This document shows, one piece after another, positions 1-53,895 of a stretch of 53,895 nt of DNA; position 1 is the first letter of the stretch, and every line of letters starts with the position of its first letter. The notes under the pieces are model-generated. The model saw only the letters and a list, made by a program, of their open reading frames with translations, made no database searches and was not told where the DNA came from. Source of the stretch: Alienimonas chondri (GTDB lineage: Bacteria; Planctomycetota; Planctomycetia; Planctomycetales; Planctomycetaceae). Location of the stretch: the NCBI RefSeq assembly GCF_013036045.1, contig NZ_WTPX01000017.1, positions 1 to 53,895 on the forward strand, read 5' to 3'. The position numbers were made by a program, and so were the translations under genes.

Positions 1-365
1 GGCTGACGGGCGGCCGAGACCCACTCCGCAGCGGTCGCCAACAGCGGGGTCACGGCGAGCGCCGCGGCGAACAGCGGACCCGCGACGGCGATCGGCGCCG
101 TCGTCCGGCGGCCGAGCGCCCAGGCGCCGACAAGCCCGCACAACACGGCGGCGCGTCCGCCGAACGTCACCGCGGGATCGCCGCCGAATCGCAACGTCCA
201 CTGCATCCATACGCAGGCGAGCGCCCCGCCGGCCAGCGCCCCGGCCGCCGCGGGGCCGGTCGCGGCGTGTTCCGTGGCAGCCTGCCAGGCACGATTCGCC
301 GCGGTCTGCGTAACCGTAGCGAGGCGGGTGAGGGCGGGTGGGATCCGCGTGGCGTCCGTGCGCAC
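1..365 (-). CDS. Partial hydrophobic membrane protein, unknown function
   Basis: The frame is open from the left edge of the window to at least 365 on the minus strand. The visible part is about 121 residues and its 3' end is missing. After a short N-terminal region it becomes rich in Ala, Gly, Leu and Val, with two or three likely membrane segments, including stretches reading LAGGALACVWMQW and AVAGPLFAAALAVTPLLATA. The proposed start is the GTG at 365. No ATG lies in frame between this point and the panB stop 100 bases upstream, so the start is uncertain. It follows panB on the same strand and could share its transcript. No family was recognised. It could be a polytopic transporter or a membrane protein of unknown function. 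Confidence 0.5.
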   Translation of the reverse strand, partial: MRTDATRIPPALTRLATVTQTAANRAWQAATEHAATGPAAAGALAGGALACVWMQWTLRFGGDPAVTFGGRAAVLCGLVGAWALGRRTTAPIAVAGPLFAAALAVTPLLATAAEWVSAARQ

Positions 366-467
366 GGGGTCGACTCGAAAGATGGGGCGTTCGGGGAGAA
401 CCGGTCGTTGTAGAACTCCCTTCGGGCGCGAGGGAAGCCCGCTTCCATCCTGCCTTCGACAGTTCCC

Positions 468-1310
468 TCAACCGTGTGTGTGCTCCGCGGTCGGATAACG
501 GCCGTCACGGACTTCGTCGCAGTATGCGGAGGCAGCCTCCGTCATCACGCCGGCGAGATCGGCGTACCGCTTGAGAAACTTCGGTGCGAACCCGGGATTC
601 ATCCCGAGCATGTCCGCTCCCACCAGGACCTGGCCGTCGCAGTGCGGGCCGGCTCCGATGCCGATCGTGGGAATGCCGACGGCCTCGGTCACAGCCTTTG
701 CCGCGTCGCCGTGCATCAGTTCGAGCACGATCGCGAACGCCCCGGCCGCTTCGGCTCCGACGGCGTCGGCCACCAACGCCTCCGTGTCCCGCTGCACCCG
801 ATGACCGCCGACGACATGCACGCTTTGCGGCTTCAACCCGATGTGGGCCATCACCGGTACGCCCGCGGTGACGATCGCGGCGATCGTCTCCGCGTGGTCG
901 GAACCGCCCCCCTCCAGCTTGACCGCCCCGCAACCGGTCTCCTTCAGCATCCGCCCCGCATTGCGAACGGCATCCGCGATTCCTGTCTGATAGGAGAGAA
1001 ACGGCAAGTCTGCGATCACCAGCGCCCGCCCGCCGCCGGCATCGCGACCGCGAACGACGGCCGCGGTGTGATAGACCATCTGATCGACGGTCACCGGCAG
1101 CGTCGTGTCGTGTCCCTGCACGATTACCCCGACGGTATCTCCGACCAGCAAGGCGTCGACGCCGGCGGACTCGAACAGCTGAGCGGTCAGGGCGTCGTAG
1201 GCGGTCAGCACCGCGAGCTTCCGCCCTTCCGCTTTCGCGGAGAAGAACCGCGGAACCGTCACGGGCTTCCGAGGAAGGGCGTTCGCTATGGTCGGAACCG
1301 AGTCATTCAT
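468..1310 (-). CDS. panB: 3-methyl-2-oxobutanoate hydroxymethyltransferase
   Basis: This 280-residue cytoplasmic enzyme adds a hydroxymethyl group from methylene-tetrahydrofolate to 2-oxoisovalerate. The product is ketopantoate, and this is the first committed step of pantothenate and coenzyme A synthesis. Family features in order are VLTAYDALTAQLFE near residue 34, LLVGDTVGVIVQGHDTTLPV near 54 (the Asp that binds Mg2+), KLEGG near 130, AHIGLKPQS near 155 and IPTIGIGAG near 214. Length is normal for the family. The frame is open about 105 bases further upstream, but the ATG at 1310 gives the usual N-terminus, so it was chosen. panC and panD are not in the window. A possible membrane protein gene follows on the same strand. 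The upstream region is shared with divergent trxB. Confidence 0.95.
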   Translation of the reverse strand: MNDSVPTIANALPRKPVTVPRFFSAKAEGRKLAVLTAYDALTAQLFESAGVDALLVGDTVGVIVQGHDTTLPVTVDQMVYHTAAVVRGRDAGGGRALVIADLPFLSYQTGIADAVRNAGRMLKETGCGAVKLEGGGSDHAETIAAIVTAGVPVMAHIGLKPQSVHVVGGHRVQRDTEALVADAVGAEAAGAFAIVLELMHGDAAKAVTEAVGIPTIGIGAGPHCDGQVLVGADMLGMNPGFAPKFLKRYADLAGVMTEAASAYCDEVRDGRYPTAEHTHG

Positions 1311-1757
1311 GGTCCCAGTGTACGAGAAGTCGGCAGCCCGACGATCACCTAGCTCGCCTGCTTCGGAAACGCCCAGTCCCGACAAGCCGAAAACAATCAC
1401 TATATCCAGATACACGCCAACAACTTACGGCCTGGCGCCGGTATTCCGACCCGTGACCGGCCCCGCGATTGCGTGATTGTTCCAGCCGTCCCTCGCCCGT
1501 GAGCCGGCCCGCAATCGGGCGAGGTCGACGCGGCCCCCGGCGACGTCATGTCGTCGGGGGCTTGTTTTGTGCGCAGGCCGATCTGCCGTCAGCGTTGCGC
1601 GACGGCCGTTGTCGGGGTTCGACGGGCGAACTATCGTGCCCCGCCCCACCGCGTCCGCCCCCGCCGCGCCCGATTTGGACGCGTCCGACATCGGCCGCCC
1701 GACCCGGGTTCACCGGGCGGTTGGATTGACCCGCATTTGAGACAGGACGGTTCCCTG
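1311..1757. promoter_or_regulatory. Divergent intergenic region between panB and trxB
   Basis: These 447 bases have no convincing gene. Short frames exist but their translations are Arg/Pro-rich and low in complexity. The region must hold the promoters of panB (minus) and trxB (plus). The clearest structure is a pair of hairpins followed by a T-rich run at 1491-1571. A small AT-richer patch at about 1396-1412 is the only other compositional change seen. The trxB side ends with the purine stretch gacagga about 10 bases before the trxB ATG, a plausible ribosome binding site. Confidence 0.5.
1491..1571 (+). terminator. Two consecutive hairpins with T-rich tail (terminator, attenuator or sRNA 3' end)
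   Basis: Hairpin 1 pairs cctcgcccg (1491-1499) perfectly with cgggcgagg (1516-1524). Hairpin 2 pairs a 12-base arm at 1533-1544 with 1550-1561 around the loop gtcat, with one G-T wobble. It is followed at once by ttgttttgtg. This is the form of a rho-independent terminator on the plus strand. No plus-strand gene lies upstream. The element therefore either ends a small RNA or sits in the trxB leader as an attenuator, about 190 bases before the trxB start. Which of these applies cannot be decided from sequence alone. Confidence 0.6.
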
Positions 1758-2861
1758 ATGTCAGCCCCCACCCCGGACGAAGGCCCGGTCGAATTCGGCT
1801 CCGAAGTCGAAAAGCTGGTGATCGTCGGCAGCGGCCCGGCCGGTTGGGCGGCGGGGATCTACGCCAGTCGGGCGGAGCTGCATCCGCTCTGCTTCGAGGG
1901 GGCGAACTCCGCGGAGAACTACGCCAACGGCACCCTGCCGCTCGGTCAGTTGGCGCTGACGACCGAGGTCGAAAACTTTCCCTCCTGGCCGGCCGGCGAT
2001 CTCTCGCAGTATCTCGAGACCGCCTTGACGGACAAAGAGCGGGCGATGCTGCCCGACGGCGGCCCCGATCAGGAGGCGATCACCGGTCCGCAGTTGATGA
2101 CGCTGATGCGGCGTCAGGCCAAGAACTTCGGCACCCGCGTCGTCACCGACGACGTCGCTAGCGTCGACTTCAGCCAGCGGCCCTTCACCCTCACCACGGC
2201 CTCCGGCAAAACGGTGCAGGCCCATTCGGTCATCATCGCCACCGGCGCCCGGGCGAATTACTTGGGCCTCGACAGCGAGCACGCTTACAAGAACAAGGGC
2301 GTCAGCGCTTGCGCCGTTTGCGACGGAGCGTTGCCCCGGTTCCGCGGCAAGGGCGTGGTGGTCGTCGGCGGCGGCGACAGCGCGATGGAGGAAGCGACCT
2401 ACCTCACCAAGTTCTGCGATCCGGTCTATATCGTGCATCGCCGGGACGAGTTCCGCGCCAGCAAGATCATGGCGGAGCGCGTGCTGGCCAACGAGAAGAT
2501 CACGGTGAAGTGGAACTCCGTCGTCGACGAGGTGCTCGGCAGCGACGACGAAGGCGTCAACGGCGTCGTCATCCGCAGCACCAAGGACAGCGACCGCACC
2601 GAAACGCTGGACGTCAGCGGCTACTTCGCCGCGATCGGCCACACGCCCAACACGGCGTTCCTCGACGGGCAACTCGAGACGACGGACAAGAAATACCTCG
2701 TCTGGACGGTCCCCTTCCGCACGAACACCAGCGTGGAAGGCGTGTTCGCCGCCGGCGACGTGGCGGACGACTACTACCGCCAAGCCTGCACCGCCGCCGG
2801 CACCGGCTGCATGGCCGCCCTCGACGCGGAACGCTGGCTCGGGGCGCAGGGGATCGAGTGA
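1758..2861 (+). CDS. trxB: Thioredoxin-disulfide reductase
   Basis: This 367-residue FAD/NADPH pyridine nucleotide-disulfide oxidoreductase reduces thioredoxin in the cytoplasm. Visible are the N-terminal FAD motif GSGPAG (residues 24-29), the redox-active CAVC in [12 protein letters not shown] near residue 185, the NADPH-binding GGGDSAMEE near 203, HRRDEFRAS, and the C-terminal FAD motif FAAGDV. It is about 45 residues longer than E. coli TrxB. The extra length is an N-terminal tail of roughly 18 residues and an insertion of about 27 residues between ENFPSWPAG and GPQLM. The ATG at 1758 was chosen because it has a purine-rich site about 10 bases upstream, whereas the open frame before it is Arg-rich and implausible. 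It overlaps the next gene by four bases (GTGA). Confidence 0.93.
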
Positions 2862-3355
2862 GCGACGCGACGCCGGTCACATTGCGACGCGACCTCCGGT
2901 ACGCCTGCCCCGATGGTGCAGTCGAGGTGATGGCCCGCCTCGGCGTCGATGCGAATTCCGACTATTTCACGGATCAGAGTTGGGAGCACACTCACCCTTA
3001 CACGGAAGATCGCCACGCTCACCTGCCGGCCTACCTCGTACTTCTCGCCGATGGCGAATTGTCGGACGAGGGAAAGCGAGCCCTTGGTAGCTTCGTGTTC
3101 CATTCGTTGGAAGATGCCTATCGCTTCATCGCGCCAACCGACGAGACATGGCAATTCGCTCAGGGAACGATCCGACTTACTCTTCTCACATTGTGGAGAG
3201 ATCGAAGCATCCACGGGTGGGAATTCCTTTACTGGGCCTGTTGGGATAGGCAAATCGAAGAGTTGCACGAGGATCCTGATGAGTGGTTCATGCTCACGCG
3301 AGTTCTTCGTCTCGAGCAGCAGTTCGATCTCTCGACGCTCATCACCGAGCCGTAA
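2858..3355 (+). CDS. Hypothetical protein coupled to trxB
   Basis: A 165-residue acidic, aromatic-rich soluble protein of unrecognised family. It starts at a GTG that overlaps the trxB stop by four bases (GTGA), so translational coupling is likely. It has no signal peptide, membrane segment or Cys pair. Trp and His are frequent, as in [17 protein letters not shown] and [18 protein letters not shown], which suggests a compact helical protein. Base composition differs from its neighbours. Hand counts over 3061-3240 give about 52-57% GC against clearly higher values in trxB and purE, so recent acquisition is possible. The stop codon lies inside a palindromic repeat (3352-3385). Its position suggests co-expression with thioredoxin reductase, but no function is assigned. 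Confidence 0.72.
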
Positions 3356-3385
3356 CGCAGAGGCCCCGCGGGGCCTCTGCGTTAC
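3352..3385. repeat. Palindromic element A, copy 1 (34-nt perfect palindrome)
   Basis: The 34 bases are perfectly self-complementary around the centre ccccgcgggg, with outer arms GTAACGCAGAGGCCCCG. The left arm contains the TAA stop of the preceding gene. A closely related 40-nt palindrome lies inside another gene at 29991-30030 and a degraded one at 28549-28581, so this is a dispersed element. As RNA it would form a long hairpin on either strand and could end transcription between the trxB pair and purE, although no T-run follows. Confidence 0.85.
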
Positions 3386-3394
3386 TCTGTACTG

Positions 3395-3928
3395 ATGAAG
3401 ACAGAGCAGTCCCCTCCCCTCGTCGGCGTCGTCATGGGGTCGCGCAGCGATCTGCCCACGATGCGGGCCGCCGCGGAGATCCTGAAGCAGTTCGACGTGC
3501 CGTTCGAGGCGGAGGTCGTCTCCGCTCATCGCACGCCGGATCGGCTGGTCGAATACGCCAAGCAGGCGGCCGATCGAGGACTGAAGGTCATCATCGCCGG
3601 GGCCGGCGGGGCGGCGCATCTTCCGGGGATGCTGGCGGCGAGCACGACGCTGCCGGTGCTCGGCGTGCCGGTGCAGTCGCGGGCGCTGAGCGGACTCGAT
3701 TCGCTGCTTTCCATCGTGCAGATGCCGGGCGGGGTGCCGGTCGGAACCCTCGCCATCGGCACGAGCGGGGCGAAGAACGCGGCGTTGCTCGCGGTGCGGG
3801 TGCTGGCGTTGTCGGACGAATCCCTCGCCGCGAAACTGGCCGACTATCACGCCGACCAGACCGCCTCCGTCGCCGCGACCCGCGAGCTGACGGATGAGGA
3901 TCTGTTCCCCCCGGAGCAGGCCGGTTGA
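3395..3928 (+). CDS. purE: N5-carboxyaminoimidazole ribonucleotide mutase
   Basis: This 177-residue class I PurE moves the carboxyl group of N5-CAIR to give CAIR in de novo purine synthesis. Signature segments are [13 protein letters not shown] near residue 11, [12 protein letters not shown] near 41, [13 protein letters not shown] near 67 and [16 protein letters not shown] near 103. These cover the phosphate-binding loop and the catalytic His region. Length is normal. purK follows after 84 bases and catalyses the preceding step, so the two form the usual PurK-PurE pair. An inverted repeat at 3931-4003 sits between them and may reduce or separate their transcription. Confidence 0.95.
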
Positions 3929-3930
3929 CG

Positions 3931-4003
3931 GCGTGAGACCGGAGCGCAAGCTCCGGCCGCGTGTTCCCGCCTCACTTCCGGAGCTTGCGCTCCGGTCTCA
4001 CGC
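3931..4003. repeat. Inverted repeat element C between purE and purK
   Basis: A 26-base arm at 3931-3956 (beginning gcgtgagaccggagcgcaag) is the exact reverse complement of 3978-4003, with 21 bases between. The element fills nearly all of the purE-purK gap, starting two bases after the purE stop and ending nine bases before the purK ATG. Its core gcgcaagc recurs in element B copies at 29718 and 32083. It would form a strong RNA hairpin between two genes of one pathway. Confidence 0.85.
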
Positions 4004-4012
4004 CCGGTTGCG

Positions 4013-5179
4013 ATGTCCGACGCCCTGCCCCCCGGTTCGACCCTCGGCGTCCTCGGCGGCGGACAGTTGGGGCGGATGTTCGCCCACTCCGCCCAGCGAC
4101 ACGGGTATCGGGTGCATTGCTGGGCGCAGGACGTCGACGAACCGGCGGTGCGGGCGTCGGACGTCCGCTCGATCGCGCCTTTCGGCGACGAGGCGGCCCG
4201 AGAACGCTTCGCGGCGTCGGCCGACGCGGTCACGGTCGAGTTCGAAAACGTCCCCGCCGCGACGCTGCGGAAGCTCGCCGGGTTTTCGCCGCCGCGGCCA
4301 GTCCGACCCGGCGCCGACGTTCTCGCCGTCGCTCAGGACCGCCGCAGGGAGAAAACAGCCGCAGCGAACGCTGGCTTCGCCACGGCCCCCTGGCGGGAGG
4401 TCAGCACGAAAGAACAGGCGACCGCGGCCCCCACTATCGCCCGGCCGGCGATTCTGAAGACGGCCCGCGACGGCTACGACGGCAAGGGACAGGTGCGGCT
4501 GGGCGACGGCGACGATCTGCTGGCCGCGTGGGAGTCGCTCGGCGGCGTCCCCTGCGTATTGGAGGGGCGGGTGGAGTTTGCCCTCGAACTGTCTGCGATC
4601 GCCGCCCGTTGGCCGGACGGAACGGTGCGGGTGCACGGCCCGTTCGAGAACGACCACGTGAACGGGGTGCTGGACCTCACCCTTTTCCCGGCCCGGGTCG
4701 ACCCGGTCGTCACCGCGGAGGCGATACGCATCGCCGCGGGGATGGCAGAGGCATTGAACGCGGTCGGGCTGCTGACGGTTGAGTTGTTCCTCACCCCCGC
4801 CGGCGATCTGGTCGTCAACGAACTCGCCCCCCGCCCGCACAACAGCGGACACGTCACGATCGAAGCCTGCGGCGTGAGCCAGTTCGACCAACAGGTCCGC
4901 GTGACCGCCGGCCTCCCGCCGGGGGACCCCAGCCCACGCAGCGCCGGCGCGATGGCGAACCTGCTGGGCGATCTGTGGCCCGCTTCGCGAGGAGAAACTG
5001 GCGAACCCGATTGGGCGGGGATGCTGCACGACTTCCCCGACGTCGCCCTACATCTCTACGGCAAGGACGACGCGAAGCCGGGACGCAAGATGGGGCACCT
5101 CACCGCGACCGCGGGCGATCCGGAGGCTGCTGCGAGGCGTGTGCTCGCCGCCCGGGAGCGACTGACGGCATCGGCCTGA
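4013..5179 (+). CDS. purK: N5-carboxyaminoimidazole ribonucleotide synthase
   Basis: This 388-residue ATP-grasp enzyme makes N5-CAIR from AIR, bicarbonate and ATP, supplying the substrate of PurE. It begins with the typical TLGVLGGGQLGRMFAHSAQRHGY-type Rossmann motif (GVLGGGQLGRM near residue 11). The ATP-grasp part contains ILKTARDGYDGKGQVR near residue 147, EGRVEFALELSAIAAR near 183 and the metal-binding NELAPRPHNSGHVTIEAC near 269. The C-terminal domain includes HLYGKDDAKPGRKMGHL. The ATG at 4013 gives the expected N-terminus directly after repeat C. Element D begins two bases after its stop. Length is normal. Confidence 0.95.
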   Translation: MSDALPPGSTLGVLGGGQLGRMFAHSAQRHGYRVHCWAQDVDEPAVRASDVRSIAPFGDEAARERFAASADAVTVEFENVPAATLRKLAGFSPPRPVRPGADVLAVAQDRRREKTAAANAGFATAPWREVSTKEQATAAPTIARPAILKTARDGYDGKGQVRLGDGDDLLAAWESLGGVPCVLEGRVEFALELSAIAARWPDGTVRVHGPFENDHVNGVLDLTLFPARVDPVVTAEAIRIAAGMAEALNAVGLLTVELFLTPAGDLVVNELAPRPHNSGHVTIEACGVSQFDQQVRVTAGLPPGDPSPRSAGAMANLLGDLWPASRGETGEPDWAGMLHDFPDVALHLYGKDDAKPGRKMGHLTATAGDPEAAARRVLAARERLTASA

Positions 5180-5181
5180 AT

Positions 5182-5301
5182 GAGCCCCGACCGTCAGGGA
5201 GGCGGCCGCTCTGCCGCGTTCAATAACGACCGAGCTGCCCCGCGGGAGGGAGCTGAAAATCGAACTCGTGTGAGCGGCCCACTCCCTGACGGTCGGGGCT
5301 C
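5182..5301. repeat. Inverted repeat element D after purK
   Basis: The 20-base arm gagccccgaccgtcagggag (5182-5201) is repeated exactly in inverted form at 5282-5301, with 80 bases between. It lies in the gap between the convergent genes purK (plus) and glmS (minus) and begins two bases after the purK stop. The core CCGTCAGGGA also occurs in the terminal palindrome at 53821-53895, and a related GCGTCAGCGAGGGA in element E at 37892, so these may be one superfamily. A bidirectional terminator role is possible. Confidence 0.8.
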
Positions 5302-5317
5302 GACGCCGACCATCGGT

Positions 5318-7156
5318 TCACTCGACGGTCACGCTCTTCGCCAGATTCCGCGGCTTGTCCACGTCGAGCCCCCGCAGCACCGCGCAGTGGTAGGCGAGCA
5401 GTTGCAGCGGCACGCTGGTCACCAGCGGGGAGAGCAGCGGCTCGGTCTTGGGGACGTATAGGCACTCGTCCGCAATGCGGCAGACCTCGGTGTCGCCTTC
5501 GCTGACGACGGCGATCACGCGGCCCTTGCGGGACTTCACCTCCTCGATGTTGCTCAGCACCTTCTCGTAGGTGTGGTCCTGCGGGGCGATGACGACCACC
5601 GGCATGCCGTCGTCGATCAGGGCGATCGGGCCATGTTTCATCTCCGCGGCGGGCAGTCCCTCGGCGTGGATGTAGCTGATTTCCTTCAGCTTCAACGCCC
5701 CCTCCAACGCCGCGGGAAAGTTCACGCCGCGGCCGAGGTAGAGCCAGTTGTCTCGCTCGACGAGCTTCTCCGCGAGCGCCTTCACTTCGTCGTCGAGGTC
5801 GAGGGCGGTGCGGATCTTGTCCGGGATCGTCATCAGTTCCTCAGCCAGCGCGACGGTACGCTCCGGCGAAAGGTGCCGACGTCGGCCGAGGTCCAGGGCC
5901 ATCATCGCCAGCACGGCGACCTGCGCGGTGAACGCTTTGGTGCTGGCCACGCCGATCTCCGGCCCGACGTGCAGGTAGACGCCGGCGTCCGTCTCCCGGG
6001 CAATCGTGCTGCCCACGGTGTTCACCACGCCCAGCACGCGGGCGCCGCGGGTCTGCACTTCGCGGAGGGCCGCGAGGGTGTCCGCCGTCTCGCCCGACTG
6101 GCTGACGGCCACCGCGAGCGTGTTCTTCAACACGATCGGATTGCGATACCGCAGCTCGCTGGCGTACTCGACTTCGCAGGGGATGCCGGCGAGTTCTTCA
6201 AACAGATACTCCCCGATCAGCCCGGCATGCCATGCCGTGCCGCACCCCATCAGCAGCATGCGTTCGGTCCGCGGCAGCTCGCGGGCGATCAGCGACAGTC
6301 CGCCCAGCGTGACCTTGTCCGAGCCCTCCCGCAGGCGGCCGCGGAGGGTGTTGGTGAGGGCGTCCGGCTGCTCGTAGATCTCTTTGAGCATGTGATGCTC
6401 GAACCCCGTGTGGTCCAGCTCCACATCCTCGATCGCCATCTCCAGTTCTTCGAATCGCTTCTCGACCGGCACGTCGTCGATGGTCCCGGCGGTCATGCCG
6501 TCCGGGCCGAGGCGGACGATCTCGTCGTCGTCCAGATAGCTCACTCGGACCGCCTGCCCGGCGATCGCGGCGGCGTCGGACGCGATGAAATAGGCGCCGT
6601 CGGCCTGCCCCACCAGCAGCGGCGAACCGCGGCGGGCGGCGATCAGCGTGTGCGGGGCGTCCGGGGAGACGACCGCGATCCCGAAGGTGCCCCGCACCTC
6701 CAACAGTCCCCGGCGGACGCTTTCCAGCAGGTCGCCGGTCTGGCTGTAGAAGAAGCCGACGAGTTGGGCGAGGACTTCAGTATCCGTCTCGCTGCGGAAG
6801 GTGACGTCCTGCTTCTTGAGGAAGTCCCGGATCGCGGCATGGTTCTCGATCACCCCGTTGTGAACCAGCACCACCTTGCCGGCCGCATCGACGTGGGGGT
6901 GCGCGTTCTCCTGTGTCGGGCGACCGTGCGTCGCCCAGCGGGTGTGGGCGATGCCGAGCGAGCCGCGAACCGGCTGTTCGTCACAGAGATTCTTCAGGCG
7001 TTCCACCCGCCCGACGGAGCGCCGCAGGTCGAAGCCGTCCTCGTGCACGGTGACGAGGCCGGCGCTGTCGTAGCCGCGATATTCGAGCCGCCGCAGACCG
7101 GCGAGCAGCACGTCTTCGGCTTCCTGATCGCCGAGGTATCCCACAATCCCGCACAT
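5318..7156 (-). CDS. glmS: Glutamine--fructose-6-phosphate aminotransferase (isomerizing)
   Basis: This 612-residue cytoplasmic enzyme makes glucosamine 6-phosphate from fructose 6-phosphate and glutamine, the entry to amino-sugar and envelope polysaccharide synthesis. The N-terminal glutaminase half starts MCGIVGYLG, where Cys2 is the nucleophile after Met removal, followed by RRLEYRGYDSAGL and HTRWATHGRPT. Two SIS domains follow, with LLMGCGTAWHAGLIGEYL near residue 300 and LGRGVNFPAALEGALKLKE near 470. The C-terminus ends PRNLAKSVTVE, the conserved tail that closes the sugar site. Length is normal. No glmS ribozyme was recognised in the 201 bases upstream. It is convergent with purK. Confidence 0.97.
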   Translation of the reverse strand: MCGIVGYLGDQEAEDVLLAGLRRLEYRGYDSAGLVTVHEDGFDLRRSVGRVERLKNLCDEQPVRGSLGIAHTRWATHGRPTQENAHPHVDAAGKVVLVHNGVIENHAAIRDFLKKQDVTFRSETDTEVLAQLVGFFYSQTGDLLESVRRGLLEVRGTFGIAVVSPDAPHTLIAARRGSPLLVGQADGAYFIASDAAAIAGQAVRVSYLDDDEIVRLGPDGMTAGTIDDVPVEKRFEELEMAIEDVELDHTGFEHHMLKEIYEQPDALTNTLRGRLREGSDKVTLGGLSLIARELPRTERMLLMGCGTAWHAGLIGEYLFEELAGIPCEVEYASELRYRNPIVLKNTLAVAVSQSGETADTLAALREVQTRGARVLGVVNTVGSTIARETDAGVYLHVGPEIGVASTKAFTAQVAVLAMMALDLGRRRHLSPERTVALAEELMTIPDKIRTALDLDDEVKALAEKLVERDNWLYLGRGVNFPAALEGALKLKEISYIHAEGLPAAEMKHGPIALIDDGMPVVVIAPQDHTYEKVLSNIEEVKSRKGRVIAVVSEGDTEVCRIADECLYVPKTEPLLSPLVTSVPLQLLAYHCAVLRGLDVDKPRNLAKSVTVE

Positions 7157-7284
7157 CGGTGGCGTCCCTGATCGTTGCTATTGAAGGCGGCGTTCGGCCC
7201 CGGATCAACCCCGGGTTCGTCGCAACCTAGCACCGGAACGCAACCCCGACCACATCCAGTTTCTCATCGGACCGCGCAGACGAA

Positions 7285-7316
7285 CGCCCCGCCGCGAAGG
7301 GGATCGCGACGGGGCG
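7285..7316 (-). terminator. Hairpin after the DUF3618-gene operon
   Basis: A 12-base arm at 7285-7296 (cgccccgccgcg) pairs with 7305-7316 at 11 of 12 positions around an 8-base loop. It lies about 40 bases beyond the stop of the minus-strand repeat-protein gene and before glmS. No T-run follows on either strand, so it is a weak terminator call. The remaining bases of the 7157-7357 gap, which should include the glmS promoter, show nothing else that I recognise. Confidence 0.4.
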
Positions 7317-7357
7317 GGCGATCGACGGCGAGGCGAGCCCCGCCCAGCCGGTCGGCG

Positions 7358-9502
7358 TCAGGCGTTGACCGTCTCGCGGACCTTGTTCTTGGCGGCGTCG
7401 GCGACGTTTTGAGCCTTCGATTCCGCTTTGCCCTTGAGGTGATCGGCTTCGCTCTCGGCTTGTCCTTCGACGTTCTGGGCCTCGGACGCGGCTTTGTCGG
7501 CGACCTCGGCGGCGGCCATTTTGGCGCCAGACGTGGCGGCGTCCGCCACCGCGGACGCCCGGCCCTTCAGCCCGGCCGGATCCAGTCCTTCGGCCTTTGC
7601 GGCGTGGCTCAGGTCCGAACCCATCTGACGACCGGCGTTCTGCGCGAGGTGCGCCGCCTTGTCGACGAGATCCTTCGGGGTGAGACCCTGGCGTTCCATC
7701 TCGTCCAGCGTCATGCCCATCGCCTGGGCGGCGGACTGCTTCGCCTGGTGAAGAACCGCTTCGGCGGAGTGCCCCGCCTGATCGACCAAGCGATCGCGGG
7801 ACGGCCCCATCAGACGGTTCTCCGCCCGGGTGCGAGGCACGACGAACCCGGCCAACAGGCCGGCGGCGAGGAATCCGAGGCCCACGGCCAGCGGGTTCTC
7901 CTGCACGCCGCGGTCGAATCGATCTTTGGTGGCTTCGTAACCGTCCACGGTTTTCTCCAGGGCTTGATGGCCGAGCGCGCCGGCCGAGTGATAGGCGTCC
8001 TCCGCGAAGTGCGAAACGGACGAGGAAGCCGAACGTGCCGCGTCGGCGATCGCGGAACCGGAATACAACAACGCCCCGGTCGTGGCGTGGTAGCAGTTGC
8101 CCGTGCAGTCGGCGACGTAGTCGGCAGCGTGATAGGCGCCGTCCTTCACCTCGGACCCGGCGTGCAACAGGGCACCGGTGGCCGCGTCGTACACGTTGCC
8201 GGCCGTCACCTTCACGCTGCGGCCGGCCTCGCGGGCGGCATGAGCCGCGGCGCTGCCGGCATAGAGGAACGCGCCGGTGGTCGCGTGATACACGTTCCCG
8301 GCCGCGTCGGCGAAGGTTTCGCCGGCCTTCACGACGCCGTCCTTCGCTTCCGCCCCCGCGTGGAGCAGGGTGTCGCTGGTCGCGTCGTAAACGTTTCCGG
8401 CCGTCACCTTGACGTTCTTCCCCGCGGAGCGAGCCGCCTCCGCGGCGCTGCTCCCCGCATATAGCAGGGCGCCGGTCGCCTTGTCGTACACGTTGCCGGC
8501 GGCGTCGGCCGAGGTTTGCGCGGCGGAGAACGTCCCGTCCTTGGCCTTGCTGCCGGCATGCAACAGGGCGCCGGTGGCCGTGTCCGTCACGCGACCGGCT
8601 TGCACCGTCACGTCGCGGGAGGTGTTCGCCGCGTACCGCTGGACCGTAGCGCCGGCGGAGGCGGCGGTGTCCGCGGTCGCCTCGGCTCCGGAGGAGAACG
8701 CCCCCGAGACGGAACTCACCGCGGCGGAGAGCGAGTTCGCCACGCTGGTGCCCGCGGCGGCGATCTGGTTGCCGGCCTCGTCGTACCAGTGCCCGGCCGC
8801 ATCGCTCCATGAACCGCCGGAGGAAGAGGAATCGGAGCTCGTGGCCCGCGGGTTCCGATAGCCGGCGCCGTAATTCTCGCTGTACGGGAGACCGGTGCGG
8901 GCGTCGACGTAGGAACCGCTGTACTGGCGAGGCTCCGGGTTCCCCTCGTAGGTCCAGCGGCGGTACTGCCGGCGGGCGGTTTTCTTGAGCGGATCTTCGA
9001 AGAACGCATAGGCGAGGCCGGCCGCGCAAATCGCCGTGGCGGTCGGATTCTCGCGAATCGCATCGCCGACCGTACTGATCAGCTTCGATCCCGACTTGTA
9101 GACGTCTCCGAACCCGAGCAGGTCCGCGGGGCCGCTGGCGACCGTCCCTTCCTGCCGGACCTGGACGCGGGTGCCGTCTTCAAGCACGCGCTCCTCATAG
9201 ACCGGCTGTGCGGTCGTGCGAGCGGCCGCGGAGGTCGTGCCGAGACCGAACCAGCTTTTCGCGAAATCGGCGGCGTCGTCGATGAGGGCCGCGGGACGCA
9301 GCCGTTCGCCGAGTTGGTCGAGCGTGCCGTCCATCTCGGACCGCGTCCGGGCGATATCCGCGCGGATTTCTCCGCTGGAGGTTTCCTCCGGGTAGGCCGG
9401 CGGGGTGGCCGGGTTGGCCGGCGAATCCGGCCGCTGAGCCGCTCGCTCGGGCGGAACGCCGTCGGTGTACGGCTTGGCGTTGGGTTGAGGGGCAGTATTC
9501 AT
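7358..9502 (-). CDS. DUF3618 membrane protein with 33-residue tandem repeats
   Basis: A 714-residue protein of unknown biochemical role. A Pro-rich start is followed by a DUF3618 segment (EIRADIARTRSEMDGTLDQL, residues 45-64), a first hydrophobic segment (about 152-168) and a Ser-rich linker. Residues 302-499 are six repeats of exactly 33 residues, consensus AGNVYDxATGALLxAGS, in an alternating A-B pattern. Two degenerate units precede them from residue 236. A second membrane segment (536-555, NPLAVGLGFLAAGLLAGF) leads to the DUF3618-like PRTRAENRLMGPSRDRL. The last 80 residues are Ala/Lys/Glu-rich with a LEA-like helical pattern. It is the last gene of a three-gene operon and overlaps the holin-like gene by four bases (ATGA). 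The setting resembles DUF3618/holin/stress-protein operons of rhizobia, so an envelope-stress role is inferred. Confidence 0.85.
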   Translation of the reverse strand: MNTAPQPNAKPYTDGVPPERAAQRPDSPANPATPPAYPEETSSGEIRADIARTRSEMDGTLDQLGERLRPAALIDDAADFAKSWFGLGTTSAAARTTAQPVYEERVLEDGTRVQVRQEGTVASGPADLLGFGDVYKSGSKLISTVGDAIRENPTATAICAAGLAYAFFEDPLKKTARRQYRRWTYEGNPEPRQYSGSYVDARTGLPYSENYGAGYRNPRATSSDSSSSGGSWSDAAGHWYDEAGNQIAAAGTSVANSLSAAVSSVSGAFSSGAEATADTAASAGATVQRYAANTSRDVTVQAGRVTDTATGALLHAGSKAKDGTFSAAQTSADAAGNVYDKATGALLYAGSSAAEAARSAGKNVKVTAGNVYDATSDTLLHAGAEAKDGVVKAGETFADAAGNVYHATTGAFLYAGSAAAHAAREAGRSVKVTAGNVYDAATGALLHAGSEVKDGAYHAADYVADCTGNCYHATTGALLYSGSAIADAARSASSSVSHFAEDAYHSAGALGHQALEKTVDGYEATKDRFDRGVQENPLAVGLGFLAAGLLAGFVVPRTRAENRLMGPSRDRLVDQAGHSAEAVLHQAKQSAAQAMGMTLDEMERQGLTPKDLVDKAAHLAQNAGRQMGSDLSHAAKAEGLDPAGLKGRASAVADAATSGAKMAAAEVADKAASEAQNVEGQAESEADHLKGKAESKAQNVADAAKNKVRETVNA
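8006..8599 (-). repeat. Six in-frame 99-bp tandem repeats (ABABAB)
   Basis: Residues 302-334, 335-367, 368-400, 401-433, 434-466 and 467-499 of the DUF3618 protein align without gaps. A units contain LLHAG and then KDG (kept in all three, at 316-323, 380-389 and 445-454). B units contain LYAGS or LYSGS and then an Ala-rich AARSAG/AAREAG segment. The true period is therefore 66 residues or 198 bp. Thirty-three is three times eleven, the period of group 3 LEA helices. Copies differ at many synonymous and some amino-acid positions, so the array is not freshly expanded. Confidence 0.9.
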
Positions 9503-9996
9503 CGGGGGGTGACTTTCTGTTTAAGCTCTTGGATATCGTGGCCGACGTGCCGGGCATCCGCCTTCACGCTGGCGATCGTCTGGTTCGGCACCGGGCTGGT
9601 GGACGAGATCTTGTCGACGGCCGACCTGATCAAGAACGCACCGATCGCCAGAGCGAGGGCCGGGACGCCGACGAAGCCCACGGCCCCGGCGACCCAATGG
9701 ACCCATTCGTCCGCGTCCTCGCCGCCGCCGATCGCGATGACTACGAAGTACGCCGCGGTCGCCAGAGCGAGCAGCAGAGCCACCGCGGACGCGAACGCCA
9801 ACGCGGCTCCGGCGGCGATCTTTCCGGCGTTTCGACCGTAGATCGCAGCCTTTTCGGACAGTTCCGTTTTGGCGAGGGCGACTTCCTGCCGGACCAGCGT
9901 GGTGCTCTCGTCCCGCAGGTCTTTCAGCAAGTCAGCGAGTGAACGGCCGTCGTCACGGGTGGGCGGCGGCGGTGCGGTGGGGGCGTCGATGGACAT
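9499..9996 (-). CDS. Holin-X / YqjE-like (phage holin family) membrane protein
   Basis: A 165-residue membrane protein. An N-terminal amphipathic part (SLADLLKDLRDESTTLVRQEVALAKTEL-type, residues 19-46) is typical of the family formerly called DUF1469, named after holins although usually not phage-borne. Two membrane segments follow, about 60-87 (GAALAFASAVALLLALATAAYFVV) and about 101-122 (WVAGAVGFVGVPALALAIGAF). The C-terminus is charged. It is the middle gene of the operon: 57 bases separate it from the LEA-like gene, and its stop overlaps the next ATG. No phage genes are nearby, so lysis is unlikely. A cell-envelope role, perhaps anchoring the two alanine-rich partners, is inferred. Confidence 0.8.
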   Translation of the reverse strand: MSIDAPTAPPPPTRDDGRSLADLLKDLRDESTTLVRQEVALAKTELSEKAAIYGRNAGKIAAGAALAFASAVALLLALATAAYFVVIAIGGGEDADEWVHWVAGAVGFVGVPALALAIGAFLIRSAVDKISSTSPVPNQTIASVKADARHVGHDIQELKQKVTPR

Positions 9997-10053
9997 GTGG
10001 GGAGAGGGACTGAGAACGGCGGAGAGAGGCTGGATCGATAGGCCGAAGCCGGA

Positions 10054-10827
10054 CTATTTGGGATTCGCAGGCACGACGGTGGAGGTCTCTTCCAGCACCG
10101 TCACCGCGCCGCGGTTCGGAGCGGGATTCGAAAGCCGCGCGGGGGCGCCGCCGTAACCGCCGGAGGTGCTGCCGCTGTATCCGCCGCCGTACTGCGGGGG
10201 GGCGTAGCCGGAGCCCGTCGAGGAGTTCGAGGCGTAGCTGTGGGACGAGGATTCGGAACCGCGGGTGCTCTTGAAGAACCGAGCCAAGCCCAGTCCGAGC
10301 ACGAACATGCCGCCGAGCACGACCTCGGGATGGCGACGGGCGAAGTTCTCCGCCTGATCAATCAGATCGCCGGTGTTGCGACTGTCCAGGTAGCTCCCGA
10401 AGGACTGCACCTTGTCCGCGGCGGCCCGCACGACGGGGGCGGCGGGGTCGTCGTTCTTCTCCAACTCTTCGGCGGCCTTGGAGATCGCGCTGCCGTAGGT
10501 GTTCACCTCGCCGGCCGCTTTCTTCTTGCCGGTCTCGGTGGCCTCGGCCACCCTCTGCCGCATGAAAGACTGAGCTTCGGCGGCCTTGGCGTAGGCTTCC
10601 TGTTTCGCAGAACCGACCAGGTCGCCGGCGCGGTCTTTCGCCTGCTTAGCGGCGTCGGACAAGGCGGCGCCGGCCTGATCCACCGCGGCGGACGCTTCAG
10701 AGCCGGCCTGCTGGGCGGCGTCGGTCGCGGCGGACTTGGCTTGGGCAGTCTTCTGCGAAAGCTCGTCGCGGCCGGCGGCCAACTGGTCCTTAGCCTTGTC
10801 GGTCGGGGGGGGCTGGGTAGCGGGCAT
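10054..10827 (-). CDS. Alanine-rich LEA-like protein with one membrane segment
   Basis: A 257-residue protein. Residues 1-170 are Ala/Lys/Glu/Gln/Asp-rich and should form long amphipathic helices, with repeated DAAKQAKDRAGD- and DAAQQAGSEAS-like 11-residue patterns of group 3 LEA or apolipoprotein type. A segment at about 173-195 (HPEVVLGGMFVLGLGLARFF) is a likely membrane anchor. The last 60 residues are Gly/Ser/Tyr-rich (PPQYGGGYSGSTSGGYGG) and probably disordered. Similar proteins in rhizobia are called nutrient-deprivation-induced proteins. It is the first gene of the three-gene operon and lies downstream of a sigma-54-like promoter candidate. Desiccation or starvation protection of the envelope is inference from composition and context. 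Confidence 0.75.
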   Translation of the reverse strand: MPATQPPPTDKAKDQLAAGRDELSQKTAQAKSAATDAAQQAGSEASAAVDQAGAALSDAAKQAKDRAGDLVGSAKQEAYAKAAEAQSFMRQRVAEATETGKKKAAGEVNTYGSAISKAAEELEKNDDPAAPVVRAAADKVQSFGSYLDSRNTGDLIDQAENFARRHPEVVLGGMFVLGLGLARFFKSTRGSESSSHSYASNSSTGSGYAPPQYGGGYSGSTSGGYGGAPARLSNPAPNRGAVTVLEETSTVVPANPK

Positions 10828-10920
10828 TGTTCGTCGGATGTGGTTCGGAATTCTGTTGAGCGGTAGGCCGGCGGGTCGGCCTCTGCGAAAGGCGAGTCGG
10901 CCTCCGTGGCATGCAGAGAG

Positions 10921-10937
10921 TCAAATTCCGTGCCAAA
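10921..10937 (-). promoter_or_regulatory. Sigma-54-like promoter candidate for the LEA/holin/DUF3618 operon
   Basis: Read on the minus strand, the bases are TTTGGCACGGAATTTGA. This matches the sigma-54 -24 element TGGCACG exactly. The -12 element TTGC appears as TTGA with correct spacing (GG, ten bases, then GA where GC is expected). It ends about 94 bases before the operon's first ATG at 10827. The mismatch at the conserved C weakens the call. The rest of the 10828-11096 gap also serves the divergent aldehyde dehydrogenase gene and shows no other recognised site. Confidence 0.35.
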
Positions 10938-11096
10938 CTCCAAAATCCGTATCAGAAGCGGTTCTGATCCCCGCCGATGGTCGCCCCCCGGCCAGGACGG
11001 CCGGGCGTCGCACAGCCACCGCTGTTGCCCGAGCCGGCGATCGCCGACAGGATGCCCCGGACCCGCAAACTCTTCTCAATCCGCATCGCGATCGAT

Positions 11097-12575
11097 ATGT
11101 CCTCGTCTGATCCCGGCTCCACCGGCTTTTCCGCGTTCGATCCTGCCACCGGGGAAGCGCTCGACGCCGACTTTCCGATCGCGACGTGGGCCGTGTTGGA
11201 CGAACTCGCCGGGAACGCCGCCGCGGCGTTTGAAGTCGGGGCCGAAGCGGACACGGTCGCTGCCTTCTTGGAGGCGTACGCGGACCGGATCGACGCGAAC
11301 GCCGCCAGCCTCGCGGCCGTCGCGGCCCGGGAGACCGGGTTGCCGGAAGAAGGTCGTTTGAAGAACGGCGAGATCCCCCGCACCAGCGGGCAGCTTCGGC
11401 AGGCCGCCGCCGCGGTCCGCGACGGAGCCTGGGCGCGACCGACGATCTCCGACGGCAATATTCGGTCGATCCTCGAACCGCTCGGCCCGACGGTGGTGAT
11501 CGGTCCGAACAACTTCCCCTTCGCCTTCAACGGCGTATGTGGCGGAGACTTCGCCGCCGCGATCGGCGCCGGCTGCCCGGTGATCGCCAAGGGGCACCCC
11601 CATCACCCCGCCACCTGCCGCGATCTGGCGGCGTTGATGAAGGAAGCCGCAAAGGCCGTCGGCCTGCTGGACGGGTGGGTGAGCTTCTTTTACGACTGCA
11701 CACCGGAGGACGGCTTGAAGCTGGTCCGTGATCCTCGGATCGCGGCGGTCGCCTTCACCGGATCGCAACGGGCCGGGCTGTCGATCAAGGCCGCGTGCGA
11801 TGAGACCGGCACGGTCGGTCACTTCGAACTCGGCAGCGTGAACCCGCTGTTCATCCTGCCGGGGGCGTTGGAGGAGCGAGCCGAGGAAATCGTCGACGAA
11901 CTTACCACCAGCGCCCTGCTGGGCGGCGGACAGTTCTGCACCCAACCGGGGATCGTCGTGCTGCCGGCGGGCGAGGCGACCACCAAGTTCGCCTCGCAGC
12001 TTCAAGAGAAGTTCGATGCCGCCCCGACCCCGCCGCTGCTCTCGGAAGCGGTGGTGACGGGACTCGAAGAGGGAACCAAGACGCTGCGGAAGGCCGGGGC
12101 GAACGTGCTGCCCTCGGCGCCGTCCCCCGACGAACCCGGTTATCGCTACCCGAACACCGTGCTGGCCGTCCCCGGCGAGCGGTTCCTCGAAGACCCGAAC
12201 GCCTTCCAGACGGAGTGTTTCGGCCCGGCCTCCCTGCTGGTCACCCGCACGGATGCGGAGCAGCGCCTCGCCATCGCCCGCACCCTGCATGGGCAACTGA
12301 CCGCGACGATCTACAGCGACACCCACGGCGCCGACGACGCGGAGTACGGCCCGCTCGCCGCGATCCTGCGTCGCAGGTGCGGCCGGTTGTTGAACGACAA
12401 GATGCCCACCGGCGTGGCGGTCGTCCCGGCGATGAACCACGGCGGCCCCTATCCAGCCAGCGGACATCCCCACTTCACCGCGGTCGGCATTCCGGCATCG
12501 ATGACGCGTTTCACCCGCCTCGCCTGCTACGACAACGTCCGCAACGATCGCCTCCCGGCGGCATTGCGGGACTGA
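11097..12575 (+). CDS. Aldehyde dehydrogenase, 2,5-dioxovalerate dehydrogenase-like (NADP+)
   Basis: A 492-residue ALDH-fold enzyme. The closest family by motif is alpha-ketoglutaric semialdehyde dehydrogenase type III, which oxidises 2,5-dioxopentanoate to 2-oxoglutarate in sugar-acid catabolism. Visible are VVIGPNNFPFAFN (residues 132-144), the cofactor loop FTGSQRAG near 220, general-base Glu244 in HFELGSVNP, catalytic Cys281 in GGGQFCTQPG, and LTATIYSDTH near 400. The ATG at 11097 was chosen. The upstream frame stays open but reads as low-complexity Arg/Pro sequence, with another ATG at 11052. No sugar-acid dehydratase gene lies nearby, so the substrate is not supported by context and other aldehydes remain possible. 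It is four bases from the next gene. Confidence 0.82.
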   Translation: MSSSDPGSTGFSAFDPATGEALDADFPIATWAVLDELAGNAAAAFEVGAEADTVAAFLEAYADRIDANAASLAAVAARETGLPEEGRLKNGEIPRTSGQLRQAAAAVRDGAWARPTISDGNIRSILEPLGPTVVIGPNNFPFAFNGVCGGDFAAAIGAGCPVIAKGHPHHPATCRDLAALMKEAAKAVGLLDGWVSFFYDCTPEDGLKLVRDPRIAAVAFTGSQRAGLSIKAACDETGTVGHFELGSVNPLFILPGALEERAEEIVDELTTSALLGGGQFCTQPGIVVLPAGEATTKFASQLQEKFDAAPTPPLLSEAVVTGLEEGTKTLRKAGANVLPSAPSPDEPGYRYPNTVLAVPGERFLEDPNAFQTECFGPASLLVTRTDAEQRLAIARTLHGQLTATIYSDTHGADDAEYGPLAAILRRRCGRLLNDKMPTGVAVVPAMNHGGPYPASGHPHFTAVGIPASMTRFTRLACYDNVRNDRLPAALRD

Positions 12576-12579
12576 GCCG

Positions 12580-13542
12580 ATGACCGGAAGCCCGCTGCTC
12601 GACGCCGTCCTCGGTCACTTCGCGGGCGGCGGGGCGTTCTTCACCGCTTGCGGTCTGCTGCTCGTCGCCGTCGGCCTGCGATTGCGGGCGGGGTTCGCCC
12701 GCGATGCCCCGGCCGGGCGACGGGCGGAACGATGGAGCCGCGGCGGCGTGTTCGCGGCCGTGCTGGGCACGCTGCTGCTGATCTTCAGCGCCGCCCCGCT
12801 GCCGCGGTGGTGGTACGGGTTCGCGTTCTGCATCACGGCGTGGTGGACCTTCGCCGCCCGCCCGACATGGCAGGCGGGCTGGCGATACGGCTCCGCGGCG
12901 ACGCTGTCGGCGTGCGTGCTGTGGGGAGCGGGCTGGGAACTGTCGTGGCGACTCCCGCCCACCGTCCCGCAGGCGGCGGAGCGGGAACTCGTGGTCATCG
13001 GCGACTCCCTCACCGCCGGGGTCGGACGGGAATCGGCGCTTTGGCCGGAGCTGCTGGGCGAAACGCACGACGTCCCCGTCATCGTGCGAGCCGTCCCCGG
13101 CGCCCGCGTCTCGAATGCACTGAACGATCCCGGTTGGGACGTCCCCGAGAGCGGCGGCGTGCTGCTGCTGGAACTGGGCGGGAACGACGTTTTGGGCGAC
13201 ACGAACACGGGAGCGTTCCGTTCCGATCTGCGCACGCTGTTGGAGCGACTGAAACGCCGGGCCGCGGAGCGCGGCGGGACGGTCGTCGCCGTCGGGCTGC
13301 CGCTCCCGCCGATGCATGGCGCCTACGGGCGTGCCCAGCGGGAGGCCTGTACCGCGGCGGGCGTCCCCCTGATCCCCCGGCACGTGCTCGCCGACGTGCT
13401 GTTCGCCCCGCACGCGACGAGCGACGGCCTGCACCTCACCCCCGCCGGCCACGCGGCGATGGCGGAGGCGATCTGGGCGGCGGTCGGTGCGGCCTTGCCT
13501 CCTCCCGCAAGCACTCCCCCTTCGATGGAAGTCGCACCTTGA
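12580..13542 (+). CDS. Membrane-anchored SGNH/GDSL hydrolase
   Basis: A 320-residue protein with three or four hydrophobic segments in residues 1-125 and an SGNH hydrolase domain after about residue 133. Block I is VVIGDSLTAG with nucleophile Ser143. The Asn block is LELGGNDVLGD near residue 203. Block V is DGLHL with Asp282 and His285. All catalytic residues are present. Such domains act as esterases, acyl-thioesterases or deacetylases, and the substrate is unknown. The domain is probably on the outer side of the cytoplasmic membrane, with orientation inferred. The start lies four bases after the aldehyde dehydrogenase stop, so the two are co-transcribed. Confidence 0.8.
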   Translation: MTGSPLLDAVLGHFAGGGAFFTACGLLLVAVGLRLRAGFARDAPAGRRAERWSRGGVFAAVLGTLLLIFSAAPLPRWWYGFAFCITAWWTFAARPTWQAGWRYGSAATLSACVLWGAGWELSWRLPPTVPQAAERELVVIGDSLTAGVGRESALWPELLGETHDVPVIVRAVPGARVSNALNDPGWDVPESGGVLLLELGGNDVLGDTNTGAFRSDLRTLLERLKRRAAERGGTVVAVGLPLPPMHGAYGRAQREACTAAGVPLIPRHVLADVLFAPHATSDGLHLTPAGHAAMAEAIWAAVGAALPPPASTPPSMEVAP

Positions 13543-13630
13543 GATACGGAACGATGTCGCACGCCGGACATCCCCATGCCCAAACGTCGGTCGCCTCTCC
13601 GGGCGCCCCTCCACTCGCCAGAGGTTCCAC

Positions 13631-14881
13631 ATGCTCCTCAATCTTGCAGCGCATCTGAGTCTGTGGACGTCGATTTCGATGCTCGTGCTGGGCGGAGAGC
13701 CGCCGGCGGCTTCGCCGGCCGATGACGCGCTCCCAAGCGGATCGCAGGTCGAGAATGGCGGCTCGATGTTCGCCCCGCCCCCGCGATTCGTCGGCGACGA
13801 TGGCGACTATCGGTCTCCACTCCTCTTCAATGACGGCCGGCCGGTGAAGACGCCCGCCGAGTGGACGAAGCGTCGACAGGAGATCCTGCAGGACTGGCGA
13901 CGCCTCCTGGGGCCCTGGCCTCCCGTCATCGAGCGCCCGCGGGTCGAAACGCTGCGCACGACGCAGCAGGACGGCTATGTGCAGCACACGATCCGCTTCG
14001 ATCTGGCGCCGGGACATACGACGGAAGGCTACCTGCTGATTCCGCCCGGGGAGGGCCGACGCCCCGCGGCGCTCGTCGTGTTCTACGAGCCGGAAACGGC
14101 CATCGGCGAGGGCACGCCGCACCGCGATTTTGCCCGTCAACTGGCTCGTCGGGGGTTCGTCACGCTTTCGGTGGGAAAGCAGCCGTCTCTCTACTACCCC
14201 TCCCGAGACGACGCCCAGCTACAGCCGCTCTCCGCGTTGGCCTACGGCGCGGCCAACGCGTACCACGTTCTCGCGTCGCGACTGGAAGTGGACGCGGATC
14301 GCGTCGCCGTCGTCGGACACTCCTACGGCGGCAAATGGGCGATGTTCGCGGCCTGCCTGTACGAGAAGTTCGCCTGCGGCGTCTGGTCCGATCCCGGTAT
14401 CGTCTTCGATGAGAGCTTTTCGGACGTCAACTACTGGGAGCCCTGGTACCTGGGCTATGAACCGACCCCGCCGTCTGCAGAGTCGTCGGACGAGTCCGCG
14501 GACGATCTGGACGATGATGTCCCGCCGTCGCATCGACGCTGGGGCGCCGGCCGTGCGCGGGCCGCTTCCGGCGTCCCCACGCCGGAGAACCCGGCGTTTG
14601 GACTCTATCCAAAGCTCATGAGGCAAGGGCGGAACCTGCACGAGCTGCACGCCCTGATGGCGCCGCGGCCGTTCCTCGTGTCCGGCGGCGCGGTGGATCC
14701 CCCCCGACGATGGCAAGCGCTCAACCGCAGCGTCGCGGTGAATCGCCTGCTCGGACATGAGAACCGCGTCGCGATGACGAATCGCGAATCCCATGCGCCG
14801 GACGACACGTCAAACGCTCAGATCGCGGCGTTCCTCGAACGATTCCTTCGCCCCGAAGCCGAGCCGCAGACCGGCCGGTAA
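13631..14881 (+). CDS. Secreted alpha/beta hydrolase (acetyl-xylan-esterase-like)
   Basis: A 416-residue protein. The first 20-25 residues (MLLNLAAHLSLWTSISMLVL) form a likely signal peptide, and the ATG at 13631 was chosen to place it at the N-terminus. An N-terminal region with EWTKRRQEILQDWRRLLGPWP is typical of planctomycete secreted esterases. It is followed by an alpha/beta-hydrolase fold with the nucleophile elbow VVGHSYGG (Ser231) and probable catalytic His in NRESHAPDD near the C-terminus. An acidic Ser/Asp-rich insertion (SAESSDESADDLDDDVPP, around residues 287-304) is unusual. The probable role is removing acyl groups from polysaccharides in the periplasm or outside. It is separated from the SGNH gene by 88 bases. 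Confidence 0.8.
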   Translation: MLLNLAAHLSLWTSISMLVLGGEPPAASPADDALPSGSQVENGGSMFAPPPRFVGDDGDYRSPLLFNDGRPVKTPAEWTKRRQEILQDWRRLLGPWPPVIERPRVETLRTTQQDGYVQHTIRFDLAPGHTTEGYLLIPPGEGRRPAALVVFYEPETAIGEGTPHRDFARQLARRGFVTLSVGKQPSLYYPSRDDAQLQPLSALAYGAANAYHVLASRLEVDADRVAVVGHSYGGKWAMFAACLYEKFACGVWSDPGIVFDESFSDVNYWEPWYLGYEPTPPSAESSDESADDLDDDVPPSHRRWGAGRARAASGVPTPENPAFGLYPKLMRQGRNLHELHALMAPRPFLVSGGAVDPPRRWQALNRSVAVNRLLGHENRVAMTNRESHAPDDTSNAQIAAFLERFLRPEAEPQTGR

Positions 14882-15101
14882 TGCCGTTCGCCGCGGCGGT
14901 CATCGAAGAATTGATCAACGGAAGCGGCCTCCTCAAAACAAACTCGGCCGTCGATCGCGGGCTGCGAGCAACGGGTCGCCTCCCGAGGTCGATGAAATCG
15001 AACGGGACGTTCCCCCATAGGGTCCGTCACCCTGCCGGTGGGGGCGATGCTCGGGTACTCTCCGCCGCCGCTCCCACCGCCACGCCTCTCAAGTCTCTCC
15101 C
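14882..15101. other. Intergenic region upstream of ychF, no recognised gene
   Basis: These 220 bases separate the alpha/beta hydrolase stop from the ychF ATG. Composition is less GC-rich at about 14900-14945 than in the flanking genes. A frame begins at 14881, but it runs into ychF in another phase and its translation is not protein-like. The region presumably holds the ychF promoter. No convincing terminator or known motif was seen. Confidence 0.4.
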
Positions 15102-16190
15102 ATGGAAGCCGGCATCGTCGGTCTGCCGAACGTCGGCAAGTCCACCCTGTTCAACGCCCTCACCCAGGCCGGGGCGCTCGCCGCGAACTACCCGTTCGCC
15201 ACGATCGAACCGAACGTCGGCGTGGTGCCGGTGCCGGACCCGCGATTGGACGTCATCCAGTCCTTCATCACCTCGCAGAAGGTAATCCCCGCCAGCGTGC
15301 GACTGGTGGACATCGCCGGCCTCGTGAAGGGCGCCAGCACCGGCGAGGGACTGGGCAACAAGTTCCTCTCCCACATCCGAAACGTGGACGCCGTCTGCCA
15401 TGTCGTGCGGTGCTTCCAAGGGGAGGTCACCCACGTCGACGGCGACGTGAACCCAGTCCGCGACATCGAGACGATTCAAACCGAGCTGCTGCTCTCCGAC
15501 CTGCAAATGGTCGAATCGGCGAGCCTGAAGTCCGCCAAGCTGGCCCGCGGGGGCGACAAGGAAGCCAAGGCGAAGCTCGCCCTGCTGGAGCAGGTTGGGG
15601 CCGTGTTGAACGAGGAGCAGCCGGTGCGGAGCCTTCAGTTGGAAGACAAGGAACAGCGCAAGCTGCTGCGGGGCTTCGCGTTCCTGACGGCGAAGCCGGT
15701 GCTGTACATCGCGAACGTGGACGACACCGACCCCGCCGGCGAGGGTCCGCTGGTGCAGGCGGTTCGGGAGTTCGCCGCGAAGGACGGGGCGGACGTCGTG
15801 CCGGTGTGCGCCCAACTCGAAAGCGAACTGGCGGAGCTGGACGAGGAAGACCGGGCGGAGATGTTGGAGGACGTCGGTTTGGACGAGCCGGCGCTCGCGG
15901 CCCTCAGTCGGGCCGCGTATCGCACGCTGGGGCTGCAAAGCTTCTACACGGCCGGTCCGAAGGAAGTGCGGGCCTGGACGGTGCCGGTCGGCGCCACCGC
16001 CCCGGAGGCCGCCGGTCAGATTCACACCGACATCCAACGCGGCTTCATCCGCTGCGAGACCTACAGCGTCGCGGACCTGGAAGAGTTCAAAAGCGAAAAG
16101 GCGATCCGCGAAGCCGGCCGCCTGCGGGTCGAAGGGAAGGAATACGTGATGCAGGACGGCGACGTCTGCCACTTCCTGCACAACGGCTGA
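15102..16190 (+). CDS. ychF: Redox-regulated Obg-family ATPase YchF
   Basis: A 362-residue cytoplasmic P-loop protein of the YchF/OLA1 family, which binds ATP rather than GTP and associates with ribosomes. The G1 motif [26 protein letters not shown]-type segment starts at residue 7, with GLPNVGKST as the P-loop. The switch II region reads [14 protein letters not shown]. The specificity motif is NVDD in [11 protein letters not shown], consistent with the altered NxxE/NVxE-type motif of this family. The C-terminal TGS domain includes [20 protein letters not shown] and ends [11 protein letters not shown], the conserved tail. Length is normal. It is convergent with the nucleotidyltransferase pair on the other strand. 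Confidence 0.95.
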
Positions 16191-16201
16191 GCGGTCGTTG
16201 A

Positions 16202-16672
16202 TCAGCCAGCATCTCCCTCCGCCGCCGCGGCCTGTTCGATGGCCTCGGCGTCTCGCAGATCCTGTTCACGCCCGGCGGCCCTCTTCACCGTGATGAGATC
16301 CTCGCGCGAAATAAAGTGGACGTGTTGATCGCCGACCTGCACTGTGTTCCTGCGCGACCAAGCGGATTCAAAGTCGCCGCCGGGGATTTCCATCATGAGA
16401 TCCACGCGCAGCGGCGGGCGCCCCATCTGGTAGAAATACCCCGGGGTCGAAAAATCCGACGCAGAGAGGCCGGAGAGCGGAGCGCCGAACTCTTTAAGTG
16501 CAGAAAAGACTGCGTGTGCGTTCGTCTCGTCCAACGCGATCCATAGGTCGAGATCCTTCGTCCACCGCGGCTCCGCATAGAGCATCACCGCATACCCGCC
16601 AATCACCAGATACCGGACCTCATGCCGGTCCATAATACTCAATAGTTCGCTGAATTCGGGGCTGCGGAGCAT
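16202..16672 (-). CDS. Nucleotidyltransferase-fold protein (DUF6036 / AbiEii-like)
   Basis: A 156-residue protein with a minimal nucleotidyltransferase core: VRYLVIGGYAVMLYAEPRW (Gly25-Gly26), then TKDLDLWI with Asp40 and Asp42 as metal ligands, and later RVDLMMEIPGG, where a third Asp is expected. Such proteins act as toxin-like or antitoxin-like partners in two-gene modules. The ATG at 16672 lies within the end of the small upstream gene, an overlap of 53 bases. The GC content is lower than that of flanking genes (about 57% by hand count over 16501-16560), which fits horizontal gain. Substrate and toxicity are unknown. Confidence 0.75.
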   Translation of the reverse strand: MLRSPEFSELLSIMDRHEVRYLVIGGYAVMLYAEPRWTKDLDLWIALDETNAHAVFSALKEFGAPLSGLSASDFSTPGYFYQMGRPPLRVDLMMEIPGGDFESAWSRRNTVQVGDQHVHFISREDLITVKRAAGREQDLRDAEAIEQAAAAEGDAG

Positions 16673-16826
16673 TGGGCCGGGTCAGTAGTGCGTGGTCCAC
16701 AATCATGCCCCAAGCTGCGTCGAAGATCGCCGTCGGCCCCTGCGATTGCCAGTAGGCCACGTCCCAGGAGCGATCATCCTCCGTGAACGATGCAAATCGT
16801 TCAGCGGTGTGGGCGGCGGGCGACAT
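16620..16826 (-). CDS. Small partner protein of the nucleotidyltransferase
   Basis: A 68-residue protein that begins MSPAAHTAERFASFTEDD and contains SWDVAYWQSQGPTAIFDAAW, a form I recognise from small proteins found upstream of DUF6036-type nucleotidyltransferases in several phyla. A ggag sequence stands about eight bases upstream of the ATG at 16826, a better ribosome binding site than most in this window. Its 3' end overlaps the downstream gene by 53 bases in another frame, so translation is probably coupled. A toxin-antitoxin or regulator-effector pair is inferred from layout, and which member would be toxic is unknown. Confidence 0.65.
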   Translation of the reverse strand: MSPAAHTAERFASFTEDDRSWDVAYWQSQGPTAIFDAAWGMIVDHALLTRPNAPQPRIQRTIEYYGPA

Positions 16827-16872
16827 TGCGATCTCCAGAGAATTTTAACTGCACAGCCACACCATACCCGCC

Positions 16873-17715
16873 TCACGCAGCCCGTTGCTTCGCCCGCGGC
16901 TCCACCTCGGCCGCCCCGCCGTCGGCGATGCGGCCGGCGTAGACGGCTTCGAGGAACTCCGGGAACGCCTCCGCCGACCGGGGTGATCGATTCCAGGCGG
17001 CGGCGACGCGGCGGAAGAAGTCCATCTCCCAGCGGGCCGCGGCCAACTCGCCGGGGGCGGTCAGCGGATCGACGTCCTCCGCGGTCCACGGCCTGGGGCA
17101 GAGGTCGTACGCCGGGTGCGTCCCCGACCGACCGCGGGCCGGCACGTCGTGCACCTTCACCAGATGTCCGTCCGAGGCGAATCGCATCGGAAACGATCGG
17201 CAGGAGGCCGGCCGCTGCTCGTAGACCCCGCACTGGCCGGTCCCCCGGGGACGGTCTGCGGTCGGGGCGGTCTCATCCAGAAAACGACACCGCGTGCTGC
17301 CCGGGAGGGATTCGCTGGCTTCATGGGTGAGGCACAGCACCGTCGACGCCGAAGGGTCGTCGGCGAAGTGCAACGCCGGGGCGTAGCGGCGTGAGATCTT
17401 TCCCTCCGGGTCCGGCCAGCGGCAGGCGACCTCCCAGAAGGAACGGCCCGTCTCCCGCGTCAGACGGAATACGTCCGCCCCGGTGACTGGCACCGCGAAG
17501 CTCCGGCAGCAGCCGCCGTGGCAGTCGTCGCAGGGCGTGCCGCCGCCTTCCCCGGATTCGCCGCCGCAGCCCCCGCCCGCGCCGTTCAACACCGTGAGCG
17601 TCGGCAGCGGCAGCAGGGTGGGGCCGTCGTCCCCGGCGGCGCGATCGCCGTGGTCATCCGCGGCGGATTGCGCGGGGAACACGCTCATCGGGGAGGCAGG
17701 TCGGCTCTGAGTCAT
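16873..17715 (-). CDS. YkgJ-family cysteine-cluster protein
   Basis: A 280-residue protein of the CxxCxxCC zinc/iron-chelating type. It contains CDDCHGGCCRSFAVPVTGAD near residue 62, then CRFLDETAP and GQCGVYEQRPASCRSFPMRF, the usual second cysteine set of the family. The region before the first cluster is Gly/Cys-rich and disordered. Function in this family is poorly known, and metal binding with a role in modification of other proteins has been proposed. Three starts are possible (17760, 17715, 17688). The ATG at 17715 is preferred because ggaacg stands nine to ten bases upstream. It is divergent from the anti-sigma-like gene. Confidence 0.78.
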   Translation of the reverse strand: MTQSRPASPMSVFPAQSAADDHGDRAAGDDGPTLLPLPTLTVLNGAGGGCGGESGEGGGTPCDDCHGGCCRSFAVPVTGADVFRLTRETGRSFWEVACRWPDPEGKISRRYAPALHFADDPSASTVLCLTHEASESLPGSTRCRFLDETAPTADRPRGTGQCGVYEQRPASCRSFPMRFASDGHLVKVHDVPARGRSGTHPAYDLCPRPWTAEDVDPLTAPGELAAARWEMDFFRRVAAAWNRSPRSAEAFPEFLEAVYAGRIADGGAAEVEPRAKQRAA

Positions 17716-17903
17716 TCGCCGTCGTTCCGTGCCGGATCGGTAAGGGTCCGACGTTCTCATCGGTTCCCGACGGCCGCTCGGACCGTCCCGCGCGGGTCGA
17801 TCTGCGGAAAATCGGCTCGTCTCCCAGCGATTCGCGTACGAAATCGCGCGGCGATTCCCACATCTTTCTTCAGAACCTCGTTTCTCGAACCCGCCCCGCC
17901 GCC

Positions 17904-20252
17904 GTGCGCCTCACGCTGCGAACCCTGCTGGCCTATCTGGACGATCAACTGACCCCGGCGGAGGCCCGGGAGATCGGTACGAAGCTCCAAGAGACGCCCG
18001 CCGCCCGCGAGTTGGCGGAGCGGGCGAAGGAAACGATCCGTCGGCGCCGTCTGGGCGTGCCGGGCGATCCGACCGCCGGCGGCGACGCCGGCGCCCCGAA
18101 GCCGGCGGGACCGGCGCTCGATCCGAACGAGGTCGGCGCCTACCTCGACAACGCCCTGCCGCCGGAACGAGTCGCCGCGGTGGAGCAGGTCTGCCTCAGC
18201 GACGACGCCCACCTCGCGGAGGTCGCCGCGGGCCACCAGATTCTCACCCAGGTGCTGTCGGAACCGGTCGCCGTGCCGCCGACGCTGGCGGCTCGACTGG
18301 TGAGCCTCGCCCCGACCGCCGTCGACCCGGACGACCCCGCCCGCTATGCGCGTCCGGCGCACAAATCGGTCCCGGAGATGGCCGCGGTTCCCGCCGGCCT
18401 CGCCCCGGCCGGAGCGGGATTCGAGGCGGGTCTGCCGGAGCATCTTCGTCAGAACACCCGCAGCAGTTGGACCTGGCTGCCCTACGCCGTGGTCGCGCTG
18501 CTGGCCGCGCTCTGGTTGGGAACCTTGTTCGTCGATGCGGATCTGTTCAATTGGGGCGAGAACGCGGACGCCACGGACCCGAACGCGAGCGGATTGACTC
18601 CCGCCGCCGTCGCCGCGGCGGAGGCGGAGGCCGGGAGGGCGACCCAAGGGGACGACGTTGAGGCGGAGGGCGCCGCGACGGAATCGCCCGCCCAAGAAGC
18701 CGCGCGACTCGCCGTGGAGGCGGAGGCCGCCGCGGACGCAGCCGAAGCCGCCCGCTTGGCGACGACGATGCCGGTCGACCCCCCGCCGCCGGAAACCGGC
18801 GCCGCCCCGGACTCCGCCGATCCGGATGCCGACGCTCAACCGACGGCGATCGCCTCCGGCGAATCGGTGATGGCCGACCCGACCGCGCCCGATGCGACCG
18901 CCGACGGCGCGACGACGCCCGACGCGACGGCGGTTCCCGTCGTTCCGGCTCCGCAGCCGGCGGCGCGGCTGACGGTCGCCGAGGGCGGCGGGTTGTTCGC
19001 CCTCGATCCGGAGCGTCGCGGCTTCTACGCGGTGCCCGTGGGAGAGACCGTTCCGACTGGCGTCCCGCTGGTGGTTCCCGAGCCGCTGCGGGCGCTGCTG
19101 AGCCTGGAGGGAGAGACGCTGTCGATCGAACTGCTGGGCGGCACGCGGGCGCTGTTCGCCGCCGCCAAGCCGGAGGGCGCTGAGTCGGCCCTCAACCTCT
19201 CGAACGGCCGAATCCGCATCCAGAGCGATGCGGGCGCCAGCGAGGACACGGAGAACGCAACGATCGTCCTCACCGCCGGGGGAGCGCAATGGCGACTGAC
19301 GCCGCAGCCGGGAGCGACCGCGGCGGTGATCGTGGAGCCGCGTCGGCCGCGCGGCGCCGGGGCGGACCTCGCCGGTTCCCCGGGGCGAGCGGCGATGGCG
19401 GTTCTCGGGGGAGCAGTCAAAGTCGTCGACCTGTCGCCTGGCTCCTCGGGGCAGCCCGTTCCGCTGCCCGCCGACAGCACGGCGGCGCTGGTGACGTCCG
19501 AAGGACTCTTGGCGGCCCCCGGGGCGGCTCCGGCCGCCGCCGCCGGGATGTTCACCGAAGGCGTGCCGGGCTGGGCCGCGGGCAATCCGCCGACGGAAGC
19601 CGAGACGCTCCTCGCCGATCAGTTCGCTGAGGCGCTGCTGCCCGGGCAGCCGTTGGAAGTGTCGCTGCCGCCGCTGGTCGAGGCGGAGCGTGAGATCCCC
19701 GCCCGTCAGGCCGTCGCGACGCTGGCGCTCGCCGGGCGGGCCGAGGACCTCGCCCGCGCCCTGAAACGCACGCCGCACCCCTCCGTCGTGCTGGTCGCCG
19801 CGGACGGGCTCCGCACGTTGCTCGGCCGCGACCCCGAACAGGACGCGGCCGTGAACGACGCTCTCGACCGCGAGTTCCCCCCGGAAGCCCGCCTGTCCCT
19901 CGGTCGGCTGCTCGATCGACTGACCGCAGCCGAAGCCCGCGACCCGCGGATCAGCGCCGAGATGATCGCCGCATTGGAGAGTCCCGAATTGGCGGTCCGC
20001 ACCCTCGCGATCGCGGAATTGGAACGACTGACCGGCGTGACGAAGTCCTACCGGCCGCTGGATTCGCCCTCGCAGCGCGAGAGCGCGATCAAGCGATGGG
20101 TGCGGGAACTCGAACGCAACGGCGCCCTGCTTCCCCCCGAACCGGAATCCGAGCCGGGCGCCGAACCGGTCGACCCCGCTGCCGGGAACGCAGTCCCGCC
20201 GGTCGACCCGATCGGGATCGATCTGGACAACATCGTCCCCGGCGATCTTTGA
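17904..20252 (+). CDS. Large single-pass membrane protein with anti-sigma-like N-terminus
   Basis: A 782-residue protein starting at a GTG. The cytoplasmic part has two copies of a YLD(D/N)xLxPxE module (AYLDDQLTPAEAREI at residues 10-24 and AYLDNALPPERVAAVE near 79). This helix-turn unit is seen in anti-sigma factors and planctomycete sensor proteins, here without the His-x3-Cys-x2-Cys zinc motif. One membrane segment follows (about 189-208, WTWLPYAVVALLAALWLGTLFV). An Ala/Asp/Pro-rich linker leads to a beta-rich domain at about 350-545 resembling FecR-type domains. The last 180 residues are helical and HEAT-like, ending in an acidic Pro-rich tail. No sigma factor gene is adjacent. A sensing or regulatory role is inference. 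Confidence 0.7.
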   Translation: MRLTLRTLLAYLDDQLTPAEAREIGTKLQETPAARELAERAKETIRRRRLGVPGDPTAGGDAGAPKPAGPALDPNEVGAYLDNALPPERVAAVEQVCLSDDAHLAEVAAGHQILTQVLSEPVAVPPTLAARLVSLAPTAVDPDDPARYARPAHKSVPEMAAVPAGLAPAGAGFEAGLPEHLRQNTRSSWTWLPYAVVALLAALWLGTLFVDADLFNWGENADATDPNASGLTPAAVAAAEAEAGRATQGDDVEAEGAATESPAQEAARLAVEAEAAADAAEAARLATTMPVDPPPPETGAAPDSADPDADAQPTAIASGESVMADPTAPDATADGATTPDATAVPVVPAPQPAARLTVAEGGGLFALDPERRGFYAVPVGETVPTGVPLVVPEPLRALLSLEGETLSIELLGGTRALFAAAKPEGAESALNLSNGRIRIQSDAGASEDTENATIVLTAGGAQWRLTPQPGATAAVIVEPRRPRGAGADLAGSPGRAAMAVLGGAVKVVDLSPGSSGQPVPLPADSTAALVTSEGLLAAPGAAPAAAAGMFTEGVPGWAAGNPPTEAETLLADQFAEALLPGQPLEVSLPPLVEAEREIPARQAVATLALAGRAEDLARALKRTPHPSVVLVAADGLRTLLGRDPEQDAAVNDALDREFPPEARLSLGRLLDRLTAAEARDPRISAEMIAALESPELAVRTLAIAELERLTGVTKSYRPLDSPSQRESAIKRWVRELERNGALLPPEPESEPGAEPVDPAAGNAVPPVDPIGIDLDNIVPGDL

Positions 20253-20285
20253 GGCCCGTAGCCCGCGAACTCCGACGATCAGTGA

Positions 20286-20322
20286 GGCGAGCGCCCCGAT
20301 TCTTTGGCCGGGTTCGCTCGCC
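20286..20322. terminator. Hairpin between convergent genes
   Basis: ggcgagcg at 20286-20293 pairs perfectly with cgctcgcc at 20315-20322 across a 21-base loop. It lies between the ends of two convergent genes, where a bidirectional terminator would be expected. The stem is short and no T-run follows, so support is moderate. Confidence 0.4.
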
Positions 20323-20334
20323 CCCCCGAATCGC

Positions 20335-20556
20335 TCATTCCCCGGGTTCGTAGACCACCGCCATCAGGACATCGCTTGGCGCGAATGCGCTCTTGGTCAG
20401 GCCGTGCGAACTCTCGTCCGGCACGACCGTCTGGGGAGCGATGTTGCCGAGGATCTGCACCACCTTGGCCCCGCTGTCGCGCAGCCAGGCGTTCATCTCC
20501 GACTCCAGCGCTTCGAGGTCGGCTTCGGTCGCTTTGAAGAACTTGATCTGTTGCAC
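20335..20556 (-). CDS. Small conserved protein of unknown function
   Basis: A 73-residue soluble protein reading MQQIKFFKATEADLEALESE at its start. It continues with NAWLRDSGAKVVQILGNIAP and ends APSDVLMAVVYEPGE. The beta-alpha-beta pattern and the phrase VVQILGNIAPQT match a small conserved protein that I have seen in unrelated bacteria without an assigned function. It has no signal, membrane segment or Cys. It lies 66 bases downstream of the dienelactone hydrolase reading direction's end point and is on its own or loosely linked to it. It was kept as real because the protein is well formed and not a shadow of another gene. Confidence 0.72.
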   Translation of the reverse strand: MQQIKFFKATEADLEALESEMNAWLRDSGAKVVQILGNIAPQTVVPDESSHGLTKSAFAPSDVLMAVVYEPGE

Positions 20557-20622
20557 GGCGAGGTCCGGGAGGGGGTGACGAAAGCGAGCGATTCGACGTT
20601 TTGAAGTAGAAGTAACGGGGCG

Positions 20623-21456
20623 CTACTCGGCGGCCGCGGCGGTGGGCAACTCTTCGCCCTTCAGAATCACGTCGAACATCGCGGTCATCGCCGCCCAACT
20701 GCGGGCGTCGGCCTTCGGATCGTACTTCAAGCCGTCCATGCCGCGGTCGTCGGCGCCGGGGTTCGTGAAGCCGTGCTTGGCGCCGGCGTACGCGGTGAAA
20801 ACGTAGTCGGCCCCGGCCTTCTCCAAGGGTTCCAGGCAGCCCTTCACCTGCTCCGGCGGAACGAACCCGTCCGCGGCGCCGTGGCAGATCATGATGCCGG
20901 CTTTCACCTGCTCCGCCTCCTCCGCCGAGGCCGCGGGAAGCGCTCCGTGGAAGCTGACCACCCCCTTCACCGGAGCGCCGGCGTAGGCCATCTGGAGGAC
21001 GGTCGCGCCGCCGAAGCAGTACCCAATCGCGGCGACGTTCTCTGGGTCGGTCTCCGGCCGCTTCTTCAACTGATCCAGGCCAGCGAGCGCCCGGGCCCGC
21101 CAGTCGTCGACGTTGTCCCGCACCATCCCGGCGAACTTCGCCGCCTCCTCCGGATGTCCGGCGGTCTTGCCTTCGCCGTACATATCCAAAGCGAAGCCGA
21201 CGTAGCCCATCTCCGCGAGCATCTCCGCCCGCTGCTTGGCGTAGTCGTTCAAGCCCCACCATTCATGCACCACCAGCACGCCGGGTCGGCGCCCCTCGAT
21301 CGCATCGTCATAGGCGACGTAGCCGCGATAGGTCACGCCGTCGTGCTGATACTCGACTGACTCCGTCTGCACCTCGGCGTTTGCGGCGGAGGGGGCGACG
21401 ATCGCCAGCCCGACGGCGAGGGCGAACGAGGCGAACTGCAGGGAGGAGATTCTCAT
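20623..21456 (-). CDS. Secreted dienelactone hydrolase family protein
   Basis: A 277-residue alpha/beta hydrolase. A signal peptide at residues 1-27 (SSLQFASFALAVGLAIVAPS, then ANA) indicates export. The dienelactone-hydrolase features are VLVVHEWWGLNDYAK near residue 61 with Glu65, the Cys nucleophile Cys147 in AIGYCFGGATVLQ, Asp in CHGAADGFVPPEQ and His in AKHGFTNPG. A Cys nucleophile and this HEWWG motif distinguish the family from Ser esterases. The ATG at 21456 was chosen to place the signal peptide first, because the 150 residues of open frame upstream look non-coding. The natural substrate is unknown. Confidence 0.85.
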   Translation of the reverse strand: MRISSLQFASFALAVGLAIVAPSAANAEVQTESVEYQHDGVTYRGYVAYDDAIEGRRPGVLVVHEWWGLNDYAKQRAEMLAEMGYVGFALDMYGEGKTAGHPEEAAKFAGMVRDNVDDWRARALAGLDQLKKRPETDPENVAAIGYCFGGATVLQMAYAGAPVKGVVSFHGALPAASAEEAEQVKAGIMICHGAADGFVPPEQVKGCLEPLEKAGADYVFTAYAGAKHGFTNPGADDRGMDGLKYDPKADARSWAAMTAMFDVILKGEELPTAAAAE

Positions 21457-21649
21457 CCGAACGAGCCTGACGGGAGAGGGGAAAGCGGCAACGCGGATCG
21501 CACGATCCGGCTCCGCGGACCGTACCACTCGAATGCTGCGGGGCGGTATGGTTCGGCGTGGGGCGGACCCTTTCGTCCCTCTCCGGGATCGCCCCGTTTT
21601 GAGTGCTCTTCGTTCAACTTCCCCGTCGCCCCGTCGGAGACCGTCCACC

Positions 21650-22663
21650 ATGTCCGCCGCGATCGTCACCCGCTGTCCCGACTGCGCCAAAGCGATCAAG
21701 CTGAAACCTTCGTTCGCGGGACGAAAGGTGAAGTGCCCCGGCTGCGGCGGCCCCGTGCAGGTGCCCGCCGAGGCGGACGCGGCCGACCCTCGCCCCGCCA
21801 AAGCAAGCCCGGCGAAGACCAAGGCGAAACGGAAGCGGCCTACTTCGCCCGCCGACGAACCGGGCGGCAGCGGGAACAGCGGCGAGCTGTTCGCCGGCCT
21901 GGACCTCGGCAAGTACGGCCATGAGAGCGGCTCTCAGAAGGCGTTGCCCGCTCGGGTGAATAAGGGGCCGCTGACGGACGAACACCCGATTCCCGCGGAA
22001 CGCGGCCCCAAAAAGGAGGAGAAGCCGCCGACCCCGATGCCCGTCGTGCTGGGGATCATCGGCGGGTCGCTGCTGGTACTGATGTTGGCCGCCGGGGGAG
22101 CCTTGTGGGCGTTGGCCGGCGCCCAACCGGCGGAGCCGCCCGGCCCGCTGGTTCGGTTCGAGCACCCCGAACCGCGACAGTTCTCGATCGACGTACCGGA
22201 CAACTGGGAGACGACGAAGGTGGGCGGGGGCGTCGGCGGACGACCGTCGTTCGCCACCTTTGAAGGTCCGGGCGGCGAGGTTCAGGTCCGTCGCAGCCCC
22301 AGCGGGTCGCTGTTCGGCGACATCGCCGGCGCCGGCGACACCCAACTCGCCCCCGGAGAGGAAATGCCGGAGGAGCTGACCCCGATCTTCACGCAGCACG
22401 ATGCTACGAAGTCGCAGGTGGAATCGAACTTTTCGAATTACTCCGAGACCGGCGGCGAGAACTTCGACCCCCGCGCCGGGAAAGACAACGGGCGACGCAG
22501 CGTCTTCACCGCCTCCGGCACGCTGGGCGGGCAGATCACCGGTCTCCGCGGGACGGTGCGGGTCGGGAACGAGACCTTCACGGTCGTGATGCAGTGTTCG
22601 CCCCGCGACTTCCCGACCCTGCGACCGGTCTACGAAAAGATGCTCGACAGCATGGGCAACTAA
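21650..22663 (+). CDS. Zinc-ribbon single-pass membrane protein
   Basis: A 337-residue protein. The first 40 residues form an MJ0042-type zinc ribbon (Cys9, Cys12, Cys29, Cys32 in RCPDC and KCPGCGG). A charged linker rich in Lys, Ala and Pro follows, then one membrane segment at about 133-157 (VVLGIIGGSLLVLMLAAGGALWAL). The remaining domain, about 180 residues outside the membrane, contains FSIDVPDNWETTKV and ends FPTLRPVYEKMLDSMGN, a pattern common in planctomycete proteins that resembles PsbP/LpqN-type lipid or protein binding folds. The ATG at 21650 starts the zinc ribbon directly. It is divergent from the dienelactone hydrolase across 193 bases with no recognised site, and convergent with the kinase gene. 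Confidence 0.78.
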   Translation: MSAAIVTRCPDCAKAIKLKPSFAGRKVKCPGCGGPVQVPAEADAADPRPAKASPAKTKAKRKRPTSPADEPGGSGNSGELFAGLDLGKYGHESGSQKALPARVNKGPLTDEHPIPAERGPKKEEKPPTPMPVVLGIIGGSLLVLMLAAGGALWALAGAQPAEPPGPLVRFEHPEPRQFSIDVPDNWETTKVGGGVGGRPSFATFEGPGGEVQVRRSPSGSLFGDIAGAGDTQLAPGEEMPEELTPIFTQHDATKSQVESNFSNYSETGGENFDPRAGKDNGRRSVFTASGTLGGQITGLRGTVRVGNETFTVVMQCSPRDFPTLRPVYEKMLDSMGN

Positions 22664-22691
22664 GCCCGCTCGGCTGCTCCCTCAAACGGGA

Positions 22692-24680
22692 TTAGAAGAC
22701 CCAGATCGCCGTGCCGACCGCGGCGGCGAGGGCGGTGGCGCCGGCGACGATCCACGGGCCGATCGGCTTGCGGACGGCGCCGATTCGCATCGTATAGGTG
22801 CGAGAGCCAAAGGTGATGTCGTCTCCGTGGCCCAGTTCGCCGCGGGCGCCGCCGTGGATCGGAGCCTCGTTGATCGCGGTGCCGCCGCCGAGGTCCGCGA
22901 CGCTCCAGCCGCGGCCGTCCCACCGGAACTCGCAGTGTTCCTCCGCGACGCCGGCATCGCTCAACTGCACCGCGCAGTCCTTCGAGTGGCCGATCGTCAG
23001 CCGCCCGCCCCGCACGGGGATCTGCGGCAGGAACCAGCCGGCCAGTCCGGTCGGCACCAACCGCGTCGGCGGGGAGATCGACGGGAGTTCCTTACTGCTC
23101 GGCGCAGGCTCCGCAGCCGGGGGTTTCTCCGCATCGGACCAGTCGTCGATGACGCTCGAATCCGAGTCGGCGGTCGCGTCCGATCCCAATCGCCGACCGA
23201 CGTGCGAGAGCCGAGTCAGCGAATCACGCACCTGGGAGCCGGCGATGTCGGAACCCAAGATCTCCGACGCAAGATCCGCGGCGCTCCGGCCGCGGCCCAC
23301 GGACGAGGCGGTCAGGATCGAAGACCGATCGTCGTAGCGGTTCGAATCCGGGCGGGCCGTGTCCAGATCGGCGGTCGTCTTCGTTTCCCGATCGGACTCG
23401 AGCGGCGGAGTCGAAGGGGCGTCGTCCGTGGCTTTCCGCTTGGCTTTGAGAGCCGCTTCCTTCCGGCGCCGGTCCGATTTCGCGGCCGCGGCGCGGGCCC
23501 GCGAGTTCAGAATTTTGTCGAAGTTAAACGCGATCGGCTTCCGCCGGGCGTGCGGTTCGAGCAACGCGGCGACTTCCGTCGCGTCGGCGGGCCGATCCGC
23601 GGGATCTTTGGACATCAATCGGGTGACCAATTCGGCCACCGTCGCGGGCGTGTCCGGGGCTTTCAATCGCACGTCCGGCACCGGAGCGTGACGGTGCGAT
23701 TTCAACACCTCGCGCCGGCTTTTCGCCGGATAGGGCACGCGGGCCGTCAGCAGCGAATACAGCGTGCAGCCCAGCGAGTAGAGGTCCGCTCGGACGTCGA
23801 TCTCCGTGCTGTTGCGGCTCTGCTCCGGGGCCATGTAGTCGGCCGACCCCAGACAGTCGTGGCCGAAGATCATCTGCAGGCTGAACTCCGCGGCGGCCTG
23901 ATCCGTCAGCAGGGCGAGGCCGAAGTCCGCCACCTTCACGGCGCCGTCGGCGGCGACCAGCAGGTTGGCCGGCTTCACGTCGCGGTGGATGAGGTGCGCC
24001 TCGTGGCAGGCCGCCAGTCCCAGCGCCGCCTGACGGGCGATGTCGCACGCCACGGCGCTTTTGACCGCTCCGCCGCGGATGAGCAACTCCTCGGCGCTGA
24101 CCGCCTCGACGAATTCCATCACCAGCAGGTGATCGCCGGGGCCGTTGTCCGCTTTGCAGAACCGCAGCGCGTGCACAACGTTCGGGTGATCGACCCGCCC
24201 CGCCGCGACGCCCTCGTACTTCAACCGGGCGATCATGCCGGCGTCGTCGCGCATCCCCTCCGCGAGCACCTTCAACGCGACTTTCTGCCCGTGATGCGGG
24301 CCGTCCCCCTCGTCCCGGGCGACGTACACCGTACCCATCCCGCCGGCGCCGAGGACCGCCAGCAGCCGGTATCGATCGAGGAAGAACCCCCGGTACCGCC
24401 CCATTCGCACGCGGTCGGCCTGATACCGGCTCAGCAGACCGGCCCGAATCAACTCGTCCGCAGCGGCCTGCGGACTCCACCGGCCGTACTTCTTCTCCAG
24501 CTCGGCGACGCGATCCGCGGCCAGCAGATCGCTCTTGCCGAGGGTCTCGAAGAACCCACGGGCGTCGCCGGCGCGATCGACTTCCGCCGGACGGTCATCC
24601 GCTGCGGCACGGCCGGCGGTCGGACGGGATCTGGGCACGGAGTGCGGTTCGGCCGGGGCAGGCCGTCTGGAGTTGGTCAA
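22692..24680 (-). CDS. Ser/Thr protein kinase with C-terminal FHA domain and tail anchor
   Basis: A 662-residue signalling protein. A pre-kinase helical region (residues 43-100, FFETLGKSDLLAADRVAELE) is typical of planctomycete kinases. The kinase domain (104-375) has the glycine loop GAGGMGTVYVA (111-121), Lys137 in VALKVL, Glu156, HRDVKPANLL with Asp234, DFG at 252-254 and APEQ in the activation segment, so it should be active. A disordered linker of about 150 residues leads to an FHA domain (about 555-635) with RLTIGHSKDCAVQLSD and AEEHCEF, which binds phosphothreonine. A single membrane segment ends the protein (645-662), so it is tail-anchored, unlike most bacterial kinases whose membrane segment lies between kinase and sensor. 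FHA-dependent recruitment of phosphorylated substrates is inferred. Confidence 0.88.
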   Translation of the reverse strand: MTNSRRPAPAEPHSVPRSRPTAGRAAADDRPAEVDRAGDARGFFETLGKSDLLAADRVAELEKKYGRWSPQAAADELIRAGLLSRYQADRVRMGRYRGFFLDRYRLLAVLGAGGMGTVYVARDEGDGPHHGQKVALKVLAEGMRDDAGMIARLKYEGVAAGRVDHPNVVHALRFCKADNGPGDHLLVMEFVEAVSAEELLIRGGAVKSAVACDIARQAALGLAACHEAHLIHRDVKPANLLVAADGAVKVADFGLALLTDQAAAEFSLQMIFGHDCLGSADYMAPEQSRNSTEIDVRADLYSLGCTLYSLLTARVPYPAKSRREVLKSHRHAPVPDVRLKAPDTPATVAELVTRLMSKDPADRPADATEVAALLEPHARRKPIAFNFDKILNSRARAAAAKSDRRRKEAALKAKRKATDDAPSTPPLESDRETKTTADLDTARPDSNRYDDRSSILTASSVGRGRSAADLASEILGSDIAGSQVRDSLTRLSHVGRRLGSDATADSDSSVIDDWSDAEKPPAAEPAPSSKELPSISPPTRLVPTGLAGWFLPQIPVRGGRLTIGHSKDCAVQLSDAGVAEEHCEFRWDGRGWSVADLGGGTAINEAPIHGGARGELGHGDDITFGSRTYTMRIGAVRKPIGPWIVAGATALAAAVGTAIWVF

Positions 24681-24712
24681 AGACTCGGCGAGCGCCGGAC
24701 ATCAAAGTATCA

Positions 24713-24730
24713 CCCCGCCCCCCGGCGGGG
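24713..24730 (-). terminator. Short GC hairpin between sulfatase and kinase genes
   Basis: ccccgcc (24713-24719) pairs with ggcgggg (24724-24730) around a four-base loop, in the 117-base gap after the sulfatase stop and before the kinase start on the minus strand. No T-run follows, so this is only a possible terminator. Confidence 0.35.
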
Positions 24731-24797
24731 AAAGCACGGCCGTTCGCCGCGTCCGTTTTTCACCGAACTCCCACGGAACCGTTCCACCCGCCCGGTG

Positions 24798-26219
24798 TTA
24801 CCGCTCGTCTCGGCCCGACGTCCACATCCGACCTAATTCCGCGGAACGCGCCCGCATCGTCGCCAAATCCTCCGCGAACGCCGGATCGGTCGCGAGGTTC
24901 TTCAACTGCAGCGGGTCGGCCTCGAGGTCGTAGAGGCACTCCACCGGAGGGGTCTGCTCGTAGTAGTTCGCATACACCCACCGCTCGCCCCGCACGCCCT
25001 GCCATTTGGGAATGCGGGCGTTGTTCATGCGGTGCTCCGCGAGGAAGTCCGTTCGCCAGTCCGCCGCGGTCTCCCCTTTTAACAGCGGGACCAGGGAGCG
25101 GCCCTGATAATCTGCCGGCACGCTCTGACCGCAGGCGTCCAACATCGTCGCGGGCAGATCGACGTTGAGGGCCACCGCGGATTCGACCCGCCCCATAGAA
25201 GCCTGACCGGCGCGGACGTCGATCGAGGTGGAGACGCCCGGCCCGGCGATCACCAGCGGCACCCGCAGGCTCTCCTCGAAGTGCGACCACTTCCCGGCCA
25301 ACCCGCGGGAGCCCATGTAGTAGCCGTTGTCGCCGGTGACGATCACCAGCGTGTTCTCCAGTCGCCCGGCCTGCTCCAACGCCGCGACGGCCCGGCCGAC
25401 GTTGCGATCCGCGGCGCTCAGCAGGCGGTAATAGTCCCGCGTGTTCCGTTCCCGCTGGGAGCGGGAGTGCCAGCGCCACTGCCAGCGGTCGCGGTTCATG
25501 CTCTCCTGAAGGACCTTCGGCAACGCATTGAACGCCCCCGCCGGCGCGGGACCGATCGGCGGCAGCTTCTCGTCCCGGTACAACTCGGCTTCGGTCTCCG
25601 GGTACGGGTAGTGGTCGCGCAGGTCGCCGTCTTCCGCGTGGCCGGCGTTGAAGGAGAGCGACAGGCAGAACGGCTGGTCCGCCGGCGTCGAGGCGATGAA
25701 TTGCTCCGCGGCGTCGCCGATCAGGTCGGTCGTGTGCCGCAGCGAGCCGTCCGGTTGTTTGTGGAAGTAGGGCGAGCGATTGATCGGCTTGTAGACGTCG
25801 AACATCTCCGCCGGGGCCTGCTTGTCGGCCGTGTTCACCCCGAACTTCCCGGCGAATCCGGTGCGATAGCCGGCCCGCTTCAGCACGGCCGGGTAGCTGT
25901 CCCGGATCAGTTCCTTGCTCAGCGGCGGCTTGCCGAAGGTGAAGCCGTGGGAGATCTCGTAGTGCCCGGTCAGGATCGTCGCCCGGCTGGCGGCGCAGAT
26001 GCTGGTGGTCACGAAGGCGTTCTCGAACCGCACGCCGCGGGCGGCGAGGGCGTCGATGTGCGGCGTCTTCAACACCGGATGACCGGCGCAGCCGAGATGG
26101 TCGTTGCGATGATCGTCCGTCAGCACGAACAGCACGTTCACCGGCGGAGAACCGGCGTCGGCCCCCGCCGCATCGGCGGGCGCGGCGGCGAGGAAAGCAG
26201 TCAGCAGCAGGGCCGTCAC
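24798..26219 (-). CDS. Secreted sulfatase with CAASR active-site motif
   Basis: A 473-residue arylsulfatase-family enzyme that would remove sulfate esters, probably from algal or animal polysaccharides, after export by the signal peptide at residues 1-18. Metal-binding VNVLFVLTDDHRND (Asp35, Asp36) and the later VIVTGDNGYYMGSRG are present. The formylglycine site is Cys75 in SICAASRATILTG, where the usual CxPSR reads CAASR. The Cys and Arg needed for maturation are kept and Ala is allowed in the wider C-x-(P/A)-x-R consensus. It is the last gene of a three-gene operon (SGNH protein, heme protein, sulfatase) and overlaps the heme protein gene by four bases. Confidence 0.9.
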   Translation of the reverse strand: MTALLLTAFLAAAPADAAGADAGSPPVNVLFVLTDDHRNDHLGCAGHPVLKTPHIDALAARGVRFENAFVTTSICAASRATILTGHYEISHGFTFGKPPLSKELIRDSYPAVLKRAGYRTGFAGKFGVNTADKQAPAEMFDVYKPINRSPYFHKQPDGSLRHTTDLIGDAAEQFIASTPADQPFCLSLSFNAGHAEDGDLRDHYPYPETEAELYRDEKLPPIGPAPAGAFNALPKVLQESMNRDRWQWRWHSRSQRERNTRDYYRLLSAADRNVGRAVAALEQAGRLENTLVIVTGDNGYYMGSRGLAGKWSHFEESLRVPLVIAGPGVSTSIDVRAGQASMGRVESAVALNVDLPATMLDACGQSVPADYQGRSLVPLLKGETAADWRTDFLAEHRMNNARIPKWQGVRGERWVYANYYEQTPPVECLYDLEADPLQLKNLATDPAFAEDLATMRARSAELGRMWTSGRDER

Positions 26220-29200
26220 GGGGCGTCGTCCGAGTTGGGGAGAACGTTTGATTCTGAGTCGCCGGTCGGGGCGGCGGGGGTATCGTCGAGGTCGATCCGC
26301 AAACCGGTCGCGGCGCGTTCGTCAGGATTCACTGCCAGCGTAATCGAACGACCGTTCGCCGGATCGAGGGTGATCGCGGCCCCCTCCGTGTCCCCCTCGG
26401 CGAGCCGATCCAGGTCGTAGCGGGTCGCGGCGCCGGCGCCGTCGTCGGACATCTGCCACAGCGTCACGCCGGAGGCGTTCCCTTCGCCCTTCTCGTCACG
26501 GATGCGCAACGTGACCGGGGCCGTGGCGTCTTCGGGAAGCGGGAACCGCAACAGGGCGTACTTACGGCCGCCGAAGAAGCTCGCCAGCGGCAGATCCGCG
26601 GTCGGCAGCACGCCGGAGACCTCGGAATAACGAGGCTCCCACGGGTACTCCGCGGGGCGTTCAGCGACGTCGCCCATTCCATTCGCTCGCACCCGGCGGC
26701 TGACGGCGCCCCACATCTCGGGACCGTAGACCACCTGCCACGTCCGCACACGACGATCGGGGGCGACGCGGTACTCGCCGCTCTTGCCCAGCGCCGCGAG
26801 GAACGCGACCAGGTCCGCCAGTTCGTCGGGGCGCAACGTCTCCACCAGTTCCGAAGGCATCAGCGAGACCGGCGAGACCTCGGCTTGCAACACCGACGCG
26901 GCCGGCACAGCGATCTCTTGGCCGTCGGCGTCCCTCAGCTTGTATTCCTCGTCCGTCTGCGAGACGAGCACGCCGTTCAGCACCACGCCGTCGTCCTTCA
27001 ACACGGTCAGGGTGGCGTAGCCCTCTTTGATCTTGGCGGAGGGTTTGAGCAGCGATTCGAGGAGGTAGTCCGGCTGGGCGCTGCCGCCGATGCTGGTGAG
27101 GTCCGGCCCGACGAGGCCCCCGGCGCCGCCGATCGCGTGGCAGTCCATGCACTTCAGCTTCGCCCGGCGATAGATGGCTTGGCCGCGGGCCGGATCACCC
27201 TCGGTCGCGGCTCGATCGACAAGAACGAGAAACTCCGCCGGGTTCAGTTCTTTCATCGGCTCGATCCCGCCGGCAGTTTGGAGGGCGGCTTCCAGCGCTG
27301 CGACGCGTTTGCCCTTCCCGGCCAGACCGCGGAGCGCGGCCGCAGCGACCGGTTCCTTCAGCGACACGTCAGCCAACGCGGCCGTCAACGCCTTCACGCC
27401 TGCATCGGTCGCGGCGAACGCGGTGACGAGTTCCGAAGCCGCCGCGGGATCGGTCGCGGTGCCGACGAGACGTTCGACGGCGGAGGACGCAGCGACGTTC
27501 GGCGCCGCCCGCGAGAGGATGACGATCGCGTCCGCCGCAGCGGGGCCGGTCCCCGCGGCGAGAGCTGTCAGTCGCTCTCGCCCCTTTGTCCCCAGCCGGG
27601 TGAGCGCTTCCGCCGCCGCCCGCCGCACGGACTGCGGCTGAGCGTTATCGCCGGCGACTCGGACCAATTCGTCCGCCGCGTCCGTCGACCGCCATAGTCC
27701 CAGCAGTTCCGCCGCGGCGGCCCGCTCCGCCGGGGAGCCGACCATCAACAAGGCCCGCACCGCGGTCCCCTCGTCCGCGGGAACGATCTTCCGCCGGGCG
27801 GCCGCAACCAATGCGGATAGAGTCGCCGTCCTCGGCGCCTCCGGGGCGTCCAGCATCTTCGCCGCCCGTTCGACCGCGGCGGCGTCGCCGAACCGACCGA
27901 TCAGGCTCAATACCTCGACCCGCTGTTCATTGTTCAGTTCGCCCGCATCCAGCAGCGCCAGCGCCGGCGGGAGCGCCGCGGATTTCTTGGCGGCGGCGAG
28001 AGCGAACAGCAGCCGATCCGGCGAACCGAAGAAGTCCGGGTTCTCCGCGACCGCCGGCAGCCACTCGTCCGCCAGTTCGCGGGCCGTCAGCCGGAGCGCG
28101 TAGGAAAGGTTCTCGTCGAGCGGATGATCGACCGCGACGAAGGCGTCACGGGCGGCCTCCGCCGTGCCCAGTCTGCGAAGCATGTTCACCGCTTCGAGCC
28201 GGACGCGGGGGTGCGGGTCGGCGGCGAGGGCGGCGAGGCGGGTTCGTTGGTCGTCTCCCCGCTCGACCGCGAAGCCCAGCACGCGGGTCGCCGCGGCCCG
28301 GACGCGGAAGTCGTCGTCGGCGAGCGCCGCTTCCCGCAGCCCCGGCATGTCGAGCCGCAATCCCTGTGCGAGCCACAACGCCTCCAACCGAGCCCGGCCG
28401 TCGTCCGCCGGCCGAGCCCCCACCCAATCGAGCAGTTCGGGCCAAACGGCGTCCGCCCCGCGGGCGATCAGCAGGCGGCGGGCCATGTCCCGCACCCAAC
28501 GGCGGGGGGAGACGAGTTCATCGAGCAGTTTCGGGGTCGACAGGTCGACTAGCCGCGGCCCCGCGGGGCCGGCGGCGTTACTCATCTTTTTGGGAGCCAG
28601 TCGCCAGATGCGGCCGTGGATCTTGTCGCGGCGGGGGTCGCGGAAATCGACCTCGCCGTGCTGGATGATCGGGTTGTACCAGTCTGCGATGTACACGGCG
28701 CCGTCCGGGCCGACGTGGGCGTCGATGGGGCGGAAGGCGACGTGGTCGCTGCCGAGCAGATCGTCCTTCTGCCGGGCGACGTAGCCGGAGCCGTTCGGAT
28801 CGTCCGAGATATCGAACGTGTTGACGCGGTGGCCGCGGAAATCGCAGGTGACGAACCGGCCGCGCCACGCTTCGGGGATCGCGGGGTCGTCGAGGATCGC
28901 CAGCCCGCAGTGCTTCGGCTGACCCGGGGAGAGGCCGTGCAGGATGTCGTCCGTGCCGACCGCGGTGGGGAACGCGGCGCCGGGGAAGACGTAGGTGACG
29001 CCCTCGCCGTTCGCCCCGTCAGTGGCGAATTCCTGTCCCCACTCGTCAAAGCGATGGCCCCACGGGTTGATGAAGCCCCGCGCCCAGACTTCGAGCTTCC
29101 CCACGTCCGGCTCGTACCGCCAGATGCCGCCGCCGTCGAGCCGTTCCAGGCCCAGCGGCGTTTCGATCTGGGAGTGAATGTAGATCGACTGGTTGAAGTA

Positions 29201-29803
29201 GATCTCCCCCGCCGGCCCGGCCCGCAGGGTGTGCAGGATGTGGTGCGTATCCTCCGTCCCGAAGCCGTCCAGCACGACGGTCCACTCGCCGGGGGCGTCT
29301 CGGTCGGCCCGACCGTCGCCGTTCAGGTCTTTCAGATAGAGCAATTCGGTGCTGTTGGCGACGTACGCCCCCTGCCCGTCGGCGTCCGGCAGCACGCCGG
29401 TGGGGATCAACAAGCCGTCGGCGAAGACGATCGTTTTGTCGCTGGCGCCGTCGCCGTCGGTGTCTTCGAGGATGACGATCTGATCGTCCGCGACCTCGCC
29501 CGGCTCCAACTGCGGATAGACCCGGCTGGTCGCGACCCACAATCGGCCGCGGGCGTCCCAGTTCGTTTGGATCGGCTTGGCGATGTCCGGATCGGCGGCG
29601 AACAGCGTCGCCTCCCAGCCGTCGGGGACGGCGAAGGCCGCCTGTTCCGCAACCGGGTCCGGTTCGGGGATGTCCGTCAGATCCCGCTGGGCGAACGCCG
29701 GGGCGGAGAGCGCCAACGGCAGCCCGAGGCGCAAGCCGAGGGAGAGCACGCGGGCGACGAACGGGCCTCGGCTTGCGCCTCGGGCTGCGAGACGAAACGT
29801 CAT
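26216..29803 (-). CDS. PVC-type heme-binding membrane-bound dehydrogenase-like protein
   Basis: A 1195-residue exported protein of the planctomycete/verrucomicrobial family with an N-terminal beta-propeller, HEAT-like repeats and a C-terminal cytochrome c. Residues 45-410 form the propeller-like region with EF-hand-like DTDGDGASD and DLNGDGRAD. Residues about 430-860 are Ala-rich helical repeats. The heme site is CMDCH at 885-889, followed by LVGPDLTSIGG and an axial Met probably in SLMPSELVETL. The last 170 residues form an extra beta-rich module. The family is linked to oxidation of sugars or sulfated glycans, but the substrate is unproven. The signal peptide is encoded by inverted repeat B (29718-29788). 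It overlaps the neighbouring genes by four bases on each side. Confidence 0.88.
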   Translation of the reverse strand: MTFRLAARGASRGPFVARVLSLGLRLGLPLALSAPAFAQRDLTDIPEPDPVAEQAAFAVPDGWEATLFAADPDIAKPIQTNWDARGRLWVATSRVYPQLEPGEVADDQIVILEDTDGDGASDKTIVFADGLLIPTGVLPDADGQGAYVANSTELLYLKDLNGDGRADRDAPGEWTVVLDGFGTEDTHHILHTLRAGPAGEIYFNQSIYIHSQIETPLGLERLDGGGIWRYEPDVGKLEVWARGFINPWGHRFDEWGQEFATDGANGEGVTYVFPGAAFPTAVGTDDILHGLSPGQPKHCGLAILDDPAIPEAWRGRFVTCDFRGHRVNTFDISDDPNGSGYVARQKDDLLGSDHVAFRPIDAHVGPDGAVYIADWYNPIIQHGEVDFRDPRRDKIHGRIWRLAPKKMSNAAGPAGPRLVDLSTPKLLDELVSPRRWVRDMARRLLIARGADAVWPELLDWVGARPADDGRARLEALWLAQGLRLDMPGLREAALADDDFRVRAAATRVLGFAVERGDDQRTRLAALAADPHPRVRLEAVNMLRRLGTAEAARDAFVAVDHPLDENLSYALRLTARELADEWLPAVAENPDFFGSPDRLLFALAAAKKSAALPPALALLDAGELNNEQRVEVLSLIGRFGDAAAVERAAKMLDAPEAPRTATLSALVAAARRKIVPADEGTAVRALLMVGSPAERAAAAELLGLWRSTDAADELVRVAGDNAQPQSVRRAAAEALTRLGTKGRERLTALAAGTGPAAADAIVILSRAAPNVAASSAVERLVGTATDPAAASELVTAFAATDAGVKALTAALADVSLKEPVAAAALRGLAGKGKRVAALEAALQTAGGIEPMKELNPAEFLVLVDRAATEGDPARGQAIYRRAKLKCMDCHAIGGAGGLVGPDLTSIGGSAQPDYLLESLLKPSAKIKEGYATLTVLKDDGVVLNGVLVSQTDEEYKLRDADGQEIAVPAASVLQAEVSPVSLMPSELVETLRPDELADLVAFLAALGKSGEYRVAPDRRVRTWQVVYGPEMWGAVSRRVRANGMGDVAERPAEYPWEPRYSEVSGVLPTADLPLASFFGGRKYALLRFPLPEDATAPVTLRIRDEKGEGNASGVTLWQMSDDGAGAATRYDLDRLAEGDTEGAAITLDPANGRSITLAVNPDERAATGLRIDLDDTPAAPTGDSESNVLPNSDDAP
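28549..28581. repeat. Degraded copy of palindromic element A inside the heme-protein gene
   Basis: The centre cggccccgcggggccg is palindromic and the right flank ggcggcgttac matches the right arm of element A (GGCGTTAC) with a small insertion. The left flank has decayed. In frame it encodes the linker SNAAGPAGPRLVDLST between the propeller and helical parts of the 1195-residue protein. Assignment to the family rests on about 25 similar bases and is tentative. Confidence 0.45.
29718..29788. repeat. Inverted repeat element B, copy 1, within a signal-peptide region
   Basis: The arm ggcagcccgaggcgcaagcc at 29718-29737 (continuing to 29741) returns as its reverse complement at 29766-29788, with 24 bases between. 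Both arms lie in the first 30 codons of the heme-protein gene and encode AARGASRG and LGLRLGLPL. A second copy at 32083-32157 is intergenic, which shows that the element exists outside coding DNA. Confidence 0.85.
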
Positions 29804-30555
29804 TCGGTGTCTTTCACGATCTTGGAACGCAAGGCCTGAATCTGCTCATCCTTCGCAGCGACCAGCGGCTCGAATTTTTGAATCTCCACTGCGTTATTCC
29901 CCTGCTCATGGGCGCGAAAACCGCGGAGATAGGTTTCGTTCTGCGGCCGGTGGCGTTGGAGGAAGAGGTCGTTCTTCTCCCGGATCAGATCCCGTAACGC
30001 CGAGGCCCCGCGGGGCCTCGGCGTTACGGGGGCGATCTTTTCCGACGGGATCGCGACGAGTCCACGCGCCTCAGCGACGGCGTTCACTCGCGACGCGTAA
30101 TCCTCCGTCCCGTCGCTGGTCGGCGCGACCAGCGTGATGCGCTTCGTCCGCTTCTCCAACTCATCGAGCAGCGAATTCAGGTTCGTCTCGAAGTCCTCGA
30201 CGCTCATCCCCCCCGGCAGCGATTCGGCCTGCCCGTAGGCGACGAAGATCACGGTCGGGTCGACCAGATCGACATGCTCCAGCAGGTGTTCACGGCCCTC
30301 TTTCGCCGACTTGAAGAAGCGCCGCGCCGACTGATCCGCCATATCGCCGGCCCAACCCAGATGGCGGAACGTCACGTCCGGCACGGCGAGCGTGAGGACG
30401 GTTTCGAGCTCTCCGACTCGGCGTTCCTCCTCCCAGAAGCTCCCGCCGACCAACGCGACCCGATCGCTGGGTCGAAGCAGCGGGTCGGGCGTTGGTTCGT
30501 CTCCCGCGAAACCGCACGCGATCGCCGTGCAGGCTAGAGCAAGCGTGGTGGACAC
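29800..30555 (-). CDS. SGNH/GDSL-hydrolase-like protein, catalytic block V missing
   Basis: A 251-residue exported protein with a signal peptide of about 18 residues. The early blocks match planctomycete SGNH-like proteins: RVALVGGSFWEEERRVGELE (the usual Ser is absent in this subfamily), VTFRHLGWAGDMAD and PTVIFVAYGQAES. The family's C-terminal region LIREKNDLFLQRHRPQNETY is also kept, including GFRAHEQGNNAVEI. The part that should hold the DxxH block is missing. Between VAIPSEKIA and LRDLIREKN there is only PVTPRPRGASA, encoded by the perfect palindrome at 29991-30030. The frame is intact, so it may be a non-catalytic protein or a decayed enzyme. It is the first gene of the operon with the heme protein and sulfatase. 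Confidence 0.75.
   Translation of the reverse strand: MSTTLALACTAIACGFAGDEPTPDPLLRPSDRVALVGGSFWEEERRVGELETVLTLAVPDVTFRHLGWAGDMADQSARRFFKSAKEGREHLLEHVDLVDPTVIFVAYGQAESLPGGMSVEDFETNLNSLLDELEKRTKRITLVAPTSDGTEDYASRVNAVAEARGLVAIPSEKIAPVTPRPRGASALRDLIREKNDLFLQRHRPQNETYLRGFRAHEQGNNAVEIQKFEPLVAAKDEQIQALRSKIVKDTE
29991..30030. repeat. Palindromic element A, copy 2 (40-nt perfect palindrome, in frame)
   Basis: All 40 bases are self-complementary, with arm CCCGTAACGCCGAGGCCCCG. It shares the inner 34-base pattern with copy 1 at 3352, differing at two positions per arm. Here it is read through in frame and encodes [12 protein letters not shown] in the SGNH-like protein. Because it is a palindrome, either orientation would give the same peptide. 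Confidence 0.9.
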
Positions 30556-30605
30556 GGGGGTTCCCTCTCGGGTGGCGGGCGGGACGGCGGGCCGGCATCC
30601 TACGG

Positions 30606-32054
30606 ATGAACCGCCCCCGATGGGAACTTGCCGTGCCGCTCCGACTCCTTGCCTGCGTCCTCTTGGCCTCCACGGCCCTCCTCACCGGCGGGGAGGCCTG
30701 CGACGCGGCGGAACAGCCGAACGTGCTGTTCCTGCTGACGGACGATCAGCGGGCGGACACGATTCACGCCCTCGGCAATCCGCACATCGTCACGCCGACG
30801 CTCGATGCGATCGCGAATCGCGGGTTCAATTTCTCGCGGTGCTACTGCCTCGGGGCGAACAGCGGAGCGGTCTGCTTTCCCAGCCGGAATATGATTCTCT
30901 CCGGGCGCCCCTACTTCCGCCATGAGGTGCAGAAGGGCAAACGCACCTACGCCGACCCGCAGAAGCCCAACTTCGCCGCGGCCCTGGGCGCCGCCGGTTA
31001 CGAGACCTACCACCACGGCAAGAAGGGCAACACCGCGGAGCTGCTGCATACACGCTTCGAACACAACAAATACCTCTCGAACGATCACGCCGTCCGCATG
31101 AGCGGCCAGCCCGGCAAGGAGATCGTCGACGAGGCGTTGGAGTTCCTGGAGGAGCGGGACGAAGCGCGACCGTGGGCGATGTATCTCGCGTTTGCCACGC
31201 CGCACGATCCGCGGGTCGCGGCGGAAGAGTTCCGCTCTCAATACGACCCGGCGGACCTGCCGATCCGGCCGAACTACCTGCCGTTGCACCCGTATCAGAT
31301 CGGCTCGGACCTCGGTCGCGACGAACTGCTCGCCCCCTTCCCCCGCACGCTGCCGGACACCCGGGCGCAAATCCACGATTACTACGCCGCGATCACCGGT
31401 CTCGACCATCACATCGGCCGGCTGATCGCAGACTTGGAATCTCGGGGCCAATTGGAGAACACGCTGATCGTGTTCAGCTCCGACCACGGCCTGTCGATGG
31501 GCAGCCACGGGCGGTTCGGGAAGCAGTCGCTGTACAGCGACGACATGCGGGCGCCGCTGATCGTCGCGGGGCCGGGCGTGCCGCACGGGGAGAGCGACAC
31601 GCTCGTCTATCTGCACGACATCTACCCCACGATCTGCGACATGCTGAAGATCCACCCCGCCGGCGGTACGACCGTGCCCGCGAAGCTGCACGGCCAGAGC
31701 TTTCAGTGGGCGCTGGCCGGCGGCCAAGGCGGTCGGACCGAGTTGTTCGGCTCCTATCTGGAGGACCAGCGAAGCGTGATGGACGATCGTTGGAAGCTGC
31801 TGCGGTTCCCGAAGATCGGCGTCACTCGTCTCTACGACCTGCAGGCCGATCCGGGCGAGATCCTCGATCTCGCTTCCGATCCGGCCCAGAGCGATCGGAT
31901 CGAACGGATGAACGCCCGCCTCAAAGCCCTGCAGCAAGAGGTCGGCGACACGCTGGACCTCGACGCGCCGCCGTCGAGCGACGACCCGACGTTCACCCCG
32001 CCGGACGCGGCAAGGCTGGACGAGCTGCGACGCCCGTGGAAGGGACGCAGTTGA
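30606..32054 (+). CDS. Secreted sulfatase with CFPSR motif
   Basis: A 482-residue arylsulfatase-family enzyme with a signal peptide at about residues 10-35. Visible are NVLFLLTDDQRADTIHALGN (metal Asp46, Asp47), the formylglycine motif Cys90-FPSR in SGAVCFPSRNMILSG, VFSSDHGLSMGSHGRFGKQS with metal and catalytic residues, and the C-terminal LYDLQADPGEILDLA. It resembles choline- or iduronate-sulfatase-like members, but the substrate is not settled. The ATG at 30606 gives a normal signal peptide, and the open frame before it is Arg-rich. It is divergent from the SGNH/heme/sulfatase operon by 50 bases, so both units probably share regulation. Element B copy 2 follows 28 bases after its stop. Confidence 0.9.
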   Translation: MNRPRWELAVPLRLLACVLLASTALLTGGEACDAAEQPNVLFLLTDDQRADTIHALGNPHIVTPTLDAIANRGFNFSRCYCLGANSGAVCFPSRNMILSGRPYFRHEVQKGKRTYADPQKPNFAAALGAAGYETYHHGKKGNTAELLHTRFEHNKYLSNDHAVRMSGQPGKEIVDEALEFLEERDEARPWAMYLAFATPHDPRVAAEEFRSQYDPADLPIRPNYLPLHPYQIGSDLGRDELLAPFPRTLPDTRAQIHDYYAAITGLDHHIGRLIADLESRGQLENTLIVFSSDHGLSMGSHGRFGKQSLYSDDMRAPLIVAGPGVPHGESDTLVYLHDIYPTICDMLKIHPAGGTTVPAKLHGQSFQWALAGGQGGRTELFGSYLEDQRSVMDDRWKLLRFPKIGVTRLYDLQADPGEILDLASDPAQSDRIERMNARLKALQQEVGDTLDLDAPPSSDDPTFTPPDAARLDELRRPWKGRS

Positions 32055-32082
32055 GGCTGGCCTGGCCAATGCCCCACGGCAT

Positions 32083-32157
32083 GGCAGCCCGAGGCGCAAG
32101 CCGAGGGGAACCAACGTCTGCAATTCTCACTGGCCTCGGCTTGCGTCTCGGGCTGCC
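32083..32157. repeat. Inverted repeat element B, copy 2, after sulfatase gene
   Basis: A 24-base arm at 32083-32106 (ggcagcccgaggcgcaagcc, then gagg) pairs with 32134-32157 with one mismatch, across 27 bases. It fills most of the gap between the convergent sulfatase and nadB genes. The arms match copy 1 at 29718 almost exactly, and the spacer sequences differ. Confidence 0.85.
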
Positions 32158-32165
32158 GGCGCCGC

Positions 32166-33827
32166 TCACCGCCCGCCGCTGCGTCGCACCGTGACGTGTT
32201 CGCCGGCGCCGGGGTTCGTGTCCGGGTAGTCGCTGCGGAAGTGGGTGCCGCGGCTCTCCTCGCGGGCGGCGGCGGCGGCGGCCATCAGACGGGCGGTCAG
32301 CAGCATGTTCTGCAACTCCCACCCAGCCGGTTCGGAGAACTCCTGCGTGCCGGCGAACCGCGCCCAGAAGTCCACCTGCCGGTCCGCCTCCCGCAGTCCC
32401 GAGGCGTCGCGGGTGATGCCGACGCGGCGGGTCATCAGGCTCGCCAGGGAGCGCCGCAGGTCGTCGACGTCCAGCGGTTCCTTCTGCGGATCGGACCGAT
32501 CGGCATCGACGGTGCGGGCGCAGAACTCGTCGCCGCGTCCGCTGGCCGATTGGCCCGCGGCTTCGCCGGCCCGTTTGCCGAACACCAGACCCTCCAGCAG
32601 CGAGTTGCTCGCCAAGCGGTTCGCCCCGTGTAGGCCGCTGCTGGTCGATTCGCCGGCGCTCCACAGGCCCGGCAGCGTCGTGGCGCCGTGCTCGTCGGTG
32701 GTGACCCCGCCGATCATGTAGTGGGCGCCGGGCCGCACCGGGATGCGGTCCTTGGAGATATCGATCCCGAACCGCTCGCAGGTCTGGCCGATGTTCGGGA
32801 ACCGCTCCGCGACCATGGCCGGGTCGAGGTGCGCCAGCGACAGGTACACGCAGGGATGGCCGGACTTCTCCATCACGTCGGTGATCGCCCGGCTGACTTC
32901 GTCCCGCGGGGCCAGTTCCATCGCATCGCTGTAGTCGCCCATGAACCGGCGACCGTCGGCGTCGAGCAGGTGAGCGCCCTCCCCGCGGACCGCTTCAGAG
33001 ATGAGGTGACGGGCGCCGCCGGCGATGTAGAGGACCGTCGGGTGGAATTGCATGAACTCCATATCCCGCAGCTCGGCGCCGGCTCGGAAGGCCGCCGCGT
33101 GCCCGTCCCCGGTGGCGAGGTCCGGGTTGGTCGTTTCGCGGAACAGGCGCCCGCACCCGCCGGTGCACAGCACGGTGCTCTTCGCCCAGACGAACGTCTT
33201 GCCGTGCGTGGGACTCCAGACCAACGCCCCCGCACAGCGGGCGTCCTTCCCCTCCCCCACCGTGAGGAGGTCGAGCAGGAAGGTTTGCTCCCACAACTGC
33301 ACGTTCTCGACGGACCGCACCCGCTGCCGCATCGCCCGCATTACCTCCCACCCGGTCGCATCGCCGAGGGCGTGCACGATCCGGCGATGACTGTGCCCGC
33401 CCTCGCGGGTCAGGGCGAGTTTCGAGACGCCCGCGGCGTCCGCCACGCGGTCGAAGTCCGCGCCGTACTCGACCAGTTCTTCGATCCGCTCCGGCGCCTC
33501 CCGGACCACCAGTTCGACCACATCCGGGTGACACAATCCCTTGCCGGCCGCGATCGTATCGGCGGCGTGATGAGCGAAGTTGTCCTCCGGATCGAGCACG
33601 CCCGCGATCCCGCCCTGGGCATAGGCACTGTTCGATTCCCGCAGGGCGTTCTTGGAGATCACGACCGTCTCCAGCGACGGATCCACCGCCCGGGCGGCGA
33701 GCGCCGCCCGAATGCCGGCGATGCCCGCGCCGAGGATCAGCACGTCCGTGAACATGTGCGGCACCCGCTTGGGGTGAAACCGCACCAGATGCCGCGGACT
33801 GGCGAGCGAAAGTTCAGCGAGCGGCAT
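32166..33827 (-). CDS. nadB: L-aspartate oxidase
   Basis: A 553-residue cytoplasmic flavoprotein that oxidises aspartate to iminoaspartate, the first step of de novo NAD synthesis. The FAD motif is VLILGAGIAGIRAAL near residue 29. Substrate and active-site segments include SNSAYAQGGIAGVLDPEDN, LTREGGHSHRRIVHA, MEFMQFHPTVLY, RPGAHYMIGGV and STSSGLHGANRLASNSLLEG, all typical of NadB rather than succinate dehydrogenase. The C-terminal helical domain is complete. The start could be 33827 or the ATG at 33755 (MFTDVLILG), which lies directly before the FAD motif. nadA and nadC are not in the window. Confidence 0.93.
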   Translation of the reverse strand: MPLAELSLASPRHLVRFHPKRVPHMFTDVLILGAGIAGIRAALAARAVDPSLETVVISKNALRESNSAYAQGGIAGVLDPEDNFAHHAADTIAAGKGLCHPDVVELVVREAPERIEELVEYGADFDRVADAAGVSKLALTREGGHSHRRIVHALGDATGWEVMRAMRQRVRSVENVQLWEQTFLLDLLTVGEGKDARCAGALVWSPTHGKTFVWAKSTVLCTGGCGRLFRETTNPDLATGDGHAAAFRAGAELRDMEFMQFHPTVLYIAGGARHLISEAVRGEGAHLLDADGRRFMGDYSDAMELAPRDEVSRAITDVMEKSGHPCVYLSLAHLDPAMVAERFPNIGQTCERFGIDISKDRIPVRPGAHYMIGGVTTDEHGATTLPGLWSAGESTSSGLHGANRLASNSLLEGLVFGKRAGEAAGQSASGRGDEFCARTVDADRSDPQKEPLDVDDLRRSLASLMTRRVGITRDASGLREADRQVDFWARFAGTQEFSEPAGWELQNMLLTARLMAAAAAAREESRGTHFRSDYPDTNPGAGEHVTVRRSGGR

Positions 33828-33887
33828 CGGAACAGGGCGAGAGGCAGGGGGCGAAGGGCAGAAGACGACGCCCCGCGTGTCGCCATT

Positions 33888-34556
33888 CTAGCGGCCGGCG
33901 TCTGGATTCCCGCTGCCGCGCGTGAGCAGGCCAGAGACTGATGAGACCGCAACGTCCAGCGCGCGTTTGCCTCGTTCGGCGAGAACCGACGGTTCGTCTC
34001 CCAATCTCGTCGGCGGGCCGGCATCCCGGACTCGGTTCATCGCGTCGACGAATCGCGGCGAGACGTGCTGGAGCCGCACGCCGGCCCGATTCGCCGCGGA
34101 GGCATCGATGCAGGACGCTCCGGTCGCCAAACCCGCCAGCGCCGCCAGCGAGCCGGCGCCGAACGACGTTCCGAGGATCGCCCACACGACGGCCGCCCCC
34201 TCGGCTCCAAACCACCCCGCCCCCAGCCAGCCGAGGCCGGCGCCTGCCAGCCCGCAGAGCAGCGACCACAGCAACGCGCGGTGATACGGTCGTGCCCAAT
34301 GGTTCGCGTGGCGCTCGCAGAACGGGCAACTGATTCTCGTCTCGCGCCGGAACAGGCCGACCGCCGCCCCGCCGACGATCAGCCCCGGCAGCAGACCGAT
34401 GAACAGTTCCGCGAGCGCCGAAAACGGCTCCAGCCAGAACGGCGTGACGCCGAACGTCCGGTTGACCCGGACGGGAGCGTCCTCGCCGCACTCCATGCAG
34501 ACCGGGGGGAGAGCGTCGGCCTCGATCTCGGTGCGAGTGAGCGTAATCCAGTCCAT
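33888..34556 (-). CDS. Membrane protein with CxxC pairs, unknown function
   Basis: A 222-residue protein of unrecognised family. An N-terminal CMEC pair (Cys20, Cys23 in PPVCMECGEDAP) and a CPFC pair (ISCPFCERHAN, near residue 77) could bind one metal. Hydrophobic segments lie at about 48-68 (SALAELFIGLLPGLIVGGAAVG) and about 93-140 (ALLWSLLCGLAGAGLGWLGA and the following stretch). A soluble C-terminal region of 75 residues follows. The ATG at 34556 was chosen because it directly precedes the Trp/Thr-rich N-terminus. The gene is divergent from the next one, another Cys-pair protein, across 88 bases, which suggests related roles. Confidence 0.65.
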   Translation of the reverse strand: MDWITLTRTEIEADALPPVCMECGEDAPVRVNRTFGVTPFWLEPFSALAELFIGLLPGLIVGGAAVGLFRRETRISCPFCERHANHWARPYHRALLWSLLCGLAGAGLGWLGAGWFGAEGAAVVWAILGTSFGAGSLAALAGLATGASCIDASAANRAGVRLQHVSPRFVDAMNRVRDAGPPTRLGDEPSVLAERGKRALDVAVSSVSGLLTRGSGNPDAGR

Positions 34557-34644
34557 TGAGCGGCGGCGGAGTGAGCGGGGACTCCGAGGCAACGATTCGC
34601 CGCCGGGAGCGGATCAGCAGGTATCGACGAAGGTCGGCAAGAAT

Positions 34645-35361
34645 ATGCTACTCCCGTCCTCCGTTCGCATCGCCCTTTCGCCGGCCACCGTGTCTTGGCT
34701 GCTCTGTCCGCACTGCTTCACCTGGGTGCGGCTCGGCGGTGGGTACTGTCCACGGTGCGCGGGGCGGGTCGATCCGTCGGCGGAGGATCCGACGCTTGAG
34801 GAACTGGCCGTCCGTCTCGGTCGCGCGACCGGCTGCCTCGGCGAAGTGCGAGTCGCGCGGTCTGGGTTCTCGCAGAAGGGATTGCCGGACCGCGGGCTGT
34901 GGGTCACCACGGATCGCGGGCTGTTCTTCCTGCCGCATCGCCCGGAGGTGGCGATCGAACCGAGCGAACCGCCGTCGCTAAGCGTCGCCGCGGCCTGGTG
35001 GGCGGCGGGGCTGACGGTCGGCCCGCTGGCGCTGGTCGTGCCGACGGCCCGCTTCCTGGGGTTCGGCGCCGGGTGGGGCGGCGGAGATCGACGGATCGTG
35101 TTTGAACCCCGCCCCGTCGACGCGGGCGAATCAGCGGCGCTGGCCGAGCATCTGATGGCCGATCCGGGCGCCTTCTTCCTCGCTCGGGAGGCGGTCCGCG
35201 TGATTCGTCGCAGCGGACCCTGGCCCGTGAAAGGCTGGACGATCGAGTGCGACGGCCGCCCGCCGGTGCGGTTCGCGGCGCTCTCCGACCCGGCCGGCGT
35301 GCAGTCGGCGTTGCGGGGCTTAGGCCGCACCGACCTGTGGCACGGGGCAATCGTGTGTTAG
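34645..35361 (+). CDS. Zinc-ribbon protein with hydrophobic segment, unknown function
   Basis: A 238-residue protein. The N-terminal zinc ribbon has Cys21, Cys24, Cys35 and Cys38 (LCPHCFTWVRLGGGYCPRC). The middle contains GLWVTTDRGLFFLPHRPEV and one hydrophobic stretch at about 114-137 (AAAWWAAGLTVGPLALVVPT). The C-terminal part resembles a compact beta-rich domain (VIRRSGPWPVKGWTIECDG). The pattern of a display or transport-type zinc ribbon followed by a PH-like domain is suggestive only. The ATG at 34645 has no strong ribosome binding site. It is divergent from the 33888-34556 gene. Its end is 29 bases from the convergent NtrC-type gene. Confidence 0.62.
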   Translation: MLLPSSVRIALSPATVSWLLCPHCFTWVRLGGGYCPRCAGRVDPSAEDPTLEELAVRLGRATGCLGEVRVARSGFSQKGLPDRGLWVTTDRGLFFLPHRPEVAIEPSEPPSLSVAAAWWAAGLTVGPLALVVPTARFLGFGAGWGGGDRRIVFEPRPVDAGESAALAEHLMADPGAFFLAREAVRVIRRSGPWPVKGWTIECDGRPPVRFAALSDPAGVQSALRGLGRTDLWHGAIVC

Positions 35362-35390
35362 CCGCTCACAAGCGTGTCGTCTGAGAATGC

Positions 35391-36884
<1,494 letters not shown>

Positions 36885-37029
36885 ACCCGCAACAGCGGTC
36901 GCCCGACTGCCTGATTGGTCGCCGTGCGGCCAGTAAAATCCGATTCCCGGTTTCCCCCGACCTGGCCGGCGGGCGATTCACCGCCGGAGCGCCGGTTTGC
37001 CTCACCCAGACGGCCCCCAAGAGACATTC

Positions 37030-37860
37030 ATGGCCGCCATAAAGCGGCGTTCGGTGCAGAACTGTGGCCTACGCAGCGGTTTCCCCTATGATGCAAAACG
37101 GGCCGGCCCCGCCGGGAGCCGCAATCGTTCCACAGATCTTCAACACCTCACGCGCGTGGGCGTCTCCAGCATTTCATCCGAGGGGCCGGCAAACGGTCTG
37201 TCACGCCTTTATATCGCCGACGATCATCCCGTCGTTCGAGACGGCTATGCGATGCTGATCCGGCGCGAGCCGGACATGGAGGTCGTGGGCGAGTCCGGCG
37301 AGGGGGCGGAGATTCTCCGCCAAATCGATTCGTTGCGGCCGGACCTGTGCCTGCTCGATCTGTCGCTGAAGAGCGGGAACGGGCTGGAACTTTGCAAGCA
37401 GATCCGCAGTCGCTTCCCGCACGTCAAGGTGCTGGTCGTCTCGATGCACGACGAGACGCTCTATGCGGAGCGGGTGCTGCGGAGCGGCGCCGGCGGGTAC
37501 ATCTCCAAGGCGGAGGCGACGCACAAGCTGATCTCCGCGGTCCGTCAGGTGCTCTCCGGGGAAGTTTATCTCTCTCAGCGGATGCGGGAACGCACCGTGG
37601 CCCGCTCCGCCGGCGATCTCGCCGCGGAGGGATCGCTGCTCGACAAGCTCTCCGATCGCGAATTGGAAGTGTTCGAGCAGATCGGCCAAGGCCGCACCAC
37701 GCGCGAGATCGCGGAGAAGCTCAACCTCTCGCCCAAGACGATCGAAAGCTACCGGGAGAACCTGAAGGCGAAGCTGAACCTCGCCAACAGTACCGAGCTC
37801 ACCCGTCACGCCGTGCACTGGGTACTCGAACGGACCAAGGGCGGCGGGACGACCGACTGA
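37030..37860 (+). CDS. LuxR/NarL-type response regulator
   Basis: A 276-residue two-domain regulator (from 37030). The receiver begins RLYIADDHPVVRDGYAMLI, with the phospho-acceptor Asp in LCLLDLSLKSG and the conserved Lys in GYISKAEAT. The C-terminal helix-turn-helix reads LSDRELEVFEQIGQGRTTRE and LNLSPKTIESYRENLKAKLN, typical of LuxR/NarL. The start is uncertain. The ATG at 37030 has aagaga upstream but adds about 60 disordered residues, while a GTG at 37156 would begin 16 residues before the receiver. No partner kinase is adjacent. It is divergent from the NtrC-type gene by 145 bases, and element E follows 31 bases after its stop. Confidence 0.88.
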   Translation: MAAIKRRSVQNCGLRSGFPYDAKRAGPAGSRNRSTDLQHLTRVGVSSISSEGPANGLSRLYIADDHPVVRDGYAMLIRREPDMEVVGESGEGAEILRQIDSLRPDLCLLDLSLKSGNGLELCKQIRSRFPHVKVLVVSMHDETLYAERVLRSGAGGYISKAEATHKLISAVRQVLSGEVYLSQRMRERTVARSAGDLAAEGSLLDKLSDRELEVFEQIGQGRTTREIAEKLNLSPKTIESYRENLKAKLNLANSTELTRHAVHWVLERTKGGGTTD

Positions 37861-37891
37861 CCGGCGGCCGGGGGAATGCTTCGTCGTTCGT

Positions 37892-37958
37892 ACCAACCCG
37901 ACGCGTCAGCGAGGGAAACCGGATCGGCATGCGTCCCTCGCTGACGCGTCGGGTTGGT
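37892..37958. repeat. Inverted repeat element E after the LuxR-type gene
   Basis: The 25-base arm accaacccgacgcgtcagcg (37892-37911, continuing gaggga to 37916) is exactly inverted at 37934-37958 with a 17-base spacer. It lies between convergent genes. I recognise CCAACCCGACGCGTCAGCGAG-like repeats as common in planctomycete genomes. The core CGTCAG with neighbouring GAGGGA/GGGA links it loosely to elements D and F. A bidirectional terminator role would fit its position. Confidence 0.85.
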
Positions 37959-38007
37959 GGTCGTGATTGGTCGATTGGTCGAATCGTGTTTCGGCCTGAC
38001 CGACGTC

Positions 38008-38673
38008 TCACAGGGTAAAATAGAACGTGGCGAGCATCAGCAGCCACGACACGTCCAGGAACGTCCAGTAGCGGGACGTGAGCAGCAGCCCGGCGTGGTA
38101 CTCGTGGTCATAGCGCCCGGCGAACGTCCGGGCCGCGGCGAGAAACAGCACGAGCAGTCCGCCGAGGAAGTGGAACCCGTGCAGCGCGACGAGAATCGCG
38201 ACCAGTCCCGCCATCGACAGGGCCACTTTCGCGTCGGGATCGAGATACGTGCCCCCGCCGGGCGCCTCGACGCGCGGGCGTTCGGCCGGATGCCAGTCCT
38301 CCAGTAGCTGGCTGACTCCGATCGCCTGCCCCGCTCCGAAAGCGAGGCCGCACACGACCGCCGCCGCCGTGAGTCGCCGCGCCGTGCGCTGTCGTTCCCG
38401 TCGAATCGCCCGGACAGCCCACCGCAGGCAGCCCCCGCCGACCAGAACGGCGACCGTGCTGAACCAGAAGGCCGGAGGAACCGCCTCCGCGGGCGGTTGC
38501 GACGCGCGGCCCAGCGCCGCGAACAGATAGAGAATCAGCACCGAGAGGAACGTGAACCCCAGGTAGCCGAACAGCAGGACGTTCAGCCCCATCCGCGTCC
38601 GCCGTTGGGCGGGACCGGACGTGGGCACGAAGCTCCAGTCCTTCCACCGCAGGCCGGCGAAGCGATCGGTCAC
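38008..38673 (-). CDS. Second cytochrome c oxidase subunit III-like membrane protein
   Basis: A 221-residue protein with about five membrane segments. Near the C-terminus, ALHGFHFLGGLLVLFLAA and GLLLTSRYWTFLDVSWLLML match the heme-copper oxidase subunit III family (the His-rich helix and the YWTFLDVSW helix). An N-terminal WKDWSF and an arginine-rich loop are unusual, and overall similarity to subunit III is partial. The frame continues to a GTG at 38733. The GTG at 38673 (then TDRFAGLRWKD) was chosen but lacks a clear ribosome binding site. It is the last gene of the respiratory cluster, after subunit IV. A role in assembly or as an alternative subunit is inferred. Confidence 0.72.
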   Translation of the reverse strand: MTDRFAGLRWKDWSFVPTSGPAQRRTRMGLNVLLFGYLGFTFLSVLILYLFAALGRASQPPAEAVPPAFWFSTVAVLVGGGCLRWAVRAIRRERQRTARRLTAAAVVCGLAFGAGQAIGVSQLLEDWHPAERPRVEAPGGGTYLDPDAKVALSMAGLVAILVALHGFHFLGGLLVLFLAAARTFAGRYDHEYHAGLLLTSRYWTFLDVSWLLMLATFYFTL

Positions 38674-38778
38674 GGGAGGGAACCGAGGGGGATGGGGACG
38701 GAATAGAAACCGCCGACCGGCTGAGCGTTTCACCCGTCCGCGACGCCTCTCAAGCGCGGGCGTCGAACTCGACGCCGA

Positions 38779-39177
38779 TCAGTCGCCCGCCGCTTCCGAA
38801 GCCTGATTCGCCCGCCACTCATCCACGTCGCCGCGATAGCTCTGCGTATCGAGGATCGACAGGCCGATGAACAGCCCCACGAAGATCAGGCTGAACAACA
38901 GAATCGCGGCGTTCAGCGGGTTGTCGTACTTCAAGTGCATGAAGAACGTCGCCACCAGCACCGCCTTCACCGTGGCGATCGACATCGCCACCAGGACTTC
39001 GTAGTTGCCCAGTTCGAATGACGCGAAATAGACCGTCGCCGCGGTCAGCGCCAACAAGGCGCTGAAGACCGCGATCAACATCCACTTCGGCATCACGTGG
39101 GCGATCGGGTTGTGATCGTGCCCGTGGCCGGTCACCAGGTGCGGGTCCAGCGGTGAGGGTTCGGCGTGGGAGGCCAT
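38779..39177 (-). CDS. Cytochrome c oxidase subunit IV (prokaryotic type)
   Basis: A 132-residue integral membrane protein with three membrane segments at about 31-52, 60-82 (VLVAMSIATVKAVLVATFFM) and 89-109. The phrase ATFFMHLKYDNPLN is the family signature of the bacterial CtaF/CoxD-type subunit. A His-rich N-terminus (TGHGHDHNPIAHVMPKW) precedes the first segment. It lies 67 bases after subunit III in the cluster order. It supports assembly or stability of the oxidase and carries no redox centre. Confidence 0.9.
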   Translation of the reverse strand: MASHAEPSPLDPHLVTGHGHDHNPIAHVMPKWMLIAVFSALLALTAATVYFASFELGNYEVLVAMSIATVKAVLVATFFMHLKYDNPLNAAILLFSLIFVGLFIGLSILDTQSYRGDVDEWRANQASEAAGD

Positions 39178-39244
39178 CAGAGGGCGGAGAGACGCGGAGT
39201 ACGGGCGGGCGAAACGAACGCGGGCGGAAAAAAGGGGCCGCCGA

Positions 39245-40393
39245 TCAGCCGATCAGGTACAGGAGCGGGAACAGGTAGATCCACACCAGGTCGACGAGGT
39301 GCCAATACAGGCCGACGAAGTCGACCGGGCCGAAATAGTCCGGGGTGAAGTCGCCGCGATACGCGCGAATCATCAGCCACGTCAGCACGACCATCCCGGC
39401 GAGGATGTGCACCGCGTGCAGGCCGGTCATCACGTAATAGATGCTGAAGAACTGCCCGATGCCGTCCGGCGGGATCTCCACGTCGGACTCCGCCTCGAGC
39501 ATTTCATGGGCGGTCTCCACGTGGCCGTCGTGGGCCTCGCCATCGTGATGTTCCCCCCCGGCGTGGTCGCCGTGCATCTCGTGGGCAAGGAGCATTGAAC
39601 CCTCCGCCCCGACCAGCATGCCGATCGCACACAACACCCCCGCGGCCAGACCCACCATCCAGCCGTTCGCCTTCAGCTTCCAACACAGTCCCGCCCCGAC
39701 CATCAGCACGAGGGCGACGATCGCACAGCCGACGCTGATCTTGCCCAAGGTGACGTCCGTCGCCTCGAGCGCGGCGGACTCCCGTTCGGCAAAGGTGAGG
39801 GACGACGCTTCCGCTTCCGCGACCTGATCGGTCACGTCCACCAGCGGCGTGTCGTAGCGGGTGCCGCCCATGACCGGCTCCTCCGTGGCCCCAGCCCACA
39901 GGATGTGCAGGTGAGCCTTCTCCGTGTACTCAAAGCTCTTCACGCCGAGGAACAACGCCGCGCAGAACAGCGTCGCGGCGATGCAACCCGTCAGGCCGAT
40001 CCGCTGGCCCAACATCGCGCAACGCACGCCCCAGGCCATCGTCAGGCTGCTGAACAGCAGGACGGCGGTGTTGAAGGCGCCGTGCGGCACGCTCAGGAAG
40101 CGGTCCGCGTACTCCCAAACCTCCGGGTGCAGCGACCGATAAACGGCGTACAGGCAGAACAGGCCGCTGAAGAACAGCACTTCCTGCGCGAGAAACAGCC
40201 ACATGCCGAGCTTGCCGGCGTCGAACTGCTGCCGCCAGCTCTCGAAATGGTGCGCGTGCCCGTGGGGCGAATGCGGATCATGAACGTGCGCATGTTCTCC
40301 GTGCCCGTCGGCATCCCCGTGCTCGGAGTGGTGCGAACGATCGGGGTCCAAACCGGACTCGCCGGTCGGCGGGGCGGGGGCGGCGGCGCTCAT
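39245..40393 (-). CDS. ctaE: Cytochrome c oxidase subunit III, unusually long
   Basis: A 382-residue integral membrane protein. The conserved parts are WLFLAQEVLFFSGLFCLYAV near residue 65, LLFSSLTMAWGVRCA, LFLGVKSFEYTEK and the C-terminal VMTGLHAVHILAGM followed by LYWHLVDLVWIYLFPLLYLI. Between KSFEY and the final helices there is an insertion of roughly 120-130 residues with two extra hydrophobic segments and a His/Glu-rich stretch (EMHGDHAGGEHHDGEAHDGH). The N-terminus is also His-rich (HHSEHGDADGHGEHAHVHD). Bacterial subunit III is normally about 200-270 residues. The ATG at 40393 was chosen over an upstream frame that would add Arg/Pro-rich residues. The His clusters might bind metal. 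The last cluster sits between two membrane spans. Confidence 0.92.
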   Translation of the reverse strand: MSAAAPAPPTGESGLDPDRSHHSEHGDADGHGEHAHVHDPHSPHGHAHHFESWRQQFDAGKLGMWLFLAQEVLFFSGLFCLYAVYRSLHPEVWEYADRFLSVPHGAFNTAVLLFSSLTMAWGVRCAMLGQRIGLTGCIAATLFCAALFLGVKSFEYTEKAHLHILWAGATEEPVMGGTRYDTPLVDVTDQVAEAEASSLTFAERESAALEATDVTLGKISVGCAIVALVLMVGAGLCWKLKANGWMVGLAAGVLCAIGMLVGAEGSMLLAHEMHGDHAGGEHHDGEAHDGHVETAHEMLEAESDVEIPPDGIGQFFSIYYVMTGLHAVHILAGMVVLTWLMIRAYRGDFTPDYFGPVDFVGLYWHLVDLVWIYLFPLLYLIG

Positions 40394-40411
40394 GGGTCGG
40401 ATCATAGAGAA

Positions 40412-40444
40412 CCGGCCCGGTCGCGGAAGCCGCGACCGGGCCGG
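40412..40444 (-). terminator. Strong hairpin between coxA and coxC
   Basis: A 15-base arm at 40412-40426 (ccggcccggtcgcgg) pairs perfectly with 40430-40444 across the loop aag. It is in the 105-base gap after the coxA stop on the minus strand. No T-run follows. It may be an internal attenuator or mRNA-stabilising hairpin that tunes subunit ratios rather than a full terminator, since coxC and subunit IV belong to the same functional unit. Confidence 0.6.
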
Positions 40445-40498
40445 AAAGGGCGTCACCCCGCCGCACCTGCGGCGAGGGCTTTAAGAATCGTCACAGAC

Positions 40499-42244
40499 TC
40501 ACACCTTCGCGGTCTGCTGCGGCGTACCGCCGTTGGAAAACTCGTCGATCTGCCGATAGCTGCGGGTGTCCGGATCGTACACCACGCGGTTGAGTGCGTA
40601 CGGGTCGCCCACGGTCGGCGGATGGTCGAAGTTGTTATGCGGCGGGGGCGAGGAACATTGCCATTCCAGCGTCGCGGCCCCCCAGGGATTCGCCGGCGCC
40701 TTCTTGCCCCGCAGGAGGCTGTGAACGAGCACCACCGCGGCGACCAGCAATCCCCCGCCCAGCATAAAGGCGCCCACGGTGCTGACCTGATGCCAGAACT
40801 GGAACTCCGGCACGTAGTTGTAATAGCGCCGGGGCATGCCCTTCGTCCCGAGAATGAACTGCGGGAAGAAGGTCAGGTTGAAGGCCAGGAACACGATCAA
40901 GGCGCTGATCTTGCCCCAGAAATCGTTGTACATCTTCCCGGTCATCTTCGGCCACCAGTAGAACAGCCCGCCGAGGAACGCCACCAGCGACCCGCCCACC
41001 ATGACGTAGTGGAAGTGCGAGACGACGAAGTAGCTGTCGTGCAGGTGAATGTCCGTCGCCAGCGCCCCGAGGTGCAGGCCCGTCAGCCCGCCGATCGTGA
41101 ACAGGAAGATGAAGCTCAGGGCGTAGCACATCGGCGTGGCCAGCCAGATATTTCCCTTGTACATCGTGGCCAGCCAGTTGAAGACCTTGATCGCCGAGGG
41201 GATCGACACGCTGAAGGTCAGCAGACTGAACACGAACGCGGCCACCGTACTCATCCCGGAGGTGAACATGTGATGGCCCCACACGAGGAACCCGAACAGC
41301 GCGATCGCGATCGAGCTATAGGCGATGAACCGATAGCCGAAGATGTGCTTGCGGCTGAACGTCGAGATCAACTCGCTGATAATGCCGAAGCCCGGCAAAA
41401 TCATGATGTAGACGGCGGGGTGGCTGTAGAACCAGAAGAAGTGCTGGAACAACACCGGGTCGCCGCCGTACGCCGGATCGAACACGCCGATGCCCGTCGT
41501 CCGCTCCACCGCCAGCAGCAACAGCGTGACCGCCAACACCGGCGTCGCCAGCACCTGGATGATGCTGGTCGCGTAGATCGCCCACAGGAACAGCGGCATC
41601 TTGAACCATTCCATGCCCGGCGGCCGCATCGTGTGCACCGTCACGATGAAGTTCAGCCCGGTGAAGATCGAGCTGAACCCGAGGATGAACACCCCCGTCA
41701 ACGCCGTGACGACGGCCGTCTCCGTCGACGTCGAATAGGGAACGTAGAACGTCCAGCCCGTATCCAGCGATCCGCGGAAGAGGGTGATCAGAAAGAAGAT
41801 CGCCCCGCCGCACCACAGATAAAAACTCGCCAGGTTCATCCGGGGGAAGGCGACGTCCTTCGCCCCCAGCATCACCGGCAGAACGAAGTTCCCCAACGCC
41901 GCCGGGACCGACGGGATGATAAACAGAAACACCATAATCGCCCCGTGCAGGGTGAAGAAGCGATTATAAGTCTCCGCGGTGACGATCGTTTCGCCCGGCG
42001 TCCACAACTCCGCCCGCACCAGCAGGGCGAAGATGCCGCCCAGCAGGAAGGCGCTCATCACGCCCACCAGGTACATCATCCCGATCCGCTTGTGATCGAG
42101 CGTAACCAACCAACTCATCAACCCCTTGGTGTGGTTGAGGTAGTTGTCTTCCGCGTACCCCGGCGGGCCGGCGGGCACGGCGGCCCGCTCCGGCGAGGGA
42201 GCCGCCTCGCCGGCGGCGTAATCGGTGGGGGTTTCAACGGCCAT
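40499..42244 (-). CDS. ctaD: Cytochrome c oxidase subunit I (A2-type heme-copper oxidase)
   Basis: A 581-residue, 12-helix catalytic subunit that reduces O2 to water and pumps protons. It contains [13 protein letters not shown] (heme a ligand), the D-channel segment [20 protein letters not shown], the CuB His and cross-linked Tyr in [22 protein letters not shown], and [13 protein letters not shown] with the heme a3 and a ligands. The YSHP motif, in place of the Glu-containing GHPEVY, assigns it to subtype A2, the type found in many caa3 oxidases. It follows coxB by 53 bases and precedes coxC. Length is normal, with a C-terminal extension of about 40 soluble residues. Confidence 0.97.
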
Positions 42245-42297
42245 GACGGGGGGCGGTTAAGAGCGTGGGTGTGCGGTGCGAAGGTGAGTGCAGCGGG

Positions 42298-43365
42298 TTA
42301 ACCATCAGCGCCGGAATCGTCTTCGGCCTCCGGCTCGCCGCCGACAGGCGGGACGTCGCGTTCGACATTCTCCGCCCGGCCCTCTTCGGACAGCGAACGA
42401 ATGTAGGTCGTCAGAGCCATGATCTGCAGTTCTTCCAACTGCCCCTTATACGAGGGCATGTTGTTGCGGAATCCCTCCGCGATCTTCGCGTCCGGCTGCA
42501 GGATCGACTCCCGGATGTACGCATCGTCCGCGATGGCGGAGGTGCCGTCCGTGAACTTCTTGGTCGTCCCCCACAGTCCCTCCCACGTCGGGCAGGCGTT
42601 CTTCGCGCCGTCGACGCTGTGACAGGCCGCACAACCGGCGTCCTTGAAGAGCGCCTCGCCGCCCCCCAGCGGGTCGTCTTCCAGTTCCTGGATCTTGACC
42701 GTCTTAATCTCCCGCAGTTTGTCTTCGAATTCGTCCAGCGGGACAGCGACCACGCCGCCCTCTTTGATCATATTGCTGTGATCTTTGCCGCAGTATTCCG
42801 TGCATTGGTAGAGGTACTCGCCCGGCTCGGTGCATTCGAACCAGATGATGCTGTCGCGGCCGGGGACGATATCCCACTTCGAGCGAAAGGCCGGCACCCA
42901 GAAGCTGTGCAGCACGTCGCTGGAGACCATCCGCAAACGGACCGGGCGCCCGACGGGGATATACAACTTGGAGTCCGTGAAGCCGGCGTCGGGATACACG
43001 AAGGTGAAGTTCCACTTCTTCGCGATCACCCGGACTTCGTAAGCGTCCGCCGGCGGCGTCCGCTGATCGAGGTAGCCGGTAAAACCGAAGCCGAAGATCA
43101 CGATCACCAGCAGCGTCGGGATGACTGTCCAGGTCAGCTCCAGCGGCAGGTTATGGCTCGGCGTCTTCGGGGCGAACGTCTCCACCGGGCGGTGCCGGTA
43201 CTTCCACATGAACCAGCCCATCGCCCCCACGACGATGATGAAGAACACGACGCTGATCCAAGTGATCATCCAGAACAGCGAATCGCTGTTCTCCGCGAAT
43301 GTGGACGCCTGCGTACGGAACAGCAGCCCGTCGCCGTAGTCGGCGAGCGGCGGGATAAACGGCAT
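42298..43365 (-). CDS. ctaC: Cytochrome c oxidase subunit II with fused cytochrome c (caa3 type)
   Basis: A 355-residue protein with two membrane helices (about 31-54 and 77-99) and a cupredoxin domain. The CuA ligands are His153, Cys188, Glu190, Cys192, His196 and Met199, all present in VLHSFW and QCTEYCGKDHSNM. A cytochrome c domain follows with CAACH at 245-249 and a probable Met ligand in NNMPSYKG. Fusion of cytochrome c marks caa3 oxidases and lets ACIII pass electrons directly. An acidic tail of about 25 residues ends the protein. The ATG at 43365 was chosen; the longer frame adds non-typical residues. It lies after SCO, the copper chaperone for CuA. Confidence 0.96.
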   Translation of the reverse strand: MPFIPPLADYGDGLLFRTQASTFAENSDSLFWMITWISVVFFIIVVGAMGWFMWKYRHRPVETFAPKTPSHNLPLELTWTVIPTLLVIVIFGFGFTGYLDQRTPPADAYEVRVIAKKWNFTFVYPDAGFTDSKLYIPVGRPVRLRMVSSDVLHSFWVPAFRSKWDIVPGRDSIIWFECTEPGEYLYQCTEYCGKDHSNMIKEGGVVAVPLDEFEDKLREIKTVKIQELEDDPLGGGEALFKDAGCAACHSVDGAKNACPTWEGLWGTTKKFTDGTSAIADDAYIRESILQPDAKIAEGFRNNMPSYKGQLEELQIMALTTYIRSLSEEGRAENVERDVPPVGGEPEAEDDSGADG

Positions 43366-43434
43366 CAGAGGCGTCCGGGACGAAGTCGACGATGGAGAGC
43401 GACGAGGAGGAGCGACGGGGCGGTCGCTGAACAA

Positions 43435-44355
43435 TTATACGGTGGCCGGAGCGCCCGCGGCGCCCTTGTTCCGCGCGTCCTCTCGACGCACGGCGGCGCC
43501 GGAACGACCCGCAGAAAGTCCGGCGGACGACGGATCAGACGAGCGACGGCTCCGCTGCCACTGGCGGGACAACCACGATCCGAACCCGACCACGAACAGG
43601 AACCCGGCGCCGGCCATCAGCATTTCCGCTTTGCGCGTCACGTAGGTGCCGTGCTCCGGATCGTAGCGGTAACAGATCAGCGGGAAGTAATCCGAAGTCG
43701 TCCCGAGCGTCCCCTCGCCCGTTTCGACCAACCCCAGCTTCAGGGTGTCCGGTTCGAAATCGAGCCGATGGTGGTAACGTCCCACCCGGCCCGTGGGCGT
43801 CAGCAGAATCGTGACGGGGGAATGGTGATATTCCTGCTTGGAGGGTTCGTAGACGTACTTGAAGCCCACGGCCCGAGCCAGCCGTTTGATCGAGCCGGGA
43901 TTACCGGTGAGAAACGACCAGTTCCCCTTCCCCATCAGCCGGACGTAGCCCCGCCGGCGTTCTTCCGCGACCTCCGGGCCTTCCGTCGGATCGATGCTGA
44001 CGGTGACGACGCGAAAGTCCTCGCCGGCGGTCACGTCCAACCCGCCCAGCGTGGTCGCGAGGTTCCGCAACTGGATGTCGCAGACCTTCGGGCACCGCGA
44101 GTAGTTCAGCGTGAGGATGACCGGCCGGGTGCCGTCGTAGTAATCGCCCAGCCGGACCATGTTGCCGACGTGATCCCGGAACGCGATGTCCGCGGGCACC
44201 TGATCGCCCAACTTCTCGTCGACGCCGACGTCCCGCACCTCAAACGGCACGACGTTCGGGTCCGGCCGTTCCGGCCGCAAGGCCTGCGCGGGAGCGACCG
44301 CGGTCGCGATCAGCCCGCACAGCGCAACGGCGAGAGTCGAGGCGAACCGGTTCAC
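43435..44355 (-). CDS. SCO1/SenC/PrrC-family copper chaperone with C-terminal membrane anchor
   Basis: A 306-residue exported thioredoxin-fold protein that delivers copper to the CuA site of subunit II. The signal peptide covers about residues 1-25. Copper ligands are Cys88 and Cys92 in SRCPKVCDIQL, with His in SKQEYHHSPVTILL near residue 176. A C-terminal membrane segment at about 245-263 (MLMAGAGFLFVVGFGSWL) and a basic tail follow, whereas classical SCO proteins are anchored at the N-terminus. Its start overlaps the stop of the small upstream gene by four bases, and it precedes coxB, its likely client, by 69 bases. Confidence 0.92.
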   Translation of the reverse strand: MNRFASTLAVALCGLIATAVAPAQALRPERPDPNVVPFEVRDVGVDEKLGDQVPADIAFRDHVGNMVRLGDYYDGTRPVILTLNYSRCPKVCDIQLRNLATTLGGLDVTAGEDFRVVTVSIDPTEGPEVAEERRRGYVRLMGKGNWSFLTGNPGSIKRLARAVGFKYVYEPSKQEYHHSPVTILLTPTGRVGRYHHRLDFEPDTLKLGLVETGEGTLGTTSDYFPLICYRYDPEHGTYVTRKAEMLMAGAGFLFVVGFGSWLSRQWQRSRRSSDPSSAGLSAGRSGAAVRREDARNKGAAGAPATV

Positions 44356-44741
44356 GCTTCGCTCCCGGCTTCGTCGGTCGAATCCGCGTCTGTCGATTCC
44401 GAATCTGCGGCGTCCGACTCCGACTGCTCGGCACGCTCCGCGGCGAGTTCCTCGACCGTCTCGGCCATCGCCTTATCGACCGGAATGGCGGCGGAGTCCG
44501 TGGTGGCGTTCCAGCTGTAGCGTTCGATCGCGGCCCGCTGCTCCTGCAACTCCGCATCGACGCTGGCGAGCGGGACGTTGATGACCTTCTCCTGATACTC
44601 CGCCGCCTGCCACTTGTAGAACAGGGTGCGGGCGCCGGTGATGATCACGAACAGTCCCACCGCCGAGAGCAGGCCGATCAAAAAGATCGTCCGCATGCTC
44701 AGGTCGTTGTAGGCCTGCTTCTCGCCGGTCGTGTCGGACAT
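44352..44741 (-). CDS. Small single-pass protein between actF and SCO
   Basis: A 129-residue protein of unrecognised family. It has a short N-terminal tail, one membrane segment at about 17-38 (RTIFLIGLLSAVGLFVIITG), the segment LFYKWQAAEYQEKVINVPLA, and a soluble part with ASVDAELQEQRAAIERYSWN. The last 35 residues are acidic and Ser/Asp-rich (SESDAADSESTDADSTDEAG) and disordered. Small anchored proteins of this kind are common next to ACIII genes of planctomycetes, and an assembly or docking role between ACIII and the oxidase is inferred only from position. It overlaps the SCO gene by four bases. Confidence 0.72.
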   Translation of the reverse strand: MSDTTGEKQAYNDLSMRTIFLIGLLSAVGLFVIITGARTLFYKWQAAEYQEKVINVPLASVDAELQEQRAAIERYSWNATTDSAAIPVDKAMAETVEELAAERAEQSESDAADSESTDADSTDEAGSEA

Positions 44742-44751
44742 GATCGATGAA

Positions 44752-44789
44752 CCGCCGGTCGGCGGACTGTTTCACCCCGAAGTCGGGGT
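44752..44789 (-). terminator. Two short hairpins in the actF-downstream gap
   Basis: ccgccg (44752-44757) pairs with cggcgg (44760-44765), a tight loop. accccg (44774-44779) pairs with cggggt (44784-44789) around a four-base loop. They lie in the 131-base gap after actF on the minus strand, the largest gap in the cluster, just before the small anchored protein gene. They may separate the ACIII and oxidase units, but stems are short and there is no T-run. Confidence 0.35.
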
Positions 44790-44872
44790 TTGCAAGGAAC
44801 GGGGGAGTGTTCGGCCCTGCGCCGATCCGGGCGACAGACGCGGATGACGCAGGGGACGATTCGGACGCGGGA

Positions 44873-46141
44873 TCAGGTGTTGTGGAACGCGAGGGCTTCC
44901 TTGAGCCGCGGATCGCGGTGCGGCACGAGGGCCACCCCGGCGGCGGTCGTCAGCAGCGTGGCACAGGCGAAACCGCCGATCCCCACGAAGCAGGCCAGGT
45001 CCACCAGGCTCAGCGGCAAGCCGACGTCCTCGATCCCCGCGTGCACGGCGTCGTGCGTCAGCCGCGGCATGATGAACAGATAGAGGTCCACAGCGTGCAT
45101 GAACAGCACCCACACGCACCAGAACATCAACGTGCTGTCCCGCCGTTTGACGTGCCGGCTCAGCAGGCCGAGGAACGGGATGATGAAGTGCCCGGTCAGC
45201 AGCATCGCCATGACGAACGTCCAGCCGTGACTGAACCGCACGAGGTAGTACTCGGTTTCTTCGGGGATGTCCGCGTACCAGATCAGCAGGAACTGACTGA
45301 AGCTCACGTAGGCCCAGAACACGATGAACCCGAACAGCAGCTTGCCGAGATCCTGCTGGTGTTCGACCGTGACGGCCTCCGTCAACGTGCCCCGCTTGCG
45401 GAGCAGCAGCACGATCACCGCCAGCGTGGCATGCACGCTGACCGCACAGCCGGCGATGATGACCACCCCGTAGATGGTGCTGTACCAGGTGGGCGTGAGG
45501 CTCATCAGGAAGTCGATCGCCGCGAACGTCACCGTCAGGAACGTCAGCGGGAGGCCGGCGACGCTCCAGTTGTGCATCGTCTGCGTCAGACCCGGATCCC
45601 CCGTCTCGTCCTGCTTGCGGCTCAGGGCGTACAGCTTCCAGCCCCAGAAGCTCCACACCGCGAAGTAGATCGCGCAGCGAATCAGGAAGAACGGCTTATT
45701 GAGGTACGGCTCCTTGTGCTGGAGCAGATCCGCGGTGGGGCCGCTCTCGACCAGCACAGGATCAGCCCATTCCCACACGCCGGCGCCGTCGAACAGCACC
45801 CCGGCGAGCAACGGCAGCGACAGCGGGGCAAAGACCCACAGGTTCGCCCCCAGCATCTCCGCCAAACGGCGAACCGTGACGCTCCACCCGGCCCGGGTGA
45901 CGTGCTGGATCATCGTGAAGAACAGCCCGCCGAGGCTGATCGTCAGGAAGAACCAGTAGGCCCAGAGGTAGCCGAACAGGAACCGCTTCGCCCAGCCGTC
46001 GTCGCTCAGCGACGCGAGTAGCCCCGCCGCCACCAAGCCGACCACGCCGACCAACAGCAACGGAATACGGAACTTCCCGGCGAGATCGCCGATGTCTTCC
46101 CGCAGCGCGGCGGGATCGACGACGGGGGCGTGGTGGGCCAT
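44873..46141 (-). CDS. actF: Alternative complex III, membrane subunit ActF
   Basis: A 422-residue polytopic membrane protein with about ten helices, paralogous to ActC (NrfD-like) and lacking redox cofactors. Visible helices include FLFGYLWAYWFFLTISLGGLF-like sequence near residue 55, PLLAGVLFDGAGVWEW near 100, and the quinone-side HVKRRDSTLMFWCVWVLFMH. The ending is KEALAFHNT. In ACIII, ActF packs with ActC and forms a proton-path half. The ATG at 46141 (MAHHAPVVD) was chosen because the 134 residues of frame before it are Arg/Pro-rich shadow sequence. It follows the actD-actE fusion after 70 bases. Confidence 0.93.
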   Translation of the reverse strand: MAHHAPVVDPAALREDIGDLAGKFRIPLLLVGVVGLVAAGLLASLSDDGWAKRFLFGYLWAYWFFLTISLGGLFFTMIQHVTRAGWSVTVRRLAEMLGANLWVFAPLSLPLLAGVLFDGAGVWEWADPVLVESGPTADLLQHKEPYLNKPFFLIRCAIYFAVWSFWGWKLYALSRKQDETGDPGLTQTMHNWSVAGLPLTFLTVTFAAIDFLMSLTPTWYSTIYGVVIIAGCAVSVHATLAVIVLLLRKRGTLTEAVTVEHQQDLGKLLFGFIVFWAYVSFSQFLLIWYADIPEETEYYLVRFSHGWTFVMAMLLTGHFIIPFLGLLSRHVKRRDSTLMFWCVWVLFMHAVDLYLFIMPRLTHDAVHAGIEDVGLPLSLVDLACFVGIGGFACATLLTTAAGVALVPHRDPRLKEALAFHNT

Positions 46142-46211
46142 GCGGGACGCGGGAGCGAGCAGGAAATGCGGGGGTGTCGGGGCGCCGCGAACTCGCGGCG
46201 AGGGTCGGGAC

Positions 46212-48116
46212 TCAAGCAGTCTCAGCGTCGGCGTCAGCCGGATCGTCCGTTTCCGGCTCGCCTGCTTCCGGGTCGTTCGATTCCGGACTTTCCATTTCCG
46301 GCTCGTCGGCGGGGGCCGGATCGGCGACCGGGTCGGGATCTTCGTTGCGACCTTCGACGTCCGGCTTGGCGCCGCTCGGCGTATCCGAGGGGGCGGCCGT
46401 GCTGCTGGTCGTCGGGGCGTCGCCGGTCTCGCCGCGGGGCACGATCGCATCGTCGGCTTCGACGGTCCCGCTCTCACCAGCGGCCGCGGCGGCGCGGGCG
46501 GCCTCATCGGCGGCGGCCTGCTCAGCGGCTTCCTTCGCCGCACGGGCCTCTTCGCGAACCCGGTCGCGCTCGGCTTCGGGAACGTCCCCGATCTTGGCGT
46601 GCTGGCTCTTCTGCAACGCCCGCAGGTAGAGGACGACGTTCCAGCGATCCTTCAGTTCGATCTGCGACCCGTACGCCGGCATCTTGCGGACGCCGTTGGT
46701 GATCGCGTCATACAGATAACCGTTCGGCCGATTCCGGGTGACGTCGGTGTGCAGGTTCGAGGGGGGCACCCAGGCCTGAGCCTTGATCTGCGTCGCCCGT
46801 TTGTGAACGAGGCCGTCGCCGAACCCGCCGACGCCGTGGCAGGCCGCACAGTAGATGTTGAACACCAACTGGCCCCGCTGGACGTTCTCCAGCGTCGGCT
46901 CGATCGGCAGATCGCGGGTGAACAGGGACATGTCCTCTTCGTCGTCGCCCGCCGGCGGGGCTTCGCCGCCGGTCTGCTCCTGCGGTGCGTCCGTGGTGTT
47001 CGCTCCGCTCTCGGACTGATCCTGGTTCAGCGAGGCGAAGGCGAACAGCGCCGCGCTGGCGAGGCGCTGGCCGTCGCCGTCCGGCAGCGCCGCGGCGGGG
47101 CCGGAGGCCGCGGCGGGGTTATCCGTGGGCTCCAGGCCGCGATAGAGGGCGTCGTCCAGATCGAGCTCGCCGCGGGCGATCGTGCCTTCGACCTGCGGAC
47201 GCATCGCCCGTTGATCGGCGAAGAACGGGTTCCGCTGCTGCGGTTTGAAGCTCGCCTGCCAGTCCATATCCCCGACGGGATGGATGCGCGGCGTGGACCA
47301 CGGCGTGTTGCGGTGCTCGGCGATCAACGCCGGCGGGATCAGCAGCAGGGCGAACAGGATCAGGGCCGCCGTGGGGATCCACGCCGGCGCCCGGCGGCTC
47401 TCCACGTCCCAGACCTCGCGAACGGCCGTCGGCCGCGTCGGCGAAAGCAGTTCGGCGGCGCCTTCGAGATCGAACTTCGGATCCTTCGAGTCCAGGCCGA
47501 TCAGGTAACCGTCGTCGGTGCCCCGACGGAAGTTCGAGAGCCGCAGACGCGGGTTCGACAACTTCGGCAGCCGGTTCAGGACCAGCATGCCGAAGAACGC
47601 CCCGAACGCGCTGAATAGAATCGTCAGTTCGAACGCCACCGGGATGTTTGCCGGCAGGCTCCAGATCGGCTTGCCGCTGATGAGGAAGTTGTAGCCCTGC
47701 AGGAAGGTCGGAATGCCGGCCTCGTTGGCCACTTCCTCGCTGCCGTTGAGATACCACTGCATCAGCAGGCCGGTCATGCAGCCGGTGAGGCCGCCGCACA
47801 GCACGATCCAGGGCAGAATCGTCGCCTTGATGCCCATCGCCCGCTCGATGCCGTGCACCGGGTACGGGGTGTAGCTGTCCCATTTGGTGATGCCGGCGTC
47901 GCGAACCCGCTCGCAGGCCGCGAGCAGTTCGCCGACGTCCTCGTACTCCGCCACCACGCCCGTCAGCTTCGGGGCGCGAGAGCGATCCGGCGGGGCGACC
48001 AGCCGATTGTTGACGTCCGACAGGACTTTATACGCCGGCCCCTTCGCCTGACCCGTGAACGGATCGGAGAGCGTATTGGGCCGCGTATCGATGGGGGTGT
48101 TTCCGCGAGAGACCAT
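46212..48116 (-). CDS. actDE: Alternative complex III ActD-ActE fusion (DUF3341 plus cytochrome c)
   Basis: A 634-residue protein. Residues about 45-235 are ActD (DUF3341): VVAEYEDVGELLAACERVRD, WDSYTPYPVHGIERAMGIK and two membrane helices (about 102-124 and 160-180), followed by the GTDDGYLIGL segment. Then comes another membrane helix (about 246-265, IPTAALILFALLLIPPALI) and a monoheme cytochrome c, normally the separate ActE, with CAACH near residue 422 in FNIYCAACHGVGGFGDG and a Met ligand in RKMPAYGSQI. About 110 residues at the end are an acidic, Ala/Pro/Asp-rich disordered tail. The cytochrome carries electrons to the caa3 oxidase. Fusion fixes a 1:1 ratio and tethers the heme. It lies nine bases from actC. 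Confidence 0.92.
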   Translation of the reverse strand: MVSRGNTPIDTRPNTLSDPFTGQAKGPAYKVLSDVNNRLVAPPDRSRAPKLTGVVAEYEDVGELLAACERVRDAGITKWDSYTPYPVHGIERAMGIKATILPWIVLCGGLTGCMTGLLMQWYLNGSEEVANEAGIPTFLQGYNFLISGKPIWSLPANIPVAFELTILFSAFGAFFGMLVLNRLPKLSNPRLRLSNFRRGTDDGYLIGLDSKDPKFDLEGAAELLSPTRPTAVREVWDVESRRAPAWIPTAALILFALLLIPPALIAEHRNTPWSTPRIHPVGDMDWQASFKPQQRNPFFADQRAMRPQVEGTIARGELDLDDALYRGLEPTDNPAAASGPAAALPDGDGQRLASAALFAFASLNQDQSESGANTTDAPQEQTGGEAPPAGDDEEDMSLFTRDLPIEPTLENVQRGQLVFNIYCAACHGVGGFGDGLVHKRATQIKAQAWVPPSNLHTDVTRNRPNGYLYDAITNGVRKMPAYGSQIELKDRWNVVLYLRALQKSQHAKIGDVPEAERDRVREEARAAKEAAEQAAADEAARAAAAAGESGTVEADDAIVPRGETGDAPTTSSTAAPSDTPSGAKPDVEGRNEDPDPVADPAPADEPEMESPESNDPEAGEPETDDPADADAETA

Positions 48117-48125
48117 GACGGGTTC

Positions 48126-49598
<1,473 letters not shown>

Positions 49599-49644
49599 GC
49601 TGCGAAGGGAGGGGAGAAGTTGAGAGTGCGGGGAAAACGTGTGA

Positions 49645-52600
49645 CTAGACCGAGACGATCTTCAGCAGCGAGGACTTCAAGGACGGAGCGACCGAGGCGT
49701 GATCGTCGCCGTGCGTCTCGTCGCCCTCATGATCGTGATCGCCGGCGCCGTGATCGTCAGTGCCGTGAGCTCCGTGCCCGTCGCCGCCATGCTCGTCGCC
49801 GTGGTGCCCGTGAAGGTGCAACTCGCGGTAGTAAGCTTCGGCCTTCTCCAGGGTCGGATGCGGGTTGCGAATCCGGGCGAGATACGCCGTGCGAGGCTTG
49901 GTGTTGTACTCGGAGAGCAGCTTGTACGCCCGGCCGTTCTCGTGACCTTCGCGGACACGGCTATTCGCGTCGTTCAGGTCGCCGAACACGATGGCGTTCG
50001 TCGGGCAAACCTGCTCGCAGGCGGTCTGGATCGCCCCGTCCTGCAGCTGCTCGCCCTTGTTGTCCACGGGGATCGTGGCGTGCTGAATCCGCTGCACGCA
50101 GTAGGTGCACTTCTCCATCACGCCGCGGACGCGAACGGACACTTCCGGGTTCAACACCATCCCGGTCAGCTCCTTATTCGCCCCCTCGTACCGCTTGTTG
50201 TAGTTGAGGAAGTTGAACCGCCGCACCTTGTACGGGCAGTTGTTGGAGCAATACCGCGTGCCGATGCAGCGGTTGTAGACCATGCTGTTCAGCCCCTCGG
50301 CGGTGTGCACCGTCGCGGCGACGGGGCAGACCTGCTCGCAGGGGGCGTTCTCGCAATGCACGCACATCAGCGGCTGACTGGCGACCGCGGGGTTCGCCCA
50401 GGCGGCGACGTCGGTGACCTCGTAGCCGACTTCGTCGTCGGAGTCTTCGTCCGGACCGGGCTTGGTGTTCGGCGTGAAGTACCGATCCATCCGCAGCCAG
50501 TGCATCTCGCGGCCGCGCTTGACCTGATCCTTGCCGACGACGGGAACGTTGTTCTCCGCCTGACAGGCCACCGTGCAGGCGTTGCAGCCGGTGCACTGCG
50601 ACAGGTCGATCGCCATGCCCCAGCTGCGGCCCTCGTACTTCCGGCTCTCCCACAAGCTTTCCAGCGGCGGGTGATGCACCATCTCGTCGGCGAAGGTCGG
50701 ATGCTCGCCGAACTGACGCTCGGTCGCCTCGCGGACCAGCATCGGCACGGCCTTCACCATGTGCTCCATGCCGTTTTCGTCGATGGCGTGATGGTTCTGG
50801 GTCGTGACCAACTCGTGGTCGACCGAACCCTTCGACACCTTCACGCCGGCGATGACCTGCGAGGTGGCGCCCGATTCCGCGGTCCGCCAGAGCGGGTAGG
50901 CGTCAAACCCGACGCCGTCGGAGAGCGTGTCCTCCTCGTCGAAGTCCATGAACGCCCCGCCCTTGATCCCGACGTTGCCGCCGACGACCCCCGCAGCGGT
51001 CCGGCCGTAGCCGAGCGCCAACCCGATCGACCCATCCGCCTGCCCGGCGAGAATGTAGGCCGGCACATCGATCGCCCCGTCCGGGGTCGTGATCGTCACG
51101 CCGTCGCCCTGATCGACGCCCAGCGTGGCCGCATCCCTCGGAGAGATCAGTGCCGCGTTATCCCAGACCAGCTTGGTGAGGAAGTCCGGCGCCTCCTGCA
51201 ACCAGCCGTTGTTGGCGAATCGCCCGTCATGCACGCTGCTGGAGGAGGTGAGCACCAGCTCGAAGCCCTCCGGCGCCGAGTCGGGCAAACCCGGAACGTC
51301 GCCGCTAAGCGACGCCTCGACCGGCTCCGCGGCGGTGTCTTCGACGAAGCCGCGATGCACCGCGGTCTTCCAGCCCTTCGTGCCGGAACCGACGAGCGAA
51401 TCGAAGGTGGCGCGGGTCAATTCGTAGCCGGTCGCGGCGGACTCGCCCAGCAGACGAGCGAGGAACTCCGCGCTCGTCACGCCGTCGAACAGCGGCTGAA
51501 TGAGCGGCTGCTGAATGGCGTACGTCCCGCCCAGCAGACGAACGTCGCCCCACTGCTCCAACGGATGAGCCATCGGGATGTGCCAGCCGCACAACAGACT
51601 CGTCTCGTCGCGATACAGTCCCAGGCGAGCCGACCGCTTCACTTTCGCGACGGCCTCCGCGAACTGACAGTCGGCGGGAGCGTCGTAGGCGGGGTTGCCG
51701 CCGAGCACGAGCAGCGTTTCGAACTCGCCGCTCCGCAGCCGTTCGCAGAGCACCTGAATGCCGACGACCGAATCGGGATTCGCCGGGGCGTCCGCCTCCG
51801 CGAAGTAGCTCACGCCATGATTGCCGAGTTCTTCGTTCAGCCTGTGCACCGCCGCCTGCACCGCCGCCGGCTGGCGAGCGCCGCAAAGCACGACGCATTT
51901 TTTATCGGAGTTGAGATCGTCCGCGAGCGCCGCAATGAACTCGTCGGCCGCCTTGGCGCCGCCACGCGCCTTCTCCAAGTCGGACAGGAACTTGGGGATC
52001 GCCGTGCTCTTGAGCGGGAACCGGTGGTCGGCCGCGGCGCCGGTCACAGAGAACTGGCTCTCGATCGCGTAGAGCCGGTTCATCGGGCCGTCTTCCGGCC
52101 GACGACGCGCCGCCCAGGCCCGGTTGTTGACGGCGGAGGCGGGATGGTCGCCGAGCGGGTCGGCGTCGAGACAGACGATCACGTCCGCGGCGGCGAGATC
52201 GACGCTGGGCCGCAATGCTTCGCCGAACGCCTGCTGCGTGCCTTCGAGCAAACTGTCGCCGGAGAGCGGCGAGTATTCGCACCAGGTCGCCCCGGCGCCG
52301 GTGACCTGATCGCGGAGCCGCTTGAGCGTCGGCGAGCCGGTCGCCTCGCACAGAACAGCCGTCGCCCCGGCCCCGTCGCCCAGCACGCCGGCCAGCGACT
52401 CCAGCGCGGCATCGAGCGTGGAGGGCGCCGCCTTCGCGCCGACCCCCTTCATCACGCTGCCCCGGCGATCCGGGTCGTACATACTGAGGATCAACGCCTG
52501 ATCGAAGGCGCTGCTCGAACCGCGACCGACGGCGTCGTCCGGGTTCCCCTCGACCTTGACCGGACGCCCGTCCACACAGCTGACCAGCAAGCTGCGGCCG

Positions 52601-52941
52601 ACGCCGTCCAGCTCCCACGCGGTCGCAAACTGCTGCGGCACGCCCGGCAAACGCCCGGCGCTGCGGCCGGTCGCCATCGGCATGAACTGCTCCGCCTCCC
52701 ACCGACAACCCGTCACGCCGGCCAACGCCAGCGAGGCGCCCATCACCTGCAACCAGCGACGGCGATCGAACCCGACCGGCTCGTCGGCCTGCTCCGGGAA
52801 CTCGCGATGCAGGAACGACTCGAACTCCGGCGTGCCCTGCACCTCATCCAAGCTGCGCCAATAGCGGCGACCGGCGTTACCCGCAGCGGGTGCGGAACCC
52901 GCGGCGAGCGTCGAGTCGGCGGCGGGACGGGGGCGGGACAT
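49645..52941 (-). CDS. actB: Alternative complex III, molybdopterin-like/iron-sulfur subunit ActB
   Basis: A 1098-residue protein on the positive side of the membrane. The N-terminal [20 protein letters not shown] is a Tat-type signal followed by a lipobox-like Cys. The large domain (about 100-690) has the molybdopterin-oxidoreductase fold, but ACIII members have no metal cofactor. The C-terminal part carries ferredoxin-like cysteine sets: [35 protein letters not shown] and CTYCVQRIQ with [11 protein letters not shown], for three [4Fe-4S] and one [3Fe-4S] cluster. The last 50 residues are His/Asp/Gly-rich ([17 protein letters not shown]). The start may be 52986 (MLRLSDL) or 52941 (MSRPRPAA). 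The latter was chosen as the nearer to the usual N-terminus. Confidence 0.95.
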
Positions 52942-53016
52942 ACTGTCGGGAGCAGGCGGTGAGCGGAGATCGGAGAGTCGCAGCATCGGCCCGCAACGAG
53001 GGGCCGGATCGACGAA

Positions 53017-53826
53017 TCAGCGGTGACAGGTGGCGCAGTCGGTATTCGGATGCACGTCGCGGTCTTCCTGCCAGTTCTTGACCCACTTCGTGCGGAACGC
53101 TTCGACCGCCTCGGGGGATGCGACGTCCGCATCGGTCACGGGCATGTCGTACAGACCGGCGAACAGCGTGCGATAGCTGCCCAACCCTTCCTCGTCCCAT
53201 TCCCAGGCGAGGTTCGTCACCAATTCCGGCGGACGCAGCGCGTCCTGCGGATTGCGGTGGCACTCGACGCACCAGGCCATGTTCAGCGGCTGCACCTGCT
53301 CGACGACCTCCATCCGATCGATCCGGCCGTGACAGCTCACGCAGCTCACGCCGCGATTCACATGGGCGCTGTGATTGAAATAGGCGTAGTCCGGCAGATC
53401 GTGAATCCGCTCCCACGGCACCGCGGAGTCGGCAGCGATGCTCTCGCGAACCGGCTGCAACCGCGGGCTGTTCGTATGCACGGCAACCTTGAGCGTGACG
53501 CCGTTCTCCTTCGTGGCGTTGTGGCAGTTCGCACAGACGCTCGTACTCGGCACGTTACTGTGAGCGCCCTTGAAGACGCCGGTGTGGCAGTACCGACAGT
53601 CCAACTTCAGCTGACCGGCGTGCAGAGCGTGCGAGAACGGCACCGGCTGCGTCGGCTTGTAGCCGGTCAGCAGCGTCTCCGGCGACGCCCCGTAGAAGAT
53701 CACCCCGGCGACGTAGGCGCCCAGCAGTCCGGCCACGGCCAGGCCGGGCAGGATGATGACGTTGGTCCACGCCGGGAAGTAGAACCGTCCGTCGTCGCTC
53801 TCGGGGGTGCCGTCCGTGATGGTCAC
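53017..53826 (-). CDS. actA: Alternative complex III, pentaheme cytochrome c ActA (5' end uncertain)
   Basis: A cytochrome with one N-terminal membrane segment (about residues 24-45, NVIILPGLAVAGLLGAYVAG) and five heme-binding motifs: CRYCH, CANCH, CVSCH, CVECH and CATCH. It has the normal ActA count and length (about 269 residues). It receives electrons from ActB and passes them on within ACIII. The frame is read from the GTG at 53826. It stays open through the palindrome to the window edge, so the gene may begin further out. The upstream codons GVPDGSPVEPVTITDG are encoded by palindrome F. It is the first ACIII gene, with its promoter off the window or disrupted by the repeat. Confidence 0.9.
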   Translation of the reverse strand: MTITDGTPESDDGRFYFPAWTNVIILPGLAVAGLLGAYVAGVIFYGASPETLLTGYKPTQPVPFSHALHAGQLKLDCRYCHTGVFKGAHSNVPSTSVCANCHNATKENGVTLKVAVHTNSPRLQPVRESIAADSAVPWERIHDLPDYAYFNHSAHVNRGVSCVSCHGRIDRMEVVEQVQPLNMAWCVECHRNPQDALRPPELVTNLAWEWDEEGLGSYRTLFAGLYDMPVTDADVASPEAVEAFRTKWVKNWQEDRDVHPNTDCATCHR

Positions 53827-53895
53827 CGGCTCGACCGGGGAACCGTCAGGGACGCCGGCGGCGTCCCTGACGGTTCCCCGGTCGAGCCGGTGACC
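53821..53895. repeat. Palindromic element F at the window end (75-nt perfect palindrome)
   Basis: Bases 53821-53857 are the exact reverse complement of 53859-53895, with one central base. Inside are CCGTCAGGGACG and its inverse, related to element D. The palindrome includes the start codon region of actA and ends exactly at the last base of the window. Such an ending is unlikely by chance. It points to an assembly break at a repeat or to a fold-back artefact. Confidence 0.85.

Follow-up and report, generated by a model that had tools for sequence, protein, structure and literature searches.

What is the 33-residue repeat array carried by a membrane protein of Alienimonas chondri, from what kind of sequence did it arise, and what could it do for the cell? 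The array was analysed within the window, i.e., the whole stretch of 53,895 nucleotides (positions 1 to 53,895 of contig NZ_WTPX01000017.1), where it belongs to the third gene of a trio. The features of the locus are the following:

10054–10827, minus strand: gene 1, product with a membrane-like segment towards the C-terminus and homologous to nutrient-deprivation-induced proteins of rhizobia
9499–9996, minus strand: gene 2, PF07332 holin-superfamily (Holin-X) protein, sharing 4 bases with gene 3
7358–9502, minus strand: gene 3, 714-aa DUF3618 membrane protein carrying the array, with an orthologue 83% identical in the genus-mate G001
9257–9370, minus strand: DUF3618 domain (PF12277) of gene 3, residues 45–82, Pfam profile match
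8987–9043, minus strand: first, weak membrane-like segment, residues 154–172, after an ENP motif, hydropathy mean 1.02, conserved in homologues
8879–8920, minus strand: SGSYVDARTGxPY motif, residues 195–208, single here and in two copies in G062 and L027
8714–8812, minus strand: degenerate B-type unit, residues 231–263, score reached by 0/5000 shuffles
8615–8713, minus strand: possible degenerate A-type unit, residues 264–296 (p 0.012; 0.031 in G001)
8021–8614, minus strand: six clear 33-residue units A-B-A-B-A-B, residues 297–494, from self-comparison and unit identities
7922–8020, minus strand: possible degenerate A-type unit, residues 495–527 (p 0.014 in both species)
7835–7891, minus strand: main membrane segment, residues 538–556, glycine/alanine-rich, after an ENP motif, hydropathy mean 2.17, a strongly conserved block
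7361–7807, minus strand: C-terminal tail, residues 566–714, probably helical (AlphaFold2 helices of low confidence)

Six 33-residue units, free of gaps and following each other in the order A-B-A-B-A-B, make up residues 297–494 of the 714-aa protein. BLOSUM62 self-comparison of the seven 33-residue stretches of residues 297–527 gave a score per residue of 1.58 at lag 33 and of 2.56 at lag 66; 2000 shuffles averaged about −0.47 and never exceeded 0.05 and 0.10, respectively. Among the six units, identity was 48–73% within the A or the B type and 33–52% between types, thus confirming both the gapless repeats and the A-B alternation that a sequence-only reading had placed at 8006–8599 (one and the same array, read with its units shifted 5 residues later than in 8021–8614). 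The repeats had also been called exact, which applies to the period and not to the copies, these being 33–73% identical. The degenerate B-type unit at residues 231–263 reached a score matched by no shuffle in the G001 protein as well as in that of the window and, counting this clear unit together with the two weak degenerate ones flanking the six, the array may span 297 residues. Proline is absent from this 297-residue stretch, where charged residues account for 16–17%; the array composition is rich in Gly, Ser, Thr and Ala with 7% aromatics, and the 33-mers have hydrophobic moments of 0.20–0.26.

The host protein matched PF12277 at residues 45–82 with 41.8 bits, against a curated cut-off of 24.9; at E ≤ 1 DUF3618 was its sole Pfam match, and neither a LEA nor a perilipin model was retrieved. 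The same profile was matched at E ≤ 0.01 by all the 12 compared proteins (9/9, plus 3/3 of rhizobial origin), and gene 3 aligned with annotated rhizobial DUF3618 proteins over 299 columns (hhalign 99.6%, E 1.9e-24), with both membrane-like segments in register. Weak matches to apolipoprotein-type Pfam models were seen in three of nine homologues (best E 1.1e-5). DUF3618 is sparse nearby, the family sample having it in five out of 61 genomes, those of the window and of G001 included, and the phylum sample in one out of 149, namely the window's own. The array had been described as lying between two membrane segments: mean Kyte-Doolittle hydropathy sustains this for residues 538–556 (2.17), whereas residues 154–172 reach only 1.02, below the 1.22 of residues 247–265, which fall in the degenerate units. 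Within the tail, a periodogram peak at 98.5 degrees was obtained for residues 593–714 (p 0.002), and was not significant for residues 537–658.

The gene trio is conserved across other planctomycetes, one verrucomicrobial MAG and rhizobial plasmids. Its order, gene 1 followed by the PF07332 holin-like gene and by the DUF3618 gene, was found complete and unchanged in 8/8 loci having upstream sequence (window, G001, G021/L026, G062, G057, L027, L028 and L030; L029, with little upstream sequence, stands outside the count), among which G021/L026 is a Planctomycetaceae MAG (JACCRE010000063.1) and L028 a Chthoniobacterales MAG (Verrucomicrobiota). In all eight, PF07332 was matched directly upstream at E ≤ 0.01 and gene 1 could be aligned, with an identity to the window of 26–33% outside the genus. 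The same order was read, by annotation, in the three rhizobial plasmids inspected out of 18 plasmid matches: gene 1 is annotated there as "nutrient deprivation-induced protein" in two cases and "hypothetical protein" in the third, gene 2 as "phage holin family protein" and gene 3 as "DUF3618" or "YtxH". Gene 1 of the window aligned with the rhizobial proteins over 123 columns (hhalign 98.4%, E 6.3e-15). A Pfam search with it at E ≤ 1 retrieved no DUF883; Apolipoprotein, with 17 bits against a cut-off of 90, and Kinesin_assoc, with 13.2 against 29.5, were its only matches and fell far short. No sigma-70-like promoter was found within 7000–11200. In L028, the open frame of gene 1 ends early.

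While protein family and gene trio are of known kinds, the expanded 33/66 array is a new form of them. The unit profile matched five of the 397 genomes of the class at E ≤ 0.01, two of them belonging to this genus, to which full units are confined among these genomes; the three further matches are weak and partial. One of them, G080 (E 4e-4), covers 43 residues, and no DUF3618-like protein was present among the open frames of at least 150 aa in its 2,077 bases; the remaining two are G261 and G388. The comparison of unit number that had been proposed among strains was made between two species only and returned equal numbers, G001 carrying the same six units. Each window unit is nearest to the unit in the same position in G001 (79–88% identical), thus indicating that the array was already in place before the two species diverged. 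At the DNA level the units are only 0.43–0.75 identical, and the duplication is therefore old, not recent. A simple pairwise estimate gave a dN/dS of 0.21 for the array and of 0.12–0.39 for the remaining protein parts; the array, like its host protein, is therefore under purifying selection. The window protein had no relative at E ≤ 1e-5 in plasmids. A phage origin of the array was considered and rejected: viral contigs gave 75 pattern matches, none of which was confirmed, no relative at E ≤ 1e-5 was retrieved among 50,697 phage records, and the best PHROGs hits had E values of 0.19 and 0.44.

Hydrophobicity along the six units peaks at 98.2–98.5 degrees, the angle of an 11/3 helix, and this was reached by 0/2000 column permutations on both scales used. 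When the mean 66-residue profile was considered, 5 permutations out of 20000 reached the power at the 11/3 harmonic, and 320 (1.6%) reached the observed power with any harmonic allowed. The hydrophobic side of all six 11-residue blocks falls in one half-wheel (88–176 degrees). The same phase is found in the homologues, where the stretch preceding the main membrane segment has its top peak at 98.0–100.5 degrees in 12/12 cases, with a power reached by 0–13 of 2000 shuffles; these stretches are partly non-independent (window/G001 pair; three rhizobial proteins) and, for G057, L028, L029 and L030, include sequence outside the linker. As controls, 21 segments from three neighbouring enzymes were analysed, of which none had p ≤ 0.01 (lowest values 0.014 and 0.018) and four had their top peak in the 95–103 degree band.

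An 11-residue period is visible as a repeat in several homologues. The three rhizobial proteins examined (L031–L033) share with the window protein the DUF3618 N-terminus, the two membrane-like segments, the 11/3 linker periodicity and the PF07332 neighbour. Their linker consists of five tandem 11-mers (lags 11, 22 and 33) with a hydrophobic-x-D-x-(A/T)-G-like pattern, whereas here 6–9 units, each of 33 residues, alternate between A and B. Eleven was the top identity lag in only three of nine stretches (L027, L028 and L030); in G021, G062, G057 and L029 it was not the top lag, yet ranked within the top six (tied in G057). The rhizobial 11-mer profile had its best match to the window protein inside the array (TFADAAGNVYH), with a score of 18.0 that is borderline, the largest of 100 null maxima being 17.0 for the window and 18.1 for G001; none of the other seven homologues exceeded its own null 95% with this profile. 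At its simplest, the series 33 = 3 × 11 and 66 = 2 × 33 would reflect one duplication after another of an 11-mer linker already present in the ancestor, and we read the array as the linker of a DUF3618 protein that probably expanded in this lineage, from 11 to 33 and then to 66 residues.

As to function, the proposal to which we give slightly better than even chances is that this lineage-specific tandem expansion of an 11-residue amphipathic linker repeat forms a membrane-anchored, long and weakly amphipathic 3-11 helix, serving as a reversible stress coat. The chain would be anchored in the inner membrane via segment 538–556. Its linker of 200–300 residues would be loosely structured in solution and would take up the form of this helix, very long and only weakly amphipathic, once on the membrane surface. 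Through numerous weak contacts it would coat or stabilise the membrane, reversibly and to an extent depending on its length, whenever the envelope suffers starvation, acid, heat or osmotic stress. What the analysis shows are the repeats and their 11/3 hydrophobic phase, the recurrence of this phase in homologues, several of them with 11-mers, the gene trio and the purifying selection; that the linker binds the membrane and folds on touching it, that stress acts as an inducer in this organism and that the cell is protected is what we infer.

Structure prediction, for which a solenoid or a long helical bundle had been named as outcomes to look for, gave strands of low to moderate confidence and not a helical bundle. 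With five sequences, AlphaFold2 modelled the whole protein at a mean pLDDT of 39 with strands in the array, where ten-residue block means were 28–69; a single 66-mer (six in-register rows) was modelled at pLDDT 69.2 and pTM 0.49 with strands at 2–5, 8–11, 17–20, 27–29, 34–36, 42–44 and 50–52 and a helix at 55–65. These models are in accordance with a rather unlikely alternative, namely that the units are beta-hairpin modules, in which Y-D-x-x-T-G-x-L-L makes a strand, a turn and a second strand; piled up, these modules would build a small beta solenoid or rod with short helices in the Ala-rich stretches, and the array would serve outside the membrane as a folded spacer or as a surface for binding. 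The best-conserved unit columns are indeed contiguous (A-G-N-V-Y-D..T-G-A-L-L.A-G), and the conserved D-x-x-T-G core, spread beyond one helix face, looks like a beta turn; similar turn letters occur in the SGSYVDARTGxPY motif, doubled in G062 and L027, although its match to the unit is borderline, being reached by 9/300 and 8/300 permutations. On the contrary, hydrophobic power is weaker above 150 degrees than at 98 degrees, and the beta model found no counterpart among solved structures (best Foldseek E 0.72; 0/370 chains at Z ≥ 2). Moreover, the predictor is known to perform poorly on short repeats of perfect period represented by few sequences. Chou-Fasman propensities were not decisive, with 1.04 for helix and 0.96 for strand over the array and about equal values in the unit cores. 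On the whole, a helix is judged more likely than strands for the array.

The mean pLDDT of the whole protein, together with the Gly/Ser/Thr/Ala-rich composition and the variable length of the homologue linkers, would also suit a disordered, low-constraint entropic linker, whose periodicity would be a duplication remnant devoid of structural meaning. This we regard as improbable, because the six units have no indel and are equal in number in two species, the dN/dS of the array is low (0.21) and the helical phase is coherent in every 11-residue block. Still less probable is a molecular ruler or scaffold, i.e., a rigid rod of fixed length separating two membrane segments or two membranes. At the helix rise of 1.5 Å per residue, 198 residues would extend for about 30 nm, and two species do share the unit number; strong hydrophobicity is however limited to one membrane segment, and far shorter linkers occur in homologues keeping the gene trio. 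The suggestion that array length sets a spacing is therefore not supported: linker lengths differ widely, and the weak first membrane segment also speaks against it.

Turning to known repeats, the statement that the unit motif could not be placed was borne out, as searches found no assigned repeat family. Group 3 LEA proteins are characterised by 11-residue amphipathic repeats, and the 33 residues had been equated to three LEA turns. The arithmetic (33 = 3 × 11) stands, along with a real 11/3 periodicity and the 11-mers of several homologues; membership of the LEA family does not, since no LEA Pfam match was found for the protein (E ≤ 1) or for the array (E ≤ 10). The window protein is also distinguished by its membrane anchoring and by being richer in Tyr, Val, Leu and Gly. 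A resemblance of the unit core to carboxypeptidase-regulatory, PQQ-propeller or YD-repeat sequences was considered and rejected, no Pfam match of these kinds being obtained with the array at E ≤ 10. The array list at this threshold comprised Synuclein, DUF7287, FCP1_C, Big_13 and Tape_meas_lam_C, all below cut-off.

Synuclein, with an E of 0.066, was the best Pfam match of the 198-residue array, while the 297-residue stretch had no Pfam match at E ≤ 10; against the PDB, all the matches of the unit profile were alpha-synuclein chains (35/35), with a best E of 0.024. Column-permuted and block-permuted decoys gave nothing below E 1.2, which speaks in favour of a synuclein link, but the reversed decoy profile reached E 0.048 on MurA. 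Homology with synuclein was therefore dropped, as the reversed decoy scores about as well; the similarity is at noise level and would fit a shared 11-mer chemistry rather than homology.

Perilipin 4 has the closest design. According to the available portion of PMC5889406, it contains 29 gapless 33-mers, each made of three 11-mers, is unfolded in solution and binds better with more units, with a moment of 0.257 and 15% charged residues. The gapless 3 × 11 organisation, the weak 3-11 helix amphipathicity and a charged fraction of about 15% are common to both, the window array having moments of 0.20–0.26 and 16–17% charged residues. The units of perilipin 4 are more numerous and far more alike than the 6–9 diverged ones found here, aromatics amount to 0.2% against 7% in the array, and an A-B alternation, present here, is not mentioned in that portion of the text. 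Furthermore, perilipin 4 resides on eukaryotic lipid droplets and its helix was measured, whereas for this bacterial protein a helix is proposed. The likeness would be explained by convergence and no homology is claimed. A stronger version, which we consider unlikely, would make the array a bacterial "giant amphipathic helix" that reached the perilipin-4 design convergently, the number of repeats providing a tunable, Velcro-like coat for curved or stressed planctomycete membranes.

A stress role of the trio is suggested by its relatives. In Actinoplanes, two DUF3618/Holin-X pairs (ACSP50_3381/3382 and ACSP50_4921/4922) are among the strongly and permanently induced genes of a sigma-H expression strain, which its authors relate to osmotic stress (PMC11205660, available in part); these pairs, with DUF3618 beside PF07332, are likened to the present locus by the names in a table only. 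That table was also the sole place where DUF3618 was named in the literature searched by exact wording (spelling variants and subscription journals lying outside the search), and no mechanism was met; in the same scope, the phrase "nutrient deprivation-induced protein" was not found. For ndiA of S. meliloti, the accessible part of PMC2651895 gives a dependence on RpoE2 under heat; this gene might be, by name only, the counterpart of gene 1. A similar plan, linked to stress, is described for yqjD-yqjE of E. coli and PA3040–3042 of Pseudomonas (PMC10746276, PMC11302039, both available in part): the E. coli yqjCDEK operon shares with the trio a tail-anchored protein (YqjD) followed by a holin-like one (YqjE), and differs in that no DUF3618 protein is named in the parts available and in that gene 1 of the window lacks a DUF883 match. 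Several phyla have DUF3618 genes next to PF07332 genes, and in relatives such genes are linked to stress. The 11/3 linker periodicity that they share, made conspicuous here by expansion, leads to the testable idea that linker length sets membrane affinity; if true, these proteins would parallel perilipin 4 in bacteria, and variants differing in length would be at hand.

Next to the trio, Pfam identified an aldehyde dehydrogenase gene in the window:

10977-12575: aldehyde dehydrogenase gene, oriented divergently from gene 1

A protein resembling its product, when compared by eye, was found at the equivalent position of the homologous locus of a Planctomycetaceae MAG (G021/L026; L026 664-2340), thus conservation of the gene neighbourhood may extend beyond the trio.

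At two other homologous loci outside the genus, G062 and L027, the SGSYVDARTGxPY-type motif of the DUF3618 protein was present in two copies:

L010 1453-2985: DUF3618 protein of G062, two motif copies
L027 3932-5527: DUF3618 protein of L027, two motif copies

In both proteins the copies are spaced by approximately 100 residues, each being followed by a Trp-containing segment. This doubling affects the same linker as the 33-residue array of the window protein, but represents a different duplication.

Immediately downstream of the G021 DUF3618 gene, an additional open frame was detected:

L003 2813-3319 (G021 contig C20): 168 aa, rich in cysteine and containing repeats of the CCAP/APSC type

In the Chthoniobacterales MAG (L028 2789-3310), the gene 1 open frame, as read, stops within the membrane motif.
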